From Limosilactobacillus sp. (GTDB taxonomy: Bacteria; Bacillota; Bacilli; Lactobacillales; Lactobacillaceae): DNA of 64,000 nucleotides. The stretch lies in assembly GCF_022651205.1 (NCBI RefSeq), contig NZ_JALCQI010000002.1:58902-122901 (forward strand). The letters run 5' to 3'. The translations under genes and the position numbers were made by a program. The notes beneath the pieces are model-generated. The model saw only the letters and a list, made by a program, of their open reading frames with translations, did not search any database and was not told the origin of the DNA. This document shows positions 1 through 64,000 of this stretch, in pieces (position 1 is the first letter of the stretch; every line of letters starts with the position of its first letter).

Positions 1-525
1 CATTTCAACCGCATCTTCCCGATTGTCAATATAATAACGTGGTTTAATATTAATCTGACGAAATCCAAGCCGTTCGTATAGCCGTCGCGCCTGAAGATTA
101 TGCGCCCGTACCTCAAGTGTCATTCGTGAATAGTCATGCTGGTTAGCATACCCCTTGAGAATTTGAATAAGTCGTGAACCAATTTTCCGGTTTTGGTATG
201 CTGGACTAACACCAATATTGGTAATGTGGCTTTCGTTTCTATAGCGATTAAATGAACAACCAACATAGGCAACAACTTGACCGTCATACGTGGTAACCAA
301 GTATAAGCGATCGCGATCACGTTCTAATTCAAGCTGAAAAGCATTGGCATTCCACGGTGCCGTTCCATAAATCCGCTCCTCAATTTCAATGATTGAGGAA
401 ATATCAGCAAACCGCGCTTGCCGAATCGTAAAATGACGTCCCTGAAGTAATTCGTACCGTTGATTAAATATCAGGCGCTCTTCACCACGATTACGTTCAA
501 GCCATGCTTTAAACTTCGCGAACAT
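1..525 (-). CDS. rimI: ribosomal protein alanine N-acetyltransferase (GNAT), 3' end beyond the window
   Basis: Minus-frame translation from ATG at 525 gives MFAKFKAWLERNRGEERLIFNQRYELLQGRHFTIRQARFADISSIIEIEE...NIGVSPAYQNRKIGSRLIQILK..LEVRAHNLQARRLYERLGF, GNAT motifs; overlaps tsaB. Confidence 0.85.
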   Translation of the reverse strand, partial: MFAKFKAWLERNRGEERLIFNQRYELLQGRHFTIRQARFADISSIIEIEERIYGTAPWNANAFQLELERDRDRLYLVTTYDGQVVAYVGCSFNRYRNESHITNIGVSPAYQNRKIGSRLIQILKGYANQHDYSRMTLEVRAHNLQARRLYERLGFRQINIKPRYYIDNREDAVEM

Positions 526-1234
526 AATTCTGCCTGGTTTCACCCGGATGAAGCTTCTGCCAGTTTGCTTCTGCTTCAGTAATCCGCAAGTAGTGAGGCA
601 CCATTGAATCAATATCAGACACCGGTTGAGCATTTTCACCAGCAAGTGCTAATTGATACGTGGAAGGAATAGCAAACGGTCGCGGAGCAATTTCAACATT
701 AGCAGGCATCTCACCCATCGCTTTCTTGATCCGGTCGGTTAAGTGGCCCACTAATAAGATCGGTTGCTTCAACTCTGCAAGCTGCTGTAACAAATCTTTC
801 ATTGCTAGGTGTTGGTCAGCAATCCGATTAACTAACTTGTCGTCCTGCCACTGGTAGGCACCCGCGAAGACATTCCCCCGACGAGCATCAAAGAAGGGCA
901 CAATTACTTCTTTAGTAGTTGGAACAACATTCCGTGCTAATACTTCGAGGCTCGAAACGCCCACTAATTCCTTATTTAAAGTATCAGCAAGCACCTTCGC
1001 TGTTGAAACCGCAATCCGGATTCCAGTATAAGAGCCGGGGCCTTGGGCTACAACAATTCGGTCAACTTCTTCCGGTTGCCACTTTACTAACTTAAAGAGC
1101 TTATTAATTGCTGGCATTAGGTAAATACTGTGATTACGAACCATGTTTAATGTTTCGGTTGCAAGCAGCTGATCATCCTCAACGACAGCAACACTCATTG
1201 GGTGGTTCGATGTATCGATGGCAAGTATCTTCAT
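509..1234 (-). CDS. tsaB: tRNA threonylcarbamoyladenosine biosynthesis protein TsaB
   Basis: MKILAIDTSNHPMSVAVV...GPGSYTGIRIAVSTAKVLA; adjacent to rimI. Confidence 0.93.
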   Translation of the reverse strand: MKILAIDTSNHPMSVAVVEDDQLLATETLNMVRNHSIYLMPAINKLFKLVKWQPEEVDRIVVAQGPGSYTGIRIAVSTAKVLADTLNKELVGVSSLEVLARNVVPTTKEVIVPFFDARRGNVFAGAYQWQDDKLVNRIADQHLAMKDLLQQLAELKQPILLVGHLTDRIKKAMGEMPANVEIAPRPFAIPSTYQLALAGENAQPVSDIDSMVPHYLRITEAEANWQKLHPGETRQNYVREV

Positions 1235-1383
1235 TTTTTCGTTCATCCTTTCAATCAACTAACATCTTATCACACCAGCACTTTTTTGCATTAAATTTCA
1301 ACTATCTTTCAATAAGGAAAATCAACAGATATACGCATTTACAACTACGCTTAAATCGTATATACTAAATGTGGAGGATGATA

Positions 1384-1773
1384 ATGAACACGAAAGTTAA
1401 ATTTGTTTTTAGTCGTGCTTTTATGGAAGAATGGTTTTCCTGTGGTTTGACCAAGGAAAATCGACAAGAATTAATCGACAATATTTCATATTATTTAAGT
1501 AATGCGCCTGATAATAATCACGGCAAGAAATTTCCAGGAGAAATTATTGAAGGGACAGGGGGAGCAATTAAATATCGCTTTACCCCGGAAGATTATCATA
1601 AAGGAAAAAGTGGGAGTTTTCGAACTATTTATTTTGTTTATGATGTTTCTATTAATCACCTATTTTTCCTAACTGTTTACCCCAAGAATAGAAAAGCTTC
1701 TTTATCTAAGCGAGAAAAACATGCAATTAAGAAATTTATTGAAAATAGTAAACGCAAACGAAAGGAGAAATAA
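1384..1773 (+). CDS. RelE/HigB-like toxin of a type II TA pair
   Basis: Small basic protein (NHGKKFPGEIIEGTGGAIKYRF...FRTIYFVYDVSINHLFFLTVYPKNRKASLSKREKHAIKKFI) directly followed by an XRE antitoxin. Confidence 0.75.
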   Translation: MNTKVKFVFSRAFMEEWFSCGLTKENRQELIDNISYYLSNAPDNNHGKKFPGEIIEGTGGAIKYRFTPEDYHKGKSGSFRTIYFVYDVSINHLFFLTVYPKNRKASLSKREKHAIKKFIENSKRKRKEK

Positions 1774-1775
1774 TT

Positions 1776-2078
1776 ATGGCATCTGTCATTGAGGATTCAT
1801 TAAAAGAATATCAAAATTTTTTAAATGGTGAAAAAGCTGATGTCGATATTGTTGAAACAACTATTCCTGTTAAACCTGAATTTAATAGTACTACTATTAA
1901 AGATTTACGAAAAAAAATTAACGTTACTCAAAAGGGATTAGCTAATTTAATTGGCGTTTCTACTAGAACAGTTGAATCATGGGAAATGGATAGAACCGAG
2001 CCTAATCGTTCCTCACAAAAATTGCTAACACTTTTAACTAGAGATACTTCATTAGTAAACGAATTGAGATTAATTTAA
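1776..2078 (+). CDS. XRE-family HigA-like antitoxin
   Basis: C-terminal HTH: TIKDLRKKINVTQKGLANLIGVSTRTVESWEMDRTEPNRSSQKLLTLL; 2 nt after toxin. Confidence 0.8.
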   Translation: MASVIEDSLKEYQNFLNGEKADVDIVETTIPVKPEFNSTTIKDLRKKINVTQKGLANLIGVSTRTVESWEMDRTEPNRSSQKLLTLLTRDTSLVNELRLI

Positions 2079-2280
2079 TTCAAAATAAAAGCTTAGTACA
2101 AGAAGCTGGGAATTAACTTTCTCGGAGGGACGGTTGACTAACCTAGAACGATGAATGATGATGAAATCATCAGAATCGTTCGTAGCCGAATAGGCTTGCT
2201 TCGCTGCGTTAGGCTCGAGTCCCTCAGTTAATTCTCGCGATTAGACTCTGTAAGTTCGGAGATCACTAAGTATATTTAAA

Positions 2281-2320
2281 GGGTGAGAAAAAACGTTTAG
2301 TTTTTTCTCACCTTCTTTTT
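2281..2320. terminator. Rho-independent terminator
   Basis: ggtgagaaaaaacgtttagttttttctcacc hairpin followed by T-rich tract. Confidence 0.6.
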
Positions 2321-2406
2321 TAATAACAAAAAGTAACACCTAGCTCCCCCAGCTAAACGTTACTTTTCGAGGTTTATTATTATGAATGTATTTCTAAGCT
2401 TATAAC

Positions 2407-3402
2407 TTAGTCACGATCATCGTAACCTTTTGGATGAGTAGAGTGCCACTTCCAAGCGGTTGCAATAATGTCATGAACATCATCGTACTTTGGATCCCAG
2501 CCGAGGACATTCCGTGCCTTATCACTAGCGGCAACTAATGAATCAGGGTCTCCTGGACGACGTGGAGCAATCTTTGCTGGAATTGGTTCTCCAGTAACTT
2601 CACGAGCAGCTTCAAGCATCTGCTTGTTGGAGAAACCAGTTGATGAACCAAGGTTGAAGGCGTTACTTTCGTTACCGGCTTCAAGGTACTTAATTGCCAA
2701 GATATGAGCATCAGCTAAGTCCATAACATGAACATAGTCACGAACATTGGTTCCGTCTGGTGTATTGTAGTCGTCACCAAAAATACTCAATTCTTTCCGC
2801 TTTCCTTGAGCAACTTGGAGAATGATAGGAACTAAGTGTGTTTCAGGACCGTGGTCTTCACCAATGGTTCCATCTGGAGCGGCACCAGCAACGTTGAAGT
2901 AACGAAGGGCAACGAACTTAATGCCATAAGCCTTGTCAGCCCAGTGCATCATCTTTTCCATCATTAACTTACTCAAGCCGTATGGGTTGATTGGGTTTTG
3001 TGGATCAGTTTCCTTAATTGGCATGTGTTCTGGAACACCATAAGTAGCAGCTGTTGAACTGAAGACAATGTACTTGATGTTGTGGTCACGCATTGCTTCA
3101 AGCAAAGTGATCATTCCACCAGTATTGTTGTCAAAGTACTTCAAAGGCTTACTCATTGATTCAGGAACAATTGAAAAGGCTGCAAAGTGAACAACCGCTT
3201 CAATATCTTCGTTATCAAAGATTTTGTCCAAGAACTTCCGGTCACGAATGTCACCTTCGTAGAATTTTGCCTTTGGATTAATTGCGTCACGGTGACCTGT
3301 AGAAAGGTTATCAGCAACGACAACTTCTTGACCGTGTTCAACTAAGTCCTTAACCATGTGTGAACCGATATAACCGGCACCACCAGCAACTAAAATTGCC
3401 AT
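2407..3402 (-). CDS. galE: UDP-glucose 4-epimerase
   Basis: [24 protein letters not shown]..., [13 protein letters not shown] motifs. Confidence 0.96.
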
Positions 3403-3537
3403 GTTGTTTCCTCCTTATACGACAACATCTGCTAATACCAGATTGTCTATTATTTCCTTGTTCAACTATGATTGTAGCACTTTTATAATTGGCCGTTTAG
3501 TAAAATTAAGTAAAATTTTAGTAAATAATGTAACCGA

Positions 3538-4502
3538 TTACAGAGTGAATAACTTTTCGAGGCTTGTTTCATGTTCAAGGTAGCGGAAAAGTAGTCCTTC
3601 ACGTAACCCACTGTTACTAAATTGAATTAGTTTGATTTGGTGTTGACGCACTATGCTCATCAACGGTAAAAGGCCACCAATAATAACATCCGCACGTCCT
3701 TTATTCACTCCCCGGATCTTTGCCCGCTCACTCTTCGTGCATTTTAAAAGCTGGTACATAATTTCAAAGGCCTCATCAGCATTCATCGTTAGACCATGAA
3801 CCGGGGCAACTCGATCGGAGCTAGCTGCTTGTCGCCAACGATAAATCTTTGCTAATGCTCGGTTACAACCACCAAGGGCAATCACTTTACCGTGGCGGAC
3901 CCGATTGAGCCAATTCTTCTTACTAAGGGCGCGATCAACCCTTACAACTGCATTGAAGAGATCTGGCGCACTTACTAGATCACCCAAATTATATTGTTGT
4001 GAAAGGAGAACCGAACCTAGGGGAATGCTAACAACTTCTTCAGCCTGACCGTCCTTAACCAGGATAATTTCCATACTGGCACCACCGGTATCTAGGATCA
4101 CCCCATCATCTATTGCTAAGGTCCGACTTACACCAATATAGTCAAGGTAGGCCTCCTGTTCACCAGAAATCACGTGAATTACAAAACCAGTTTGTTCCTG
4201 AACCTGTTTTAGGAATTCGGTTTGGTTCTGTGCCTGACGAGTAGCAGCCGTTGCAACAGCCAAGATCTTAAGGTTCTTATACTGATCGCAAATCTGCCGA
4301 AATTCGTTCAAAGCTTTAAGGGTTCGTTTAATCGGCTCTGGCTGCAAAACCTTTTCCGGACCCATATCAGACGAAAGACGGACATACCGTTTCTCATATT
4401 GCTTTGTCTGGTATGAACCATCAGGATTAATTTGATCAATCTTTAATCGGACCGAATTTGATCCAAGATCAATGATTGCCAAGTATTTAGAGTCCTTACT
4501 CA
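3538..4502 (-). CDS. ppx: Ppx/GppA family phosphatase (exopolyphosphatase)
   Basis: AIIDLGSNSVRLKID, DTGGASMEI; start overlaps end of ppk. Confidence 0.88.
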
Positions 4503-6748
4503 TGACGTTCATCCTTCCGTGAATCCAGGTGCAGGCTAGGGACATGACGACTTAGTGTTTCAAAGACGTTTGAAAAGTGCCGCTTTGATTTTTCATGGTG
4601 CTTAGTTTGCTTACTTTCAACATTTGCCCGTTGAACAAAGAACTCTTGAGCATTAAATGGCTCTTCGTCATGATTGTCGATCCGTTCATAGTGATCGCCA
4701 ACAAGGATCCGGGACTTAACATTGTCCTTCCACATATCATCAAGGATTGAAATTGCTTTGGCCTTCGCGTCGGCTTGCTCAACTGGGAAAAGCTCTTCTA
4801 CACGCCGATTAAGGTTCCGGGTCATCATATCAGCACTTGCCAAGTAAATCTCTTCGTTACCATTGCCCTCAAAATAGTAAATTCGAGAGTGTTCAAGGAA
4901 CCGGCCAACAATCGAATGAACTTCGATATTACCGTGAAGTTCTGGAAGATCGTTCCGCAAACAAGTAATTCCCCGAACAATTAACTGCACCTTAACACCC
5001 TTAGCAGCTGCATCGTAAAGGTGAGCAATGATTTGCTTATCAGAAAGTGAGTTCATCTTCATCCGAATTAGGGCTGGATTGCCACTCTCAGCAATTTTAA
5101 TTTGTTGATCGATCTTCTGGTTAATAAAGTTCCGAATACCGTTTGGTGAAACCCGGAGTTTGTTGAAGTATGACGGCCGGGCGAATCCAGATAACATGTT
5201 AAAGAGATTCGTCATGTCCATCCCAATTTCCTGATCACAGGTCAGCAAGCCCATATCGGTGTAGAAATGAGCGGTAACATCATTGTAGTTACCTGTTCCT
5301 AAGTGCATGTAACGACGAAGGCCATCCTCATCACGACGGATTACCAGTGCAATCTTACAGTGTGTCTTTAGACCAACAAGACCATAAATTACGTGACAGC
5401 CCATTTGTTCAAGTCGTTGTGCCCAACGAACGTTATTTTGCTCATCAAACCGTGCCTTAACTTCAACCAGTACTGTTACCTGCTTGCCCCGTTGAGCGGC
5501 CATCCCCAAATACTTAATAATCGGTGAATTACCAGATACCCGGTAAAGGGTCATCTTGATGGCAAGGACTTCCGGATCAAGTGCAGCCTGGTGAATAAAA
5601 TTAACTACTGATTGGAAATTATCGTACGGGTGCTGCATCAGGTAATCATGCTGACGAATTGCTTCAAAAATATTGTGTTCCATATTGAGGGCAGGGTTTT
5701 GGTATGCGGGAAATGGTGGGAACCGCAAATCATCGTGATCATCAACCATCCCGGAAAGCTTCTTTAAGAACGTCAAGTCAACTGGACCATTGACCCGGTA
5801 AATTGAACGTTCATTAACATGAAGGTTATCGATCAACTGGTTCTCCAGCCACTCATCAATTGAATTCTCAACCTCAAGCCGCATTACCTGACCATGTTCC
5901 CGTTCACGTAGTTGATGCTTAACAGCCCGGAGTAAGTCGGAAGTATCTTCTTCGGCCACATCCAGGTCCATATCCCGCATTACCCGGTAAGTTGCGGAGG
6001 CCAAGATTTGGTAGCCAGGAAATAATTGACCTAGGAAACGTTTGATTACTTCATCGATCAAGATAAAGTTGTTTTCTCCCGGTAACCGCACCAATCGTTT
6101 GTAGATTGAAGGAACACGGACCGTGGCAAATTTAATATCAGACTCTCGGCTATCATCATGTGGTTCTAATTGATGACTCTCAACTTCCTGATCCCCTTCA
6201 AGAATTTTCTTTTCCTGAACAGCCTGTTTCTGTCGCGGATCCCGACGCAATTGAATGGCAATATTAAGCGAATTGTTGGCAATAAACGGGAATGGTCGTG
6301 ACGTATCATCTGCCATTGGCGTTAATACCGGTAATAATTCATCACTAAAGTACCGGCGAATAAATTCCTTTTGTCGATCATCGAGATCAGCTAAATGGAG
6401 GATATTAATCTGTTGTTGGCTTAGATCTGGAATGATTTTCTTGTTGTAAACTTCATACCGTTCTTTAACCATCCCGTGTTCTTTTTTATTTACCGCATTC
6501 AACTGTTCCTCAGGTGTCATCCCCGATGCATCAGTCGTTGTCACATTTGCAGCAGCTAGTTTATGAAGTGATGCTACCCGAACCATAAAGAATTCATCAA
6601 CGTTACTTTGGGTAATCCCCAGGAAATTAGCTCGCTCCAATAATGGGTTATTAATGTCGGTTGCTTCTTGGAGGACCCGGCCGTTAAAATCGATCCAGCT
6701 AAGCTCCCGATTAACATAGTTCTGTGGTTTATAAAAATCCTTATACAT
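4496..6748 (-). CDS. ppk: polyphosphate kinase 1
   Basis: YVNRELSWIDFNGRVLQEA..., LKTHCKIALVIRRD, LEHSRIYYF. Confidence 0.96.
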   Translation of the reverse strand: MYKDFYKPQNYVNRELSWIDFNGRVLQEATDINNPLLERANFLGITQSNVDEFFMVRVASLHKLAAANVTTTDASGMTPEEQLNAVNKKEHGMVKERYEVYNKKIIPDLSQQQINILHLADLDDRQKEFIRRYFSDELLPVLTPMADDTSRPFPFIANNSLNIAIQLRRDPRQKQAVQEKKILEGDQEVESHQLEPHDDSRESDIKFATVRVPSIYKRLVRLPGENNFILIDEVIKRFLGQLFPGYQILASATYRVMRDMDLDVAEEDTSDLLRAVKHQLREREHGQVMRLEVENSIDEWLENQLIDNLHVNERSIYRVNGPVDLTFLKKLSGMVDDHDDLRFPPFPAYQNPALNMEHNIFEAIRQHDYLMQHPYDNFQSVVNFIHQAALDPEVLAIKMTLYRVSGNSPIIKYLGMAAQRGKQVTVLVEVKARFDEQNNVRWAQRLEQMGCHVIYGLVGLKTHCKIALVIRRDEDGLRRYMHLGTGNYNDVTAHFYTDMGLLTCDQEIGMDMTNLFNMLSGFARPSYFNKLRVSPNGIRNFINQKIDQQIKIAESGNPALIRMKMNSLSDKQIIAHLYDAAAKGVKVQLIVRGITCLRNDLPELHGNIEVHSIVGRFLEHSRIYYFEGNGNEEIYLASADMMTRNLNRRVEELFPVEQADAKAKAISILDDMWKDNVKSRILVGDHYERIDNHDEEPFNAQEFFVQRANVESKQTKHHEKSKRHFSNVFETLSRHVPSLHLDSRKDERHE

Positions 6749-6749
6749 T

Positions 6750-8267
6750 CTACCGACCCTCTTTTTCTTTTAATACTGGCTTAATTCCAAAGACATCGTT
6801 AAATAATTGTGACTTTTGACTAAATGACCAGCTTTCCAGTACTAGATCATCTGAACTAGTTGCCTTGATAATCAGTCGATCTCCCTTCAGTTTTAATTGA
6901 ATCCTACTAATTTTTTGCTGGCGGGAATCATCAAGCGAGTCAACTAATCGTAAAATCGCAGCTAGCTTTGCAACCGGCATCTGAATGTCCTCATCCAGGT
7001 GACGATAGTGTGACTGACTAACATTAGGACTCTCGGCACTGTGATAACGGGCAACCTCCGCAATAATTAAATTATCTTCATCCGATAAACCAATTAGCGG
7101 GTTTGCCTCCAGAATATATGCTGAATGACGATAGTGTCCCTGCTGATTAATAAAGTTTCCAATGTCATCGACTTTTGCTGCCACTTCGAGTAATAGACGA
7201 TAATGGTTACTCAAGCGGTGAATTGGTCGTAATTCGTCGAAAAATTGTAAGGCGTACTTCTTAACAAATTCAGCGTGCTGAGAGTCAATTCCGTAACGTT
7301 GTGCGATATTGTCTGCCGAAGTTTGAATCATTTTATTTACGGTGATTCTTGAAACATCATTTCCGGTGGCAATTCCATTTGCTAACCCATCCATAATTGA
7401 AAGATCGGTGACGTAGAGGTTAGTTGGATTAATCAAGTCGACCATTCTAGCGATCACCAAATAGTTTGGCAAAATGTATTCGTCCTCAGCAATTGCCGAA
7501 TCGATATCGTTATTATACATGTACCGATCTTGAGGAATTAACAGGTGATCGAACGTTTCCCGGAATTTTTGCCGATCAATTTCACCAAGTTTTTGGTGCT
7601 TTTCAATGTACCGTTTAGCTAACGATGGTGCATTCTGAATAATCATCGTTGTTTTCTTTTGCCGAGTCAGTTCGGGAGCCAAATAGCCTAACTTACTCCC
7701 AATATAATCCTGAATAATCTCTGTCGGGTTAGTGGTGGTCTGCCGCAATTGGTTAACTAGCCGGTGAATTTGTGCTCCACCCAGATCAATTTCCCATGAG
7801 GTTTCAAAATTACCATGGTGGAAAAATGCCAATGTCGAATTATCTAGGCCAATGCTCAAAATATAGAGACAATGCTTACTAAGTTTCTTAAACTCTGGTA
7901 ACTGGTCAACAATGTAGCTCATCGACTGTGCCATCAGTTGGTTATTGTTTAACCATTCAATCTTTAACCCGGTCCGAACATTTAGTTGATCACCGACGTA
8001 GCTTGCGGTGACGCTATCCATGTCTTCATAAGCACCATAGAACTTAATATTATCAATGTGATAATCGCTAATTAGTTCCTTAAATCCTTCAATATTATCA
8101 GTAATCGCCGCCATGTTTTCACTATAATTAGCAGTTTTACCATTTTCACCAATATCAAACTGTCCTGAGCGAACATCATTGACAATCTTCAAGCTTGGGA
8201 GCTCAATAATCCGCAAAAAAATCTGGTCCGGTTGTAAATAAATTACTGCCGTCAACGAACTTTTCAT
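6750..8267 (-). CDS. Ppx/GppA-like exopolyphosphatase with C-terminal HD-type domain
   Basis: 505 aa, ASKHA-like N-term plus HRLSNHYRLLLEVAAKVDDIGNFINQQGHYRHSAYI; directly upstream of ppk. Confidence 0.75.
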   Translation of the reverse strand: MKSSLTAVIYLQPDQIFLRIIELPSLKIVNDVRSGQFDIGENGKTANYSENMAAITDNIEGFKELISDYHIDNIKFYGAYEDMDSVTASYVGDQLNVRTGLKIEWLNNNQLMAQSMSYIVDQLPEFKKLSKHCLYILSIGLDNSTLAFFHHGNFETSWEIDLGGAQIHRLVNQLRQTTTNPTEIIQDYIGSKLGYLAPELTRQKKTTMIIQNAPSLAKRYIEKHQKLGEIDRQKFRETFDHLLIPQDRYMYNNDIDSAIAEDEYILPNYLVIARMVDLINPTNLYVTDLSIMDGLANGIATGNDVSRITVNKMIQTSADNIAQRYGIDSQHAEFVKKYALQFFDELRPIHRLSNHYRLLLEVAAKVDDIGNFINQQGHYRHSAYILEANPLIGLSDEDNLIIAEVARYHSAESPNVSQSHYRHLDEDIQMPVAKLAAILRLVDSLDDSRQQKISRIQLKLKGDRLIIKATSSDDLVLESWSFSQKSQLFNDVFGIKPVLKEKEGR

Positions 8268-8394
8268 TTTTCAATCACCCCTCAATGTTCTTTCAACTTT
8301 AAGTCTACCATTTATAAAGAAAAAGCGAGTGCGAAAAAGGTCTAGAATGATCGAAAAAACCATTCTAGACCCTTTAATTGATTAATCTTTACTG

Positions 8395-9147
8395 TTACTT
8401 CCAGCTAAATTCCGCTAAAGTACAAAGCTCCCCATTATTTGTTATTCGGTGACAACTATTAAGTGGTGTTGCCATAACATATTCACTATCAATATCATGA
8501 TCAGCCCGAACTTCGTGGCGATACTGGATTGAAAATGATGTCAACTGGTGGCTTGTTAAGAACCGTTCACCAAGTGGATCTAGGAGCCAGTCAAAATAAT
8601 GAGCATTATTAACGTGATGGTTAACATCAAGATCGAAGTAGCGAACATGATACTGCTTCCCCATCACTTCAGCATCAGCAGGGATGCGTTTCGGTCGTTT
8701 CCCACGCGGTACCTTTGTGACCTGGGGTGCTTGATAAGCTGTAATTAACTTATCCGGAATTGCCTCCATTTTTCGGGTTGTCAGATTCATAAAGGCAAGC
8801 AATGATGTCACACGAGCATATTCTTTCTGACCATCCTTATCACGGAGCCAGAATTCACGGGTTGCAAAGAAACGATTATAACCAGTTGCCCGTGTTCCCA
8901 GAATCACCGTGTCACCAACATTAAGAGCGTGTAAATCGAGATTTCCGTTAAAACTAACGATCACCCAGGTACCACCAGTTCCCTGAATCACCTCATTGGT
9001 TAGCCCTAAAGCATCACTCTGTTCATCTGCAACAACCGCTAACATACTCATTACCATACTTAACGTTGGGTGCCCCAACTCATTGCATTCGTAATATGTA
9101 ATTTGATGAGGAATTTCGTATACCTGTGCCGATTGTTGTAGATTCAT
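8395..9147 (-). CDS. acyl-ACP thioesterase
   Basis: YEIPHQITYYECNELGHPTLSMVMSMLAVVADEQS... HVRYFDLDVNHHVNNAHYFDWLLD. Confidence 0.85.
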   Translation of the reverse strand: MNLQQSAQVYEIPHQITYYECNELGHPTLSMVMSMLAVVADEQSDALGLTNEVIQGTGGTWVIVSFNGNLDLHALNVGDTVILGTRATGYNRFFATREFWLRDKDGQKEYARVTSLLAFMNLTTRKMEAIPDKLITAYQAPQVTKVPRGKRPKRIPADAEVMGKQYHVRYFDLDVNHHVNNAHYFDWLLDPLGERFLTSHQLTSFSIQYRHEVRADHDIDSEYVMATPLNSCHRITNNGELCTLAEFSWK

Positions 9148-9158
9148 TCTTAATGCTC

Positions 9159-10025
9159 CTAAATATTGTGATACTGCTTATAAAGTTCTTGACGGTTCAG
9201 CTTATTCTTCTTGGCAACCAATTTAATTGCTGCATTTGTCGACAAGCCGTCACTAATTGCGCGATCAATTTGCTGAATTGGGGTTCCAGATTCTTCTGCC
9301 GTTTCTTGTTCATCAGGATGAGGATTACCAGCGACAAGAACAACATATTCCCCTCGAGGTTGGTGATCACCGTAATACTGGTTCATTTCCGCTAGGCTTC
9401 CCCGGCCAAATTCTTCGTACCGCTTTGTTAGCTCACGTGCTAAAACTACCTGACGATCATCACCAAAGACTTCTGCCATCACCTTAAGCGTCTTTTTTAA
9501 CCGGTGTGGTGCTTCATAAAAGATCATCGTTTCCGGATGATTCCGAAGTTGTTCTAACTCTTGAACCTGCTGCTGATGCTTCCGTTCGAGGAAACCATAG
9601 AAGTAAAAAGGTTGTGGGACGAGTCCTGAAGCAATCAACGCGGTTAGTCCAGCATTAGCTCCTGGTAATGGAACCACCGGGATTCCCGCTTTAACGGCGG
9701 CGGCAACTAGTTCTTTGCCGGGATCAGAAATTGATGGCATCCCCGCATCACTACATTGAGCGATTGTTAAGCCGTCCTCTAACTTCTTAATTAATTCTGG
9801 AATCCGCTGCTCGGTATTATGTTCATGAAAGCTAATTTCAGGGGTATGAATATCAAAATGGTTAAGAAGTTGCTGCGTATGACGGGTATCCTCAGCGGCA
9901 ATCAAATCGGCCTCTGTTAGGACCTTGACTGCCCGAAATGTCATATCATCTAGATTACCAATTGGTGTTGGTACAAGATAAAGCATCCCCGTCTCCTGAT
10001 TTTGAAAACTACTTACCTGTTGCAT
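9159..10025 (-). CDS. rsmI: 16S rRNA (cytidine1402-2'-O)-methyltransferase
   Basis: GMLYLVPTPIGNLDDMTFRAVKVLTEADLIAAEDTRHTQQLLNHF. Confidence 0.95.
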   Translation of the reverse strand: MQQVSSFQNQETGMLYLVPTPIGNLDDMTFRAVKVLTEADLIAAEDTRHTQQLLNHFDIHTPEISFHEHNTEQRIPELIKKLEDGLTIAQCSDAGMPSISDPGKELVAAAVKAGIPVVPLPGANAGLTALIASGLVPQPFYFYGFLERKHQQQVQELEQLRNHPETMIFYEAPHRLKKTLKVMAEVFGDDRQVVLARELTKRYEEFGRGSLAEMNQYYGDHQPRGEYVVLVAGNPHPDEQETAEESGTPIQQIDRAISDGLSTNAAIKLVAKKNKLNRQELYKQYHNI

Positions 10026-10035
10026 ATTCTCCCCC

Positions 10036-10389
10036 CTACTTAATCGTTGGTTGCTCGTGACCAAAAATTGTATCTAAACAGAAGGTACACGACTCATTCT
10101 GCTCAAGCCGTTTGCCGAAGTATTCACTACAAACATGAAATCCTTGTTGATACAACTTTTTTAGATTCTCACGCGATCCAGAAAGATGGTCATCATCATG
10201 CTTTTGTTGGTGCATCTTCTTTAACATCGTCCGTAAATGATCATTTTCAATTGAAAGTTCAGCATTAGTTTCCATCAGTTCAGTTACCTGAGCCTGGAGT
10301 TGTTCCATATTGGCAACTAAATCATGCGTCTGCTTAGTCACCTGAGCGAAACGATCATAAATACTATTTGGATTACTATGTTCACTCAT
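10036..10389 (-). CDS. yabA: DNA replication initiation control protein YabA
   Basis: Coiled-coil N-term plus C-terminal CSEYFG...CTFCLD zinc motif; synteny with rsmI/holB. Confidence 0.9.
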   Translation of the reverse strand: MSEHSNPNSIYDRFAQVTKQTHDLVANMEQLQAQVTELMETNAELSIENDHLRTMLKKMHQQKHDDDHLSGSRENLKKLYQQGFHVCSEYFGKRLEQNESCTFCLDTIFGHEQPTIK

Positions 10390-10400
10390 TGTAATTCCCC

Positions 10401-11405
10401 CTATGCTGAAAGCGTCTGAACGATTTTGATTGTTAATTGTTCCGCCACGTTCTGAAATGAAATATTTTGGTCCAAAAGATGCCGACCAGTCAATGTCTCC
10501 TGACTAATACTTAACAGCGCACTCACCGAGTAATTATGCGCAGTTGCCCTTAATAAATCCTGATCCTGTAAGAAATGCAAATCATGTTCATCCGTTATTC
10601 CGTTAGCAATTAATAAGGTGTCACGCCAAATTAATGCCATTAGATCTAAAATGAGCTGTTGCTTTTGCCGATCAGAAGCTAACCGCATAATTTCAGCTTG
10701 GATATCAACAAAGCCAAGCATGTTCCCCTTACTCGTATGACGGTACCATAACGAAATTGCCGTAATTGCCTGCTTTAACCAGTCGTCTTTCCGCCATTCT
10801 AAAATTTCACTTACCGAATCAGTAAGACCAATGGCAACAGTCCGTTCAGTTCGCGGAACCTCGTTTTCTTCTAATACCTTTTCAAGCTCTTGCCGTGGTA
10901 ATGGTTGAAGTTCAATTACTTGGGTTCGGGACCGAATTGTTGGTAAAACAGCACTCTTATTCGTTGTCAGCATCAGGATATAGATGCCTGGGCCTGGTTC
11001 CTCAATAAACTTCAGCAAACTATTAGCCGCGTTATTAGTCATCTTCTCGGCATCGTGAATGATAAAAAGCTTCCGGTTACCCTCGACAGCACTCTTCGTA
11101 AATTCATCCTTCAAATGGCGGATTTCATCAACTTTTATCTGTCGTCCTTCCGGCTTGGCAACAACAACGTCAGGATGGTTACCGCTTAATATCCGCTGGC
11201 ATTCGGGACAAGTAAGATCGGGTTTACCATCGTGTAAGTGAAGGCAGAAAAGACGAAGCGCTAGCCATTTGGCAAGTTCACTCTTCCCCGCTCCCGTTGG
11301 ACCAACAAAAAGGTATGCGTGGGCAAGCTCATGATTTTTCATCACGGTTTGCAACTGCTTAATAATTAGGGGTTGTAAACTCTCTGCTTGCAATTGGTCA
11401 GCCAC
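10401..11405 (-). CDS. holB: DNA polymerase III subunit delta'
   Basis: HAYLFVGPTGAGKSELAKWLALRLFC, CPECQRILSGNHPDV. Confidence 0.93.
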   Translation of the reverse strand: MADQLQAESLQPLIIKQLQTVMKNHELAHAYLFVGPTGAGKSELAKWLALRLFCLHLHDGKPDLTCPECQRILSGNHPDVVVAKPEGRQIKVDEIRHLKDEFTKSAVEGNRKLFIIHDAEKMTNNAANSLLKFIEEPGPGIYILMLTTNKSAVLPTIRSRTQVIELQPLPRQELEKVLEENEVPRTERTVAIGLTDSVSEILEWRKDDWLKQAITAISLWYRHTSKGNMLGFVDIQAEIMRLASDRQKQQLILDLMALIWRDTLLIANGITDEHDLHFLQDQDLLRATAHNYSVSALLSISQETLTGRHLLDQNISFQNVAEQLTIKIVQTLSA

Positions 11406-11423
11406 TTATCCTCACCCGCTTAA

Positions 11424-11747
11424 TTAAAACTTATGGAACTGATCTACCGGCATTACGAATACAGTCGCACCACCAACACGGACGTTAACAGGGAAGGCAG
11501 AACCGCCCTCTACGTCCATGTGCATTTGTGAAGTAACGTATTGTTCACGAGACTTCGCATTCTTTTTAATAATGTCAAGAACATCTTGTACCCGTTCATC
11601 TTCAACCCCAATCAAGAAGGTTGCGTTCCCTTCACGCAGGAAACCACCAGTTGTTGAAAGCTGGGTCATTTGAATATGGTTACTAGCAAATGCTTTCCGA
11701 AGACGGTTACTGTCCTTTGATTGGACGATTGCAATAATCATTTTCAT
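11424..11747 (-). CDS. darA: cyclic-di-AMP receptor (PII-like)
   Basis: MKMIIAIVQSKDSNRLRKAFASNHIQMTQLSTTGGFLREGNATFLIGVED. Confidence 0.92.
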   Translation of the reverse strand: MKMIIAIVQSKDSNRLRKAFASNHIQMTQLSTTGGFLREGNATFLIGVEDERVQDVLDIIKKNAKSREQYVTSQMHMDVEGGSAFPVNVRVGGATVFVMPVDQFHKF

Positions 11748-11776
11748 AATAAATCACCTTTCCCTATGTCACGATC

Positions 11777-12418
11777 CTAAAATAAGTCGGGAAACTTTGT
11801 GTGGATCGTTTGCTTAACGTCATTAATTACCTTATCTAATGGTTGACCGGCATCAATCAGTTTAATTCTTTCTGGAGACTCTTGTTGAAGACGAAGGTAT
11901 GACTTGCGAACCGTTCTATGGAAGCTTAATTGCTCCTTATCTAACCGGTTAACTTGATCAGAACGGTGTTCAGCAATTCTCCGTAAACCAAGTTCAGATT
12001 CAACATCAAGGTAAATCGTCAGATCAGGCAACAGGCCATCAATTGCGAATTGGTTGATTTGCCAAATCTCTTGCTCACCTAAATGACGTCCGGCGCCCTG
12101 ATAAGCAATTGAACTGTCGACATACCGATCACATAAAATTACTTGATTTCTCTTCAATCCCGGGATAATTTCCGACACAATATGTTGTCGCCGAGCAGCC
12201 GCAAATAATAATGCTTCTGTTCGACCATCCATATCGGTGTTTTGGTTATCGAATAAGACTCTCCGGATCTGCTCTGAAATGTGGTTACCACCTGGTTCGC
12301 GGGTATACATTACCCTTGCTTTGCCAAGTTGCTGTTCAAGATCGGCTTGAATCTGAGCCATTACGCTGGTTTTCCCAGCACCGTCTGGCCCTTCAAATGA
12401 AATAAATTTTCCTGTCAT
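11777..12418 (-). CDS. tmk: thymidylate kinase
   Basis: GKFISFEGPDGAGKTSVMAQI, TREPGG, DRYVDSSIAYQG. Confidence 0.96.
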   Translation of the reverse strand: MTGKFISFEGPDGAGKTSVMAQIQADLEQQLGKARVMYTREPGGNHISEQIRRVLFDNQNTDMDGRTEALLFAAARRQHIVSEIIPGLKRNQVILCDRYVDSSIAYQGAGRHLGEQEIWQINQFAIDGLLPDLTIYLDVESELGLRRIAEHRSDQVNRLDKEQLSFHRTVRKSYLRLQQESPERIKLIDAGQPLDKVINDVKQTIHTKFPDLF

Positions 12419-12428
12419 TCTCCTCTTC

Positions 12429-12680
12429 CTAACGATCGATAACTCCCCGGTTTAGTTCACCATGAACCTTAAACTTTCGTGCTAAACGATAAAGATAAAG
12501 GTACTTTTGTTCTTGCAAGCGAGTCCGATAATGAAGCTCGGTACTTGCATTAGCTTCATAAACCGCTCGTTCCGTTTCCTTGGCGTGATCCCAACTAGCC
12601 TTGGTTTCATAGATCAAATCTAATAGCCGCTGTTCACGCTCTTGCTTAACTTCTTCTTGGTTACGATGATGAAAAAGCAT
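12429..12680 (-). CDS. yaaL: YaaL family (DUF2508) protein
   Basis: 83 aa, between tmk and recR as in other Bacilli. Confidence 0.8.
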   Translation of the reverse strand: MLFHHRNQEEVKQEREQRLLDLIYETKASWDHAKETERAVYEANASTELHYRTRLQEQKYLYLYRLARKFKVHGELNRGVIDR

Positions 12681-12686
12681 GGTTAA

Positions 12687-13286
12687 TTACATCTCCGTTC
12701 GTCCTTGAACAGCTTTAAACAGAGTGACTTCATCTGCATAGTCAATATCAGCACCAACTGAAAGGCCATGAGCCAATCTTGTCACCTTAATTCCAGCAGG
12801 CTTAATTAACCTAGCAAGATAACTAGCAGTTAACTCACCATCAGACGACGCATTGGTTGCAATAATAACTTCTTTAACTTCATCATCTTTTTTCAAGCGG
12901 TCTAGCAAACTGGTAATGTTGATGTCTTCTGGACCAGTCCCCGCAACGGGTGAAATTACACCATTTAGAACATGATACAGACCATGATACTCATGCATCC
13001 GCTCCATTGCCATCACATCTTGTGATTGTTCAACCACAAGAATTTGCGAACGATCACGGGTCTTATCCTGACAAATCGGGCATGGATCATCCTCAGTAAT
13101 ATTGCCACAAATACTGCATTTATGAAGATCACGCTTGGCTGATAGTAGAGATTTAGCAAAGTTCGTTACGTCATCATCCTGCATTGTCAGTGTATAAAAA
13201 GCTAGCCGGGTAGCTGTCTTTTGACCGATACCCGGTAGTTTGGTATAACTTTCAATTAACTTTGCCAGTGGTTCTGGGTACTGCAC
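12687..13286 (-). CDS. recR: recombination mediator RecR
   Basis: [33 protein letters not shown], Toprim. Confidence 0.97.
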
Positions 13287-13288
13287 TC

Positions 13289-13597
13289 TTACATCCCCAA
13301 GCCACGAGTGTACTTACCCAACGTACTTTGGGTAGCATCGTTAACTTTCTTCATCCCATCATTAACGGCTGCTAAGACCAAGTCAGAAAGCATATCAATA
13401 TCATCTGGATCGACAGCTTCAGGCTTAATTTCAAGGTTAACTAACTTGTTATCACCAGTAAAGGTTGCAGTAACCATTCCATCTGGTGCTTGACCAACGA
13501 ATTGTTGCTTAGCAAGTTCCTCATGCTCAGCCATCATTTTCTTTTGCATTTCTTTAGCTTGCTTAACCATTTGTTGCATGTTCATTCCGTTCATCAT
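13289..13597 (-). CDS. YbaB/EbfC nucleoid-associated protein
   Basis: [24 protein letters not shown]... upstream of recR. Confidence 0.95.
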
Positions 13598-13613
13598 AAT
13601 CTATCATTCCTTT

Positions 13614-15452
13614 TTAATTATTTTCTACCTTAACAATATCACTACCGAATAGTTCTTGGGCAGTAGCAACCACATCTTTTTGTGGCTTTTCTTTGGCTTC
13701 TTCTTGAGCGGGTGCCTGCTCTGTTGGTGCGGTCTCCTCCACTGGAGTTACGGCATTTGCCGGTGCAGACCGTTGCTCACTATTTTCGGGTTGAGCTTTT
13801 TGTTGTGTTTGACCGTTCTTACCAAGGCCATGACTCTGAATATACTCTCGCCGAATCTGTGGCCACTGATCTTTCGGGACAAACACAACTTTTCGTTCAT
13901 CACCGCTCAATCGCTGAAGGCCATCTTCCATCGCCTTAATTAACGCTTCATCATCAGTTGCCTGTTGAAAAAGGAAGGCATAATCAAAAGCCACAATAAT
14001 CCCATCAGGACTAGCTGCTACTGGTTGAGAAACATGTAATAACGACCGTTGAGGAACACTCAACATGTTTAGCATGTCACTCCATAAATCCTTCATCTTA
14101 GCAAGATCCTGACGGGTAGCCGCGCCAAGCACAGGATAAACCTTGTGCAAGTTGACCCGGTTATTCCGTGATTTCACTCGTGGTTGCTCTTTTACCGGTT
14201 TAGCAGCAACACTCTTTGCAGGCTTATTAACTACGCTACCGTTTTGCTGGAGTTCTTTAACCGTCTGCTGAAGAGCCTTGATCTGTGCTTGAAGTTGTTC
14301 AACATCCCCCTGAACCTTTGCACCATTAACCTGTGACTGCTCTGGTCCAGTCTCAACCCTTCTTTCAGTATCCGGTTGAGAGAGCTTAACAGTCAGAACT
14401 TCCAAATAAACATCTGGATGAGTTGTGAACCGCATTTCCATTTGGATGTTATTCAAATCATCAATCATCCGGTAAAGAGCTGTTGAGGATGCTGCCTTAC
14501 TTAACTCTACGAAGTCCTCATCCTTCAGTCCAGTACTTTCAACCTTAATTAATTCTGGTGATTCCTGGTACAGCAACACATCACGGATAAATGAAATCAA
14601 ATCTTCAATAAAGCGTTGACCATCTTTTCCTTCGTTAAGGATCTTCTTCATTGTCTCCAATGCTGAAGCACTCTTGTTTTGACATACTTCTAAGAAATAT
14701 TGCTTCAAAAGTTGTTTGGTAACGCTACCCGTAACTAGTAATGCATCATCAAGTTCAACCTGATTATCACTAAAGGAAAGGACCTGATCGAGGATACTCA
14801 AAGCATCCCGCATTCCCCCTTCAGCAGCATTGGCAATCACCCAAAGAGCCTTCTCGTCATACTTTACTTTTTTCTGATCCAGGATGTACTTCATTCGTCC
14901 AAATGAATCAGTAGCAGTAATCCGACGAAAATCAAACCGCTGAACCCGTGAAATAATCGTCAACGGGATCTTATGGGGTTCCGTCGTTGCCAAAATAAAA
15001 ATCACATTAGCAGGTGGCTCTTCCAATGTCTTAAGCAAGGCGTTAAAGGCTCCAGTTGAAAGCATATGCACTTCATCAATAATGTAAACCTTATAGTCCG
15101 CTTGCGTTGGTGCATACTTGGCCTTATCCCGAATATCACGAATTTCTTCCACACCATTATTTGATGCGGCATCAATTTCAATGACATCATTCAACTGGCC
15201 ATTAGTAATTGCCTTACAAGTATCACATTGATTGCATGGCTCGCCATCTTGAGAATGATGACAGTTAACCGCCTTAGCAAAAATCTTAGCCGCAGAAGTC
15301 TTCCCAGTACCCCGTGGCCCAGCGAAGAGGTAGGCATGACTAATCTGGTGAGTAATAATGGCGTTCTTCAATGTCCGTGTAACAACCTGTTGACCAACCA
15401 TGTCATCAAATCGTTGTGGACGCCAAACACGATACAGTGCCTGATAACTCAT
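13614..15452 (-). CDS. dnaX: DNA polymerase III subunits gamma/tau
   Basis: MSYQALYRVWRPQRFDDMVGQQVVTRTLKNAI, AGPRGTGKTSAAKIFAKAVNC. Confidence 0.97.
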   Translation of the reverse strand: MSYQALYRVWRPQRFDDMVGQQVVTRTLKNAIITHQISHAYLFAGPRGTGKTSAAKIFAKAVNCHHSQDGEPCNQCDTCKAITNGQLNDVIEIDAASNNGVEEIRDIRDKAKYAPTQADYKVYIIDEVHMLSTGAFNALLKTLEEPPANVIFILATTEPHKIPLTIISRVQRFDFRRITATDSFGRMKYILDQKKVKYDEKALWVIANAAEGGMRDALSILDQVLSFSDNQVELDDALLVTGSVTKQLLKQYFLEVCQNKSASALETMKKILNEGKDGQRFIEDLISFIRDVLLYQESPELIKVESTGLKDEDFVELSKAASSTALYRMIDDLNNIQMEMRFTTHPDVYLEVLTVKLSQPDTERRVETGPEQSQVNGAKVQGDVEQLQAQIKALQQTVKELQQNGSVVNKPAKSVAAKPVKEQPRVKSRNNRVNLHKVYPVLGAATRQDLAKMKDLWSDMLNMLSVPQRSLLHVSQPVAASPDGIIVAFDYAFLFQQATDDEALIKAMEDGLQRLSGDERKVVFVPKDQWPQIRREYIQSHGLGKNGQTQQKAQPENSEQRSAPANAVTPVEETAPTEQAPAQEEAKEKPQKDVVATAQELFGSDIVKVENN

Positions 15453-15589
15453 TAATCAGCTTCCTTTCCGTAATTTTTGATGCTATTTAATATTATACTA
15501 GCTTTTAACTAAAGAAAAATAATTTGGATTAATTTATTTGGAAAATAATAAAGAGGCCAAGAAAAACTTCCTGACCTCATGTTTAATCT

Positions 15590-15692
15590 CTAAAAAAACT
15601 TAGAGCACAAGATACATCAAACTTAGTGCTGCTTCCTTCCGGACCTGACACGGTTCGTAAGCATACCCTTGCTCTAAGGCCTTACGGCATGT
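15590..15692 (-). ncRNA. ffs: small bacterial signal recognition particle RNA
   Basis: Reverse complement contains GGTCCGGAAGGAAGCAGCACT and upstream CTTACGAACCGTGTCAG; between tadA and dnaX. Confidence 0.88.
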
Positions 15693-15711
15693 AGTATCAT
15701 ACAACACTTTT

Positions 15712-16230
15712 CTATGAATTACCAGTCTTTTTCTTTTTTCGTGCTAGTTTTCGCTTTTTTCTTACTGCACGAAAAAAGTCCTTCAGCATTTGACTACATT
15801 GTTCACCAAGAACTCCAGAAGTTACATAAACCTGATGATTTAACCGGTCATCATCAAGCAAGTGGTACAAGCTATCTACGGTTCCTGCTTTGGGGTCTGT
15901 TGCCCCATAAAAGACATTCCGAATTCGGGCGTTAACGATTGCCCCACTACACATCATACAGGGTTCGAGGGTTACATATAGGTCACAATCCTCAAGCCGC
16001 CAGCTATGCAAAGTCGAACATGCTTCCATAATCGCTAACATCTCAGCATGGTATGTAACATCTTGAAATTTTTCCCGCATATTATGTCCCCGACCGATAA
16101 TCTTTCCTTGATGAGTTATTACTGCTCCAATTGGCACCTCATCTAGGAGTTCGGCCTTTTTAGCTTCAGCAATCGCTGCCTTCATAAATTTTTCTTGTTC
16201 TTCTTGAGGAATTATTACTTGTTCCCTCAT
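15712..16230 (-). CDS. tadA: tRNA-specific adenosine deaminase
   Basis: HAEMLAIMEA, PCMMCSGAIVNARIRNVFYGATDPKAG. Confidence 0.95.
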   Translation of the reverse strand: MREQVIIPQEEQEKFMKAAIAEAKKAELLDEVPIGAVITHQGKIIGRGHNMREKFQDVTYHAEMLAIMEACSTLHSWRLEDCDLYVTLEPCMMCSGAIVNARIRNVFYGATDPKAGTVDSLYHLLDDDRLNHQVYVTSGVLGEQCSQMLKDFFRAVRKKRKLARKKKKTGNS

Positions 16231-16356
16231 CCAAAATTCTCCTTTTTACTTATGTTAAATTTCTCTTTTCAGTGTATAATATTTAAGTTGTTGAACAATT
16301 TATCATTTATCGAGAAATAAATCAAAAAGTTTCACATACTTAACCGCTGATTACTT

Positions 16357-16404
16357 ATGCTATATATTGTGTTTCACTATTTAAGATTACACAATATATA
16401 GCAT
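16357..16404. promoter_or_regulatory. paired NrdR-like boxes upstream of nrdHEF
   Basis: ATGCTATATATTGTGT (16357-16372) and ACACAATATATAGCAT (16389-16404), centres 32 bp apart; promoter-like TTGATT-N16-TATACT downstream. Confidence 0.55.
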
Positions 16405-16473
16405 TTTTTCATTGATTTTTTACAAAATATCGCTATACTAGAAAACATCAATAAGACGAGTGAGGAGATCAAA

Positions 16474-16704
16474 ATGGTTACCGTATTTTCAAAAAATAAT
16501 TGCATCCAATGCAAAATGACCAAGAAGTTCTTAAAGGCCCACAATATCAATTTTGTTGAACACAATATTGATGAACAGCCCGAATTCATTAATAGTTTGA
16601 AGTCAGAGGGCTTTTTGGCAACACCTGTTGTTAAATTACCAAACGGAAATGCCTTTTCTGGTTTCCGTCCTGACGAATTAAACAAATTAACTCAAGCTAT
16701 TTAA
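16474..16704 (+). CDS. nrdH: glutaredoxin-like NrdH redoxin
   Basis: MVTVFSKNNCIQCKMTKKFLKAHNINF; upstream of nrdE. Confidence 0.93.
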   Translation: MVTVFSKNNCIQCKMTKKFLKAHNINFVEHNIDEQPEFINSLKSEGFLATPVVKLPNGNAFSGFRPDELNKLTQAI

Positions 16705-16759
16705 TGAACTAATCGCAAGAAACTTTTTCGTCGATCATTCATGTTGAGTTGAGTGATTC

Positions 16760-16815
16760 TAGGGTGGTTAGTGATAGAAGTTATTTTTATCGCAACCACT
16801 TTTTTTATTCGCAAT
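16760..16815 (+). terminator. hairpin with T-run between nrdH and nrdE
   Basis: gtggttagtgataGAAGTTATTTTTatcgcaaccac followed by ttttttt. Confidence 0.55.
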
Positions 16816-16848
16816 TTTTAAATATTTAATGGAAAGTGAGAAATAAAC

Positions 16849-19020
16849 ATGGCACTGTCTGACATCGATTTAACAAAGGTTAAGTATTATGACCTTAACA
16901 ATGAAGTTAACATTCCAAAGGATGGTAAGATTCAGTTGGATAAAGATCAAGCGGCATTAAAGGACTTCATTGAAAATAACGTTAAGCCAAATACTAAGCA
17001 GTTTTCATCCGTAACCGCTCGTTATAAGTGGTTAGAGGATAACGACTACATTGAAGATGGCTTTATGGATAAGTACAGTGATGCATTTATCGAAAAATTA
17101 TATGACTACTTAAAAAAGCAGGATTTCCATTTTCATTCGTTTATGGCTGCTTATAAATTCTACGCTCAGTACGCTCTCCGAACTAACGATAAGGAACACT
17201 ACCTGGAAAATTACATTGATCGTGTTGCAATGAATGCCCTGTACTTAGCTAATGGTGACGAAGAATTAGCAATGCTCCTTGCTGATGAAATTATCCACCA
17301 ACGCTATCAACCAGCTACTCCAACCTTCCTAAATGTTGGGCGAAAACGCCGGGGAGAGTTTGTTTCCTGTTTTGCCATTCAGCCAACAGACAACATGAAC
17401 ACGATCGGACGGACAATTAACTCAGCTCTTCAACTTTCTAAGATTGGTGGCGGTGTCGGGATCAACCTTAGTAACCTCCGTGAAGCTGGTGCACCAATTA
17501 AGAAGATCGAACATGCGGCTAGCGGTGTTGTTCCAGTAATGAAACTCTTAGAGGACAGCTTTTCTTACTCCAACCAGTTGGGTCAACGGCAAGGTGCTGG
17601 GGTTGTCTACCTGAGCGTCTTCCACCCAGATATCATTGAATTTCTTGGAGCAAAGAAGGAAAATGCCGACGAAAAGATTCGGTTGAAGACCCTTTCCCTT
17701 GGGATCACAGTTCCTGATAAGTTTTATGAGCTAGTTGAAAAAGACGCAGATATGTACCTCTTCAGTCCATACGACGTTGAACGAGTATATGGCAAGCCAT
17801 TCTCATACGTTGATATTACTGAAGAATATGACAACATGGTTGCTAATGATGAGATTCATAAGAAGAAACTCAATGCTCGGGATCTTGAAGACGAAATCAG
17901 TAAGCTTCAACAAGAGTCTGGTTACCCATACATCATCAATATTGATACCGTTAACCGTGACAATCCAATTGACGGCAAGATCGTAATGAGTAACCTTTGC
18001 TCAGAGATTGCCCAAGTGCAAACTCCATCTGTCGTTGCCGATGATCAAAGCTACGAAACTCTTGGGACTGATATTAGTTGTAACTTAGGCTCAACGAACA
18101 TTGCAAATATGATGAACACACCAGACTTCGGTCGATCAATTCGGGCAATCGTTCGTGGCCTCACCCGGATTAGTGACGTGGAAAGCCTCGATGTTGTTCC
18201 TTCAATTAAGAAGGGAAATGAACTAAGCCACTCAATTGGCCTTGGTGCAATGGGTCTTCACGGTTACTTGGCTAAGAATCATATTCAATATGGTAGTCCG
18301 GTTGCCGTTGAATTTACCAGTGTCTACTTCATGTTGCTTAACTACTGGTCATTAGTTGCTTCTAACGAGATTGCTAAGGAACGTCACGAAACATTCCATA
18401 ACTTTGAAAAGAGCACGTATGCTGATGGCTCCTACTTCGATAAGTATGTAAACAAAGATTGGGGGCCAAAATCTGACCTTGTAAAGAAGCTTTTTGCAAA
18501 CATCCACATTCCAACTATTGATGACTGGAAACAGCTTAAAAAGGACGTTATGCAAGATGGTCTCTATAATGAATATCGACTTGCGGTTGCCCCAAATGGA
18601 TCAACTTCCTACATTAATGATTCAACTGCTAGTCTAACCCCAATCATTAACCGGATCGAAGAACGTCAAGAAAAGATGATCGGTAAGATTTACTATCCTG
18701 CACCATACCTTTCAAATGACACCATGCCATACTACCGTTCTGCATATGACATGGACATGCGGACAGTAATTGATACGTACGCCGCAGCACAACAACACGT
18801 TGACCAGTCACTATCCTTAACTCTCTTTGTCCGTTCAACGATGCCGGATGGCCTTTATGAATGGAAGAACGGGCGGACAAACAAGATGACAACGCGTGAC
18901 TTGAATATTCTTCGTCACTATGCCTACAAGAAGGGAATCAAGTCAATTTACTATGTCCGAACATTCACCGATGACAACGATGAAATTGGTGCAAATCAAT
19001 GTGAAAGTTGTGTAATCTAA
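16849..19020 (+). CDS. nrdE: class Ib ribonucleotide reductase alpha subunit
   Basis: FVSCFAIQPTDNMNTIGRTINSALQLSKIGGGVGINLSNLREAGAPI...; C-terminal CESCVI. Confidence 0.96.
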   Translation: MALSDIDLTKVKYYDLNNEVNIPKDGKIQLDKDQAALKDFIENNVKPNTKQFSSVTARYKWLEDNDYIEDGFMDKYSDAFIEKLYDYLKKQDFHFHSFMAAYKFYAQYALRTNDKEHYLENYIDRVAMNALYLANGDEELAMLLADEIIHQRYQPATPTFLNVGRKRRGEFVSCFAIQPTDNMNTIGRTINSALQLSKIGGGVGINLSNLREAGAPIKKIEHAASGVVPVMKLLEDSFSYSNQLGQRQGAGVVYLSVFHPDIIEFLGAKKENADEKIRLKTLSLGITVPDKFYELVEKDADMYLFSPYDVERVYGKPFSYVDITEEYDNMVANDEIHKKKLNARDLEDEISKLQQESGYPYIINIDTVNRDNPIDGKIVMSNLCSEIAQVQTPSVVADDQSYETLGTDISCNLGSTNIANMMNTPDFGRSIRAIVRGLTRISDVESLDVVPSIKKGNELSHSIGLGAMGLHGYLAKNHIQYGSPVAVEFTSVYFMLLNYWSLVASNEIAKERHETFHNFEKSTYADGSYFDKYVNKDWGPKSDLVKKLFANIHIPTIDDWKQLKKDVMQDGLYNEYRLAVAPNGSTSYINDSTASLTPIINRIEERQEKMIGKIYYPAPYLSNDTMPYYRSAYDMDMRTVIDTYAAAQQHVDQSLSLTLFVRSTMPDGLYEWKNGRTNKMTTRDLNILRHYAYKKGIKSIYYVRTFTDDNDEIGANQCESCVI

Positions 19021-19128
19021 TCCGGATTAAATTGATTTTCATACCAATGCTTGCTAAACTTAATTTTATATGAATTTTAAGAATTTACGTCTTAAATATT
19101 GTTTGATTGTGAATAAGGAGCCTAATAA

Positions 19129-20148
19129 ATGAAGCTTGAAGAATATAAACCTTTGACAGAATATAAAGCGATCAATTGGAATGAAGTTTCCGATATGATT
19201 GATAAAGCAACATGGGAAAAGCTAACTGAACAGTTTTGGCTTGATACACGAATCCCTGTTTCTAACGATTTAGATGATTGGCGCGAACTTGATACTGACC
19301 ATCAATGGACTGTCGGCCACGTCTTCGGTGGTTTGACCCTTCTTGATACCGTTCAATCTGAAGCTGGACTAACTGCTTTAAAGCAAGACGTTAAGACGCA
19401 ACATGAAACTGCCGTCTTAAATAATATTCAATTCATGGAATCAGTTCATGCTAAGAGTTATTCAACCATTTTCTCAACATTGAACACTCCAGAAGAAATT
19501 AGTGAAATCTTTGACTGGTCTGATTCAGAAGAATACTTACAAAACAAAGCTGTTCAAATCGCAAATATTTACCGTGACCCTGAAGAGGATCCACTAAAGA
19601 AGAAGGTTGCTAACGTTTTCCTTGAAACTTTCCTCTTCTATTCTGGATTCTATACCCCTCTTTATTACTTAGGCCACAACAAACTAAATAACGTTGCCGA
19701 AATTATCAAGTTAATTCTTCGTGATGAATCGGTTCATGGTACCTACATTGGTTACAAGTTCCAAGTTGGAATGCACGACCGGACTGAAAAGCAACAACAG
19801 GATATGAAGGATTGGATGTACAACTTCTTGTATGAATTATACGATAACGAAGAAAAGTACATCCACCTGCTTTACGATCAAGTTGGTTGGACAGAAGATG
19901 TGTTAACTTTCATTCGTTACAATGCTAATAAGGCACTAATGAATCTCGGTCAAGATCCACTCTTTCCTGATACGGCCTCAGATGTTAACCCAGTTGTTAT
20001 GAATGGGATTTCAACATCAACTGCTAACCATGATTTCTTTAGCCAAGTTGGTAACGGTTATCGACTTGGTGCAGTCGAAGCAATGAACGACGATGATTAT
20101 AATGTCGCCGATCCAAACGCTTCAAAGGACAAGAACGATAAAGAATAA
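19129..20148 (+). CDS. nrdF: class Ib ribonucleotide reductase beta subunit
   Basis: YKAINWNEVSDMIDKATWEKLTEQFWLDTRIPVSNDLDDW. Confidence 0.96.
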   Translation: MKLEEYKPLTEYKAINWNEVSDMIDKATWEKLTEQFWLDTRIPVSNDLDDWRELDTDHQWTVGHVFGGLTLLDTVQSEAGLTALKQDVKTQHETAVLNNIQFMESVHAKSYSTIFSTLNTPEEISEIFDWSDSEEYLQNKAVQIANIYRDPEEDPLKKKVANVFLETFLFYSGFYTPLYYLGHNKLNNVAEIIKLILRDESVHGTYIGYKFQVGMHDRTEKQQQDMKDWMYNFLYELYDNEEKYIHLLYDQVGWTEDVLTFIRYNANKALMNLGQDPLFPDTASDVNPVVMNGISTSTANHDFFSQVGNGYRLGAVEAMNDDDYNVADPNASKDKNDKE

Positions 20149-20171
20149 TCATAACAACAATTAAATAGTTT

Positions 20172-20222
20172 AAAAGCCACAGAATTGCCATTGATTGACG
20201 ACAATCCTGTGGCTTTTTATTC
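20172..20222 (+). terminator. Rho-independent terminator after nrdF
   Basis: aaaagccacagaattgccattgattgacgacaatcctgtggctttttatt. Confidence 0.7.
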
Positions 20223-20518
20223 TGTTCAATATAGAACATTTAATAATTTTATTCATTAATTAACGTTTTTATACTATTGTGAATTATAATTCAACCAATC
20301 TAAATAGATTACATTTTAGTTGCCAAAAGGCGAAAAATAATACCAATATTTTTCTTACTACCGCAGCTGCTGAAGTGATAATAATGGAAACGCTAACAGT
20401 ATCTTTTACCATTGTTCAATTAATCACATATCTATTTACTTTTCCAAATTTTATAGTATATTTAATTATGTTCAATGATTAACAAAAAACAAATTAAAAA
20501 TTAAAGGAGCTTATTCTC

Positions 20519-23149
20519 ATGGCTAAAGATAAGAAAAATCTTGAAACTACAACACCTGTTGATAAAGAACAAGAAGCTCAAACAATGATTAACGATTTAG
20601 TAGAACGCAGTCAAAAGGCCTTTGACAAGTTACGTTACTATAACCAAGAGCAAGTTGATAAAATCTGTCAAGCAATGGCATTGGCAGCCGAAGAACACCA
20701 CATGGATTTAGCAGTAGATGCTGCTAACGAAACTGGCCGTGGTGTTGCCGAAGATAAGGCAATCAAAAACATTTACGCTAGTGAATACATTTGGAACAAT
20801 ATTCGTCACGATAAGACTGTTGGTATTATCAAGGATGATGACGAAGACCAAACAATCACAATTTCCGATCCTCTAGGAATTATTGCTGGGGTTGTTCCGG
20901 TTACTAACCCAACTTCAACCACAATCTTCAAGTCCATTATCTCTGCTAAGACGCGGAACACCATCATCTTCTCGTTCCACCCACAAGCACTTAATTCTTC
21001 TATCAATACTGCTAAAATCCTTCAAGAAGCTGCTGAAAAGGCCGGTGCTCCAAAGGACATGATTCAGTGGATTCCACAATGTAGTCTTGAAGCAACTAAC
21101 GCATTACTCCGTCACCCTAACATTGCTACCATCTTAGCAACTGGTGGTCCTGCATTAGTTAAGGCTGCTTATAGTTCAGGTAACCCTGCACTAGGTGTTG
21201 GTCCTGGTAACGGCCCTGCTTACATTGAAAAGACCGCTAACATTGCTCGTTCTGTTTACGACATTGTCCTTTCCAAGACCTTTGATAACGGAATGATTTG
21301 TGCAACTGAAAACTCCGTAGTTGTTGACGATGAAATTTACGACCAAGTAAAAGAAGAGTTCAAGAAGTGGAACTGTTACTTTGTTAAGCCAAATGAAATT
21401 GATACCTTCACTGAAGGATTCATCGACACTAAGCGTCACCAGGTACGGGGACCAATTGCCGGCCGTTCAGCTAACGCCATTGCCGAAATGTGTGGCTTAA
21501 AGGATGTTCCAGAACACACTAAAGTAATCATTGCTGAATATGAAGGAATCGGTGACGATTACCCACTATCAGCCGAAAAGCTTTCCCCAGTACTTACCAT
21601 GTATCGGGCAACTTCTCACGAAAACGCCTTCGATATTTGTCGGCAATTACTTCACTACGGTGGTGAAGGTCATACTGCTGCCATCCACACTCTTGATGAT
21701 GACTTGGCTACTAAGTACGGTCTTGAAATGCGTGCCTCACGGATCATCATTAACTCACCATCTGGTATCGGTGGAATTGGTAACATCTACAATAACATGA
21801 CACCATCCCTTACTCTTGGTACTGGTTCATACGGTGGTAACTCAGTATCACACAACGTTACAGACTGGGACCTCTTAAACATTAAGGTAATTGCTAAGCG
21901 TCGTGAAAACCGTCAATGGGTTAAGATTCCCCCAAAAGTATACTTTCAACGCAACTCACTAAAAGAATTGCGCGATATTCCTAACATCGACCGTGCTTTT
22001 ATCGTCACTGGTCCAGGAATGAGCAAGCGTGGTTACGTTCAACGAGTAATCGATGAATTGCGTTTACGTCAAAACGAAACTGCTTTCTTGGTATTCGATG
22101 ATGTTGAAGAAGATCCATCAACTAACACTGTTGAAAAAGGTGTTGCCATGATGAACGACTTCAAGCCAGACACAATCATCGCTCTCGGTGGTGGTTCACC
22201 AATGGATGCTGCTAAGGCAATGTGGATGTTCTACGAGCACCCAGAAACTTCCTGGTACGGTGTTATGCAAAAGTACCTTGATATCCGTAAGCGTGCTTAC
22301 CAAATCAAGAAGCCTACTAAGTCACAATTAATTGGAATTCCTACTACTTCTGGTACTGGTTCTGAAGTTACTCCATTTGCCGTAATCACCGATTCCAAGA
22401 CCCATGTTAAGTACCCACTTGCTGACTACGCATTAACTCCAAACATTGCGATTGTTGACTCACAATTCGTTGAAACTGTTCCTCCCAAGACCACTGCTTA
22501 CACGGGTTTGGACGTCCTTTGTCACGCTACTGAATCATATGTTTCAGTAATGGCAACTGATTACACTCGTGGTTGGTCACTCCAAACTATCAAAGGGGTG
22601 ATGGAATATCTTCCTAGCTCTGTAAAGGGTGATAAGCTTGCTCGGCGGAAGATGCATGACTTCTCAACAATGGCCGGAATGGCATTCGGTCAAGCATTTC
22701 TTGGAATTAACCACTCCCTTGCTCACAAAATGGGTGGAGCATTCGGCCTTCCTCACGGTTTGCTAATTGCGATTGCTCTTCCACAAGTTATCCGCTTTAA
22801 TGCTAAGCGTCCACAAAAACTTGCTCTCTGGCCTCACTACGAGACTTTCCACGCAACTAAGGACTATGCTGATATTGCTCGTTTCATCGGTCTCCAAGGG
22901 AACTCTGATGAAGAGTTAGCTGAAGCATACGCTAAGAAGGTTATCGAATTAGCTCACGCTTGTGGCGTTAAATTAAGCCTTAAAGACAATGGCGTTAGTC
23001 GTGAAGACTTTGACAAAGTAGTTGATCAGCTTGCTGTCCTCGCTTACGAAGACCAATGTACAACCACTAACCCGGTTGAACCACTAGTAAGTCAACTTAA
23101 GGAACTCCTTGAACGTTGCTACGAAGGTACTGGTGTAGAAAACGACTAA
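20519..23149 (+). CDS. adhE: bifunctional acetaldehyde-CoA/alcohol dehydrogenase
   Basis: 876 aa; N-terminal aldehyde DH and C-terminal Fe-ADH (GGGSPMDAAKAMW, GIPTTSGTGSEVTPFAVI). Confidence 0.97.
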   Translation: MAKDKKNLETTTPVDKEQEAQTMINDLVERSQKAFDKLRYYNQEQVDKICQAMALAAEEHHMDLAVDAANETGRGVAEDKAIKNIYASEYIWNNIRHDKTVGIIKDDDEDQTITISDPLGIIAGVVPVTNPTSTTIFKSIISAKTRNTIIFSFHPQALNSSINTAKILQEAAEKAGAPKDMIQWIPQCSLEATNALLRHPNIATILATGGPALVKAAYSSGNPALGVGPGNGPAYIEKTANIARSVYDIVLSKTFDNGMICATENSVVVDDEIYDQVKEEFKKWNCYFVKPNEIDTFTEGFIDTKRHQVRGPIAGRSANAIAEMCGLKDVPEHTKVIIAEYEGIGDDYPLSAEKLSPVLTMYRATSHENAFDICRQLLHYGGEGHTAAIHTLDDDLATKYGLEMRASRIIINSPSGIGGIGNIYNNMTPSLTLGTGSYGGNSVSHNVTDWDLLNIKVIAKRRENRQWVKIPPKVYFQRNSLKELRDIPNIDRAFIVTGPGMSKRGYVQRVIDELRLRQNETAFLVFDDVEEDPSTNTVEKGVAMMNDFKPDTIIALGGGSPMDAAKAMWMFYEHPETSWYGVMQKYLDIRKRAYQIKKPTKSQLIGIPTTSGTGSEVTPFAVITDSKTHVKYPLADYALTPNIAIVDSQFVETVPPKTTAYTGLDVLCHATESYVSVMATDYTRGWSLQTIKGVMEYLPSSVKGDKLARRKMHDFSTMAGMAFGQAFLGINHSLAHKMGGAFGLPHGLLIAIALPQVIRFNAKRPQKLALWPHYETFHATKDYADIARFIGLQGNSDEELAEAYAKKVIELAHACGVKLSLKDNGVSREDFDKVVDQLAVLAYEDQCTTTNPVEPLVSQLKELLERCYEGTGVEND

Positions 23150-23229
23150 ACTAGAACTACTAATTCTACTAACATAAATAAGCAGTCCAGATTGACATTC
23201 AGTCTTTCGGGGCTGCTTTAAATTTAAGG

Positions 23230-23292
23230 AAAAGAGGAGGGCGTGACAGCTGCTATCTATAACTTGCTTCTGTCAGGTCCTCTTCTCTTTGT
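23230..23292. terminator. convergent terminator hairpin
   Basis: aaaagaggagggcgtgacag ... ctgtcaggtcctcttctcttt between adhE and the metal-binding protein. Confidence 0.65.
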
Positions 23293-23325
23293 AATAAATA
23301 ATTTAAGCTCTTTTATAATGAAAGT

Positions 23326-24231
23326 TTACTGCTGTTGAATGGATGATAATTCTTCATACTGCTTCATCATCCATTCAGTATAGGTCATTTTTTGGTTTGG
23401 CTTTGTCTCAGTAACCTTAAGGACTGGAACATTATTCTTTTTAGCTAACTTAACCAGGTTCTTAACCGTGTGACCAGTTGCCTGGGTGTTATCTACAAAG
23501 AAAGCAATCTTGTGCTTCTTAATTGCATTTTGGATTTGTGCAATATCCTTAGGTGAAGGATCAGTTCCTTCTTCAATTGCCTTTTCAAAGTGTTGATCCA
23601 TTACCTTGTAGCCAAGATTTTCCAGTGCGTAGTCAAAGACGGGTTCGCTGACCGCAACTTCCTTCTTTTGTGGATTTACTTGGCTCTTGACTTGAGCAAT
23701 CTTTTGGTCAAGTTGGCTTAATGATGCAACATACTTCTTTGCATTTTGTTTGTAATAGTCAGCATGTTGAGGATCAATTTTACCATAATCCTTAGCTAAC
23801 TTATTAGCGAGCTTCTTCATGGTATTTGGTTGATACCAGATATGTTCATTATCGCCAACTTTTTTACCCATCATTGAACCAACATTAACTACCTTAATGT
23901 TCTTTTTATTATCGCTTGACTTAACTAGCTTATTCATCCAATGGTCGTAACCAATCCCGTTTTCAATCACAACATTAGCGTGTTCAACCTGTGATGCTTG
24001 CTTAATACCGGGCTTATAGTCATGGGGATCAACAGAGGAATTGTTAATAAAGGAAGTAACCTTCCCTTGATTACCAGCAACCGCTTTGGCGACTTCTCCA
24101 TAAAAATTAAGTCCCGTAACTACTTTAATTGGCTTTTGACTATTAGCACTTATAGAATGAGTCATCACTAACGGTAAAACCAGCATTAACGATAACCCAA
24201 CTATTACAAGTTTCTTAAGAAAATTCTTCAT
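23326..24231 (-). CDS. metal (Zn/Mn) ABC transporter substrate-binding lipoprotein, ZnuA/AdcA-like
   Basis: IKVVTGLNFYGEVAKAVAGNQGKVTSFINNSSVDPHDYKPGIKQASQVEHANVVIENGIGYDHWM; no permease/ATPase adjacent. Confidence 0.88.
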   Translation of the reverse strand: MKNFLKKLVIVGLSLMLVLPLVMTHSISANSQKPIKVVTGLNFYGEVAKAVAGNQGKVTSFINNSSVDPHDYKPGIKQASQVEHANVVIENGIGYDHWMNKLVKSSDNKKNIKVVNVGSMMGKKVGDNEHIWYQPNTMKKLANKLAKDYGKIDPQHADYYKQNAKKYVASLSQLDQKIAQVKSQVNPQKKEVAVSEPVFDYALENLGYKVMDQHFEKAIEEGTDPSPKDIAQIQNAIKKHKIAFFVDNTQATGHTVKNLVKLAKKNNVPVLKVTETKPNQKMTYTEWMMKQYEELSSIQQQ

Positions 24232-24246
24232 TTTCTTCCTCCTTAA

Positions 24247-24261
24247 TCGTAATGATTACTA
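24247..24261. promoter_or_regulatory. Zur-like operator
   Basis: TCGTAATGATTACTA, near-perfect 7-1-7 dyad, 16 nt upstream of the start codon. Confidence 0.6.
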
Positions 24262-24374
24262 TTATCATCAGTAAATATATTAAACACTCCTTACTAAAAA
24301 TGCAAGACCTTTTTGAATAAGCAATTTAAAAAGCCTTAGCACTAGGATTTCCCTAATACTAAGGCCAATTAATT

Positions 24375-25139
24375 TTATTGAACTGCTTTGATATTAATCA
24401 CCGAATTATCGCCATCGGTCGCTTCCAGGCGAAGGAGGTTTGCTGCTGAATCGTTTTGTCGAAGATCTTCCGTACCATGATCAACACCATCTAATTTATT
24501 ATCACCGTCAACGGTATGAAGAATAAAGCCATCGGCATGAGAGTCAATAACCTTATTATCACCATCAGCAGTTTTAACGGTGTAATGCCCTTTAAACACT
24601 GTCCTATGACTAGTAAAATCGCCATCCCCAATGGTCGTCCGGCCACCTTCAACTGATAATTGATTGTAAATAACGTTACCATCTGCAACGTTAACATCGA
24701 CACCATTTAAGTCAACGTTATTAATTTCTAAATCGCCATCAACAACTTCAATCTTACCCGAGATTTTGGTCCCCTTTGGTACAGTAATAACTAAGGTATT
24801 ATCACCATCATCACGATTAAAAAAGGTTCCATGCCCATATTTTTGGGTAATCGTTGCTACTTTTCCAGCAAACTTAACCTTTGGGGCTTGAGTATTAGTT
24901 CCTTGATACCGAATTGAAAATTTCTTCCCGGTCTTTAACATCACGTTGGCATCAGGCACATTAAGGTCCAGTTCAGAAAATTCTTGATGACTACTTAATT
25001 GCTTGGTAATCCGATGGCTAATCTCTGGAGTATAACCATTAAAATGGACGTTCTTTACCCCATGCCCAGCAAAGCCAATTCCCATTAAAATAATTCCTAC
25101 AACTAGAATTCCCAGACTAATCTTGAACATTCTTTTCAT
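24375..25139 (-). CDS. DUF4097-type beta-helix/adhesin-like protein
   Basis: Repeated GDG/DGD(N) motifs (VVDGDLEINNVDLNGVDVNVADGNV, TADGDNKVIDSHADG). Confidence 0.75.
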   Translation of the reverse strand: MKRMFKISLGILVVGIILMGIGFAGHGVKNVHFNGYTPEISHRITKQLSSHQEFSELDLNVPDANVMLKTGKKFSIRYQGTNTQAPKVKFAGKVATITQKYGHGTFFNRDDGDNTLVITVPKGTKISGKIEVVDGDLEINNVDLNGVDVNVADGNVIYNQLSVEGGRTTIGDGDFTSHRTVFKGHYTVKTADGDNKVIDSHADGFILHTVDGDNKLDGVDHGTEDLRQNDSAANLLRLEATDGDNSVINIKAVQ

Positions 25140-25752
25140 GACGTTGAGCCCTCCTCTGAAGTAGTTTTTGGTAAATATACTTGGACAGGTTAGCAATTGC
25201 CTGAGTTAGCCAGCGAATAATCCAATAGCCCAGTGGTATGCAAAGTAACAAGAAGCCAAGCATGGCTATCCCAGTACCCAGATAAAAGATCCCAGTCATC
25301 GGTGCAGTAACAATTACCCCGACTCCCGTATAGAAAAGAACACCGGTTGCAAAGAAGAGGCCCACTAACGTACCGAGGATTCCAATTCCAATACCAAACA
25401 CCGCTGCAAAAGCCGCAAAGAGGACCATTAATGCTCCTAAGCTTAAGGCAAAAGTAATTGGTGAGGTAATAATTGCAACTAAGACCAACCAAAAGACCCG
25501 CCAATTAGAATGTGGAGAAGCTGTTCGCCCTTGCTTCACTTCCTCATCATTAGCTTTGATTGAGTAGTCCGCTAAAATCTTATGACTCAGTTGACGGGGG
25601 TTCCCTAATTCATGAATAATTTGCTGGTAATTGTCATACCCAGCGTCCTCAATGTATTCATTATAAAAATCTAAGGCATCCTGACGTTCATCATCCGTTA
25701 ACGGTGCCAAATACTTTTCTAGCTCTGAAATGTATTTTTGACGAGCTTCCAT
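25117..25752 (-). CDS. DUF1700 family membrane protein
   Basis: Cytosolic N-term (YISELEKYLAPLTDDERQDALDFYNEYIEDAG) followed by TM helices; PadR operon partner. Confidence 0.8.
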   Translation of the reverse strand: MEARQKYISELEKYLAPLTDDERQDALDFYNEYIEDAGYDNYQQIIHELGNPRQLSHKILADYSIKANDEEVKQGRTASPHSNWRVFWLVLVAIITSPITFALSLGALMVLFAAFAAVFGIGIGILGTLVGLFFATGVLFYTGVGVIVTAPMTGIFYLGTGIAMLGFLLLCIPLGYWIIRWLTQAIANLSKYIYQKLLQRRAQRHEKNVQD

Positions 25753-26072
25753 TATTCTTCTCCACCTTTCCGATAAAATATTCGGTCTAAGTTTTCTTTA
25801 TACTCCTTCCAGAGTTGTAATATTTCTGTTAAACGCTGTTCCCCGGTATCCGTGATTTGATAATATCGCCGGTTTCGTCCCTGAAACGGTTTATCATACG
25901 TTGTTAAGTCACCATTCTTTTTCAATCGACGCAGGACCGGATACATTGTTGATTCAGAAATATCAATTACATTTCTCACCCGTTGCGTTAATGCATAACC
26001 ATAGTAGTCATCCTGCTTCAGGATTGCTAATACAAGTCCATCAAGGAGTTCAGCAGTTATTTGGATCTTCAT
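25752..26072 (-). CDS. PadR family transcriptional regulator
   Basis: MKIQITAELLDGLVLAILKQDDYYGYALTQRVRNVIDISESTMYPVLRRLKKNGDL. Confidence 0.92.
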   Translation of the reverse strand: MKIQITAELLDGLVLAILKQDDYYGYALTQRVRNVIDISESTMYPVLRRLKKNGDLTTYDKPFQGRNRRYYQITDTGEQRLTEILQLWKEYKENLDRIFYRKGGEE

Positions 26073-26237
26073 TTTATTTTCCTCCTTAACTCGTCTAATA
26101 TTATACATGATATAATATTAGACGTAAGGACATATTTTAATTATAATTAAATTCACAACGAACTTATTTTTGCTAACTATTAATTTGTTAGAATATAGGT
26201 TACATAAGTCGTAATTAGTTAAAGGGAGGCACAGCAC

Positions 26238-26612
26238 ATGATAAAAGAATTCAAAGAGTTTATTGCACGGGGAAATGTTATCGATATGGCCGTCGGGATT
26301 ATCGTTGGGGCAGCATTTACCTCAATTGTTAAATCCCTCGTTAATAACCTGATTAACCCCTTAATCGGTATTTTTATCGGTCGAATTGATCTCTCAAATC
26401 TTGTTTGGCAAGTCGGCGATGCACAGTTCAAATATGGGAGTTTCCTAAACTCAGTGATTAACTTCCTAATTATTTCTTTTGTTGTCTTCTTGATGGTTAA
26501 GATTATTAATCGTTTCCGAAAGAAAAAGGAAGAAGAAACCCCAGCCCCTAGTGAAGAGGTTCAGTATTTAAAAGAAATTACCGAACTCTTAAAAAAGCAA
26601 AATAATAATTAA
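26238..26612 (+). CDS. mscL: large-conductance mechanosensitive channel
   Basis: MIKEFKEFIARGNVIDMAVGIIVGAAFTSIVKSLVNNLINPLIG. Confidence 0.96.
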   Translation: MIKEFKEFIARGNVIDMAVGIIVGAAFTSIVKSLVNNLINPLIGIFIGRIDLSNLVWQVGDAQFKYGSFLNSVINFLIISFVVFLMVKIINRFRKKKEEETPAPSEEVQYLKEITELLKKQNNN

Positions 26613-26613
26613 A

Positions 26614-26674
26614 AAATAACTTCTCGTCAATAAGTATAATTATTTTCGACGAGAAGTTATTATTTTTATTATTA
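26614..26674 (+). terminator. terminator after mscL
   Basis: aaataacttctcgtc...gacgagaagttattattttt. Confidence 0.75.
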
Positions 26675-26705
26675 ACTTATTGTTGGAACTATTAGCCCTA
26701 TGCTG

Positions 26706-26858
26706 TTAATATAAAGCTAAGGGGGAAGCAGTAAGTGAGGTGGTCCTTGGCAGAATGAAAGTAATTAATCTAACCATATCGTTAACTGTAGAGGAATCTT
26801 TACTACCCACACTCAATAATTGCCAGCCAGATTGGCTACCATAAACTTGAAATAACAT
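26706..26858 (-). CDS. small ORF, 50 aa, unknown
   Basis: GGGAGGAGATATC-ATG context; MLFQVYGSQSGWQLLSVGSKDSSTVNDMVRLITFILPRTTSLTASPLALY. Confidence 0.4.
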   Translation of the reverse strand: MLFQVYGSQSGWQLLSVGSKDSSTVNDMVRLITFILPRTTSLTASPLALY

Positions 26859-27063
26859 GATATCTCCTCCCAATATTATTGTTAGCGGTTACATTACCAC
26901 TAATTTTATTTTATCGGAGGGCAAAAGAGATACCAAACCCATTTTTGCACATTTATCTTATAGAAAGACACTCATAAACAATGATCGGATTTAGCGATAA
27001 ATATTTAAAAAAGAAAAAAGCCGGGAATAATCCCAGCTTTTTAAATTTATATTTGAAGTTAGA

Positions 27064-27429
27064 CTACTTAAGGGTAACAGTAGCACCAGCGGCTTCAAGC
27101 TTTTCCTTGATGTCGTTAGCTTCGTCTTCCTTAACGTCTTCCTTGATTGCTGAAGGAGCACCGTCAACAAGGTCCTTAGCATCCTTAAGGCCAACACCAG
27201 TGATGTCCTTAACAGCCTTGATAACCTTAACCTTAGCGGCACCTGGTTCAGTCAATTCAACAGTGAAGCTGTCCTTAGCAGCAGCGTCGCCACCAGCAGC
27301 ACCTGCAGCTGCAACTGGAGCAGCTGCAGAAACGTCGAATTCGTCTTCGATAGCCTTAACAAGATCGTTAAGGTCAGAAATTGATGCTTCCTTTAATGAA
27401 GCAATGATAGCATCCTTATCAAAAGCCAT
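27064..27429 (-). CDS. rplL: 50S ribosomal protein L7/L12
   Basis: Ala-rich hinge and [29 protein letters not shown]. Confidence 0.97.
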
Positions 27430-27492
27430 GATTATATTCCTCCAATATTTAGGTAATTAATTTTAATTTGATAATATATGGTAATACGACAA

Positions 27493-27993
27493 TTATGCGG
27501 CTTCGTTTTCCTTGTCGGCAACGGCCTTGACTGCACGAGCAATCTTCCGCATTGGGTCTTGCAATGCAGATGCAAGTATTGACAACAGATCTTCACGACT
27601 AGGCATAGTAGCGTATTCGTTAATTTCATCGAGGGTCTTAACACTCTTTTCGATGAAACCACCCTTGATTTCAAGAGCGTCGTGGTCATCGGCGAAATTC
27701 TTCAAGATCTTAGCTGGGGCAATTGGGTCTTCGTTAGAGAAGGCAACAGCAGTTGGGCCAACAAAAGTATCACGAAGGTCTTCGTAGTCAGTACCTTCAA
27801 CGGCACGGTCAAGAATCTTGTTCTTGATAACTGACATCTTAACACCGGCATCACGAAGTTGCTTACGCAAGTCAGTAACTTCAGCAACAGTTAAACCACG
27901 GTAATCAACAACGATAGCTGATTCAGCATTGTTAATCAATTCAACGGTTTGCTTAACAATTTCAGCTTTCTTAGCAATAGCTGCTTCACTCAT
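27493..27993 (-). CDS. rplJ: 50S ribosomal protein L10
   Basis: [36 protein letters not shown]. Confidence 0.97.
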
Positions 27994-28027
27994 GAATTTT
28001 CACCTCCTGCAATGTAGTTTGATCGGA

Positions 28028-28140
28028 TTTATAAAAAAATCCCTATGACCGCAGACATAGAGAAGGAACTTAATTCTTCCTCGGCAGGCATACGATTAAG
28101 GCTTTCGCCACCTGAGTCTTAGGCAGAGTCATATTTAATC
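28028..28140 (-). promoter_or_regulatory. ribosomal protein L10 leader
   Basis: 5'UTR of rplJ with GACTCAGGTGGCGAAAGCCTTAATCGTATGCCTGCCGAGG and AGACATAGGGATTTTTTT-type terminal hairpin. Confidence 0.75.
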
Positions 28141-28264
28141 AACTTTAGTAGTATAACATCTTCGTTTTTCCTTGTAAAGGATAACTCGAATTTTATTCAG
28201 ATAGCTGAAGAGAAAGGAGGTGTTGTACAATTAAACTATTAACTGCTTGAAGGAGCTTAAATAT

Positions 28265-29203
28265 ATGAAAGATCATGGCCTATTACTTGTTAACCTTGGC
28301 TCACCTGCTAAACCAACGACACCAGCCGTCAAAAAATATTTACGTGAATTTCTCGGCGATCATAATGTGGTCGAAATGCCCGCCGCTATCTGGAAGCCAC
28401 TATTGAACGGGATTATCCTGCCAATGCGTTCTTGGCGTTCTGCGACATTTTATCGTGATTGCTGGCTAGAGAACGGTTCACCATTAATTGTTAATACAGC
28501 TAATTTAACCAAAAAAGTTCAGGAACTATTACCTAACTGGGTGGTTAAGATGGCAATGACATATGGGGAACCTAGCATCGGCGACACCCTTCGTCAAATG
28601 AAGAAAGAATGCAAGCAAATTATTGTTCTTTCTTTATTCCCCCATTTCACCCAAAGCACTACTCAATCCATCATCGATCAAGTCAAAGCGGTTGATCCAA
28701 CATTGCCAATTATTGACCGCTTTGCTGATGAAGATGACTACCTCGACGTTCTTAGCCAACATATTCAGGAGGAGTGGGATCAAAAAGATTACGATCTGCT
28801 AATCATTTCCTATCACGGCATTCCAGTTTCCATGGTCAAACATGGGGATCCCTATCAGGATGAAACCGAACGAACAACAAAAGAGCTTCGTAAACGCCTA
28901 GACATCCCCCAAGCCAAAATTAAAATGGCTTACCAATCAAAGTTTGGACCAATGCCCTGGCTGAAACCATATCTTAAAAACACCCTCCTCCAATCTGCCC
29001 AACTCGGTAAAAGAAATATCTTAATCGTTGCACCTTCATTTGTTACCGACTGCTTAGAAACAATTGAAGAAAATTCAGTGCAAAATTATCAAGCATTTCG
29101 TGAGAATGGCGGGGATATTCTTGATGTCGTTCCGTCCCTCAATGATAACATCAAGTTTGCCAACTTTCTTGCTAACCTTGCTCAGGAGCGATTAGATCAA
29201 TGA
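28265..29203 (+). CDS. hemH: ferrochelatase / coproporphyrin ferrochelatase
   Basis: GLLLVNLGSPAKPTTPAVKKYLREFLGDHNVVEMP; YDLLIISYHGIPVS; FVTDCLETIEE. Confidence 0.93.
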   Translation: MKDHGLLLVNLGSPAKPTTPAVKKYLREFLGDHNVVEMPAAIWKPLLNGIILPMRSWRSATFYRDCWLENGSPLIVNTANLTKKVQELLPNWVVKMAMTYGEPSIGDTLRQMKKECKQIIVLSLFPHFTQSTTQSIIDQVKAVDPTLPIIDRFADEDDYLDVLSQHIQEEWDQKDYDLLIISYHGIPVSMVKHGDPYQDETERTTKELRKRLDIPQAKIKMAYQSKFGPMPWLKPYLKNTLLQSAQLGKRNILIVAPSFVTDCLETIEENSVQNYQAFRENGGDILDVVPSLNDNIKFANFLANLAQERLDQ

Positions 29204-30504
29204 AAAAGAAAAGCTTAGACGAAATTAATGGTAGTGTTGCCGTCCCCACCGTCTATCAATCAGCATTCTGGCTAAAGTTCCTGGCATATAGTGGTCCAGG
29301 TGCTCTCGTTGCCGTTGGCTATATGGATCCGGGTAATTGGCTGACATCTTTGGCCGGTGGCGGTCAGTATGGATATTCCTTACTCAGCGTCCTTCTTATT
29401 TCAATTGTCGTTGCAATGGTCATGCAATCATTGTCAATCAAACTTGGCGTCGTTACCAGAACGGATCTCGCACAAGCAATTGCAAACCGGGTTCCGAAAC
29501 CTGTCCGAATCGGCTTATGGCTATTAAACGAACTTGCTATGATGGCAACTGATCTGACTGGAGTGGTAGGGACTTCAATTGCACTCTACCTCCTATTTCA
29601 TCTGCCACTAATAGTCGGCATCTTCCTCACGGTTGCTGACGTTCTGATCGTTCTTCTGTTTTTACGCTTTGGGATCCGGCGAGTTGAATCTATTGTCCTC
29701 TTCACGATCCTAATAGTTGGGAGCATCTTTGCAATCGAGGTTTGTCGCGCCCATCCCCACTGGACAGCAATCTTAACGGGATTAATGCCCCAAACACAGA
29801 TAATCACGAATCATTCAGAACTTCTCTTAAGTTTGGGAATCATTGGGGCAACGATCATGCCTCATAACATTTACCTTCATTCTGCATTGGCCCAAAGTCG
29901 ACGATACGATGAACATGACCCCGCCCAAGTTACTGAAACCCTTAAATTTGCCAACTGGGACTCAGTCATTCACCTGTTTGCGGCATTAATTGTAAACGCA
30001 CTTCTCCTAATTTTAGGTGGGACGCTTTTTTACCATACTGCAACCTTAAATAGTCTTGCTGACGTTTTTTACGGATTAAGGGATCATCAAATTGTTGGTA
30101 CCTTAGCTAGCCCATTAATGAGCTGGTTATTTGGCTTTGCTCTCCTCATCACGGGATTGATCTCGTCAATAACGAGCACATTAGCGGGGCAGATCGTTAT
30201 GGAAGGTTATATCAATATCCGTCTCCCATTATGGAAACGACGGTTACTTACCCGTTTTGTTACTTTGATTCCTATTATCATTATTGGCTGCTTAGTTCGC
30301 TTTAATGAACAACAGTTTGAACAATTAATTATCTACGCCCAGATTATTCTAAGTATTGCCCTGCCATTTACTCTTTTTCCCTTAATTGCAATCACTAGTG
30401 ATCCAAAACTTATGGGAACCCATGCCAATCATCTTTGGCAAGCAATTATTGAATATGCCTTGGTTACCCTTTTAACCGGACTAAACTTAATGGCACTATT
30501 TTAG
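29200..30504 (+). CDS. mntH: Nramp-family divalent metal (Mn/Fe) transporter
   Basis: YSGPGALVAVGYMDPGNWLTSLAGG; IIGATIMPHNIYLHSAL. Confidence 0.94.
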   Translation: MKKKSLDEINGSVAVPTVYQSAFWLKFLAYSGPGALVAVGYMDPGNWLTSLAGGGQYGYSLLSVLLISIVVAMVMQSLSIKLGVVTRTDLAQAIANRVPKPVRIGLWLLNELAMMATDLTGVVGTSIALYLLFHLPLIVGIFLTVADVLIVLLFLRFGIRRVESIVLFTILIVGSIFAIEVCRAHPHWTAILTGLMPQTQIITNHSELLLSLGIIGATIMPHNIYLHSALAQSRRYDEHDPAQVTETLKFANWDSVIHLFAALIVNALLLILGGTLFYHTATLNSLADVFYGLRDHQIVGTLASPLMSWLFGFALLITGLISSITSTLAGQIVMEGYINIRLPLWKRRLLTRFVTLIPIIIIGCLVRFNEQQFEQLIIYAQIILSIALPFTLFPLIAITSDPKLMGTHANHLWQAIIEYALVTLLTGLNLMALF

Positions 30505-30516
30505 GAGATTAAAAAT

Positions 30517-31164
30517 TTGAAAAAGAAATTAACGTTAACTATCGGAGTCATTTGTTGGCTATTATTTGTTATCTTACTAACTGGTGTTGTTCATCATTCA
30601 ATGTGGATTAATCAGATTGATCAGTTTGGCTTTCAATTACTACACCCAACGTTTCCAAATGAAACTCAGGCCATGATCGTTTTAACCCACCTTGGTGACC
30701 CAATCATTCTTCAAACAGCTACAATTATTTTAGCTCTTTATCTATGGTGGCAAAACAGGCTTAACGAAAGTCTCTGGTATGTGTTCCTCCAGTTTATTGG
30801 CTACTCACTAGTAATTCTCATTAAATATAATGTTCTTCGCATTCGGCCAAGTAATAAACTGTTTCCAGCTAATGGTTATAGTTTCCCCAGTGGTCATACC
30901 TTTGCGACCACTATTTTTGTCTTTACTGTTCTTTCTCTGCTTCTTCCTTATCTTCATCACCAATCAGGAAAAGTTATCTTTCGAATATTTGGTGCATTAT
31001 GGATCGTTATAATAATGGCAACCCGGGTTTATCTCCACGATCACTTTACCAGTGATGTCATTGGTGGCCTGCTACTTGCATGTGGCTGGTGGTTAATTAT
31101 GAACTCTTTTCGTCACCAGCTTTCACAATGGTTAATTAAGCCAATTACGAAAATAAGACTATGA
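30517..31164 (+). CDS. PAP2-family phosphatase
   Basis: PSGHTFATTIFVF ... YLHDHFTSDVIGGLLLA. Confidence 0.88.
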   Translation: MKKKLTLTIGVICWLLFVILLTGVVHHSMWINQIDQFGFQLLHPTFPNETQAMIVLTHLGDPIILQTATIILALYLWWQNRLNESLWYVFLQFIGYSLVILIKYNVLRIRPSNKLFPANGYSFPSGHTFATTIFVFTVLSLLLPYLHHQSGKVIFRIFGALWIVIIMATRVYLHDHFTSDVIGGLLLACGWWLIMNSFRHQLSQWLIKPITKIRL

Positions 31165-31204
31165 AAAAAGAACTCAAGAGGAATTCCTCTTGAGTTCTTT
31201 TTTA
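31163..31204. terminator. bidirectional terminator
   Basis: aaaaaagaactcaagaggaattcctcttgagttctttttt near-perfect palindrome. Confidence 0.8.
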
Positions 31205-31210
31205 GGTCAG

Positions 31211-31286
31211 GGCGGTATGTGGGATTCGAACCCACGCGTGCCGGACCCACAAACCGGTGTGTTAACCAAACTTCACCAATACCGCC
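31211..31286 (-). tRNA. tRNA-His (GTG)
   Basis: GGCGGTAT...CCGGTTTGTGGGTCCGG...GTGGGTTCGAATCCCAC...ATACCGCC; 8-bp acceptor including G-1. Confidence 0.9.
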
Positions 31287-31390
31287 ATATTGATAACCAA
31301 GAAATATAATAGCACACATCCATCTGCGAGTAAATCAATTAATTTACAATTTACCGATAATTTCACCAAACTGATACCAGTTATAACGCA

Positions 31391-31433
31391 AGAAACGGCC
31401 TCCAGAACTTTGCTAAGTTCTGGAAGTCGTTTT
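31391..31433. terminator. terminator 3' of gadB
   Basis: acggcctccagaactttgctaagttctggaagtcgttttt. Confidence 0.65.
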
Positions 31434-31479
31434 TAATCTACGGAATCTCAATAGCTAATTACTAAATATTCATAACGTT

Positions 31480-32886
31480 TTAGTGAGTAAAGCCGTACTT
31501 TTTTAGTTCGGTTTTTTCATGGCTAATAACATGGGACTTGTTCAATTCGTCAATTGCTTGCTTCAAATCTTCGATAAAGTCGTAAGCCATATTCATACTG
31601 AAGTCAGCCCGGCAAACAATCCGTTGTACTTCAACTTTATCAAGGTTTTCTGGTAATGGGTAAGCAGGAACCTGCCAACCCTTCATCCGGAGACGATCTG
31701 CAAGATCATAGAGGGTCCACTTAGCATCGTCTTCCTTCTTATGCTTGTAGCAAACGATCGGTAATTCTGAACCATCATTAACGATTTCAAAATGACCAAG
31801 TTGTGAAATCTCTTTAGCTAAGAATACCGCAACATCATGCGTCCGCTTTTGAATATCTCGGTAACCATTGTAGCCAAAGCGAACAAAATTGTAGTATTGA
31901 CCAATAATTTGTGAAGCACTCCGCGAGAAGTTAATCGCCATCGTTGGTAATTCACCACCAAGGTAACTAACTTTGAAAATTAGTTTGTCTGGCAAAAACT
32001 TCTTGTCACGCCAGAGAACCCAACCAATACCAGGGTAAACTAAACCATACTTGTGACCTGAAGAATTAATTGAAACAACGTTCTTCAACTGGAAGTCCCA
32101 CTTAATATCAGGTTCCATGAATGGGGCATAGAAACCACCGGAAGCTGCATCAACGTGAATGTAAACTTTGTATGGAGTTGTCTTGTTGTACTCTTCAACA
32201 AGGTCGTTTAGTTTTTCAATATTGTCATAACGTCCGGTATAAGTAATACCCATGATGCCCACAATTCCAATTGTGTATTCATCAACATAATCCATTACCT
32301 TTTCCATATTCAGTGATTGGTGCTTCTCATCCATCGGAACAGTCCGCAATTCAATATCAAAGTAGGTAGCAAACTTTTCCCAACAAACTTGATAACCTGA
32401 CGAAATAACTAGGTTTGGCTTATGAGCGTGGATATCAAGGCCCAGTTTCTTTGCCCGTTCACGCCAAGCAAACTTCATTGCTAGGCCACCCAGCATACAA
32501 CCTTCTGAAGAACCAACAGTTGAGGTTCCCATATAGTTTTCATCTGGTTGTGCGTGCCATAAATCAGCGATAATGTTAACACAACGATTCTCTAGTTCAG
32601 CGGTCCGTGGATATTCGGACTTATCAATCGCATTCTTTTCCATCGTTTCTGCCATAATCTTAGTGGCGTTTGGCTCCATGTAAGTTTGACAAAAAGTTGC
32701 CAGGTTCTCACGGGCGTTTCCTTCGTCCAATAATTGATCCTTAACGATTCGGTAAGCAATTCGTGGCTCAACCGGTCGTTCATTTAATTTGTACTTTGGT
32801 AATTCATGATCAGATGAATATGAACCAAAAATTGGATCAAGATAGTTTCGCTTTTCCTGACTATTTTTACCGTATAATCCAGCCAT
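31480..32886 (-). CDS. gadB: glutamate decarboxylase
   Basis: YMGTSTVGSSEGCMLGGLAMKFAWRERAK; SINSSGHKYGLVYPGIGWVLWRD. Confidence 0.97.
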   Translation of the reverse strand: MAGLYGKNSQEKRNYLDPIFGSYSSDHELPKYKLNERPVEPRIAYRIVKDQLLDEGNARENLATFCQTYMEPNATKIMAETMEKNAIDKSEYPRTAELENRCVNIIADLWHAQPDENYMGTSTVGSSEGCMLGGLAMKFAWRERAKKLGLDIHAHKPNLVISSGYQVCWEKFATYFDIELRTVPMDEKHQSLNMEKVMDYVDEYTIGIVGIMGITYTGRYDNIEKLNDLVEEYNKTTPYKVYIHVDAASGGFYAPFMEPDIKWDFQLKNVVSINSSGHKYGLVYPGIGWVLWRDKKFLPDKLIFKVSYLGGELPTMAINFSRSASQIIGQYYNFVRFGYNGYRDIQKRTHDVAVFLAKEISQLGHFEIVNDGSELPIVCYKHKKEDDAKWTLYDLADRLRMKGWQVPAYPLPENLDKVEVQRIVCRADFSMNMAYDFIEDLKQAIDELNKSHVISHEKTELKKYGFTH

Positions 32887-32917
32887 ATAAATAACCTCCT
32901 AGTTATTTTGCGTATGT

Positions 32918-34456
32918 TCATTTGATGCGAGTTTCTGGGATAATATGGTGCTCACCACGAGCAATTGGTGGTACAGATGGAATAATATCCTGTGCGCTTA
33001 AGTGCTTTGGTTGGTCACCATTACCATCATCATTACCGTGATTCAACTTATAATGGAATGCATAGATAATGAATGGAATAACTAGTGCAATAATAAAGCT
33101 AACAATTAGCACGGTCAGGTAAGCCTTATCCGATGACCGTGGTAAGTTGCTCGGTGGTACAAAGGAAATGTAGAAAGCAAAGATTGAGACTAATAGTCCA
33201 CAGACGGAAATAATTGTTTTACCAAATGTCCCACCAGGGACTTCGTATTTACGTTTCAAATCTTTCTTCTTAAAGATCAAAACCAAGTAACCAATAAAGA
33301 ATAGCAGGTAACCAACAAGGTAGATCACAACGGTTAGTGACATTGCTGCAAAGAATGAAACGTTGTCACTGCCACCACCAAATGTTAGAACTGCATCCCA
33401 AATGGAAACAATAACCCCTTGAATGGCGATTAGTGGTATTGGAACACCGGCTTTATTTGTCTTCCGGAACCACTTAGGTAAGATCCCTTGCTGGGCCGTT
33501 GCAAACATTCCCCGTGAAGGACCAATAACCCAAGAACTAATTTCGGCCATAACACCGGCAGCAATCATTAAGGCAATTACCTTAACTAACCAGCCTAAAT
33601 GTGGATTAATATATAGCAATGAGTAATTAAATGCTTGAACAACACCAGCACTAAGTGACAATTCCTTTTGTGGAACAACCGCAGCAACCGTAAAGCCACC
33701 AAAGGTATCCAAGCAAATAGCAAGAATAACCAAGATAAACATGGCAAGCGGGTAATTACGCTTTGGATTCTGCAATTCATTAATGTGCGATGCTGAAGCT
33801 TCAACACCCATGTAAGCTAATACGAAGGAAACAAAGACAACCAGCGTATTGAGCTTAGCAAAATCTGGTACAAAGGCATGTGGTGTAAACGTAAGTTGGA
33901 TTGGATCGCCCTTCACGATATACCAAACTGCCAGAATAAATAGGATTAGCGATGGGATTAAAATCCCAATAGAAAATCCCCACTTGGCAATTCGAGCAGT
34001 ATATTTAGTACCAGCAAATTGTGAGAACGTTAAAAGCCAAAAGATAATTAGGACACCGAAGAATTTAATCACTGGAACCTGATTTAACTCGGGCCAATCA
34101 AAAACAAATGATAATGCCCCAAGAATGAAGTAAATCATTGTAATGAAACCAACAGTAATTTGGAACCACTGAAAGAAGATCGCCGCGAAGCCCCAGCGTT
34201 CGCCAAGAGTATGCTTAACCCAGCTAAAGATTCCACCACCATTTTTGTTCCAGCCATTTACCGTTGCCATTTCGGCAGCACATAAAGCAACCGGTAAGAA
34301 CCAAAAGATTCCACCGAGGATGAGGAAGAAGATCAAGTGCAACTTGGAAGTCGCAAATGTCGGATACTCATAAGCGGTCAAAACCATTGATGCGGTCAAT
34401 GAAAAGAATCCAAAGAGGGTTAGATTTCGCGTCGCTTGTTTTGCGTTACTATTCAT
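32918..34456 (-). CDS. gadC: glutamate:GABA antiporter
   Basis: APC-family 12-TM protein, upstream of gadB. Confidence 0.93.
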   Translation of the reverse strand: MNSNAKQATRNLTLFGFFSLTASMVLTAYEYPTFATSKLHLIFFLILGGIFWFLPVALCAAEMATVNGWNKNGGGIFSWVKHTLGERWGFAAIFFQWFQITVGFITMIYFILGALSFVFDWPELNQVPVIKFFGVLIIFWLLTFSQFAGTKYTARIAKWGFSIGILIPSLILFILAVWYIVKGDPIQLTFTPHAFVPDFAKLNTLVVFVSFVLAYMGVEASASHINELQNPKRNYPLAMFILVILAICLDTFGGFTVAAVVPQKELSLSAGVVQAFNYSLLYINPHLGWLVKVIALMIAAGVMAEISSWVIGPSRGMFATAQQGILPKWFRKTNKAGVPIPLIAIQGVIVSIWDAVLTFGGGSDNVSFFAAMSLTVVIYLVGYLLFFIGYLVLIFKKKDLKRKYEVPGGTFGKTIISVCGLLVSIFAFYISFVPPSNLPRSSDKAYLTVLIVSFIIALVIPFIIYAFHYKLNHGNDDGNGDQPKHLSAQDIIPSVPPIARGEHHIIPETRIK

Positions 34457-34843
34457 AATTCTCTCCTTTCATTCTTAATAGATTGATAAATAACAGAAGG
34501 CTATCCGACGTCATAAAACTAACTTTGGATCCATTAAGCTAAATTTAGTAGTCGATATTAATAATCAGCAAAGTTATTTATCGCACCCTGAATATAACAA
34601 ATAATTCCCTAATTTCAAAGTAATATGATAATAACTATTTTTGTTAATTATAAATAATTTGCATACTAGTTACTTGTTGTTGCCTATATAAAATAGTTAT
34701 CTGTATATAAATATTAGTAATTCTTATTGGTTGACTTTATGGCATAATTTACGTTATAAAGAATGTTTAAGCTGAATTAATTTAAAATAAAAAAATAGCC
34801 AGAGAGGATATCTCCCTGACTATTTTTTATTCTAATTACTTCT

Positions 34844-35536
34844 TTAGAAGCTTTCCAAATCAAGTGTAACACTTGGTCCGAAAGTAGAAGCGATTGAAGC
34901 ATGTTGTACATAAGTACCACGTACAGAAGCTGGACGGGACTTCATAACAATATCTTCAATAGTCTTTAAGTTTTCGACTAACTTGTCAGTGTCGAATGAA
35001 ACTTTACCGAATGGTACAGCAACGTTACCATCACGGTCAGTCCGGTAAGTAACCTTACCAGCCTTTGATTCTTCAACGGCCTTGGCAACATCCATTGTAA
35101 CCGTGCCAGTCTTAGGGTTTGGCATTAAGCCCTTAGGTCCAAGAATCCGACCTAAACGACCTACAACTGGCATCATGTCTGGAGTTGCGATTGCAACGTC
35201 GAAATCTAACCAGCCGTCTTGAATCTTGTCAGCTAAGTCAGCATCACCAACAAAGTCAGCGCCTGCATCCTTAGCAGCCTTAGCATTGTCTCCCTTAGCG
35301 AAAACAATAACTGTTTGATCCTTACCAGTACCGTTTGGTAAAACAACGGCACCACGTAATTGTTGGTCAGCTTGCTTAGTGTCAACGTTTAACTTAAATG
35401 CAACTTCAACAGTTGAGTCAAAGTTAGCGAAATCAATATCTTTTACTAATTGAACTGCGTCGTTAACAGCGTACTTCTTCTTGCTGTCAACCTTTTTAAG
35501 CGCATCTTGGTACTTCTTACCACGATTTTTAGCCAT
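34844..35536 (-). CDS. rplA: 50S ribosomal protein L1
   Basis: [65 protein letters not shown]. Confidence 0.97.
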
Positions 35537-35630
35537 CTTGTGTTTTCCTCCTTGCAAATGTGGTCTAGCGGAGTTAATACCTCCCACGGGACATCCTACT
35601 TTAATAGGATATCCGGACTGCTACTTAGAA

Positions 35631-36056
35631 CTAGTCTTCAACAGTGAAGCCCATGCTCCGTGCAGTACCTTCGATCATGCGCATAGCTGCTTCAACATCA
35701 GCGGCGTTTAGATCTTGCATCTTAGTTTCGGCGATTTCCTTAACTTGAGCCTTGGTTACAGATGCAACCTTGTTAGTGTTAGGTTCACCGGAACCGTGTT
35801 CAACACCAGCGGCCTTCTTCAGTAAGACAGCAGCAGGTGGCGTCTTAGTAATGAAGTCGAATGAACGGTCCTCATATACGGTAATAACAACTGGGATCAA
35901 CATACCCTTTTGGTCTGCTGTCCGAGCGTTAAATTCCTTAGTGAAGCCCATAATGTTAATACCTGCTTGTCCAAGTGCAGGACCTACTGGTGGAGCTGGT
36001 GTAGCAGCACCGGCAGGAATTTGCAACTTGACAACGTTAGCTACTTTTTTTGCCAC
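35631..36056 (-). CDS. rplK: 50S ribosomal protein L11
   Basis: [44 protein letters not shown]. Confidence 0.97.
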
Positions 36057-36194
36057 GAGACAAAACCTCCTTAGTCCGTGTTGTGGTCATGATGAGGCAG
36101 TAAATTTACCTCTCCCACAGTATGTTTAATAGCATACCTAGGTAAAATACCACATTTATTATTAAAATTCAAGGTAATAGTTTAAAAATGAGTT

Positions 36195-36385
36195 TTATTG
36201 GGTGAGCGGCTGTGTTCTACCGCGGTATGGAATCAGCTCGTCCGAATTTTCCTTCTACTGCAGCATAGCCAAAACGTGCTCAGCCTAACCTTCCTCGAGC
36301 TAACGACCTCCACCTCCGACGGCATACCGCCGTTCGGTGGAGAAATCGTTAGCCACCGGAAGGTTTTAACGGCTTCACACTCTTT
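36195..36385 (-). repeat. structured 3'UTR element, copy D (after nusG)
   Basis: Sense: TAG-AATAAAAAGAGTGTGAAGCCGTTAAAACCTTCCGGTGGCTAACGATTTCTCCACCGAACGGCGGTATGCCGTCGGAGGTGGAGGTCGTTAGCTCGAGGAAGGTTAGGCTGAGCAC... Confidence 0.75.
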
Positions 36386-36931
36386 TTATTCTACCGTATC
36401 AATTTGGTCAAAGCCAAGTTCGGCGGAAGTTTCGCGGCCGAACATTTCAACGTTAACCTTTAGCTTCATCTTTTCGTGATCAACTTCGGTAACCTTACCG
36501 GTTAAATCAGCGAATGGACCGGCGATAACTTTTACGCTGTCACCTACGTTAACATCAATATCGTGTTGAACGGTTTGAACACCCATCCGTTTCATAATCC
36601 GGTCAACTTCTTCAGGAAGCAATGGCGTTGGCTTAGAACCACCACCGTGTGAACCTAAGAAACCAGTAACCCCTGGGGTATTCCGTGCAATATACCATGC
36701 TTGGTCAGTCATTACCATTTCTACTAAAACATAACCAGGGAAAGTCTTTTCAACGATTTCCTTTGCCTGACCATCCTTAACTTGTCGAACCTCATCTTCA
36801 GGAACAACAACCCGGAAAATATAGTCTTGCATTCCCATTGATTGCGCACGAGATTCCAAGTTACTCTTAACCCGGTTTTCATAGCCAGAGTATGTATGTA
36901 AGACGTACCAACGCTTTTCGTTTGATTCCAC
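36386..36931 (-). CDS. nusG: transcription termination/antitermination protein NusG
   Basis: KRWYVLHTYSGYENRVKSNLESRA; GDSVKVIAGPFADLTGKV. Confidence 0.97.
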   Translation of the reverse strand: MESNEKRWYVLHTYSGYENRVKSNLESRAQSMGMQDYIFRVVVPEDEVRQVKDGQAKEIVEKTFPGYVLVEMVMTDQAWYIARNTPGVTGFLGSHGGGSKPTPLLPEEVDRIMKRMGVQTVQHDIDVNVGDSVKVIAGPFADLTGKVTEVDHEKMKLKVNVEMFGRETSAELGFDQIDTVE

Positions 36932-37050
36932 GATAAATCCTCCTTAAGTAAAAATCACTTTCATTTTCAAATTCAAAATAAAAAACCTCGCGGATCCCCA
37001 CGAAGCTTGCTGCTTTTAGTATAGCAAATCTATTATAGTTTGACCACTGC

Positions 37051-37227
37051 TTAGACAAATAACTTCATCAAAAGTTGAATTAGCCAATCGAATAAGGCAA
37101 AAAATAGGACAAAGAACAGCGTTAAAGAAATAACAATGGTTGTATCACGCCGGTTCTCACGAGCTGTTGGCCAAACAACCAGTTTCATTTCATGATTTAC
37201 GCTTTTAATAAAACGAAACAAATGCAT
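37051..37227 (-). CDS. secE: preprotein translocase subunit SecE
   Basis: MHLFRFIKSVNHEMKLVVWPTARENRRDTTIVISLTLFFVLFFALFDWLI. Confidence 0.93.
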   Translation of the reverse strand: MHLFRFIKSVNHEMKLVVWPTARENRRDTTIVISLTLFFVLFFALFDWLIQLLMKLFV

Positions 37228-37243
37228 AATTTCCTCCAACTAA

Positions 37244-37393
37244 TTATCGAGTTTCACGATGCAGAGTATACTCTCCACAATGTTTACAAAATTTTTTTAA
37301 TTCTAATCGTTCTGATCGTTGAGGATTGGCGGTAATCACATAATTATGAGCGCCACATTTTGTACATTCCAACGCAACTTTCTTTTGGGACAT
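37244..37393 (-). CDS. rpmG: 50S ribosomal protein L33
   Basis: Own translation: [49 protein letters not shown] (49 aa, absent from the ORF track). Confidence 0.93.
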
Positions 37394-37536
37394 ACTTCCA
37401 CCTCCACATACATTTTAGATTAGCATGTTCTCTCTACTAAAACAAGTCTATCAATAAGGGACCCGGTAACTTAATACCAAGGTCCCTTTTATAATTTCAG
37501 TTTTATTAATAATTTCCGAACATATCTCCTATTAGA

Positions 37537-38104
37537 TCATTCACCCGTCAAAATTCTGACTAACTTAGTCCTACTCCGCGAAAGTGAGCTTTGGACTTGA
37601 CGCTTACTACAATGTAATTCCCGACAAACATTTTTAATTGACTTCCCGGTAACAATCATTGATAGTACCCGTCGTTCAAAAGGTGAACTAATTCTAATAA
37701 TCTCTTCAATACTCTGATGGCAACAAACGATTCCTTCAGGTGAGTTTTCTCCTTCAAGCAGTTCTTCATTACTGCTCCCACCCAGTAGTTCTAACTGTTC
37801 AACTGGGATCCGCTTATTTGCCTGTTGCGAACGATATAAATCAAGTAACCGATTAACCAAACTCTGCTTATAAAAGCCGCTAAATTGATGGATATCCCTA
37901 CCATCATAAGAATAAATAACCTTTAGCAATACGAGCTGGGCTTCTTGACACCAGTCTTCAAATTCTAGCTCAGTAATATAGTATCTTTGCCAAAGTCGCT
38001 TAACTAGTGAAGAATAACAATCATATAAAGCCATAAACTTATCCTCATCGCCAAATTGTGCTTGGTTGAGTAATTTGAGATCAGCTGACTGATTTTTCAT
38101 CATC
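37537..38104 (-). CDS. sigma-70 family RNA polymerase sigma factor (SigH-like position)
   Basis: FMALYDCYSSLVKRLWQRYYITELEFEDWCQEAQLVLLKVIYSYD...; between rpmG and rlmB. Confidence 0.8.
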
Positions 38105-38106
38105 AT

Positions 38107-38370
38107 CCTAACTCAACTCATTTGTTAAGTATTACCTTTCTTGAATTGGCTTTCCCACCCACTTTGCGATCGCATTTGTTTCATTTTCTGAGCATGGGTT
38201 CCTTGTTCGTCAAGAAGGTAACCCACTTTCAGTTCGTTGCCTGACAAATAGGATCTCCATCCTATTACCAGGAAGAATTAGGTTCTTAGTATTGGTTCCT
38301 GATACTAATTCCACCAACTCTTGGTGATTAATGCCTGAAAATAATCTACCAAATTTTATTTAATTTGAAT
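38107..38370 (-). other. putative structured 5' leader / ncRNA upstream of sigma factor
   Basis: TTGTTC-N17-TACTAT promoter (38369-38397) followed by consecutive perfect hairpins incl. AATAGGATggagATCCTATT (38247-38266) and GGGTTaCCTT...AAGGAACCC (38196-38224). Confidence 0.45.
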
Positions 38371-38677
38371 AGTACTTTATTGTGATTTGTTGAACAACTA
38401 TTCAAATGATAGTTATCAAAATATAATTCTGAGGTTAATATTATTTAATTAATACAATTATCGTTGACCCCCATGAATTTAAAAGAGACATTTGTATCAT
38501 TTACACCATTATCTTTTGTTATGGTCAATTTTATAATTCAAAAAAATTTTCTTATTTAATTATTCACTTAATCCCGTGAGGTGACTTTCTTAAATCAACT
38601 AAACAAAAAAGAGACCGGCAAAGATACCAATCTCTAACTCGCTATGATAAACATTCATATCATAACGTTATCAATCT

Positions 38678-39424
38678 TTACAATGGATGTCGTGAATTAA
38701 AGCCCTGATAAATTAACAGGCTAGCTGCAACACTGGCATTTAAGCTTTGAACGTGACCAATCATTGGAATTGTCAGCATTTCATCACAGTTCTTCTTTAA
38801 TAATTGAGAAATGCCCTTTCCTTCATTACCGATTACTAAGGCTACGGCCCCCTTAGCATTCCAGCGCCGATAATCTGTTCCCTTCATATCAGTACCAAAA
38901 AGCCATACTCCGCGATCCTTTAATTCTTGCGCCGTTTGCACAAGGTTAGTAACCCGAGCAACAGGAACATGTTCGATTGCTCCCGTAGAAGTCTTTGCCA
39001 CCACGGAAGTTAGCCCAACCGCACGACGCCGAGGAATAATAATCCCATGTACTCCCGCAGCATCGGCGGTCCGAATTATTGAGCCAAGGTTATGCGGGTC
39101 TTCCAGCTCATCTAAGATCAGGAAAAACGGGTCTTCCTCATGCTTAGCCGCATTATCAAACAGATCGTCAATCGTTGCATAATGATACGCTGCAACTGCT
39201 AAAGCAACCCCCTGGTGGTTTTGGTGATCGCTCATCTGATCCAGTTTGGTCTTCGGTACGTTTGAAATTACCAAATGCTTTTCCTTAGCCAATTTAATAA
39301 TTTGTGAAATGGCATCGGACTTTAGGCCTGATTGAATAAAGACCTTGTTAATCTCTTGATCAGACTTTAATGCCATTACAGCCGGATGACGGCCAATAAT
39401 AAAATCATTGTTTTCACTTTTCAT
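38678..39424 (-). CDS. rlmB: 23S rRNA 2'-O-methyltransferase RlmB (TrmH/SpoU family)
   Basis: [51 protein letters not shown]. Confidence 0.95.
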
Positions 39425-39827
39425 GTCGTGTTCTCCCTGCTTCAACCTGCTGAATGCACCACTCTGCTAATTCGGTAACCCGTTCCTGCTTACCAGCTAA
39501 CTGGAGATAGCCCATCATCGCCTCAAAACCGGTCGAAATCCGGTAAGTTAAAACGGAAGTGTGCTTTGCATGAGTATGACTATTAGCGTTCCGTCCTCGC
39601 TTAAAGTAGGCCCATTCATCTTCATTCAAGATATCATCCTGCTTCATCAGGTCAATCAATGCTGCTTGAGCCTTAGCAGAAACATAATGAGTCGCAATGT
39701 GTTGCAGCTTAGTTGGCTTAGCTAAGCCAGTACTCAAAAGGTGCTGACGAATAAATACTTCATAAACGGCATCCCCCAAGTAAGCAAGGGCAATTCCATT
39801 CAATTGTCGATAATCTGCTTGTTCCAT
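39414..39827 (-). CDS. mrnC: Mini-ribonuclease 3
   Basis: [45 protein letters not shown]. Confidence 0.94.
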
Positions 39828-39842
39828 TAAATTCCTTCCAGT

Positions 39843-41261
39843 CTATTTCTTAACTCGCTTAAACCGTGTCCCCTGTGGCGTATCTTCAAGAATAATTCCT
39901 TGATTCTTTAATTCATCACGAATTTGGTCACTTCGGGCAAAATCTTTATTTTTCCGTGCTTCATTCCGTTCATCAATCAATGCTTGAATGTGATCATCAT
40001 TTAATTCATTGTTGCTTGCAGTTAATTTTACACCGAAGATTGCAACTAACTCAGCAATTAAGTCTTTGATCTCGGTTAGTGCTTCTGACTTAACCTGATC
40101 CTGTTGAGCGTAAACGTTGGCATACTTAACTAATTCGTAAACAACTGTAATCCCATTCTGAACATTAATATCATCATCCATTGCTTCAACGAATGCTTGC
40201 CTGAAGTCAGCCAATTTTTCAGTAACCACTGAATCGTTGCCTTCCTGAGCATCCCCTTGTCGGTACGTTAAATTATCAAATGCAGTTTGGATATGTTCAA
40301 GGTTATTCTTGGCGTCAATAAGGTTATCCTTACTGTACTGAATTGGCCGCCGATACTGAGTTGTTGCCATAAAGAACCGCAGCACTTGTGGATCAACCCG
40401 TTTAATAATGTCATGAACAGTGATGAAGTTATGTAAAGACTTACTCATCTTTTCGTTATCTTTTCCGATGGTAACAAATCCGTTATGCATCCAATAACGA
40501 ACAAATTTTTGACCAGTCTCCGCTTCACTTTGTGCAATTTCATTCTCATGGTGAGGAAATTCCAAATCCTGACCACCACCGTGAATATCAATCGTCTTAC
40601 CAAGATACTTGGTTGACATTACTGAACACTCAATATGCCAACCGGGACGACCCTTTCCCCAAGGAGAATCCCAGCTAATTTCACCTGGCTTAGCTGCTTT
40701 CCAGAGGGCAAAGTCCATCGGATCTTCCTTCTTGTTGACTTCATCAGCGCTAACATGCTCACTAGCACCAACTTCTAAATCATCAATTGACTGTCCAGAT
40801 AGTTGTCCATAATGCTTAAACTTCCGTGCCCGATAGTAAACATCACCATCGTTCTCGTACGCATAGCCCTTTTCGATTAATCCCTGAACAAACTCAATAA
40901 TTTCAGGAATGTTTTCGGTTGCCCGCGGATGCATTGTTGCTGGCTCAATATTAATTGCCTTAGTGTCTTCCATAAATGCCTTGATGTACTTATCTGCTAA
41001 CTGAGGAACAGTAATTCCTTGTTCATGAGCAGCCTTAATCATCTTATCATCAACGTCGGTAAAGTTAGAGACATAATTCACCTTATATCCCTTGAACTCA
41101 AGATATCGTCGAACCGTATCAAAGGCAATTGCTGATCGAGCATTCCCAATGTGGATATAGTTATACACAGTTGGGCCACAGACATACATGTTAACAACTC
41201 CTGGGGTTTGCGGTTTAAATTCTTCTTGCTTACGGGTCAATGTGTTATATATTGTTAGCAT
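39843..41261 (-). CDS. cysS: cysteinyl-tRNA synthetase
   Basis: [40 protein letters not shown]. Confidence 0.97.
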
Positions 41262-41577
41262 GACTGTCTGCTCCTTTCACTTCTATACCCATTAATACTA
41301 ACATATCTAGCTAATTAAACGTATTGTCGGTTATTTTTTCTAAGGAAAAACTTTTTTTACTTTATCGTCACAATTTCTTCACATTCTCCTGATAGTATAT
41401 AAAGCGTAGTAAAGATATCCAACTTTACTACTAATGAAACCTATTATTTTTCAATTACTCCTCCCAATAGTAACCGAAAAAATAATTTATATGAGGATCC
41501 CCCAAGTCCTCATAATACTCCTCAAGAGATAGCACTATCCTAGCTATCTCTTTTTGTTTGTAGGTAGTGTGTAAAAA

Positions 41578-41614
41578 AGGCGAGAAAAGTTTTCGGACTT
41601 TTCTCGCCTTTTTT
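41578..41614 (+). terminator. strong terminator-like hairpin
   Basis: aaggcgagaaaagttttcggacttttctcgccttttttg. Confidence 0.7.
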
Positions 41615-41639
41615 GTGTGTTGTGTATGCTGATGTGACA

Positions 41640-41886
41640 TGGTCGAGGAGTTCACCACGACCGCTTCTACTGCAACAGAGTCTAGATCGGCTCGCCCTAA
41701 CCTTCCTCGAGTTTCTAAGCTACAGAGTCGAGGACTGTTCGCCACGACCGCTTCTACTGCAACATGGCCTAGATCGGCTCGCCCTAACCTTCCTCGAGCT
41801 AACGACCTCCACCTCCGACGGCAAAACGCCGTTCGGTGGAGAAATCGTTAGCCACCGGAAGGTTTTAACGGGCTCGCACTCTTTTT
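41640..41886 (-). repeat. structured 3'UTR element, copy A (after fhs), with duplicated tail
   Basis: Sense: TAG-AAAAAGAGTGCGAGCCCGTTAAAACCTTCCGGTGGCTAACGATTTCTCCACCGAACGGCGTTTTGCCGTCGGAGGTGGAGGTCGTTAGCTCGAGGAAGGTTAGGGCGAGCC... Confidence 0.8.
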
Positions 41887-43545
41887 CTAGAACAACCCCT
41901 TTATTTTTCCTTGGGCGTCGATGGACATGTTAACGGCAGCGGGAGTCTTGGAAAGGCCGGGCATGGTCATCATGTTACCTGAAAGGGCAACGATGAAGCC
42001 GGCACCGAGCTTCGGAACGAATTCACGAATATGGAAGGTGAAGTCGGTTGGAGCACCAAGTTGAGTTTGGTCATCAGTAAATGAATACTGAGTCTTGGCA
42101 ATGCAGACGGGAAGATCATTCCAGCCAAACTTAGCGAATTGTTTTAATTGCTTCTTGGCCTTCTTGCTAAACGAAACTTCTTTGGCTCCATAAATTGTTT
42201 TGGCAATTGTGTTTACCTTTTCTTCAATTGAGTCACTAATATCATAAAGTGGCTTAAAATCGCTTTGTTGATCGGCTAAGCGGACAACTTCTTTAGCAAG
42301 CGCTTGGGTACCTTGTCCACCTTTAGCCCAACTATCAGCAACGACAACGTTAACGCCAAGCCGCTTACAATTATCCTCAATAAATTTAACCTCGGCATCG
42401 GTATCATTAATAAAGTGGTTAATTGCAACTACTACCGGCAAGCCATAGCGTTGCATATTCTTAATGTGCCGGTTTAAGTTAACAATTCCCTTTTCCAATG
42501 CAGGAAGTTGTTCTTCTTTAATTTCATCAAGGCTGGCACCACCGTTATATTCAAGTGCTCGAACCGTTGCAACGATCACAATTGCATCTGGGTTCTTCCC
42601 CAATACAGGACGCTTAATATCAAGGAACTTCTCGGCACCTAAGTCAGCACCAAAGCCAGCTTCTGTAACGGTATAATCAGCTAACTTCAAAGCAGTTTGG
42701 GTCGCTAAGATACTGTTACAACCATGAGCAATATTAGCAAATGGTCCCCCGTGAACAATTGCAGGCGTGTGATCAAGCGTTTGAACGAGGTTTGGCTTGA
42801 TTGCGTCTTTCAATAAAATGGTGATGGCATCCTCAAAGCCAAGTTGGCCAACTGTTACTGGTTCCCGATCATAAGTGTAACCAACAACGATCTTACTAAT
42901 CCGCTTCTTGAGATCCATTAAGTCTGTTGAGAGACACAGGATTGCCATTAACTCTGAAGCAGCCGTAATATCGAATCCGGTTTGACGCGGAATTCCTTGC
43001 ATAATTCCACCAAGACCAGTAATAACGTTCCGTAGTGCTCGATCATTAACATCCTCAACCCGCTTCCAAATAATTCGTCGTGGATCTAGATTTAGCTTGT
43101 TATCCCGCATGACATAATTATCAATCAAAGCAGCCAAGGTATTATTAGCACTAGTTAACGCATGAAGGTCACCGGTAAAGTGCAAATTGATGTCTTCCAT
43201 CGGAATTACCTGACTGTAACCTCCACCAGTAGCACCACCTTTAATTCCAAAAACGGGTCCCATTGATGGTTCACGCATTGCAATAATCGTTTGATGGTTT
43301 AATTGGTTTAAGGCATCCCCTAGTCCAACGAGAACTGTTGACTTTCCTTCACCAGCTGGAGTCGGATTGATTGACGTCACAAGAACTAACTTATGCTTTT
43401 TTCCGGCCTTTTCAGCAACGGGTAATGAAATCTTAGCTTTGTACTTACCATATTGTTCAATTTGGTCATCACTTAAATCAATCGACTCAGCAATCTGATT
43501 AATCGGCTTAAGGGTGGCTTGATCAGCAATCTCTATATCTGTCAT
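41887..43545 (-). CDS. fhs: formate-tetrahydrofolate ligase
   Basis: [47 protein letters not shown]. Confidence 0.97.
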
Positions 43546-43579
43546 TTCAATCCGCTCCTATCTAAAATACGAACTTTTT

Positions 43580-43625
43580 ATAAAAAAGCACCGTTAAAGT
43601 TAAGAAATAACTCTTACGGTGTCTA
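43580..43625 (-). terminator. terminator after PIN/TRAM gene
   Basis: CACCGTAAGAGTTATTTCTTAACTTTAACGGTGCTTTTTT on minus strand. Confidence 0.7.
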
Positions 43626-43656
43626 GAATATCTGATTATTCTGTATTTGTAAACCA

Positions 43657-44817
43657 CTATTTAGTCTTATTACTAGATTTTGTGGTTTTTTGGTCGTGAT
43701 CTGCTGACTCGCTATTTTTTTCGTTAATCCCCCGTTGTGAATGGAGCGGGCGAGCAAAGATCATTCGTCCAGCATCGGTTTGCAATGCACTAGTGACCTC
43801 AACTTCAATCCGCTTATTCATAAAGTAGCGACCATCCTCAACCACGACCATCGTTCCATCATCAAGGTAGGCAACACCCTGTTGTCGCTCGGTCCCGTTC
43901 TTAACAACGACGACATTTAGCGTCTCACCAGGGAGCACTCGTGGACGAAGCGACTTCGCTAAGTTATTAATATTCAAGACCTGAACATTTTGGAATTGAA
44001 TAACCTTATTTAAGTTATAGTCGTTAGTGACGATCACTCCGTTAACTTTTTTGGCTAACGCAATCAGCTTACTATCAACTTCTGGAATATCCTCAAAGTC
44101 ACCATCATACATTTCAATCGGCACAATCTTTTCCTTTCGTAACTTATTCAAAATGTCTAAGCCACGACGACCACGGACTCGCTTAATGCTTTCGCCAGAA
44201 TCCGCAATGTATTGAAGCTCATAAAGGACAAAGTTGGGAACTAGCAATGTTCCTTCAAGAAAACCGGTTTTAACTAAATCGTAAATTCGACCATCAATTA
44301 AAATGTTCGTATCCAAGATCTTGTAATGATGGTAATTCTCATCCTTCTGGTCAATTACTTGCGTATTCGAGTTCTTTGGCCGAACACGGTGTCCAGATAA
44401 GAGGTTCTTCCAATCGTCCAATCGTGTGGTCCCGATCCGATAACCAAAATAGCTAAAGACAATCATTAACAGGATCGGTAAGACGTTGTTAACAACTGGG
44501 ATCCCGGTTCGCCAAAGCGGAATGGAAATCAAAACCGCTAATACTAAACTGACAATTGTTAGCAGTGTTCCGAAGAATAGATATACTGGGCTTAACTTTG
44601 TCAGGCTTTTTTCAATCCTGACAACAAGTTGTTCAGTTGGCTTTGCAAGTGGCAAGGACAACAAGAAGAAAATAAGTGCCCCTAGAATAACGTCAATAAA
44701 GACAAATAATGCGTCACTTAAATGAATATTGATCAAGTCCCAAAATAATGGCAAATAATAGAAGCCAATTGCAGCCCCAACAACTACATATATCAATCGA
44801 ATAATTCGTTTTCGCAT
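43657..44817 (-). CDS. yacL: PIN/TRAM-domain membrane protein (YacL-like)
   Basis: KILDTNILIDGRIYDLVKTGFLEG; TM N-terminus; next to radA. Confidence 0.93.
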   Translation of the reverse strand: MRKRIIRLIYVVVGAAIGFYYLPLFWDLINIHLSDALFVFIDVILGALIFFLLSLPLAKPTEQLVVRIEKSLTKLSPVYLFFGTLLTIVSLVLAVLISIPLWRTGIPVVNNVLPILLMIVFSYFGYRIGTTRLDDWKNLLSGHRVRPKNSNTQVIDQKDENYHHYKILDTNILIDGRIYDLVKTGFLEGTLLVPNFVLYELQYIADSGESIKRVRGRRGLDILNKLRKEKIVPIEMYDGDFEDIPEVDSKLIALAKKVNGVIVTNDYNLNKVIQFQNVQVLNINNLAKSLRPRVLPGETLNVVVVKNGTERQQGVAYLDDGTMVVVEDGRYFMNKRIEVEVTSALQTDAGRMIFARPLHSQRGINEKNSESADHDQKTTKSSNKTK

Positions 44818-44837
44818 TTTACAACCCTCCTTTATAT

Positions 44838-46226
44838 TTAGCCTAGTGCAAGTCGTAATGCTTGACGTAAGGTGGTCACACCAATAACTTCAATCCCCGT
44901 TGGTGCTTGCCAGCCCTTCAAGTTATTTTTAGGGACAAAGATCCGTTTAAAGCCAAGTTTTTGGGCTTCAGCAACTCGTTGTTCGATCCGGTTAACCCGA
45001 CGAATCTCACCCGTTAAACCAACTTCACCCACAAAGGCATCTGTTGCTTGAGTCCCCTTATCACGATAGCTTGATGCAATACTAATTGCGATCGCCAAGT
45101 CAATTGCTGGTTCATCTAGCTTTACACCACCAGCAGCTTTAAGGTAGGCATCTTGATTCTGCAACATTAAGTTTGCCCGCTTTTCAAGTACTGCCATAAT
45201 CAATGATACCCGATTTCTGTTCAAACCGGTAGCGGTTCGCTGGGCGTTACCATAAACAGTCGGTGTCACCAATGCTTGGATTTCAACCAAAATTGGTCGG
45301 GTTCCCTCTAGTGAAACCACAACAGCTGAACCAGTTGCGTCCTTTAAACGTTCCTCAAGGAAAATCTCTGAAGGATTTTGAACTTCTGATAGGCCATTCG
45401 TATGCATCTCAAAAATCCCAAGCTCATTTGTCGAACCAAAACGGTTTTTTACGGACCTCAAGATTCTGTACGTATGGTGGAGATCTCCTTCAAAATAAAG
45501 AACCGTATCCACCATGTGTTCCAAGATCTTCGGTCCAGCAATTGCACCACCCTTAGTAACGTGTCCCACAACAAAGATGGTAATGTTATTGCTCTTGGCA
45601 ATTTGCATCAATTGTGCCGTCACTTCACGAATCTGGGAAACACTTCCGATTGCTGATGTAACATCAGTTGCTTGCATCGTTTGAACGGAATCAATCACAA
45701 CATACTCTGGCTTTAACTCTCGGATAGTGTCCTTGATGCTATCCATATTTGTTTCTGGATAAATATAGAAGTCATCTGCAGCGACATCTAACCGTTCCGC
45801 CCGCATTTTAATTTGGGTGGCACTCTCTTCACCGGAAACGTATAAAACACGGTGGTGCTCACTTGAAAGCTGCCCCGAAACTTGAAGAAGTAGTGTGGAT
45901 TTTCCAATTCCGGGATCACCACCAATAAGGATTAGTGAGCCGGGGACAATTCCACCACCAAGAACCCTGTTTAATTCATTCAGCTTAGTTTTTACCCGTG
46001 GCGTTTCATGACTATTAATCTCACCGATTTTTTGTGGTTTTGCGACTAATCCAGTTAAAGTCGTCGTTGGTCTTTTGGTGCTTGCACTGGTGCTCGAAGA
46101 TTGAACCTGTTCTTCAACTAACGTATTCCATTCACCACAATTTGGGCACCTCCCCAAATAACGTGGCGAACTATAACCACAATTTTGGCAAACATACTGT
46201 GTCTTAACTCTGGCCATTAATGCCAT
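44838..46226 (-). CDS. radA: DNA repair protein RadA
   Basis: [59 protein letters not shown]. Confidence 0.97.
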
Positions 46227-46389
46227 CCTTTCTTTTATTTATCTTACTTACTAACAACGATCCTGAAATAAAAGTGCGCCCTACCAATCACTTTTTTTAA
46301 GCGTATTGGACCGCTCCACCAGCAAAAATTTAGCCGATTTTGGAAAAATTCGCCTAAATTTATTCCGATTTTATTCAGGATTTGCTATA

Positions 46390-46926
46390 TTACTTTTTGG
46401 TTGAGCCGAAACCGCCGACCCGCTGTGCGAGTGGTTGTTTTTCATCATCAGCAATGAGGAATGGCATAAAGATTCCTTGGCCGATTCGCTCACCTTTCTT
46501 TATGTGGTAATCTGTCAAGCCATAGTTAATGAGTTGAATAAGGATTTCACCCTCATTACTATCGTTGTCATAATAATCCGCATCCACAATTCCGATACCG
46601 TTTGGCAAGATTAATCGGCGCTTCAGCGGACCGCTAGAACGATTTGCTAGTAGCAAAAATTCATCATCTTGCATATAAGCCTTAATACCAGTTGGTACAA
46701 GGTACGGTTTAAGACATTGATCAGCGTTTTTAAGCTCATCATCAGTCACCTTTGACTGTTGGTGTAGTTTCCACAGGATCTTGAGAAAGTTTCCTTTCCA
46801 GATTGAGGGAAGGACAAAATCCTCCGCAGCTTCAAAATCATAGCCCGCCGCACTAGCTGTCTGCCGGCTTGGTAAATGAAGTCCCTGATCCCGTTTACGA
46901 GAAACAATCTTAAATCCGCGTTTCAT
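46390..46926 (-). CDS. dut: dUTP diphosphatase-like
   Basis: PSRQTASAAGYDFEAAEDF; NRSSGPLKRRLILPNGIGIVDADYYDN; QRVGGFGSTKK. Confidence 0.9.
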   Translation of the reverse strand: MKRGFKIVSRKRDQGLHLPSRQTASAAGYDFEAAEDFVLPSIWKGNFLKILWKLHQQSKVTDDELKNADQCLKPYLVPTGIKAYMQDDEFLLLANRSSGPLKRRLILPNGIGIVDADYYDNDSNEGEILIQLINYGLTDYHIKKGERIGQGIFMPFLIADDEKQPLAQRVGGFGSTKK

Positions 46927-47030
46927 TTATATCACCTAATCCTTTTTATAAACTATCTACTTATTATAAAATAGATATAGGATTTATGGTATTGCTTTAC
47001 AATGAATTGATTCAGAACGGATGTGGTCAA

Positions 47031-47324
47031 ATGGATTACAAGGTTGAGGAAAACCGGATTATCGCAAGTGATGAAAAGCAACCCTTTGTTGGCGAGATTA
47101 GTTTCCCGAAAGTAACGGGGGAATCTGATCGGGTAGTCGTTGAACGAGTTTTCGTTCATCCTGACTATCGGGGTCAAGGAATTGCGGCAGAGTTAGTAAG
47201 CCGGTTTGTTAAATATGCCACTGCACAACAACTAACCGTTAAATTAATGTGTCCCTATGCTGTAAAACAGTTCAAGGCACATCCTGAATACCAACATTTA
47301 CTGTTACCTGAAGATCGTTTCTAA
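47031..47324 (+). CDS. GNAT-like N-acetyltransferase
   Basis: VERVFVHPDYRGQGIAAELVSRFVKYAT; short YjdJ-like GNAT. Confidence 0.85.
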   Translation: MDYKVEENRIIASDEKQPFVGEISFPKVTGESDRVVVERVFVHPDYRGQGIAAELVSRFVKYATAQQLTVKLMCPYAVKQFKAHPEYQHLLLPEDRF

Positions 47325-47342
47325 AACTTAAGGAGGAAACTC

Positions 47343-48035
47343 ATGAATCAAGATGAGCTAAAACAACAAGTTGGCCGTGAAGCTGTTAAGTATATCCACC
47401 CAGGAATGGTTGTCGGTCTCGGAACTGGGACTACCGTTCATTGCTTAGTAGAAGCTCTTGGCGAACGCGTTAAGAATGGCGATTTAACAGATATTGTCTG
47501 TGTTACTACTTCGAACAGGACTACCCGTCAAGCTCAAGGTCTTGGAATCAAGGTTGAAGAAATTGATGATGTTGATCATATCGATCTAACCATTGACGGT
47601 GCTGATGAAATTAGTGACGATTTTCAAGGAATTAAAGGCGGCGGTGGCGCGCTTCTTTGGGAAAAGATCGTTTCAAATTACTCCGATCACGTAATGTGGA
47701 TCGTTGACGAATCAAAATTAGTCCACCACCTTGGTGCTTTCCCATTACCAGTTGAAGTAACCCCATACGGAAGCCAACACCTCTTTACTAAGCTGGCTCG
47801 GCGTGGTTATAACCCAACATGGCGGATGCTTCCAGATAACAGCGATAAGTTCCGGACACACCAACGAAACTTCATCATTGACTTGCATCTTGAAGACATC
47901 AACGACCCATTTGCTCTCCACGAAGAATTAATCGGGATGGTTGGCTTAATTGAAGATGGCTTATTCTTAAACCAAGTAAATGATGTTCTTGTGGGAACCC
48001 AAAATGGGTCAAAGTTCCTTCATGCCCGTCCATAA
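47343..48035 (+). CDS. rpiA: ribose-5-phosphate isomerase A
   Basis: [48 protein letters not shown]. Confidence 0.97.
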
Positions 48036-48054
48036 TATACACAACAGTAAAAAT

Positions 48055-48112
48055 TAAAAATGATCTTAAAAGAGATCGAGAAATTCAAAATTTCTCGATC
48101 TCTTTTTCATTT
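48055..48112. terminator. bidirectional terminator
   Basis: aaaagagatcgagaaattcaaaatttctcgatctcttttt. Confidence 0.75.
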
Positions 48113-48117
48113 CCCCA

Positions 48118-49005
48118 TTATTTACTAGCAGCGTATTTAAGAACTAAATCCCATAGTTTTTTCTTAGCAGGTGACAAGATCTCGTTATGACGGGCAACCA
48201 GAGAAAGGTGAAATAACGGTTGACCTTGATCCGTTAACGAAAGATTGACTAGTCGATCGTTAGGCGTAATCGCTAATTTAGTTAAAAAAGAAATTCCCAA
48301 GTTTTCCGCAACCATATTTTTGATGATATGAATATCGTTGGTCCTGTAAATTACTTGAGGTCGGATATGTGCCCCACGACACATCTTTCTGAAGGCTTTT
48401 TCGTGGATAAAGTCAGCATCTGGTAAGATAAACTGTTGTCCTTTAAGATCACTAAAACTCAGGGCTGCCCTGTCTGCTAATTGATTATCCCGACTCATTA
48501 TAATTTGAAACGGGTATTGATCTAGTTCCTTAACTAATAGTTCTGGCTGTTGAAGAGAACTAGCCGAACCCAATAGTGCCATATCAAGTTCACCCCGTAG
48601 CAACATTTGTAACAAACTTTCCGAGCCTGCTTCCGTAACTTCGAGCTTATCAATTAGACGCGCCCGCAACAATTCGGGAGTAAGCGGTGGGAAATAATAA
48701 TTACCGATAATCGGTGGTAAGCCAAACCGAATCTTATTTAATTTGGCGTTTTCAATTTCTTCGCGGGCAACAGTTAATTCATTCAAAATAGTTCGCACAT
48801 GTTGAGCGTACTGTTGGCCAATCCGGGTAACCTCAATTTGGTGGTGGACATGATCACGAACAAAGAAGGTCGTTCCGTACTCTTCCTCTAGTCGGTTAAT
48901 CGCCATTGTGATCGTTGGCTGACTAACGTGAAAGTGCTCAGCAACCACCGAAAAATTTTTCTTTTTTACTAGTTCAATAAAATATTCTAAATCTTTAATT
49001 TTCAT
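48118..49005 (-). CDS. LysR-family regulator (MleR-like)
   Basis: MKIKDLEYFIELVKKKNFSVVAEHFHVSQPTITMAINRLEEEYGTTFFVRD; divergent from mleS. Confidence 0.9.
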   Translation of the reverse strand: MKIKDLEYFIELVKKKNFSVVAEHFHVSQPTITMAINRLEEEYGTTFFVRDHVHHQIEVTRIGQQYAQHVRTILNELTVAREEIENAKLNKIRFGLPPIIGNYYFPPLTPELLRARLIDKLEVTEAGSESLLQMLLRGELDMALLGSASSLQQPELLVKELDQYPFQIIMSRDNQLADRAALSFSDLKGQQFILPDADFIHEKAFRKMCRGAHIRPQVIYRTNDIHIIKNMVAENLGISFLTKLAITPNDRLVNLSLTDQGQPLFHLSLVARHNEILSPAKKKLWDLVLKYAASK

Positions 49006-49052
49006 TTTTGTCCTTAAAATCAGTCTTTAATTTGGGTGTATCAATTTTATTT

Positions 49053-49095
49053 ATAGGATAACACATATTTGACTATAAACTTACGTTATCCCTAT
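49053..49095. promoter_or_regulatory. putative LysR operator in the mleR-mleS intergenic region
   Basis: ATAGGATAAC-N22-GTTATCCCTAT inverted repeat. Confidence 0.5.
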
Positions 49096-49138
49096 CATTA
49101 AAATTACAAATAACCAAATTAAAGGAGATCCTTGAATA

Positions 49139-50758
49139 ATGACAGATGCAATGGCGATTCTTAATAATCCATTTATAAATAAGGGAACCGCATTTACCAT
49201 GGAGGAACGCAAACGGTTGGGCTTAATTGGTACTCTTCCACCGCGTGTTAAGACAATCGAAGAACAAGAAGCTGATACCTACGCACTTTACGAGAGTAAG
49301 TCATCACGAATTGAAAAGCGTCACTTCTTGATGGAAGTTTTCAACGCTAACCGAACACTTTTCTTTTACTTAATGGAGAAACACATTACTGAAATGATGC
49401 CAATCGTTTATGATCCCGTCATTGCAGAATCAATCGAAAAATATAATGAACGTTACCTTCGCCCTCAAGATGCTGTTTACCTTTCCGTTAAACATCCAGA
49501 GGACATTAAGGAAAGCTTGCAAAACGTTAGCGCTGATCGTGATATTCGCCTGATTGTTGTTACCGACTCACAGGGGATCCTCGGAATTGGTGACTGGGGT
49601 GTTGATGGCGTGGACATCGCTGTTGGGAAGTTAATGGTTTATACCGCAGCCGCTGGTGTTAATCCTTCCCAAGTTCTGCCGATTTCTATTGATGCCGGAA
49701 CTGACAATGAAACCTTGTTAAATGATCCTAACTATCTTGGTGAACGTCATCACCGAATTACTGGTCAAGAATATTTTGACTTTATTGATCGGTTTGTCGA
49801 CACCGTTGAAGAACTTTACCCAAAGAGTCTCTTACACTTTGAGGATTTTGGTCGGGGAACGGCAGCACGAATTCTTGATAAGTACCACGATCGAATTTTG
49901 ACCTTTAATGATGATATTCAAGGAACCGGGATTATCGCCCTTGCTGGAGTCCTCGGTGCACTAAATATTTCCAAAGAAAAGTTGGCTGACCAAAAATTCT
50001 TAACGTTCGGTGCCGGAAGTGCCGGAATGGGAATCGCTAAAATGTTGTTTGACGAGTTGGTTCGGCAAGGAATGGATCCGACTGAAGCTAAGAAGCACTT
50101 CTACCTAGTCGACAAGCAAGGCCTTCTCTTTGACGATACTGAAGGCTTAACACCTAAGCAAAAGCCATTTACTCGCCAACGAAGCGAATTTACTAACGCT
50201 GATGAACTAACGAACTTAGCAGCAGTTGTTAAGGCAATCCACCCAACAGTAATGATCGGGACATCTACACAACCCGGAACTTTTACTGAAGAAATCGTTA
50301 AGGAAATGGCTGCTCATACTGAACGCCCAATCATTTTCCCTCTTTCAAACCCAACTAAGCTTGCGGAAGCACGGGCAGATGATCTTCTAAAATGGACAGA
50401 TGGTAAAGCACTAGTCGCTACCGGTATTCCAGTCGAAGATATTGACTACAACGGGGTAACCTATAATATTGGCCAGGCCAACAACGCTTTAATTTATCCA
50501 GGAGTTGGCTTTGGGGCAATTGCAACTGAAGCAAAGCAAATCAATAATGCGATGCTTGCAGCTGCTGCCCATTCCCTTGTCGGCTTGGTTGACCCCAATC
50601 AACCTGGTGCTGCGGTTCTTCCTCCTGTTAAGGATATGGCAAAGTTCTCCAAGACGGTTGCCATTGCGGTTGCCCAATCCGCAATCGATCAAGGCCTTTC
50701 ATCTGCCAAGGATGCTCAAAAAGCAGTCGAAAAGATGACCTGGGAAGCAAAATATTAA
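49139..50758 (+). CDS. mleS: malolactic enzyme
   Basis: [57 protein letters not shown]. Confidence 0.93.
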
Positions 50759-50856
50759 TTGAGTTTTATTGCGAGACTAAAAAGCCATAGTCTCGCTTTT
50801 CTGTTTTTAAATCACTATAATATTAAGTAATACTTATTTAAGGAGCGTGAACTATT

Positions 50857-52197
50857 GTGAGTTTTAATATTACTGACTCAGCAATTAATGATTTTCATCG
50901 CGATTACCATAACCGAAAAGAAAGCAGTGTCCTTGAAAATGCCGTTACTAAGAACGGTGTTAACGCTGCTAGTTTTAATTGGCATTCAATTGCTGATAAC
51001 GACCCGCATTTTTCAATTGATCTCAAGACAGGGGATGTTGCTGACCAAAAACAATCTGGTCGTTGCTGGATGTTTGCTGCCCTAAACACAATGCGTCATG
51101 ACATGCAACACCGGTTCAACCTACCAGATAACTTTGAACTTTCTCAATCCTACCAATTCTTCTGGGATAAGTTTGAAAAGGCCAATTACTTTTACGAAAA
51201 CGTTATTAAAACCGCAAGTCTCCCTACTGGTGACCGCAAGATCGATTGGTTAATGGAAGCTCCACAATCTGATGGTGGCCAATGGGATATGCTCTGTGCC
51301 CTAATTGAAAAGTATGGGGTAATGCCAAAGTCCGCAATGCCTGAATCATTTAATTCAAACCGTTCTAACGGAATTAACTCCCTACTAAATAACAAGCTTC
51401 GCCACGATGCCGTAATTCTTCGGAAGATGATTAACGAAGATCACGCTACTGAAGAAGCCGTTACTGCTAAACGGAAGGAAATGTTAAATGACGTTTACCG
51501 GATGCTAGCATATGCTTTTGGTGAACCAGCTAGTCATTTTGACTTTGAATACCGGACAAAGAAGGATAATGAATTTCACCATGACGAAAACATTACGCCA
51601 CAAGAATTCTTTAAGAAGTACGTTGGCTGGAACCTAGATGACTATATTTCAATCATTCAAGCGCCAACTGCTGATAAGGAATACTACAAGACTTATACTA
51701 TCGATATGCTTGGCAATGTCGTTGGTGGACGGCAAATCAAGCACCTTAACCTACCAATGGCCGAATTTAAAAAGCTCGCAATCGATCAACTAAAAGCTGG
51801 CGAAAGTGTTTGGTTTGGTTCGGATGTCGTTAAATACTCCGAAACTAAGCTTGGGATCATGGCCCTTAACACCTACGACTATTCTCAACTATTCGATACC
51901 GACCTTGACATGACCAAGGCCGACGCACTTGATTACAGTCAAAGTATGATGGATCACGCAATGGTCCTTACTGGTGTTGATCTAGTAAACGACCAGCCAA
52001 CTAAGTGGAAAGTCGAAAATTCCTGGGGACCAAAAGTCGGAACTAAGGGATATTTTGTAATGAGCGATGCCTGGATGGATAAATACTGCTACCAAATCGT
52101 CGTTAACAAGAAATACCTTAGTGACAAACTCAAGCAGGCCCAAGCCCAAGATCCCATCGTCCTCAAGCCCTGGGACCCAATGGGAACGTTGGCATAG
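50857..52197 (+). CDS. pepC: aminopeptidase C (bleomycin hydrolase family)
   Basis: VADQKQSGRCWMFAALNTMRHD; MMDHAMVLTGVD; WKVENSWGPKVGTKGYFVMSDAWMD. Confidence 0.97.
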   Translation: MSFNITDSAINDFHRDYHNRKESSVLENAVTKNGVNAASFNWHSIADNDPHFSIDLKTGDVADQKQSGRCWMFAALNTMRHDMQHRFNLPDNFELSQSYQFFWDKFEKANYFYENVIKTASLPTGDRKIDWLMEAPQSDGGQWDMLCALIEKYGVMPKSAMPESFNSNRSNGINSLLNNKLRHDAVILRKMINEDHATEEAVTAKRKEMLNDVYRMLAYAFGEPASHFDFEYRTKKDNEFHHDENITPQEFFKKYVGWNLDDYISIIQAPTADKEYYKTYTIDMLGNVVGGRQIKHLNLPMAEFKKLAIDQLKAGESVWFGSDVVKYSETKLGIMALNTYDYSQLFDTDLDMTKADALDYSQSMMDHAMVLTGVDLVNDQPTKWKVENSWGPKVGTKGYFVMSDAWMDKYCYQIVVNKKYLSDKLKQAQAQDPIVLKPWDPMGTLA

Positions 52198-52565
52198 GAA
52201 AAAGAGTGCGAGCCAGCAGAGGACTTGCGGTTGGTTAACGATTTCTTCTGGCGAGGGCGTGACTTGTCACGTCTAGCCAGAAGGTCGTTAACTCTAGCAA
52301 GTCCCTGGCGAGCAGATCTAGGCTGTGTAATAGTAGAAGGAAACTCGGGCGAAGCGCAGTGGCTGAGTGGCTTTTGTCATCAACAAGTTGATAGCCAAAA
52401 ACCTACTCATCCTTGCGTGGGTTCACAGACGAAATTGATAAATCAATTTCTGGTTCACTCCAACGTTTTGACTATGCTGCAGTAGAAACTCGGACAAGAC
52501 ACAGCACAATTTCTCCCTCCTGGATACTAAAAGCATCTAGGAGGGAGTTTGTTATCTACATTCAG
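52198..52565 (+). repeat. structured 3'UTR element, copy B (after pepC), compound
   Basis: TAG-GAAAAAGAGTGCGAGCC...GGACTTGcggttGGTTAACGATTTCTTCTGGC...GCCAGAAGGTCGTTAACtctagCAAGTCC...GGCGAGC; second C-like hairpin acaaTTTCTCCCTCCTggatactaaaagcatcTAGGAGGGAGTTTGTT at about 52508-52557. Confidence 0.7.
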
Positions 52566-52655
52566 AATATCTATCATTAAATTTCAATAATAGATTGACA
52601 TTTATTTCTAATTAGAATATGATACCTGTAACTTCAAACGAAAGGAACGATTGTT

Positions 52656-52688
52656 ATGTTAAAGCAACTTTGGCAAGCCTGGCGCTGA
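52656..52688 (+). CDS. trp leader peptide MLKQLWQAWR (two Trp codons)
   Basis: GAAAGGAACGATTGTT-ATGTTAAAGCAACTTTGGCAAGCCTGGCGCTGA, followed by competing hairpins and a terminator upstream of trpB. Confidence 0.75.
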   Translation: MLKQLWQAWR

Positions 52689-52692
52689 CTAA

Positions 52693-52809
52693 GTGAGACT
52701 ACAACTAGTGTAGGCTCACATTTTGACGTTGAATCAAAAGAGTCTGCACTAGGGCAATCGTTTTTAATAATGATGTCCCGATGGTGTAGAGATCGTCGGG
52801 ACTTTTTTT
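52693..52809 (+). promoter_or_regulatory. trp attenuator (hairpin 1:2, putative antiterminator, terminator)
   Basis: GTGAGaCTACAactagTGTAGgCTCAC; terminator GTCCCGATGGT-gtagag-ATCGTCGGGAC-TTTTTTT (52775-52809). Confidence 0.75.
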
Positions 52810-52852
52810 GCATAGTGTCCAGGCTCGCCCACATAAAAGGAGTTTGGAATTT

Positions 52853-54061
52853 ATGAATAATCAAGAAATCAATGCTAAAGCAGAAGAAACAATGTATTAT
52901 GGTGAATTTGGCGGCCAATATGTCCCAGATGCAATCAAGCCTGCACTAGATGAAGTTACCAACTATTACAAGAAATACCAGCACAACCCACAATTTCGGA
53001 TTGAGTTAGCGGAATTACTTCGCGACTATGCCGGCCGTGCAACCCCACTCTACTATGCTGAAGGATTAACAAAATACCTTGGTGGTGCCAAAATTTATCT
53101 AAAACGTGAAGATTTGAATCACCTTGGAGCTCATAAGATTAATAATGTTTTAGGACAAATTTTATTAGCCAAACGGATGGGCAAGAAACGAATCATTGCC
53201 GAAACTGGAGCTGGTCAACACGGGGTTGCTACTGCTGCCGCTGCCACAAAATTAGGTTTGAAATGCAAGATCTATATGGGCGGATTAGATACCGACCGGC
53301 AAAAATTAAATGTTTTCCGGATGCGTCTAATGGGTGCAGAGGTTAAAGCAGCTGGCGGACCCCAAGGAGTTCTCGAAGACGCGATCCATGCTGCTCTTAC
53401 AGACTTAGCACAAAATTACCAAGATACGTACTACCTGGTTGGCTCTGCTGTTGGTCCATACCCTTATCCTGAAATGGTTCGTGATTTTCAAAGTGTAATT
53501 AGTCATGAAGCTCGGCAACAATTCCTTGATAAAGAAGGTCGGTTACCCGATGCTGTAATTGCCTGCGTGGGCGGTGGCTCTAACGCAATCGGTGCGTTTA
53601 ACAATTTCATCGACGATCCTCAAGTACGATTAATTGGTGCGGAAGGTGCAGGTAAGGGTGCGGAAACATCACAAAACGCCGCAACGATGACCAACGGAAC
53701 CGTAGGAATTAATGATGGAATGAAATCCTACCTCCTTCAAGACGAAAATGGTCAGCCACTACCTGTTTACACCATTTCCGCTGGCCTTGATTATCCTGGT
53801 GTCGGCCCAGAACATTCAATGCTTAAAGATATTAATCGAGCAGAATATTATGCGATTACTGATGATGAGGCGATAGAAGCATTCCAACTTCTTTCCAAGT
53901 TAGAAGGGATCATCCCCGCACTAGAAAGTTCTCACGCAATTGCTGAAGCAATCAAAATTGCACCGCAAATGGATAAGGATCAGCTAATAATGATTAATCT
54001 CTCTGGTCGTGGTGATAAGGATGTCCAACAAGTGGCGGATTATTTGGGTGAACAAGAATAG
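52853..54061 (+). CDS. trpB: tryptophan synthase beta subunit
   Basis: MYYGEFGGQYVPDAIKPALDEV; LKREDLNHLGAHKINNVLGQ; VGGGSNAIGAFNNF; LSGRGDKDV. Confidence 0.96.
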   Translation: MNNQEINAKAEETMYYGEFGGQYVPDAIKPALDEVTNYYKKYQHNPQFRIELAELLRDYAGRATPLYYAEGLTKYLGGAKIYLKREDLNHLGAHKINNVLGQILLAKRMGKKRIIAETGAGQHGVATAAAATKLGLKCKIYMGGLDTDRQKLNVFRMRLMGAEVKAAGGPQGVLEDAIHAALTDLAQNYQDTYYLVGSAVGPYPYPEMVRDFQSVISHEARQQFLDKEGRLPDAVIACVGGGSNAIGAFNNFIDDPQVRLIGAEGAGKGAETSQNAATMTNGTVGINDGMKSYLLQDENGQPLPVYTISAGLDYPGVGPEHSMLKDINRAEYYAITDDEAIEAFQLLSKLEGIIPALESSHAIAEAIKIAPQMDKDQLIMINLSGRGDKDVQQVADYLGEQE

Positions 54062-54074
54062 AATTATAAATTGC

Positions 54075-54118
54075 TAAACACGCCCTCGGCAGAAATAAAA
54101 TGCTGAGGGCGTGTTTTA
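54075..54118. terminator. bidirectional terminator after trpB
   Basis: aaacacgccctcggcagaaataaaatgctgagggcgtgtttt. Confidence 0.8.
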
Positions 54119-54288
54119 TGCGTTATATATTGTCGAGATCTGCTCGCCAGGAACTCGGCTAGACAACTGAGTCGAAACGTGTTCGCAGGGAAGCCCCTAT
54201 AGACAACAAACTCCCTCCCAGATGCTTTCCAGCATCCAGTCGGGAGAAATTGTTGTCTTACGGGCCTTCTTAACCTGCTCACACTCTA
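54118..54288 (-). repeat. structured 3'UTR element, copy C (after ABC substrate-binding protein)
   Basis: Sense begins at the stop codon: TAGAGTGTGAGCAGG...AGACAACAATTTCTCCC...GGGAGGGAGTTTGTTGTCT...CCTGCGAACACG. Confidence 0.7.
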
Positions 54289-55077
54289 TCTTGTAACATC
54301 ATCCCCAAAGTACTTTTGGGAGAGTTTTTTGACGGTGCCGTCTTTTTGGAGTTTCTTCAATGCTTGGTTGTAGGAAGATTGAATTGCTGAATCTTTCTTG
54401 TTAAAGAGGGCTGAAATTTTAGCCGGTTTAACTTCACTAGAAACGTCGATCATCTTGAGACCCTTGGTACTGTTCTTTTTACCATAGGCATACCATGCTT
54501 CTCGTGAATTGACTGTTCCTTCTGCCCGTCCCTGCTTTACCATTGCTAAGGAACTACTAAAATCACCATTTGGAACAAGGGTACCATGGTACTTCTTAAC
54601 AACATCGGCGTTATTAGTACCGGTACCAGCAACGATTTTCTTCCCCTTAATTTGCTTCAGGTTCTTAATCTTACTATCCTTAGGCACAATTAGGACATAC
54701 CGGGACTTAATATATGGTGTCGAGAAGTTATACTTCTTTGCACGCTCTGGGGTTTGCGTAATATTATTCATTACAACATCATATTTTCCAGAACCTAGGC
54801 CGGCCACTAATGAGTCCCATTTACTAGGAACAAACTTTGCCTTTAACCCCATTTCCTTTGCGACCGCTTTGCCGAGATCAACCTCGAATCCCGTTAACTT
54901 ATTGTTCTTCCGGTATGAATAAGGAGAGTAAGTCCCTTCAAGACCAATTGTCAGCTCTCCTTTTTGCTTTAATTCTGAATTAACTTTCGATGATGCTGCA
55001 TGAATACTAGTAATTCCGGCAGTTGTTCCCACCGTGAGTGCCACTAAGGTCACCAATACTTTTTTCCAAATTTTCAT
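54286..55077 (-). CDS. amino-acid (probably cystine) ABC transporter substrate-binding protein
   Basis: GELTIGLEGTYSPYSYRKNNKLTGFEVDLGKAVAKEMGLKAKFVPSKWDSLVAGLGSGKYDVVMNNITQTPERAKKY; SBP_bac_3 family. Confidence 0.9.
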   Translation of the reverse strand: MKIWKKVLVTLVALTVGTTAGITSIHAASSKVNSELKQKGELTIGLEGTYSPYSYRKNNKLTGFEVDLGKAVAKEMGLKAKFVPSKWDSLVAGLGSGKYDVVMNNITQTPERAKKYNFSTPYIKSRYVLIVPKDSKIKNLKQIKGKKIVAGTGTNNADVVKKYHGTLVPNGDFSSSLAMVKQGRAEGTVNSREAWYAYGKKNSTKGLKMIDVSSEVKPAKISALFNKKDSAIQSSYNQALKKLQKDGTVKKLSQKYFGDDVTR

Positions 55078-55092
55078 TTTTGATTTCTCCTT

Positions 55093-55845
55093 CTAACTTA
55101 AATTCTCCATCGTCATTGATGCAATAAAGTTCTTAATCCGGTCATTTGGATTATTCTGGGAAAAGAATTCTTCTGGACCGCCATCATAAAGAACCTGTCC
55201 TTCTTCTATAAAGACGATTTTGTCAGCGATTTGTTTAGCAAAAGCCATGTTATGGGTTACAAGAACCATCGATTGCTTCTCACGGGCCAATCTCAAAAGA
55301 ACCTTCAAAACACTTAATTCTAGCTCTGGATCAAGAGCGGAAGTTGGTTCGTCGAGGAGGAGGTACTGTGGCTTCATTGCTAGAGCTCTTGCAATTGCGA
55401 CCCGTTGTGCTTGCCCTCCTGATAGTTCATTCGGATAAACATCACTATAATCAGCCATCCCCACCTTGGTCAACAATTCTCTGGCTAACTCACTTGCCTG
55501 TTTCCGTCCCATCTTTAGGACCTGAGTAGGCCCTTCAATAACGTTATTGAGAACTGTTTTATGAGGAAAGAGATTATAATCCTGAAATACCATCCCTGTT
55601 TCCCGCCGGATTGCCAATTTTTCCTTGCTGCTAATCTTTTGACTAAAATCAATCTGGTGACCATTGAAGTCATACTGGCCACTCTCCGGCGTCACCAAAA
55701 GATTTAGTGACCGCAAAATTGTTGACTTTCCAGAACCGGACGGACCAACCATCACCGTAATTTTCCCTGCAGGAATTTCCAACGTGACATCTTTCAGGAC
55801 GTGTTTCTTACCGTAAACTTTATTAATCTGAGTTAATTTCATCAC
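55093..55845 (-). CDS. amino-acid ABC transporter ATP-binding protein
   Basis: VGPSGSGKSTILRSLN, LSGGQAQRVAIARALAMKPQYLLLDEPTSALDPE. Confidence 0.95.
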   Translation of the reverse strand: MMKLTQINKVYGKKHVLKDVTLEIPAGKITVMVGPSGSGKSTILRSLNLLVTPESGQYDFNGHQIDFSQKISSKEKLAIRRETGMVFQDYNLFPHKTVLNNVIEGPTQVLKMGRKQASELARELLTKVGMADYSDVYPNELSGGQAQRVAIARALAMKPQYLLLDEPTSALDPELELSVLKVLLRLAREKQSMVLVTHNMAFAKQIADKIVFIEEGQVLYDGGPEEFFSQNNPNDRIKNFIASMTMENLS

Positions 55846-55855
55846 ATTTCTCCCC

Positions 55856-56551
55856 TTAACTAACCCTTATCTGACTGCCTAACCGTTTCTCCAGGTAGTG
55901 CTGAATCCCTGAAAGAACCGTTGTAAACACTGCATAAATTAGCGCTACTAACGTGTACATCAATAACGGCTGATAGTTAGCTGCCGCAATTTGCTGGCTA
56001 ACTTCAAACATCTCCATAATCGTAATTGAAGCAGCCAATGAGGTGTCCTTGACCAAACTAATAAAGCTGTTTGATAGCGGTGGTAGTGCAATCCGAAGCG
56101 CCTGAGGAATAATAATCCGCCACAATACTTGCAAGCGGGTCATTCCGATTGCCGCACCAGCCTCCCATTGACCACTAGGGACTGCACTAATTGCGGCCCG
56201 AATGGTTTCCGATGCATATGCACCGGTGTTCAAGGAAAAGGTGATTATTCCTGCAGTAAACGGCTCAAGCTTGATCCCGTGAGGCAATACTCCTTTAATT
56301 CGTAAGTATGGTAGACCAAAAAAGACGATAAATAGTTGAACTAGTAAAGGGGTCGACCGGAATAGCCAAACATAGAACTGGGCAAGCCATTTAAGGAGCA
56401 TAAATAATCCATGTTGACGCGAAAGACGAATCAATGCGGTTACCAATGCAATAATTAGGCCGAAGAAGAACGAAATTAATGCTAGGGGGATCGTATATTT
56501 AAATCCCGCTGCTAAAAGTTGAGGTAACGATTCCTGAATTATTTCCCACAT
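55856..56551 (-). CDS. amino-acid ABC transporter permease
   Basis: EAGAAIGMTRLQVLWRIIIPQALRIALPPLSNSFISLVKDTSLA (EAA loop). Confidence 0.95.
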   Translation of the reverse strand: MWEIIQESLPQLLAAGFKYTIPLALISFFFGLIIALVTALIRLSRQHGLFMLLKWLAQFYVWLFRSTPLLVQLFIVFFGLPYLRIKGVLPHGIKLEPFTAGIITFSLNTGAYASETIRAAISAVPSGQWEAGAAIGMTRLQVLWRIIIPQALRIALPPLSNSFISLVKDTSLAASITIMEMFEVSQQIAAANYQPLLMYTLVALIYAVFTTVLSGIQHYLEKRLGSQIRVS

Positions 56552-56630
56552 GGTTTACTTATCCTTTCTTAACTAATTTAACTTATTTAATACCTGTTCT
56601 CATTCAACGATTATTTCAAATAAATGATCC

Positions 56631-56673
56631 AAAAAGGCGAAACTTCAAGTTAAACTTGAAATTGCGCCTTATG
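56631..56673 (-). terminator. attenuator terminator in cystine-transporter leader
   Basis: Sense: AAGGCGcAATTTCAAGTTTAACTTGAAGTTTCGCCTTTTT. Confidence 0.75.
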
Positions 56674-56703
56674 TACTTACCCCGACAATATTAGCAGGCC
56701 AAA

Positions 56704-56790
56704 TTAAATTTGGGTACGCCAAAACGTGGGTCGCATAAGACGCGATCCACAACAACAAACAACAGCGTTAACAAATTGAATGTTTTTCAT
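56704..56790 (-). CDS. Cys-rich leader peptide MKNIQFVNAVVCCCGSRLMRPTFWRTQI
   Basis: AGGAGG RBS 8 nt upstream of ATG; three consecutive TGT codons; followed by the terminator hairpin and the ABC operon; absent from the ORF track. Confidence 0.75.
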   Translation of the reverse strand: MKNIQFVNAVVCCCGSRLMRPTFWRTQI

Positions 56791-56858
56791 GACGTGTTCC
56801 TCCTAATAAAGTATGAATAGAATATAACTTATTTATAGTAAGTTGTCAACAAAAAGTT

Positions 56859-57986
56859 TTAAAGTAACGGATCATAACGAACTGAATCAGGATTCTGTGT
56901 ATCGTTAAGATATTTCTTAAATAATGGTAGCTTAAACCGTACTCTACCATTACCAGCTGGTGTGATTAGATCTTGTTGAATCATTCGTCGTCGGTATTGG
57001 TTAACATAGTTTTGTTGTTGCTTAGCTGACTTATCGTAATTCATCAGCGAAGCAATTTCGGTAGTTGACATACCATTAGCTATCCCTCGTAAGTACTTCC
57101 TATCATTAGTCGAAAGATTATCAAAAATAATATCATAACTTTGAGTGAACAGATCTTCAATATAAAGCTGCTTAATTACTTCAAAGGTTTTCTGATTTGG
57201 TTTTTGATGACTAATATTAGTAGCATTCCATAATTTATATCCAAGGAGTTGAAAAGCAAATGAATAGCCACCTGTTAATTGAGCCATTTGATGACTAAGC
57301 ATTGGTGAAAAATTAAGGTGCTTTTGATATTCATTTTCGATTTGATTAATATCTAACATTGTGGTTTGAATATGCCGCGCTCGCTTGAGAAAGGTCAACG
57401 TCTGCTCGTGCTCAATCTCATAAATCATCTGCGGTAAGCCATCAGCTACTAAGTAAAAATTTAATCTATGCCGTTTAAGATTTTGAAGCAATTGAATAAA
57501 CTCACGAGTATTCTCTTTGTGATTAAATTCATCAATAAAAATAACTACCTGCTTGTCAAGCTTGGTTAACATTTCCATGAAATTTTCAATATCTTGAGTA
57601 GTATAGTCCTCATTTGTCTTATTAAAACTTAAACTAAAACCCATGATTGAAATTGTCGAGATGTGATCAAGTAATGAATGAATCTTAAAAATGTTTTTCA
57701 ACTCGCGCCCAAACGCTTGAACCATGTGTTGGTTATTATCAATTTCCAAAATATAAGTGTTATTAAGTTGCTCAACCTGTTGTTCAACTTTGGTTAACAG
57801 TGCTGTCTTCCCCGAGCCACGGAGACCAGTAATGAAAATCACTCGATTGGGATCGCCATACTTTATAGCTTCCGCAACTGCTTGTGGGCTTTCAAAGTCA
57901 CTTTGATAATTCGGTAACATAATCTTCGGCGGAGTTCCAAAACTAGGATCAAATGGATTCCTTGGTAATTTTTCCAATCGATTCAC
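56859..57986 (-). CDS. AAA ATPase (ORC/Cdc6- or STAND-like), unknown role
   Basis: VIFITGLRGSGKTALLTKVEQQV; QVVIFIDEFNH; C-terminal winged-helix-like region. Confidence 0.75.
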   Translation of the reverse strand: MNRLEKLPRNPFDPSFGTPPKIMLPNYQSDFESPQAVAEAIKYGDPNRVIFITGLRGSGKTALLTKVEQQVEQLNNTYILEIDNNQHMVQAFGRELKNIFKIHSLLDHISTISIMGFSLSFNKTNEDYTTQDIENFMEMLTKLDKQVVIFIDEFNHKENTREFIQLLQNLKRHRLNFYLVADGLPQMIYEIEHEQTLTFLKRARHIQTTMLDINQIENEYQKHLNFSPMLSHQMAQLTGGYSFAFQLLGYKLWNATNISHQKPNQKTFEVIKQLYIEDLFTQSYDIIFDNLSTNDRKYLRGIANGMSTTEIASLMNYDKSAKQQQNYVNQYRRRMIQQDLITPAGNGRVRFKLPLFKKYLNDTQNPDSVRYDPLL

Positions 57987-57990
57987 CTTC

Positions 57991-58057
57991 TTTTACATTT
58001 CACTTTTATTTTACATTCTTTTACATTCCACTTTTATTTTACATTTTTTTACATTTC
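57991..58057. repeat. 28-bp tandem repeat, ~2.4 copies, in the promoter region of the AAA ATPase
   Basis: ttttacatttcacttttattttacattc / ttttacattccacttttattttacattt / ttttacatttc. Confidence 0.9.
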
Positions 58058-58109
58058 TGAGCAAACAAAATAGCCTCCAACTTAACTCAGTCGAAGGCTA
58101 CATATTATC

Positions 58110-58991
58110 TTAAGAATTCAATATTCTATCCAAGAAAGATTTAACATCGTCGTAGATTGTTTGACTCCAGAAGTCACGCTCATGGTTAGCGCCAGTAACA
58201 CAATAAGCTTCAACGCTAGCCCCAACTGATTCTAGCTTTTGCGCCATTTCTTCCATTTGGTGATAAGGAACAACCTTATCGGCATCACCGTGGAAAAGTT
58301 GGAACGGTGGATATTGCTTCCCATCTTCTACTTGGTAGAGCGGACTCATTTCACGCATAACTGCTGGCCACTTTTTCTTATCTGGACCAAATAGACAGAA
58401 TTTCAACAGGTCATTACCGAGAACATTTTCTGAATTTTTAAAGGTCTCTTCAACGTCCATCGGCGCAAAACAGGAAACAACGGCTGAAACAGCATCAGAT
58501 TGTTCAGTGTAATCAGCCGTCTTATACCGTGAATCATCACCGGTAAGACCAACCAACATTGCTGCGTTGGCTCCAGAAGATGTCCCCCAAATTGCAACTC
58601 GTTTAGGATCAATTGCATATTTCTTAGCGTTAGCCCGTAAAAAGCGAATTGCTGTCTTCACGTCCTGAAGAAATGCTGGGAAGGGATGGCCGTCTAGTGA
58701 GTTCCGGTGTTGAACTGTCGCTACAATATAGCCGTCATTCACAAACTGAACTAGTTGCGGGATCTTTTCACCAAGCGTTGGTAGGCGCCACGAACTTCCC
58801 TGAACAAAAACGATTAGTGGTCGTGGTTCAGTAGTATATTCACGAGGATAACGCTGCGTCCAGGGAGCTAAGATTTCGAGCTTCAGTGGTTGCCCATCAA
58901 CCGCAGCATACGTGATATTCTCAATTAAGCGAACTTGCCCACTTAGGGTTGGGTTATTGGGGATCTTATGAATTACCATTCTCTTCACCAT
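58110..58991 (-). CDS. alpha/beta hydrolase (carboxylesterase-like)
   Basis: RPLIVFVQGSSWRLPTLGEKIPQLVQFVNDGYIVATVQHRNS; RVAIWGTSSGANAAML; HGDADKVVPYHQ. Confidence 0.9.
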   Translation of the reverse strand: MVKRMVIHKIPNNPTLSGQVRLIENITYAAVDGQPLKLEILAPWTQRYPREYTTEPRPLIVFVQGSSWRLPTLGEKIPQLVQFVNDGYIVATVQHRNSLDGHPFPAFLQDVKTAIRFLRANAKKYAIDPKRVAIWGTSSGANAAMLVGLTGDDSRYKTADYTEQSDAVSAVVSCFAPMDVEETFKNSENVLGNDLLKFCLFGPDKKKWPAVMREMSPLYQVEDGKQYPPFQLFHGDADKVVPYHQMEEMAQKLESVGASVEAYCVTGANHERDFWSQTIYDDVKSFLDRILNS

Positions 58992-59664
58992 CCATTGTAA
59001 TAAAGGTCTTCTTAATAATATTTAGAGCTGAATCAAACTCGTAAAGGATCGGTTTACCATTAGGAACCTCAACCTGATCAATTTGATCATCCGGAATTTG
59101 ATCAAGATATTTAATTAATGCACGTAAAGAACTACCGTGAGCAACAATTAGCTGGTTCTTCCCGTCAAGTAGCCGTGGAGCGATCTGATCCTGCCAGTAA
59201 GGTAACAAGCGTTTCTGGGTCATTGCGAGACTCTCACTATACGGCATCTTCACTCCAAGCCGATCATACCGTCGCTCGTGCTGACGATGAGTTAGTTTAG
59301 GCGGAACTTCGCTGTAGCCACGTCGCCAGCGGTGGAGTTGTTCCGCGCCAACTTCTTCCTTAACTTTGGCTTTATTTAAGCCACTAAGGGCTCCATAATG
59401 ACGTTCGTTTAGTCGCCAGGTCTTATGAACGGGGATGAATAATTGGTCAACCCGATCCAGGATAATATTCATCGTTTTAATGGCTCGAGACATATAAGAA
59501 GTATGGGCATCAGCAAACTCTAATCCCATCTTTGCTAATTCTTCACCAACTAGTTCTCCTTGTTCAATTCCTTTTTCCGTTAACGGAACATCTGTCCATC
59601 CGGTAAAAATATTATCACGGTTAGCTTGGCTTTGACCATGACGAACTATTACTAACTTTACCAT
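58966..59664 (-). CDS. gpmA: 2,3-bisphosphoglycerate-dependent phosphoglycerate mutase
   Basis: VKLVIVRHGQSQANRDNIFTGWTDVPLTEKG; RLNERHYGALSGLNKA. Confidence 0.95.
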   Translation of the reverse strand: MVKLVIVRHGQSQANRDNIFTGWTDVPLTEKGIEQGELVGEELAKMGLEFADAHTSYMSRAIKTMNIILDRVDQLFIPVHKTWRLNERHYGALSGLNKAKVKEEVGAEQLHRWRRGYSEVPPKLTHRQHERRYDRLGVKMPYSESLAMTQKRLLPYWQDQIAPRLLDGKNQLIVAHGSSLRALIKYLDQIPDDQIDQVEVPNGKPILYEFDSALNIIKKTFITMDGEENGNS

Positions 59665-59811
59665 TCTCAGCCACTCCTTTGCACCCTTCTATGATACAGC
59701 AATTGTGTATGATTGAACAGGGTCACTCCTTGCAGGAAGTAGCTTTTAATCGTGACATAAAAATCGCCACATCGACTTTTATCTAAGTTGAAATGACGAT
59801 TATCTTTGAAA

Positions 59812-60777
59812 TTACTTTTCATTCAACATTACTGAAAATTCAATGTCTTGGTCTGCTGGGATATGGTACTGCTTTTCAACATCAGCACCCCAGCTATCAA
59901 TTCCACCAACACCACGAACGGCACCAGCAATCACAAGGACAGTTCGCCGCGCTAAGGGAAGTTCTTCAATATGGGTTGCCGATTCAAGTTCTTCAGCAGT
60001 ATATGGCAAACAACTAAAGTTAAAGGGCTTATCTACTTGTCCGACCTTTAGTGAAAATGGTGCAGTTGAGTGATCAGCATTATTTTCCGTTATTTCCCGG
60101 GTAATTTTTAGCTGCTTCGTTTTCATGTGCATCCCGTTTTCCTGAGGAACAAGGTACTTAGCTACCGGAAGGCCATCAACATGGTATTTCCCAGGTTGAG
60201 CACCGGCCATTCGGTCAGGATAGGTTTCACCAGAAAGACCCTCATAGTCAAAACTGGTTGCCGTAGTTGGCATGATAAACCGTAAGCCAAATACTGGAAG
60301 CTCTGGCAAATCTGGATGACCAAAGTAATGGGCTGTCAATTTAATTTGACCGTTAGCAGACACTAAGTATGTAACTGTAACCTTAGTTGCTGGAACAGTC
60401 AAGGTTTCATAGGTAAACCTAATTTTGACATTATCAGCTGTTTCGTGGTTAGAAAATTGGTTTGTCTCTGGAGCGATTGGTAGTTTTTCAAAGTGATGAT
60501 CATCAACCGTCAAGTCAGTCTGATCATTAAGACACTTCGTAAAGGTATCTGCAGCTAACCATTGTGCCGACTTGATGTTGAAGCCACTTCCCCGATCATT
60601 ATCGGTGGTTGCCCGCCAAAATGTTGGTGTTGGAACACGGTAAAGCCATTCCTTGCCGTTTAGTTTCAGCGATTCTAAGCCGCCTTTTTCGTAACTGAAG
60701 ATATAGTGAAAGCCATCGCCACCAATTCCCAGCGTTCCGTCACCGTAGATCACGTGTAATTTATTTGTGTAAGCCAT
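59812..60777 (-). CDS. lacM: beta-galactosidase small subunit
   Basis: [47 protein letters not shown]; overlaps lacL end. Confidence 0.95.
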
Positions 60778-62710
60778 AGTAATAACGTACCTCCTGCATA
60801 GCTGGTTTTGGTGTCCGGTCAGCAAACATTAGACCATCACCAGAGAATTCGTAATCTGAATGACGATCGTCAAAGTCGCCACCATACCGCATAACCATTT
60901 GTCCACTGATTGGGTCCTTTACTTGGATTGCTTGGTCGATGAAGTCCCAAATAAAGCCGCCAAAGTATTGAGGATACTTATCAAGAAGTTTGATGTATGA
61001 TCCCATTCCACCAGCGGAATTACCCATATCGTGCATGTACTCACATTCCATAAATGGTTTATCTGGATTGTTCTTTAGATATTCTTCAACCTGCTTTGGT
61101 GGTAAGTACATCCAACTTTCAACATCCGAGATTTGATCCCGATAATCCTTAGTACCACCCTTTGGTAGGTAATTATCTGGATCCATACTTGGAATTTGAT
61201 CACTATAATCGTGAGTATGACAAACTCCTTCATAGTGAACTAACCGACTATCATCATGCTCCTTATAGAACTGTTGCATAGCCACTAGGTTGTCACCAGC
61301 AAACGATTCATTCCCAAGAGACCAGAACAAGATTGCCGTGTGGTTCTTAAAGAATTCATAGTTGCTCCGTGCCCGGTCAACGACTACTTCTTTCCATTGG
61401 GGAACAGATCCCGGAACGTTATCTGAAGGTTCAATGGCCCCCATCTTTTGCCAGGTAGCGTGCGATTCCAAGTTATTTTCCGCCATCATGTAAATACCAT
61501 TTTGGTCACACAGGTAGTACCAAGGAATTTGGTCTGGATAGTGACAAGTCCGAACCGCATTAATGTTATTTTCCTTAAAGGTGTGAATATCACTAAGCAT
61601 ATCCGGCATTGTAACTGAACGGCCACGGTGATCGTCCCATTCATGGCGGTTGACACCGTTAATAATCAACCGTTTTCCATTTAAAAGAACAACGTGGTCC
61701 TTGCTAATCTCAATTCTCCGGAAACCAAATTGGTAAGGAACTAACTCAATCAGATTGCCATCTTCATCATGAATCTCAATCAACAATTGGTAAAGATAAG
61801 GATCGTGGTTATCCCAAAGATGAACATCCTTAAATTCGTGTGGTGCAATTGTCACATTGCTGTCAATTGGCTTCGTTTCATCCAGTAAAGTACTTCCTGC
61901 ATGATTCTTAACTAATACATGAACGTTTCCGGCATGTTCACCAACAAGGTTAAGGTCCATTGATAGTTCACCATCACGGTAATTATCAGCAACCCGTGGC
62001 TTCAATGTGAAGTCTTCTAGGTGGGTTACCGGTTGTGCCAGCAATTCAACACTCCTAAAGATTCCAGAGAAGCGGAACATATCCTGATCCTCGATCCACG
62101 AAGCAGTACTGTGTTTAAATACCTCTACCGCAATCACATTGTCCTCATCCTGAATGTATGGGGTTAAATCAAACTCAGACGGTGTAAAACTATCTTCAGC
62201 ATAACCAATAAAGTGACCATTTAGCCACAAGTACATTGCCCGCTCAACACCTTCAAAGCGGACACGGATTTGCTTTCCCCTTAATTCATCATTTAGATCA
62301 AAATGCTTCAAATAAAGGCCAACGGTGTTATCTTCGCCTTCACTAAAAGAGCCCTCTTCAGGATCATCCTGACTTAGTGCATAGGCAGGGCGACGATAAA
62401 TTTTCCCTTCCCACGGAATTAACGTATTAATGTAATTGTTCTGTGCATAATCGCTTAATTCGATTTCACTAGGAACCTCGATCTGATCAAAGCCACTAGC
62501 GTCAAAGTCAACTTGATAGAAATCCTTAATTCTCTCCTGAGGCGTTGAGGCAAATTTAAATTGCCATTGACCATCAAGACTTTGTTCAAAGCTACTCTTG
62601 TGTTTCTGCCACTCTGCATAATCACGGTAGAAATGGTGGTCACTATGCGCTGGTAGCTGGTTAACCCGAAAAGTCTCCGGATCATCCAACCATTTGATAT
62701 TTGCTTCCAT
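60761..62710 (-). CDS. lacL: beta-galactosidase large subunit
   Basis: [64 protein letters not shown]. Confidence 0.97.
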
Positions 62711-62750
62711 CGGCGAAATTCCTCCTAAAAAATTCATTACAAATCAAGTA

Positions 62751-62766
62751 TAGCGCTTTCATTTAA
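62751..62766. promoter_or_regulatory. candidate cre (CcpA) site in lacLM promoter
   Basis: Minus strand AAATGAAAGCGCTATA, near-match to WTGNAANCGNWWNCW. Confidence 0.4.
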
Positions 62767-62848
62767 ATGAAGATAGTAAACTTTAATACATTTTACTAAA
62801 AATAAAGCAGTCCGTGACCATTAAAGTCACGAACTACCTTTCCAAAAT

Positions 62849-63436
62849 TTAACTATACTTTTCTTCGATGTCATCAGGGACCCAACTATAGTCCTTAACT
62901 TTATTAATTAGTACTTTACCATGATCCGCCGAGTATATTAATTCTGTGTCACCCAAACTGTTATCCCAAAGCTCTATCACATCAAATTCATCGTAAAGCT
63001 CGACTAATCGTTACAAGCTCCTGGTATATCTCCGAGTAACCAGATCAGGTTTTACACCATGTCCACCCTTGGAGACTCGTAATTTAACTCGATTAACAGC
63101 TAGTTTGGCGCTAACCAAGCCTACATATTCTAAGCGCACTGTATACCCTCGGTTTTTGGCAAAGTTAATAAATTTCAAGATTCCCTTCCGACTTGAAGCA
63201 AGTGTCGTCTCCTGGATAACGTTATGTCCCGATAACAACTCTTGCTTTAGCTTAGTAACAGCAACCCGCATTGCTTTTAAATTATCCAGATCAGAATGCC
63301 AATCCCCATGCATTGATCGTAAAATCTTGTCGGCATTAATCAACACATAATTCTTATCATTATTTAGCAAAGACCTATATAGAGTGCTTTTACCTGCGCC
63401 ATTTACCCCAGCTAAAATTATATACTCAGGCATCAA
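62849..63436 (-). pseudogene. zeta-toxin-like P-loop kinase, interrupted by an in-frame TAA
   Basis: MMPEYIILAGVNGAGKSTLYRSLL...TRRYTRSL* (stop 63011-63013), then same frame RLVELYDEFDVIELWDNSLGDTELIYSADHGKVLINKVKDYSWVPDDIEEKYS*. Confidence 0.75.
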
Positions 63437-63606
63437 AGGACAAACTTCCCTTCAATGATTGGTTTTTGAACTTCTCGCAGTCTAGAATTTAACAGATCAT
63501 AGAGAAACAATCTTTTGCTTTCATCCGTTTCGTTATCAGCCATTCGCTTAATTTCTGCAGGTGTCAAACTATGAAACCAGTCATAAAATTCCGTTGCCTT
63601 ATCCAT
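63433..63606 (-). CDS. putative small antitoxin partner of the zeta-like toxin
   Basis: MDKATEFYDWFHSLTPAEIKRMADNETDESKRLFLYDLLNSRLREVQKPIIEGKFVL; 4-bp overlap with toxin start. Confidence 0.6.
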   Translation of the reverse strand: MDKATEFYDWFHSLTPAEIKRMADNETDESKRLFLYDLLNSRLREVQKPIIEGKFVL

Positions 63607-63698
63607 AATAATCATCCCCTTTACTCAATCTAAATATATATTCTCGTTATATTAAAGGATCCTTTTATATGCGCATCACTTTTAATACATTTGTGAAT

Positions 63699-63868
63699 TT
63701 AATTTTGATTTATTAAATCAAATAATTGTTCTACCTTGGAAATAATCCGACTTTGCTCGGCTAATGGTGACAAAGAAAAGATTGCATTTCGTAATCTTGT
63801 TAAAGCTAACTTAGGTTGAGCAACCTTTGCAAAATAATTATACAGCAGAAACAGGTTGCTTTACTATG
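63699..63868 (-). pseudogene. remnant of type I restriction specificity subunit (HsdS) C-terminus
   Basis: Own translation: ...NYFAKVAQPKLALTRLRNAIFSLSPLAEQSRIISKVEQLFDLINQN*, typical HsdS PLAEQxRI motif; upstream part missing. Confidence 0.65.
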
Positions 63869-63895
63869 CAGCCCTATCCTATTCAACAAAAAAAG

Positions 63896-64000
63896 GCTCT
63901 ACGTCAAGTAGTGTTGATCAGAAAATTTTCGCTTTACATTGTAAAATTGGTCTAAAGGAATCATCTATGAGGATGGTTCCTTTTAACTTACCTGAATTTG
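63896..64000 (+). mobile_element. possible terminal end of an ISL3-family insertion sequence
   Basis: GGCTCTACGTCAAGTAGTGTTGAT resembles ISL3-type inverted repeats and abruptly follows the hsdS remnant; transposase not in window. Confidence 0.45.

Follow-up and report, generated by a model that had tools for sequence, protein, structure and literature searches.

T-boxes are the amino-acid sensors usually described for lactobacilli. Poly-Cys attenuators have reportedly been studied in mycobacteria. In attenuators of the classical trp and his type, and in Rli60 of the Listeria ilv-leu operon, a short ORF with codons for the regulated amino acid is followed by competing antiterminator and terminator structures and an operon for the same amino acid (PMC5864092). 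The element reported here has the same parts, but it concerns cysteine, has a different sequence, occurs in another clade and makes up a distinct family in front of several operons. Runs of Cys codons also mark the short ORFs predicted as leaders of cys or cbs operons in Actinobacteria; however, no conserved terminator hairpins were reported there (PMC1262725), whereas terminator, antiterminator and protector hairpin all covary in the present case. Tandem Cys codons and a terminator are also found in uORFC-8-2 upstream of cysS in Rhodobacterales, for which Cys attenuation has been proposed (PMC8632094). That element differs in belonging to Alphaproteobacteria, in its single target cysS, in having two Cys codons and in its structure. 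Classical attenuation is a known kind of control; as far as we searched, the present Cys family in Firmicutes, its regulon and its breadth are provisionally undescribed. We found no description of a Lactobacillales Cys leader peptide in the open-licence literature, and the novelty is provisional because our search was limited to open-licence papers.

RNA-seq published in 2018 showed the cysK2-ctl1-cysE2 operon of L. paracasei FAM18149 to be expressed ~8-fold more strongly when the medium was deficient in Cys than when it was deficient in Met (PMC6004538). High coverage of its 5'-UTR and a predicted terminator were reported, no T-box was present, and the control mechanism was called 'yet to be discovered'; a Cys T-box lies upstream of a different L. 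paracasei transporter operon (PMC6004538). According to the same paper, a motif AAAGGGCGCGAA-N(11-18)-TTCGCGCCTTTT upstream of cystathionine genes of lactobacilli had been proposed as regulatory, a proposal attributed to Liu et al. 2012.

We analysed a window of 64,000 nucleotides from Limosilactobacillus sp. (contig NZ_JALCQI010000002.1, positions 58,902 to 122,901), for which a preliminary description had claimed a Cys-codon leader peptide and attenuator upstream of a putative cystine transporter. The leader region has the following parts, numbered from the first letter of the window.

56821..56849, (-) strand: promoter TTGACA-17-TATATT, sigma-70 type (11/12 matches)
56796..56801 (within a base or two), (-) strand: ribosome-binding site (RBS) AGGAGG of the leader peptide, read from the sequence
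56704..56790, (-) strand: leader peptide ORF MKNIQFVNAVVCCCGSRLMRPTFWRTQI, 28 codons, with homologues in relatives
56749..56757, (-) strand: regulatory Cys codons TGT TGT TGT, conserved across aligned leaders
56728..56748, (-) strand: segment 1:2, protector hairpin P1 (56748-56742 with 56734-56728), supported by covariation
56734..56743, (-) strand: antiterminator (AT) strand GCGTCTTATG, segment 2, supported by AT covariation
56664..56673, (-) strand: segment 3 CATAAGGCGC, common to antiterminator and terminator, supported by pairing and covariation
56631..56670, (-) strand: intrinsic terminator (segments 3:4) and T tract, supported by folding and two-sided changes

The ORF at 56790-56704 on the minus strand, with its AGGAGG and its TGT TGT TGT, was found where it had been described. 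The 10 bp pairing of GCGTCTTATG (56743-56734) with CATAAGGCGC (56673-56664), including one G-U, was confirmed, as was a terminator sharing the AT-partner segment; the pairing of this terminator is kept in 37 related leaders. The proposed competing local hairpin also exists. Its register was refined to 56748-56742 with 56734-56728, an A-C mismatch included, which we prefer because 56747 then pairs with 56729, a covarying pair. P1, AT and the terminator are mutually exclusive. The terminator hairpin spans ~56670-56634 with the T tract at 56635-56631 and has a folding energy of -18.9 kcal/mol; a simple terminator scan with strict rules did not report it. Most of 42 related leaders have a TTGACA-like -35 box (spacing 16-18 nt) at a nearly fixed position in front of them, and the listed homologous leader ORFs are also preceded by an RBS. 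The peptide MKNIQFVNAVVCCCGSRLMRPTFWRTQI has no match in Pfam or NCBIfam, and Rfam 15 at gathering score gave no family at the window leader. Rfam matches elsewhere in the window, all away from the leader, were an L10 leader (28025-28141), a small SRP RNA (15589-15686) and a tRNA (31211-31285). Directly upstream of the leader promoter, on the same strand, lies a gene for an ATPase_2/AAA-type protein (56859-57986).

The leader is followed on the same strand by a gene remnant and three transporter genes.

56573..56617 (approximate), (-) strand: degenerate 3'-terminal remnant of cgl, aligning to loci L029 and L031
55856..56551, (-) strand: ABC permease, matched best in NCBIfam by the cystine permease model PRK15100 (235.6 bits, cut-off 300)
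55093..55845, (-) strand: ABC ATP-binding protein, GlnQ/TcyN type, by Pfam and NCBIfam profile matches
54286..55077, (-) strand: substrate-binding protein SBP_bac_3 (Pfam PF00497, 7e-43; cystine-binding model PRK11260, 174 bits, cut-off 312)

That the operon encodes a polar amino-acid transporter with an SBP_bac_3 protein was borne out. Its assignment to the cystine type stands less firmly: the best models are cystine models, yet the window proteins do not reach the curated NCBIfam cut-offs for cystine transporter subunits (TcyJLN/CyuABC type). The assignment is supported by the Cys leader and by the linked cgl in relatives, where the same leader is followed by cgl (cystathionine lyase family) and then by this transporter. 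In the window, ~45 nt between terminator and permease align with the last cgl codons and the cgl-permease junction of L029 and L031, and one further locus (L007, also L122) has a partial cgl at the position matching the remnant. As judged from these alignments, the window operon is a leader-cgl-transporter operon that has lost its first gene and retained the control region, because the 3' remnant remains and relatives have the complete arrangement.

Compensatory changes were found in all three helices. In alignment A2, 87% of the P1 cells are paired and six of the seven pairs have changed on both sides; column pair 26-44, for example, is GC in 29 sequences, AU in 6 and CG in 1. Nine of the 16 terminator pairs show two-sided changes (35 cells, compared with 9.5 in shuffles). 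The AT helix is paired in 92% of cells of a 77-sequence alignment, and the best slid register reaches 54%; it has 48 double-changed cells versus 12.8±2.9 in shuffles, a number reached in none of 500 shuffles. Pair 36-177 of this helix is GC in 55 and AU in 17 sequences. In one example, GCAUC replaces GCGUC in the leader and GGUGC replaces GGCGC in segment 3, and the 3' arm of the terminator is altered too. The shuffle statistics take no account of relatedness, but a tree artefact is unlikely for the AT covariation because many genera contribute and because of the slid controls.

A DNA search gave matches in 19 of 61 genomes, nearly all of them in the genus of the window. The DNA pattern for CCC-x-SRLMR occurred in 21 of 401 Lactobacillaceae genomes and its reversed control in none of the 401; a scan of named genomes placed the motif in Limosilactobacillus, Paucilactobacillus, Lactobacillus and Ligilactobacillus. 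Elsewhere in Lactobacillales the strict motif was absent from roughly 325 genomes. Matches outside Lactobacillaceae in the named genome collection were mostly frames without start or RBS, and we rejected them as chance. The leader arrangement in the window is not a chance find, since close relatives keep it, the reversed pattern gave no match and the outside matches lack the leader context. We also built a covariance model from 37 leaders (alignment A1), including only P1 and the terminator and leaving AT out. It matched 62 of the 401 Lactobacillaceae genomes, in eight genera, and no other family. The 37 aligned leaders have a T-tailed hairpin at their end; their first Cys codon is TGT in 37/37, the second always encodes Cys and the third does so in 36/37.

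A Cys-rich leader with at least two Cys was present in each of 40 further loci that we fetched (a Cys run in 37, CLC or CPC in 3). The operons behind this architecture are cgl-cyuABC, cyuABC, cysK, cysK-cgl-cysE and related ones, where CysE was called from sequence and from annotated plasmids. The further loci adjoin cysteine genes (cysK, cgl or a cystine-type ABC transporter), except for a few Ligilactobacillus copies (L091, L204 and L208), in which leaders with CCCCTSRL or CCCCSSRL precede a gene that by eye encodes an OppA-like binding protein. These copies suggest that Cys control extends to the import of Cys-containing peptides. The search for Cys leaders upstream of homologous operons that had been put forward as a check thus found them in eight genera of Lactobacillaceae. 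Loss of the Cys codons in relatives, which would have refuted the attenuator, did not appear: these codons are the most conserved part of the leader. In L005 and L123 the leader upstream of cgl has CCS in place of CCC. Two permease orthologs from the genus of the window (L138 and L139) lie in operons without a Cys leader; at ~1340-1500 both share another 5'-UTR, CAGTACAGCGA...GGGTCTGGAA. Its similarity to a T-box is very weak (13.4 bits, where the gathering score is 93), and the regulator has possibly been replaced at these loci.

We found the same type of element in the 5'-UTR of L. paracasei cysK2-ctl1-cysE2, an operon that is Cys-responsive and for which premature termination has been suspected (PMC6004538). 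On the FAM18149 plasmid, a leader MMSQSMFNAINCCCRTTRFWRCSAC behind CGGAGG, together with AT and terminator, precedes cysK2-ctl1-cysE2, and the covariance model matches it with an E value of 1.7e-5. When this leader was folded, AT formed whichever of the three Cys codons the ribosome occupied, whereas a ribosome at the stop codon gave no AT. The previously proposed palindromic motif coincides with the terminator. The earlier study noticed the terminator but reported neither a leader peptide nor a mechanism (PMC6004538). The FAM18149 data are the strongest outside support for an attenuator, and they are correlative.

We folded 77 leaders in silico with a ribosome footprint placed on the RNA, which was either full length or extended only up to segment 3, as during transcription. 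With RNA up to segment 3, AT formed in 68 of 77 leaders when the ribosome stalled at the first Cys codon and in 67 at the second, and in none at the third Cys codon or the stop codon. This geometry is compatible with release of the AT strand during transcription. In full-length RNA with the ribosome at the stop codon, the terminator formed in 74/77. Full-length equilibrium folding was uninformative for most loci as a test of mechanism, and the co-transcriptional truncations were used instead: with the ribosome at the first Cys codon, AT won at full-length equilibrium in only 15/77. Without any ribosome, AT beat P1 at equilibrium in 66/77 of the RNAs ending at segment 3. These last two results mean that kinetics must decide between the structures, as they do in classical attenuators, and that an untranslated RNA will terminate only if P1 is the first to form. 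We infer that termination is the default in this state.

In the mechanism that we propose, a constitutive-looking promoter would give a leader RNA of ~200 nt whose 28-codon ORF is translated. When cysteine is ample, the ribosome would clear the Cys codons and arrive at the stop codon, with segment 2 covered or else sequestered in P1; the terminator would then form from segments 3 and 4, and transcription would end before reaching the cystine-type transporter genes. If Cys-tRNA is scarce, the ribosome would stall when its A site holds Cys codon 1 or 2, masking the 5' arm of P1. Segment 2, being free, could pair with the emerging segment 3, so that no terminator would form and the operon would be transcribed.

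The locus has the marks of a classical attenuator: an RBS-led ORF between promoter and terminator, a run of codons for the end product that is conserved above the rest of the peptide, a terminator upstream of the operon, a covarying AT that excludes the terminator, and downstream genes for that same amino acid. We are highly confident that it is a classical ribosome-mediated attenuator that senses charged tRNA-Cys and responds to stalling at the Cys codons with antitermination, stalling and expression being inferred. The anatomy, the conservation, the covariation of three helices, the gene context and the published Cys response of a homologous element are data. Translation, the kinetic choice and a Cys response in the window's species, like stalling, are inferences. 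The original reading as Cys attenuation is supported in that the Cys codons are conserved, the helices compensate and the downstream genes are cysteine-related; for this organism the response itself remains inferred.

If CCC-SRLMR acted as a small functional protein or arrested the ribosome as a nascent chain, the peptide and not the charging of tRNA-Cys would matter, and the near-invariance of CCC[GE]SRLMR within three genera could be expected. We regard this as very improbable. Third codon positions are fixed too, and outside these genera the sequence that follows the Cys run (CVPRLSR, CEVRFLY, CGLCLGQ, CRTTRFWR) changes in step with the RNA pairing, which is preserved. Moreover, TGA directly follows the third Cys codon in a leader of Limosilactobacillus coleohominis (L009/L073), a natural experiment on the importance of the tail peptide. 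The SRLMR tail is largely determined by RNA pairing. Comparison of the leaders indicates that selection maintains the Cys codons and the pairing rather than a peptide, because the tails diverge with pairing retained and one leader ends after CCC. Cys codons could also act through translational coupling or Rho-dependent termination, the modes put forward for poly-Cys leaders in Actinobacteria, where such leaders are known without terminators (PMC1262725). This is no less improbable, given that practically all aligned related leaders contain an intrinsic terminator that covaries and has a T tract, and that there is a covarying antiterminator as well.

Two further explanations would make the leader ORF a bystander. 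The palindrome in the 5'-UTR could be the operator of a sulfur regulator, in the manner of the AAAGGGCGCGAA-N(11-18)-TTCGCGCCTTTT motif, for which a regulatory role is reported to have been proposed (PMC6004538). But this palindrome coincides with a T-tailed terminator and is accompanied by Cys-run leaders, covariation links its 5' arm to a strand that lies ~80-100 nt upstream within the leader ORF, and the arm sequence varies between genera, unlike an operator; we give the idea even less credence than the previous two. Least plausible of all, to the point of being nearly ruled out, is a Cys-specific T-box or other riboswitch with a coincidental ORF. T-boxes are the usual amino-acid sensors of the family, and another L. 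paracasei transporter operon has one for Cys (PMC6004538). However, neither the T-box family (RF00230) nor any other Rfam family matched at the leader in the window and six representative loci, and the conserved parts are the Cys-codon ORF and the attenuator. Ribosome-mediated attenuation at the Cys codons remains our reading of the element.

A distribution beyond Lactobacillaceae emerged only when we read the regions upstream of cysK orthologs directly. Among close cysK orthologs from six Lactobacillales families, 37 of 40 (24/27 and 13/13) have an RBS-led mini-ORF with a Cys run ~180-300 nt upstream, usually with a T tract just before cysK, and none of seven distant cysK paralogs has a Cys-run leader. 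Controls gave 0/27 on the reverse strand and 23/1080 (2%) in shuffles. In Enterococcus faecalis (L219:1274-1411), a 45-residue Cys leader with a terminator behind it precedes cysK-metB; it is already annotated as hypothetical protein WP_002355203.1. Membership of the leaders outside Lactobacillaceae in the attenuator family is provisional because only their peptide, RBS and T tract were assessed, with no antiterminator worked out. With that reservation for the distant members, the locus is part of an order-wide system and not a single oddity. We think it fairly probable, though well short of settled, that Cys-codon attenuation is an ancestral and main cysteine sensor of Lactobacillales, present in at least six families on cysK-cgl-cysE (methionine-to-cysteine) and cystine uptake operons, and that peptide and RNA turn over fast while the Cys run and the three-helix logic persist, some lineages having switched leader type. 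It appears to turn on cysteine uptake and synthesis genes at low cysteine in lactobacilli, and probably does so in other lactic acid bacteria.

The attenuator offers a concrete explanation of how Cys governs cysK2-ctl1-cysE2, for which none had been given (PMC6004538), and the palindromic regulatory motif proposed earlier can be reinterpreted as half of an attenuator. It also predicts Cys-responsive operons in many food and gut species, and the leader helps to assign cystine specificity to transporters that score below curated cut-offs.

Two other features of the window were recorded. A gene for TrpB (tryptophan synthase beta subunit, 52850-54061) is convergent with the transporter operon, and no trpA was seen beside it among the ORFs listed for 50000-64000. 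At 63011-63615, with a small ORF upstream, lies a gene for a P-loop kinase that by eye (GxNGAGKST) looks similar to zeta toxin.
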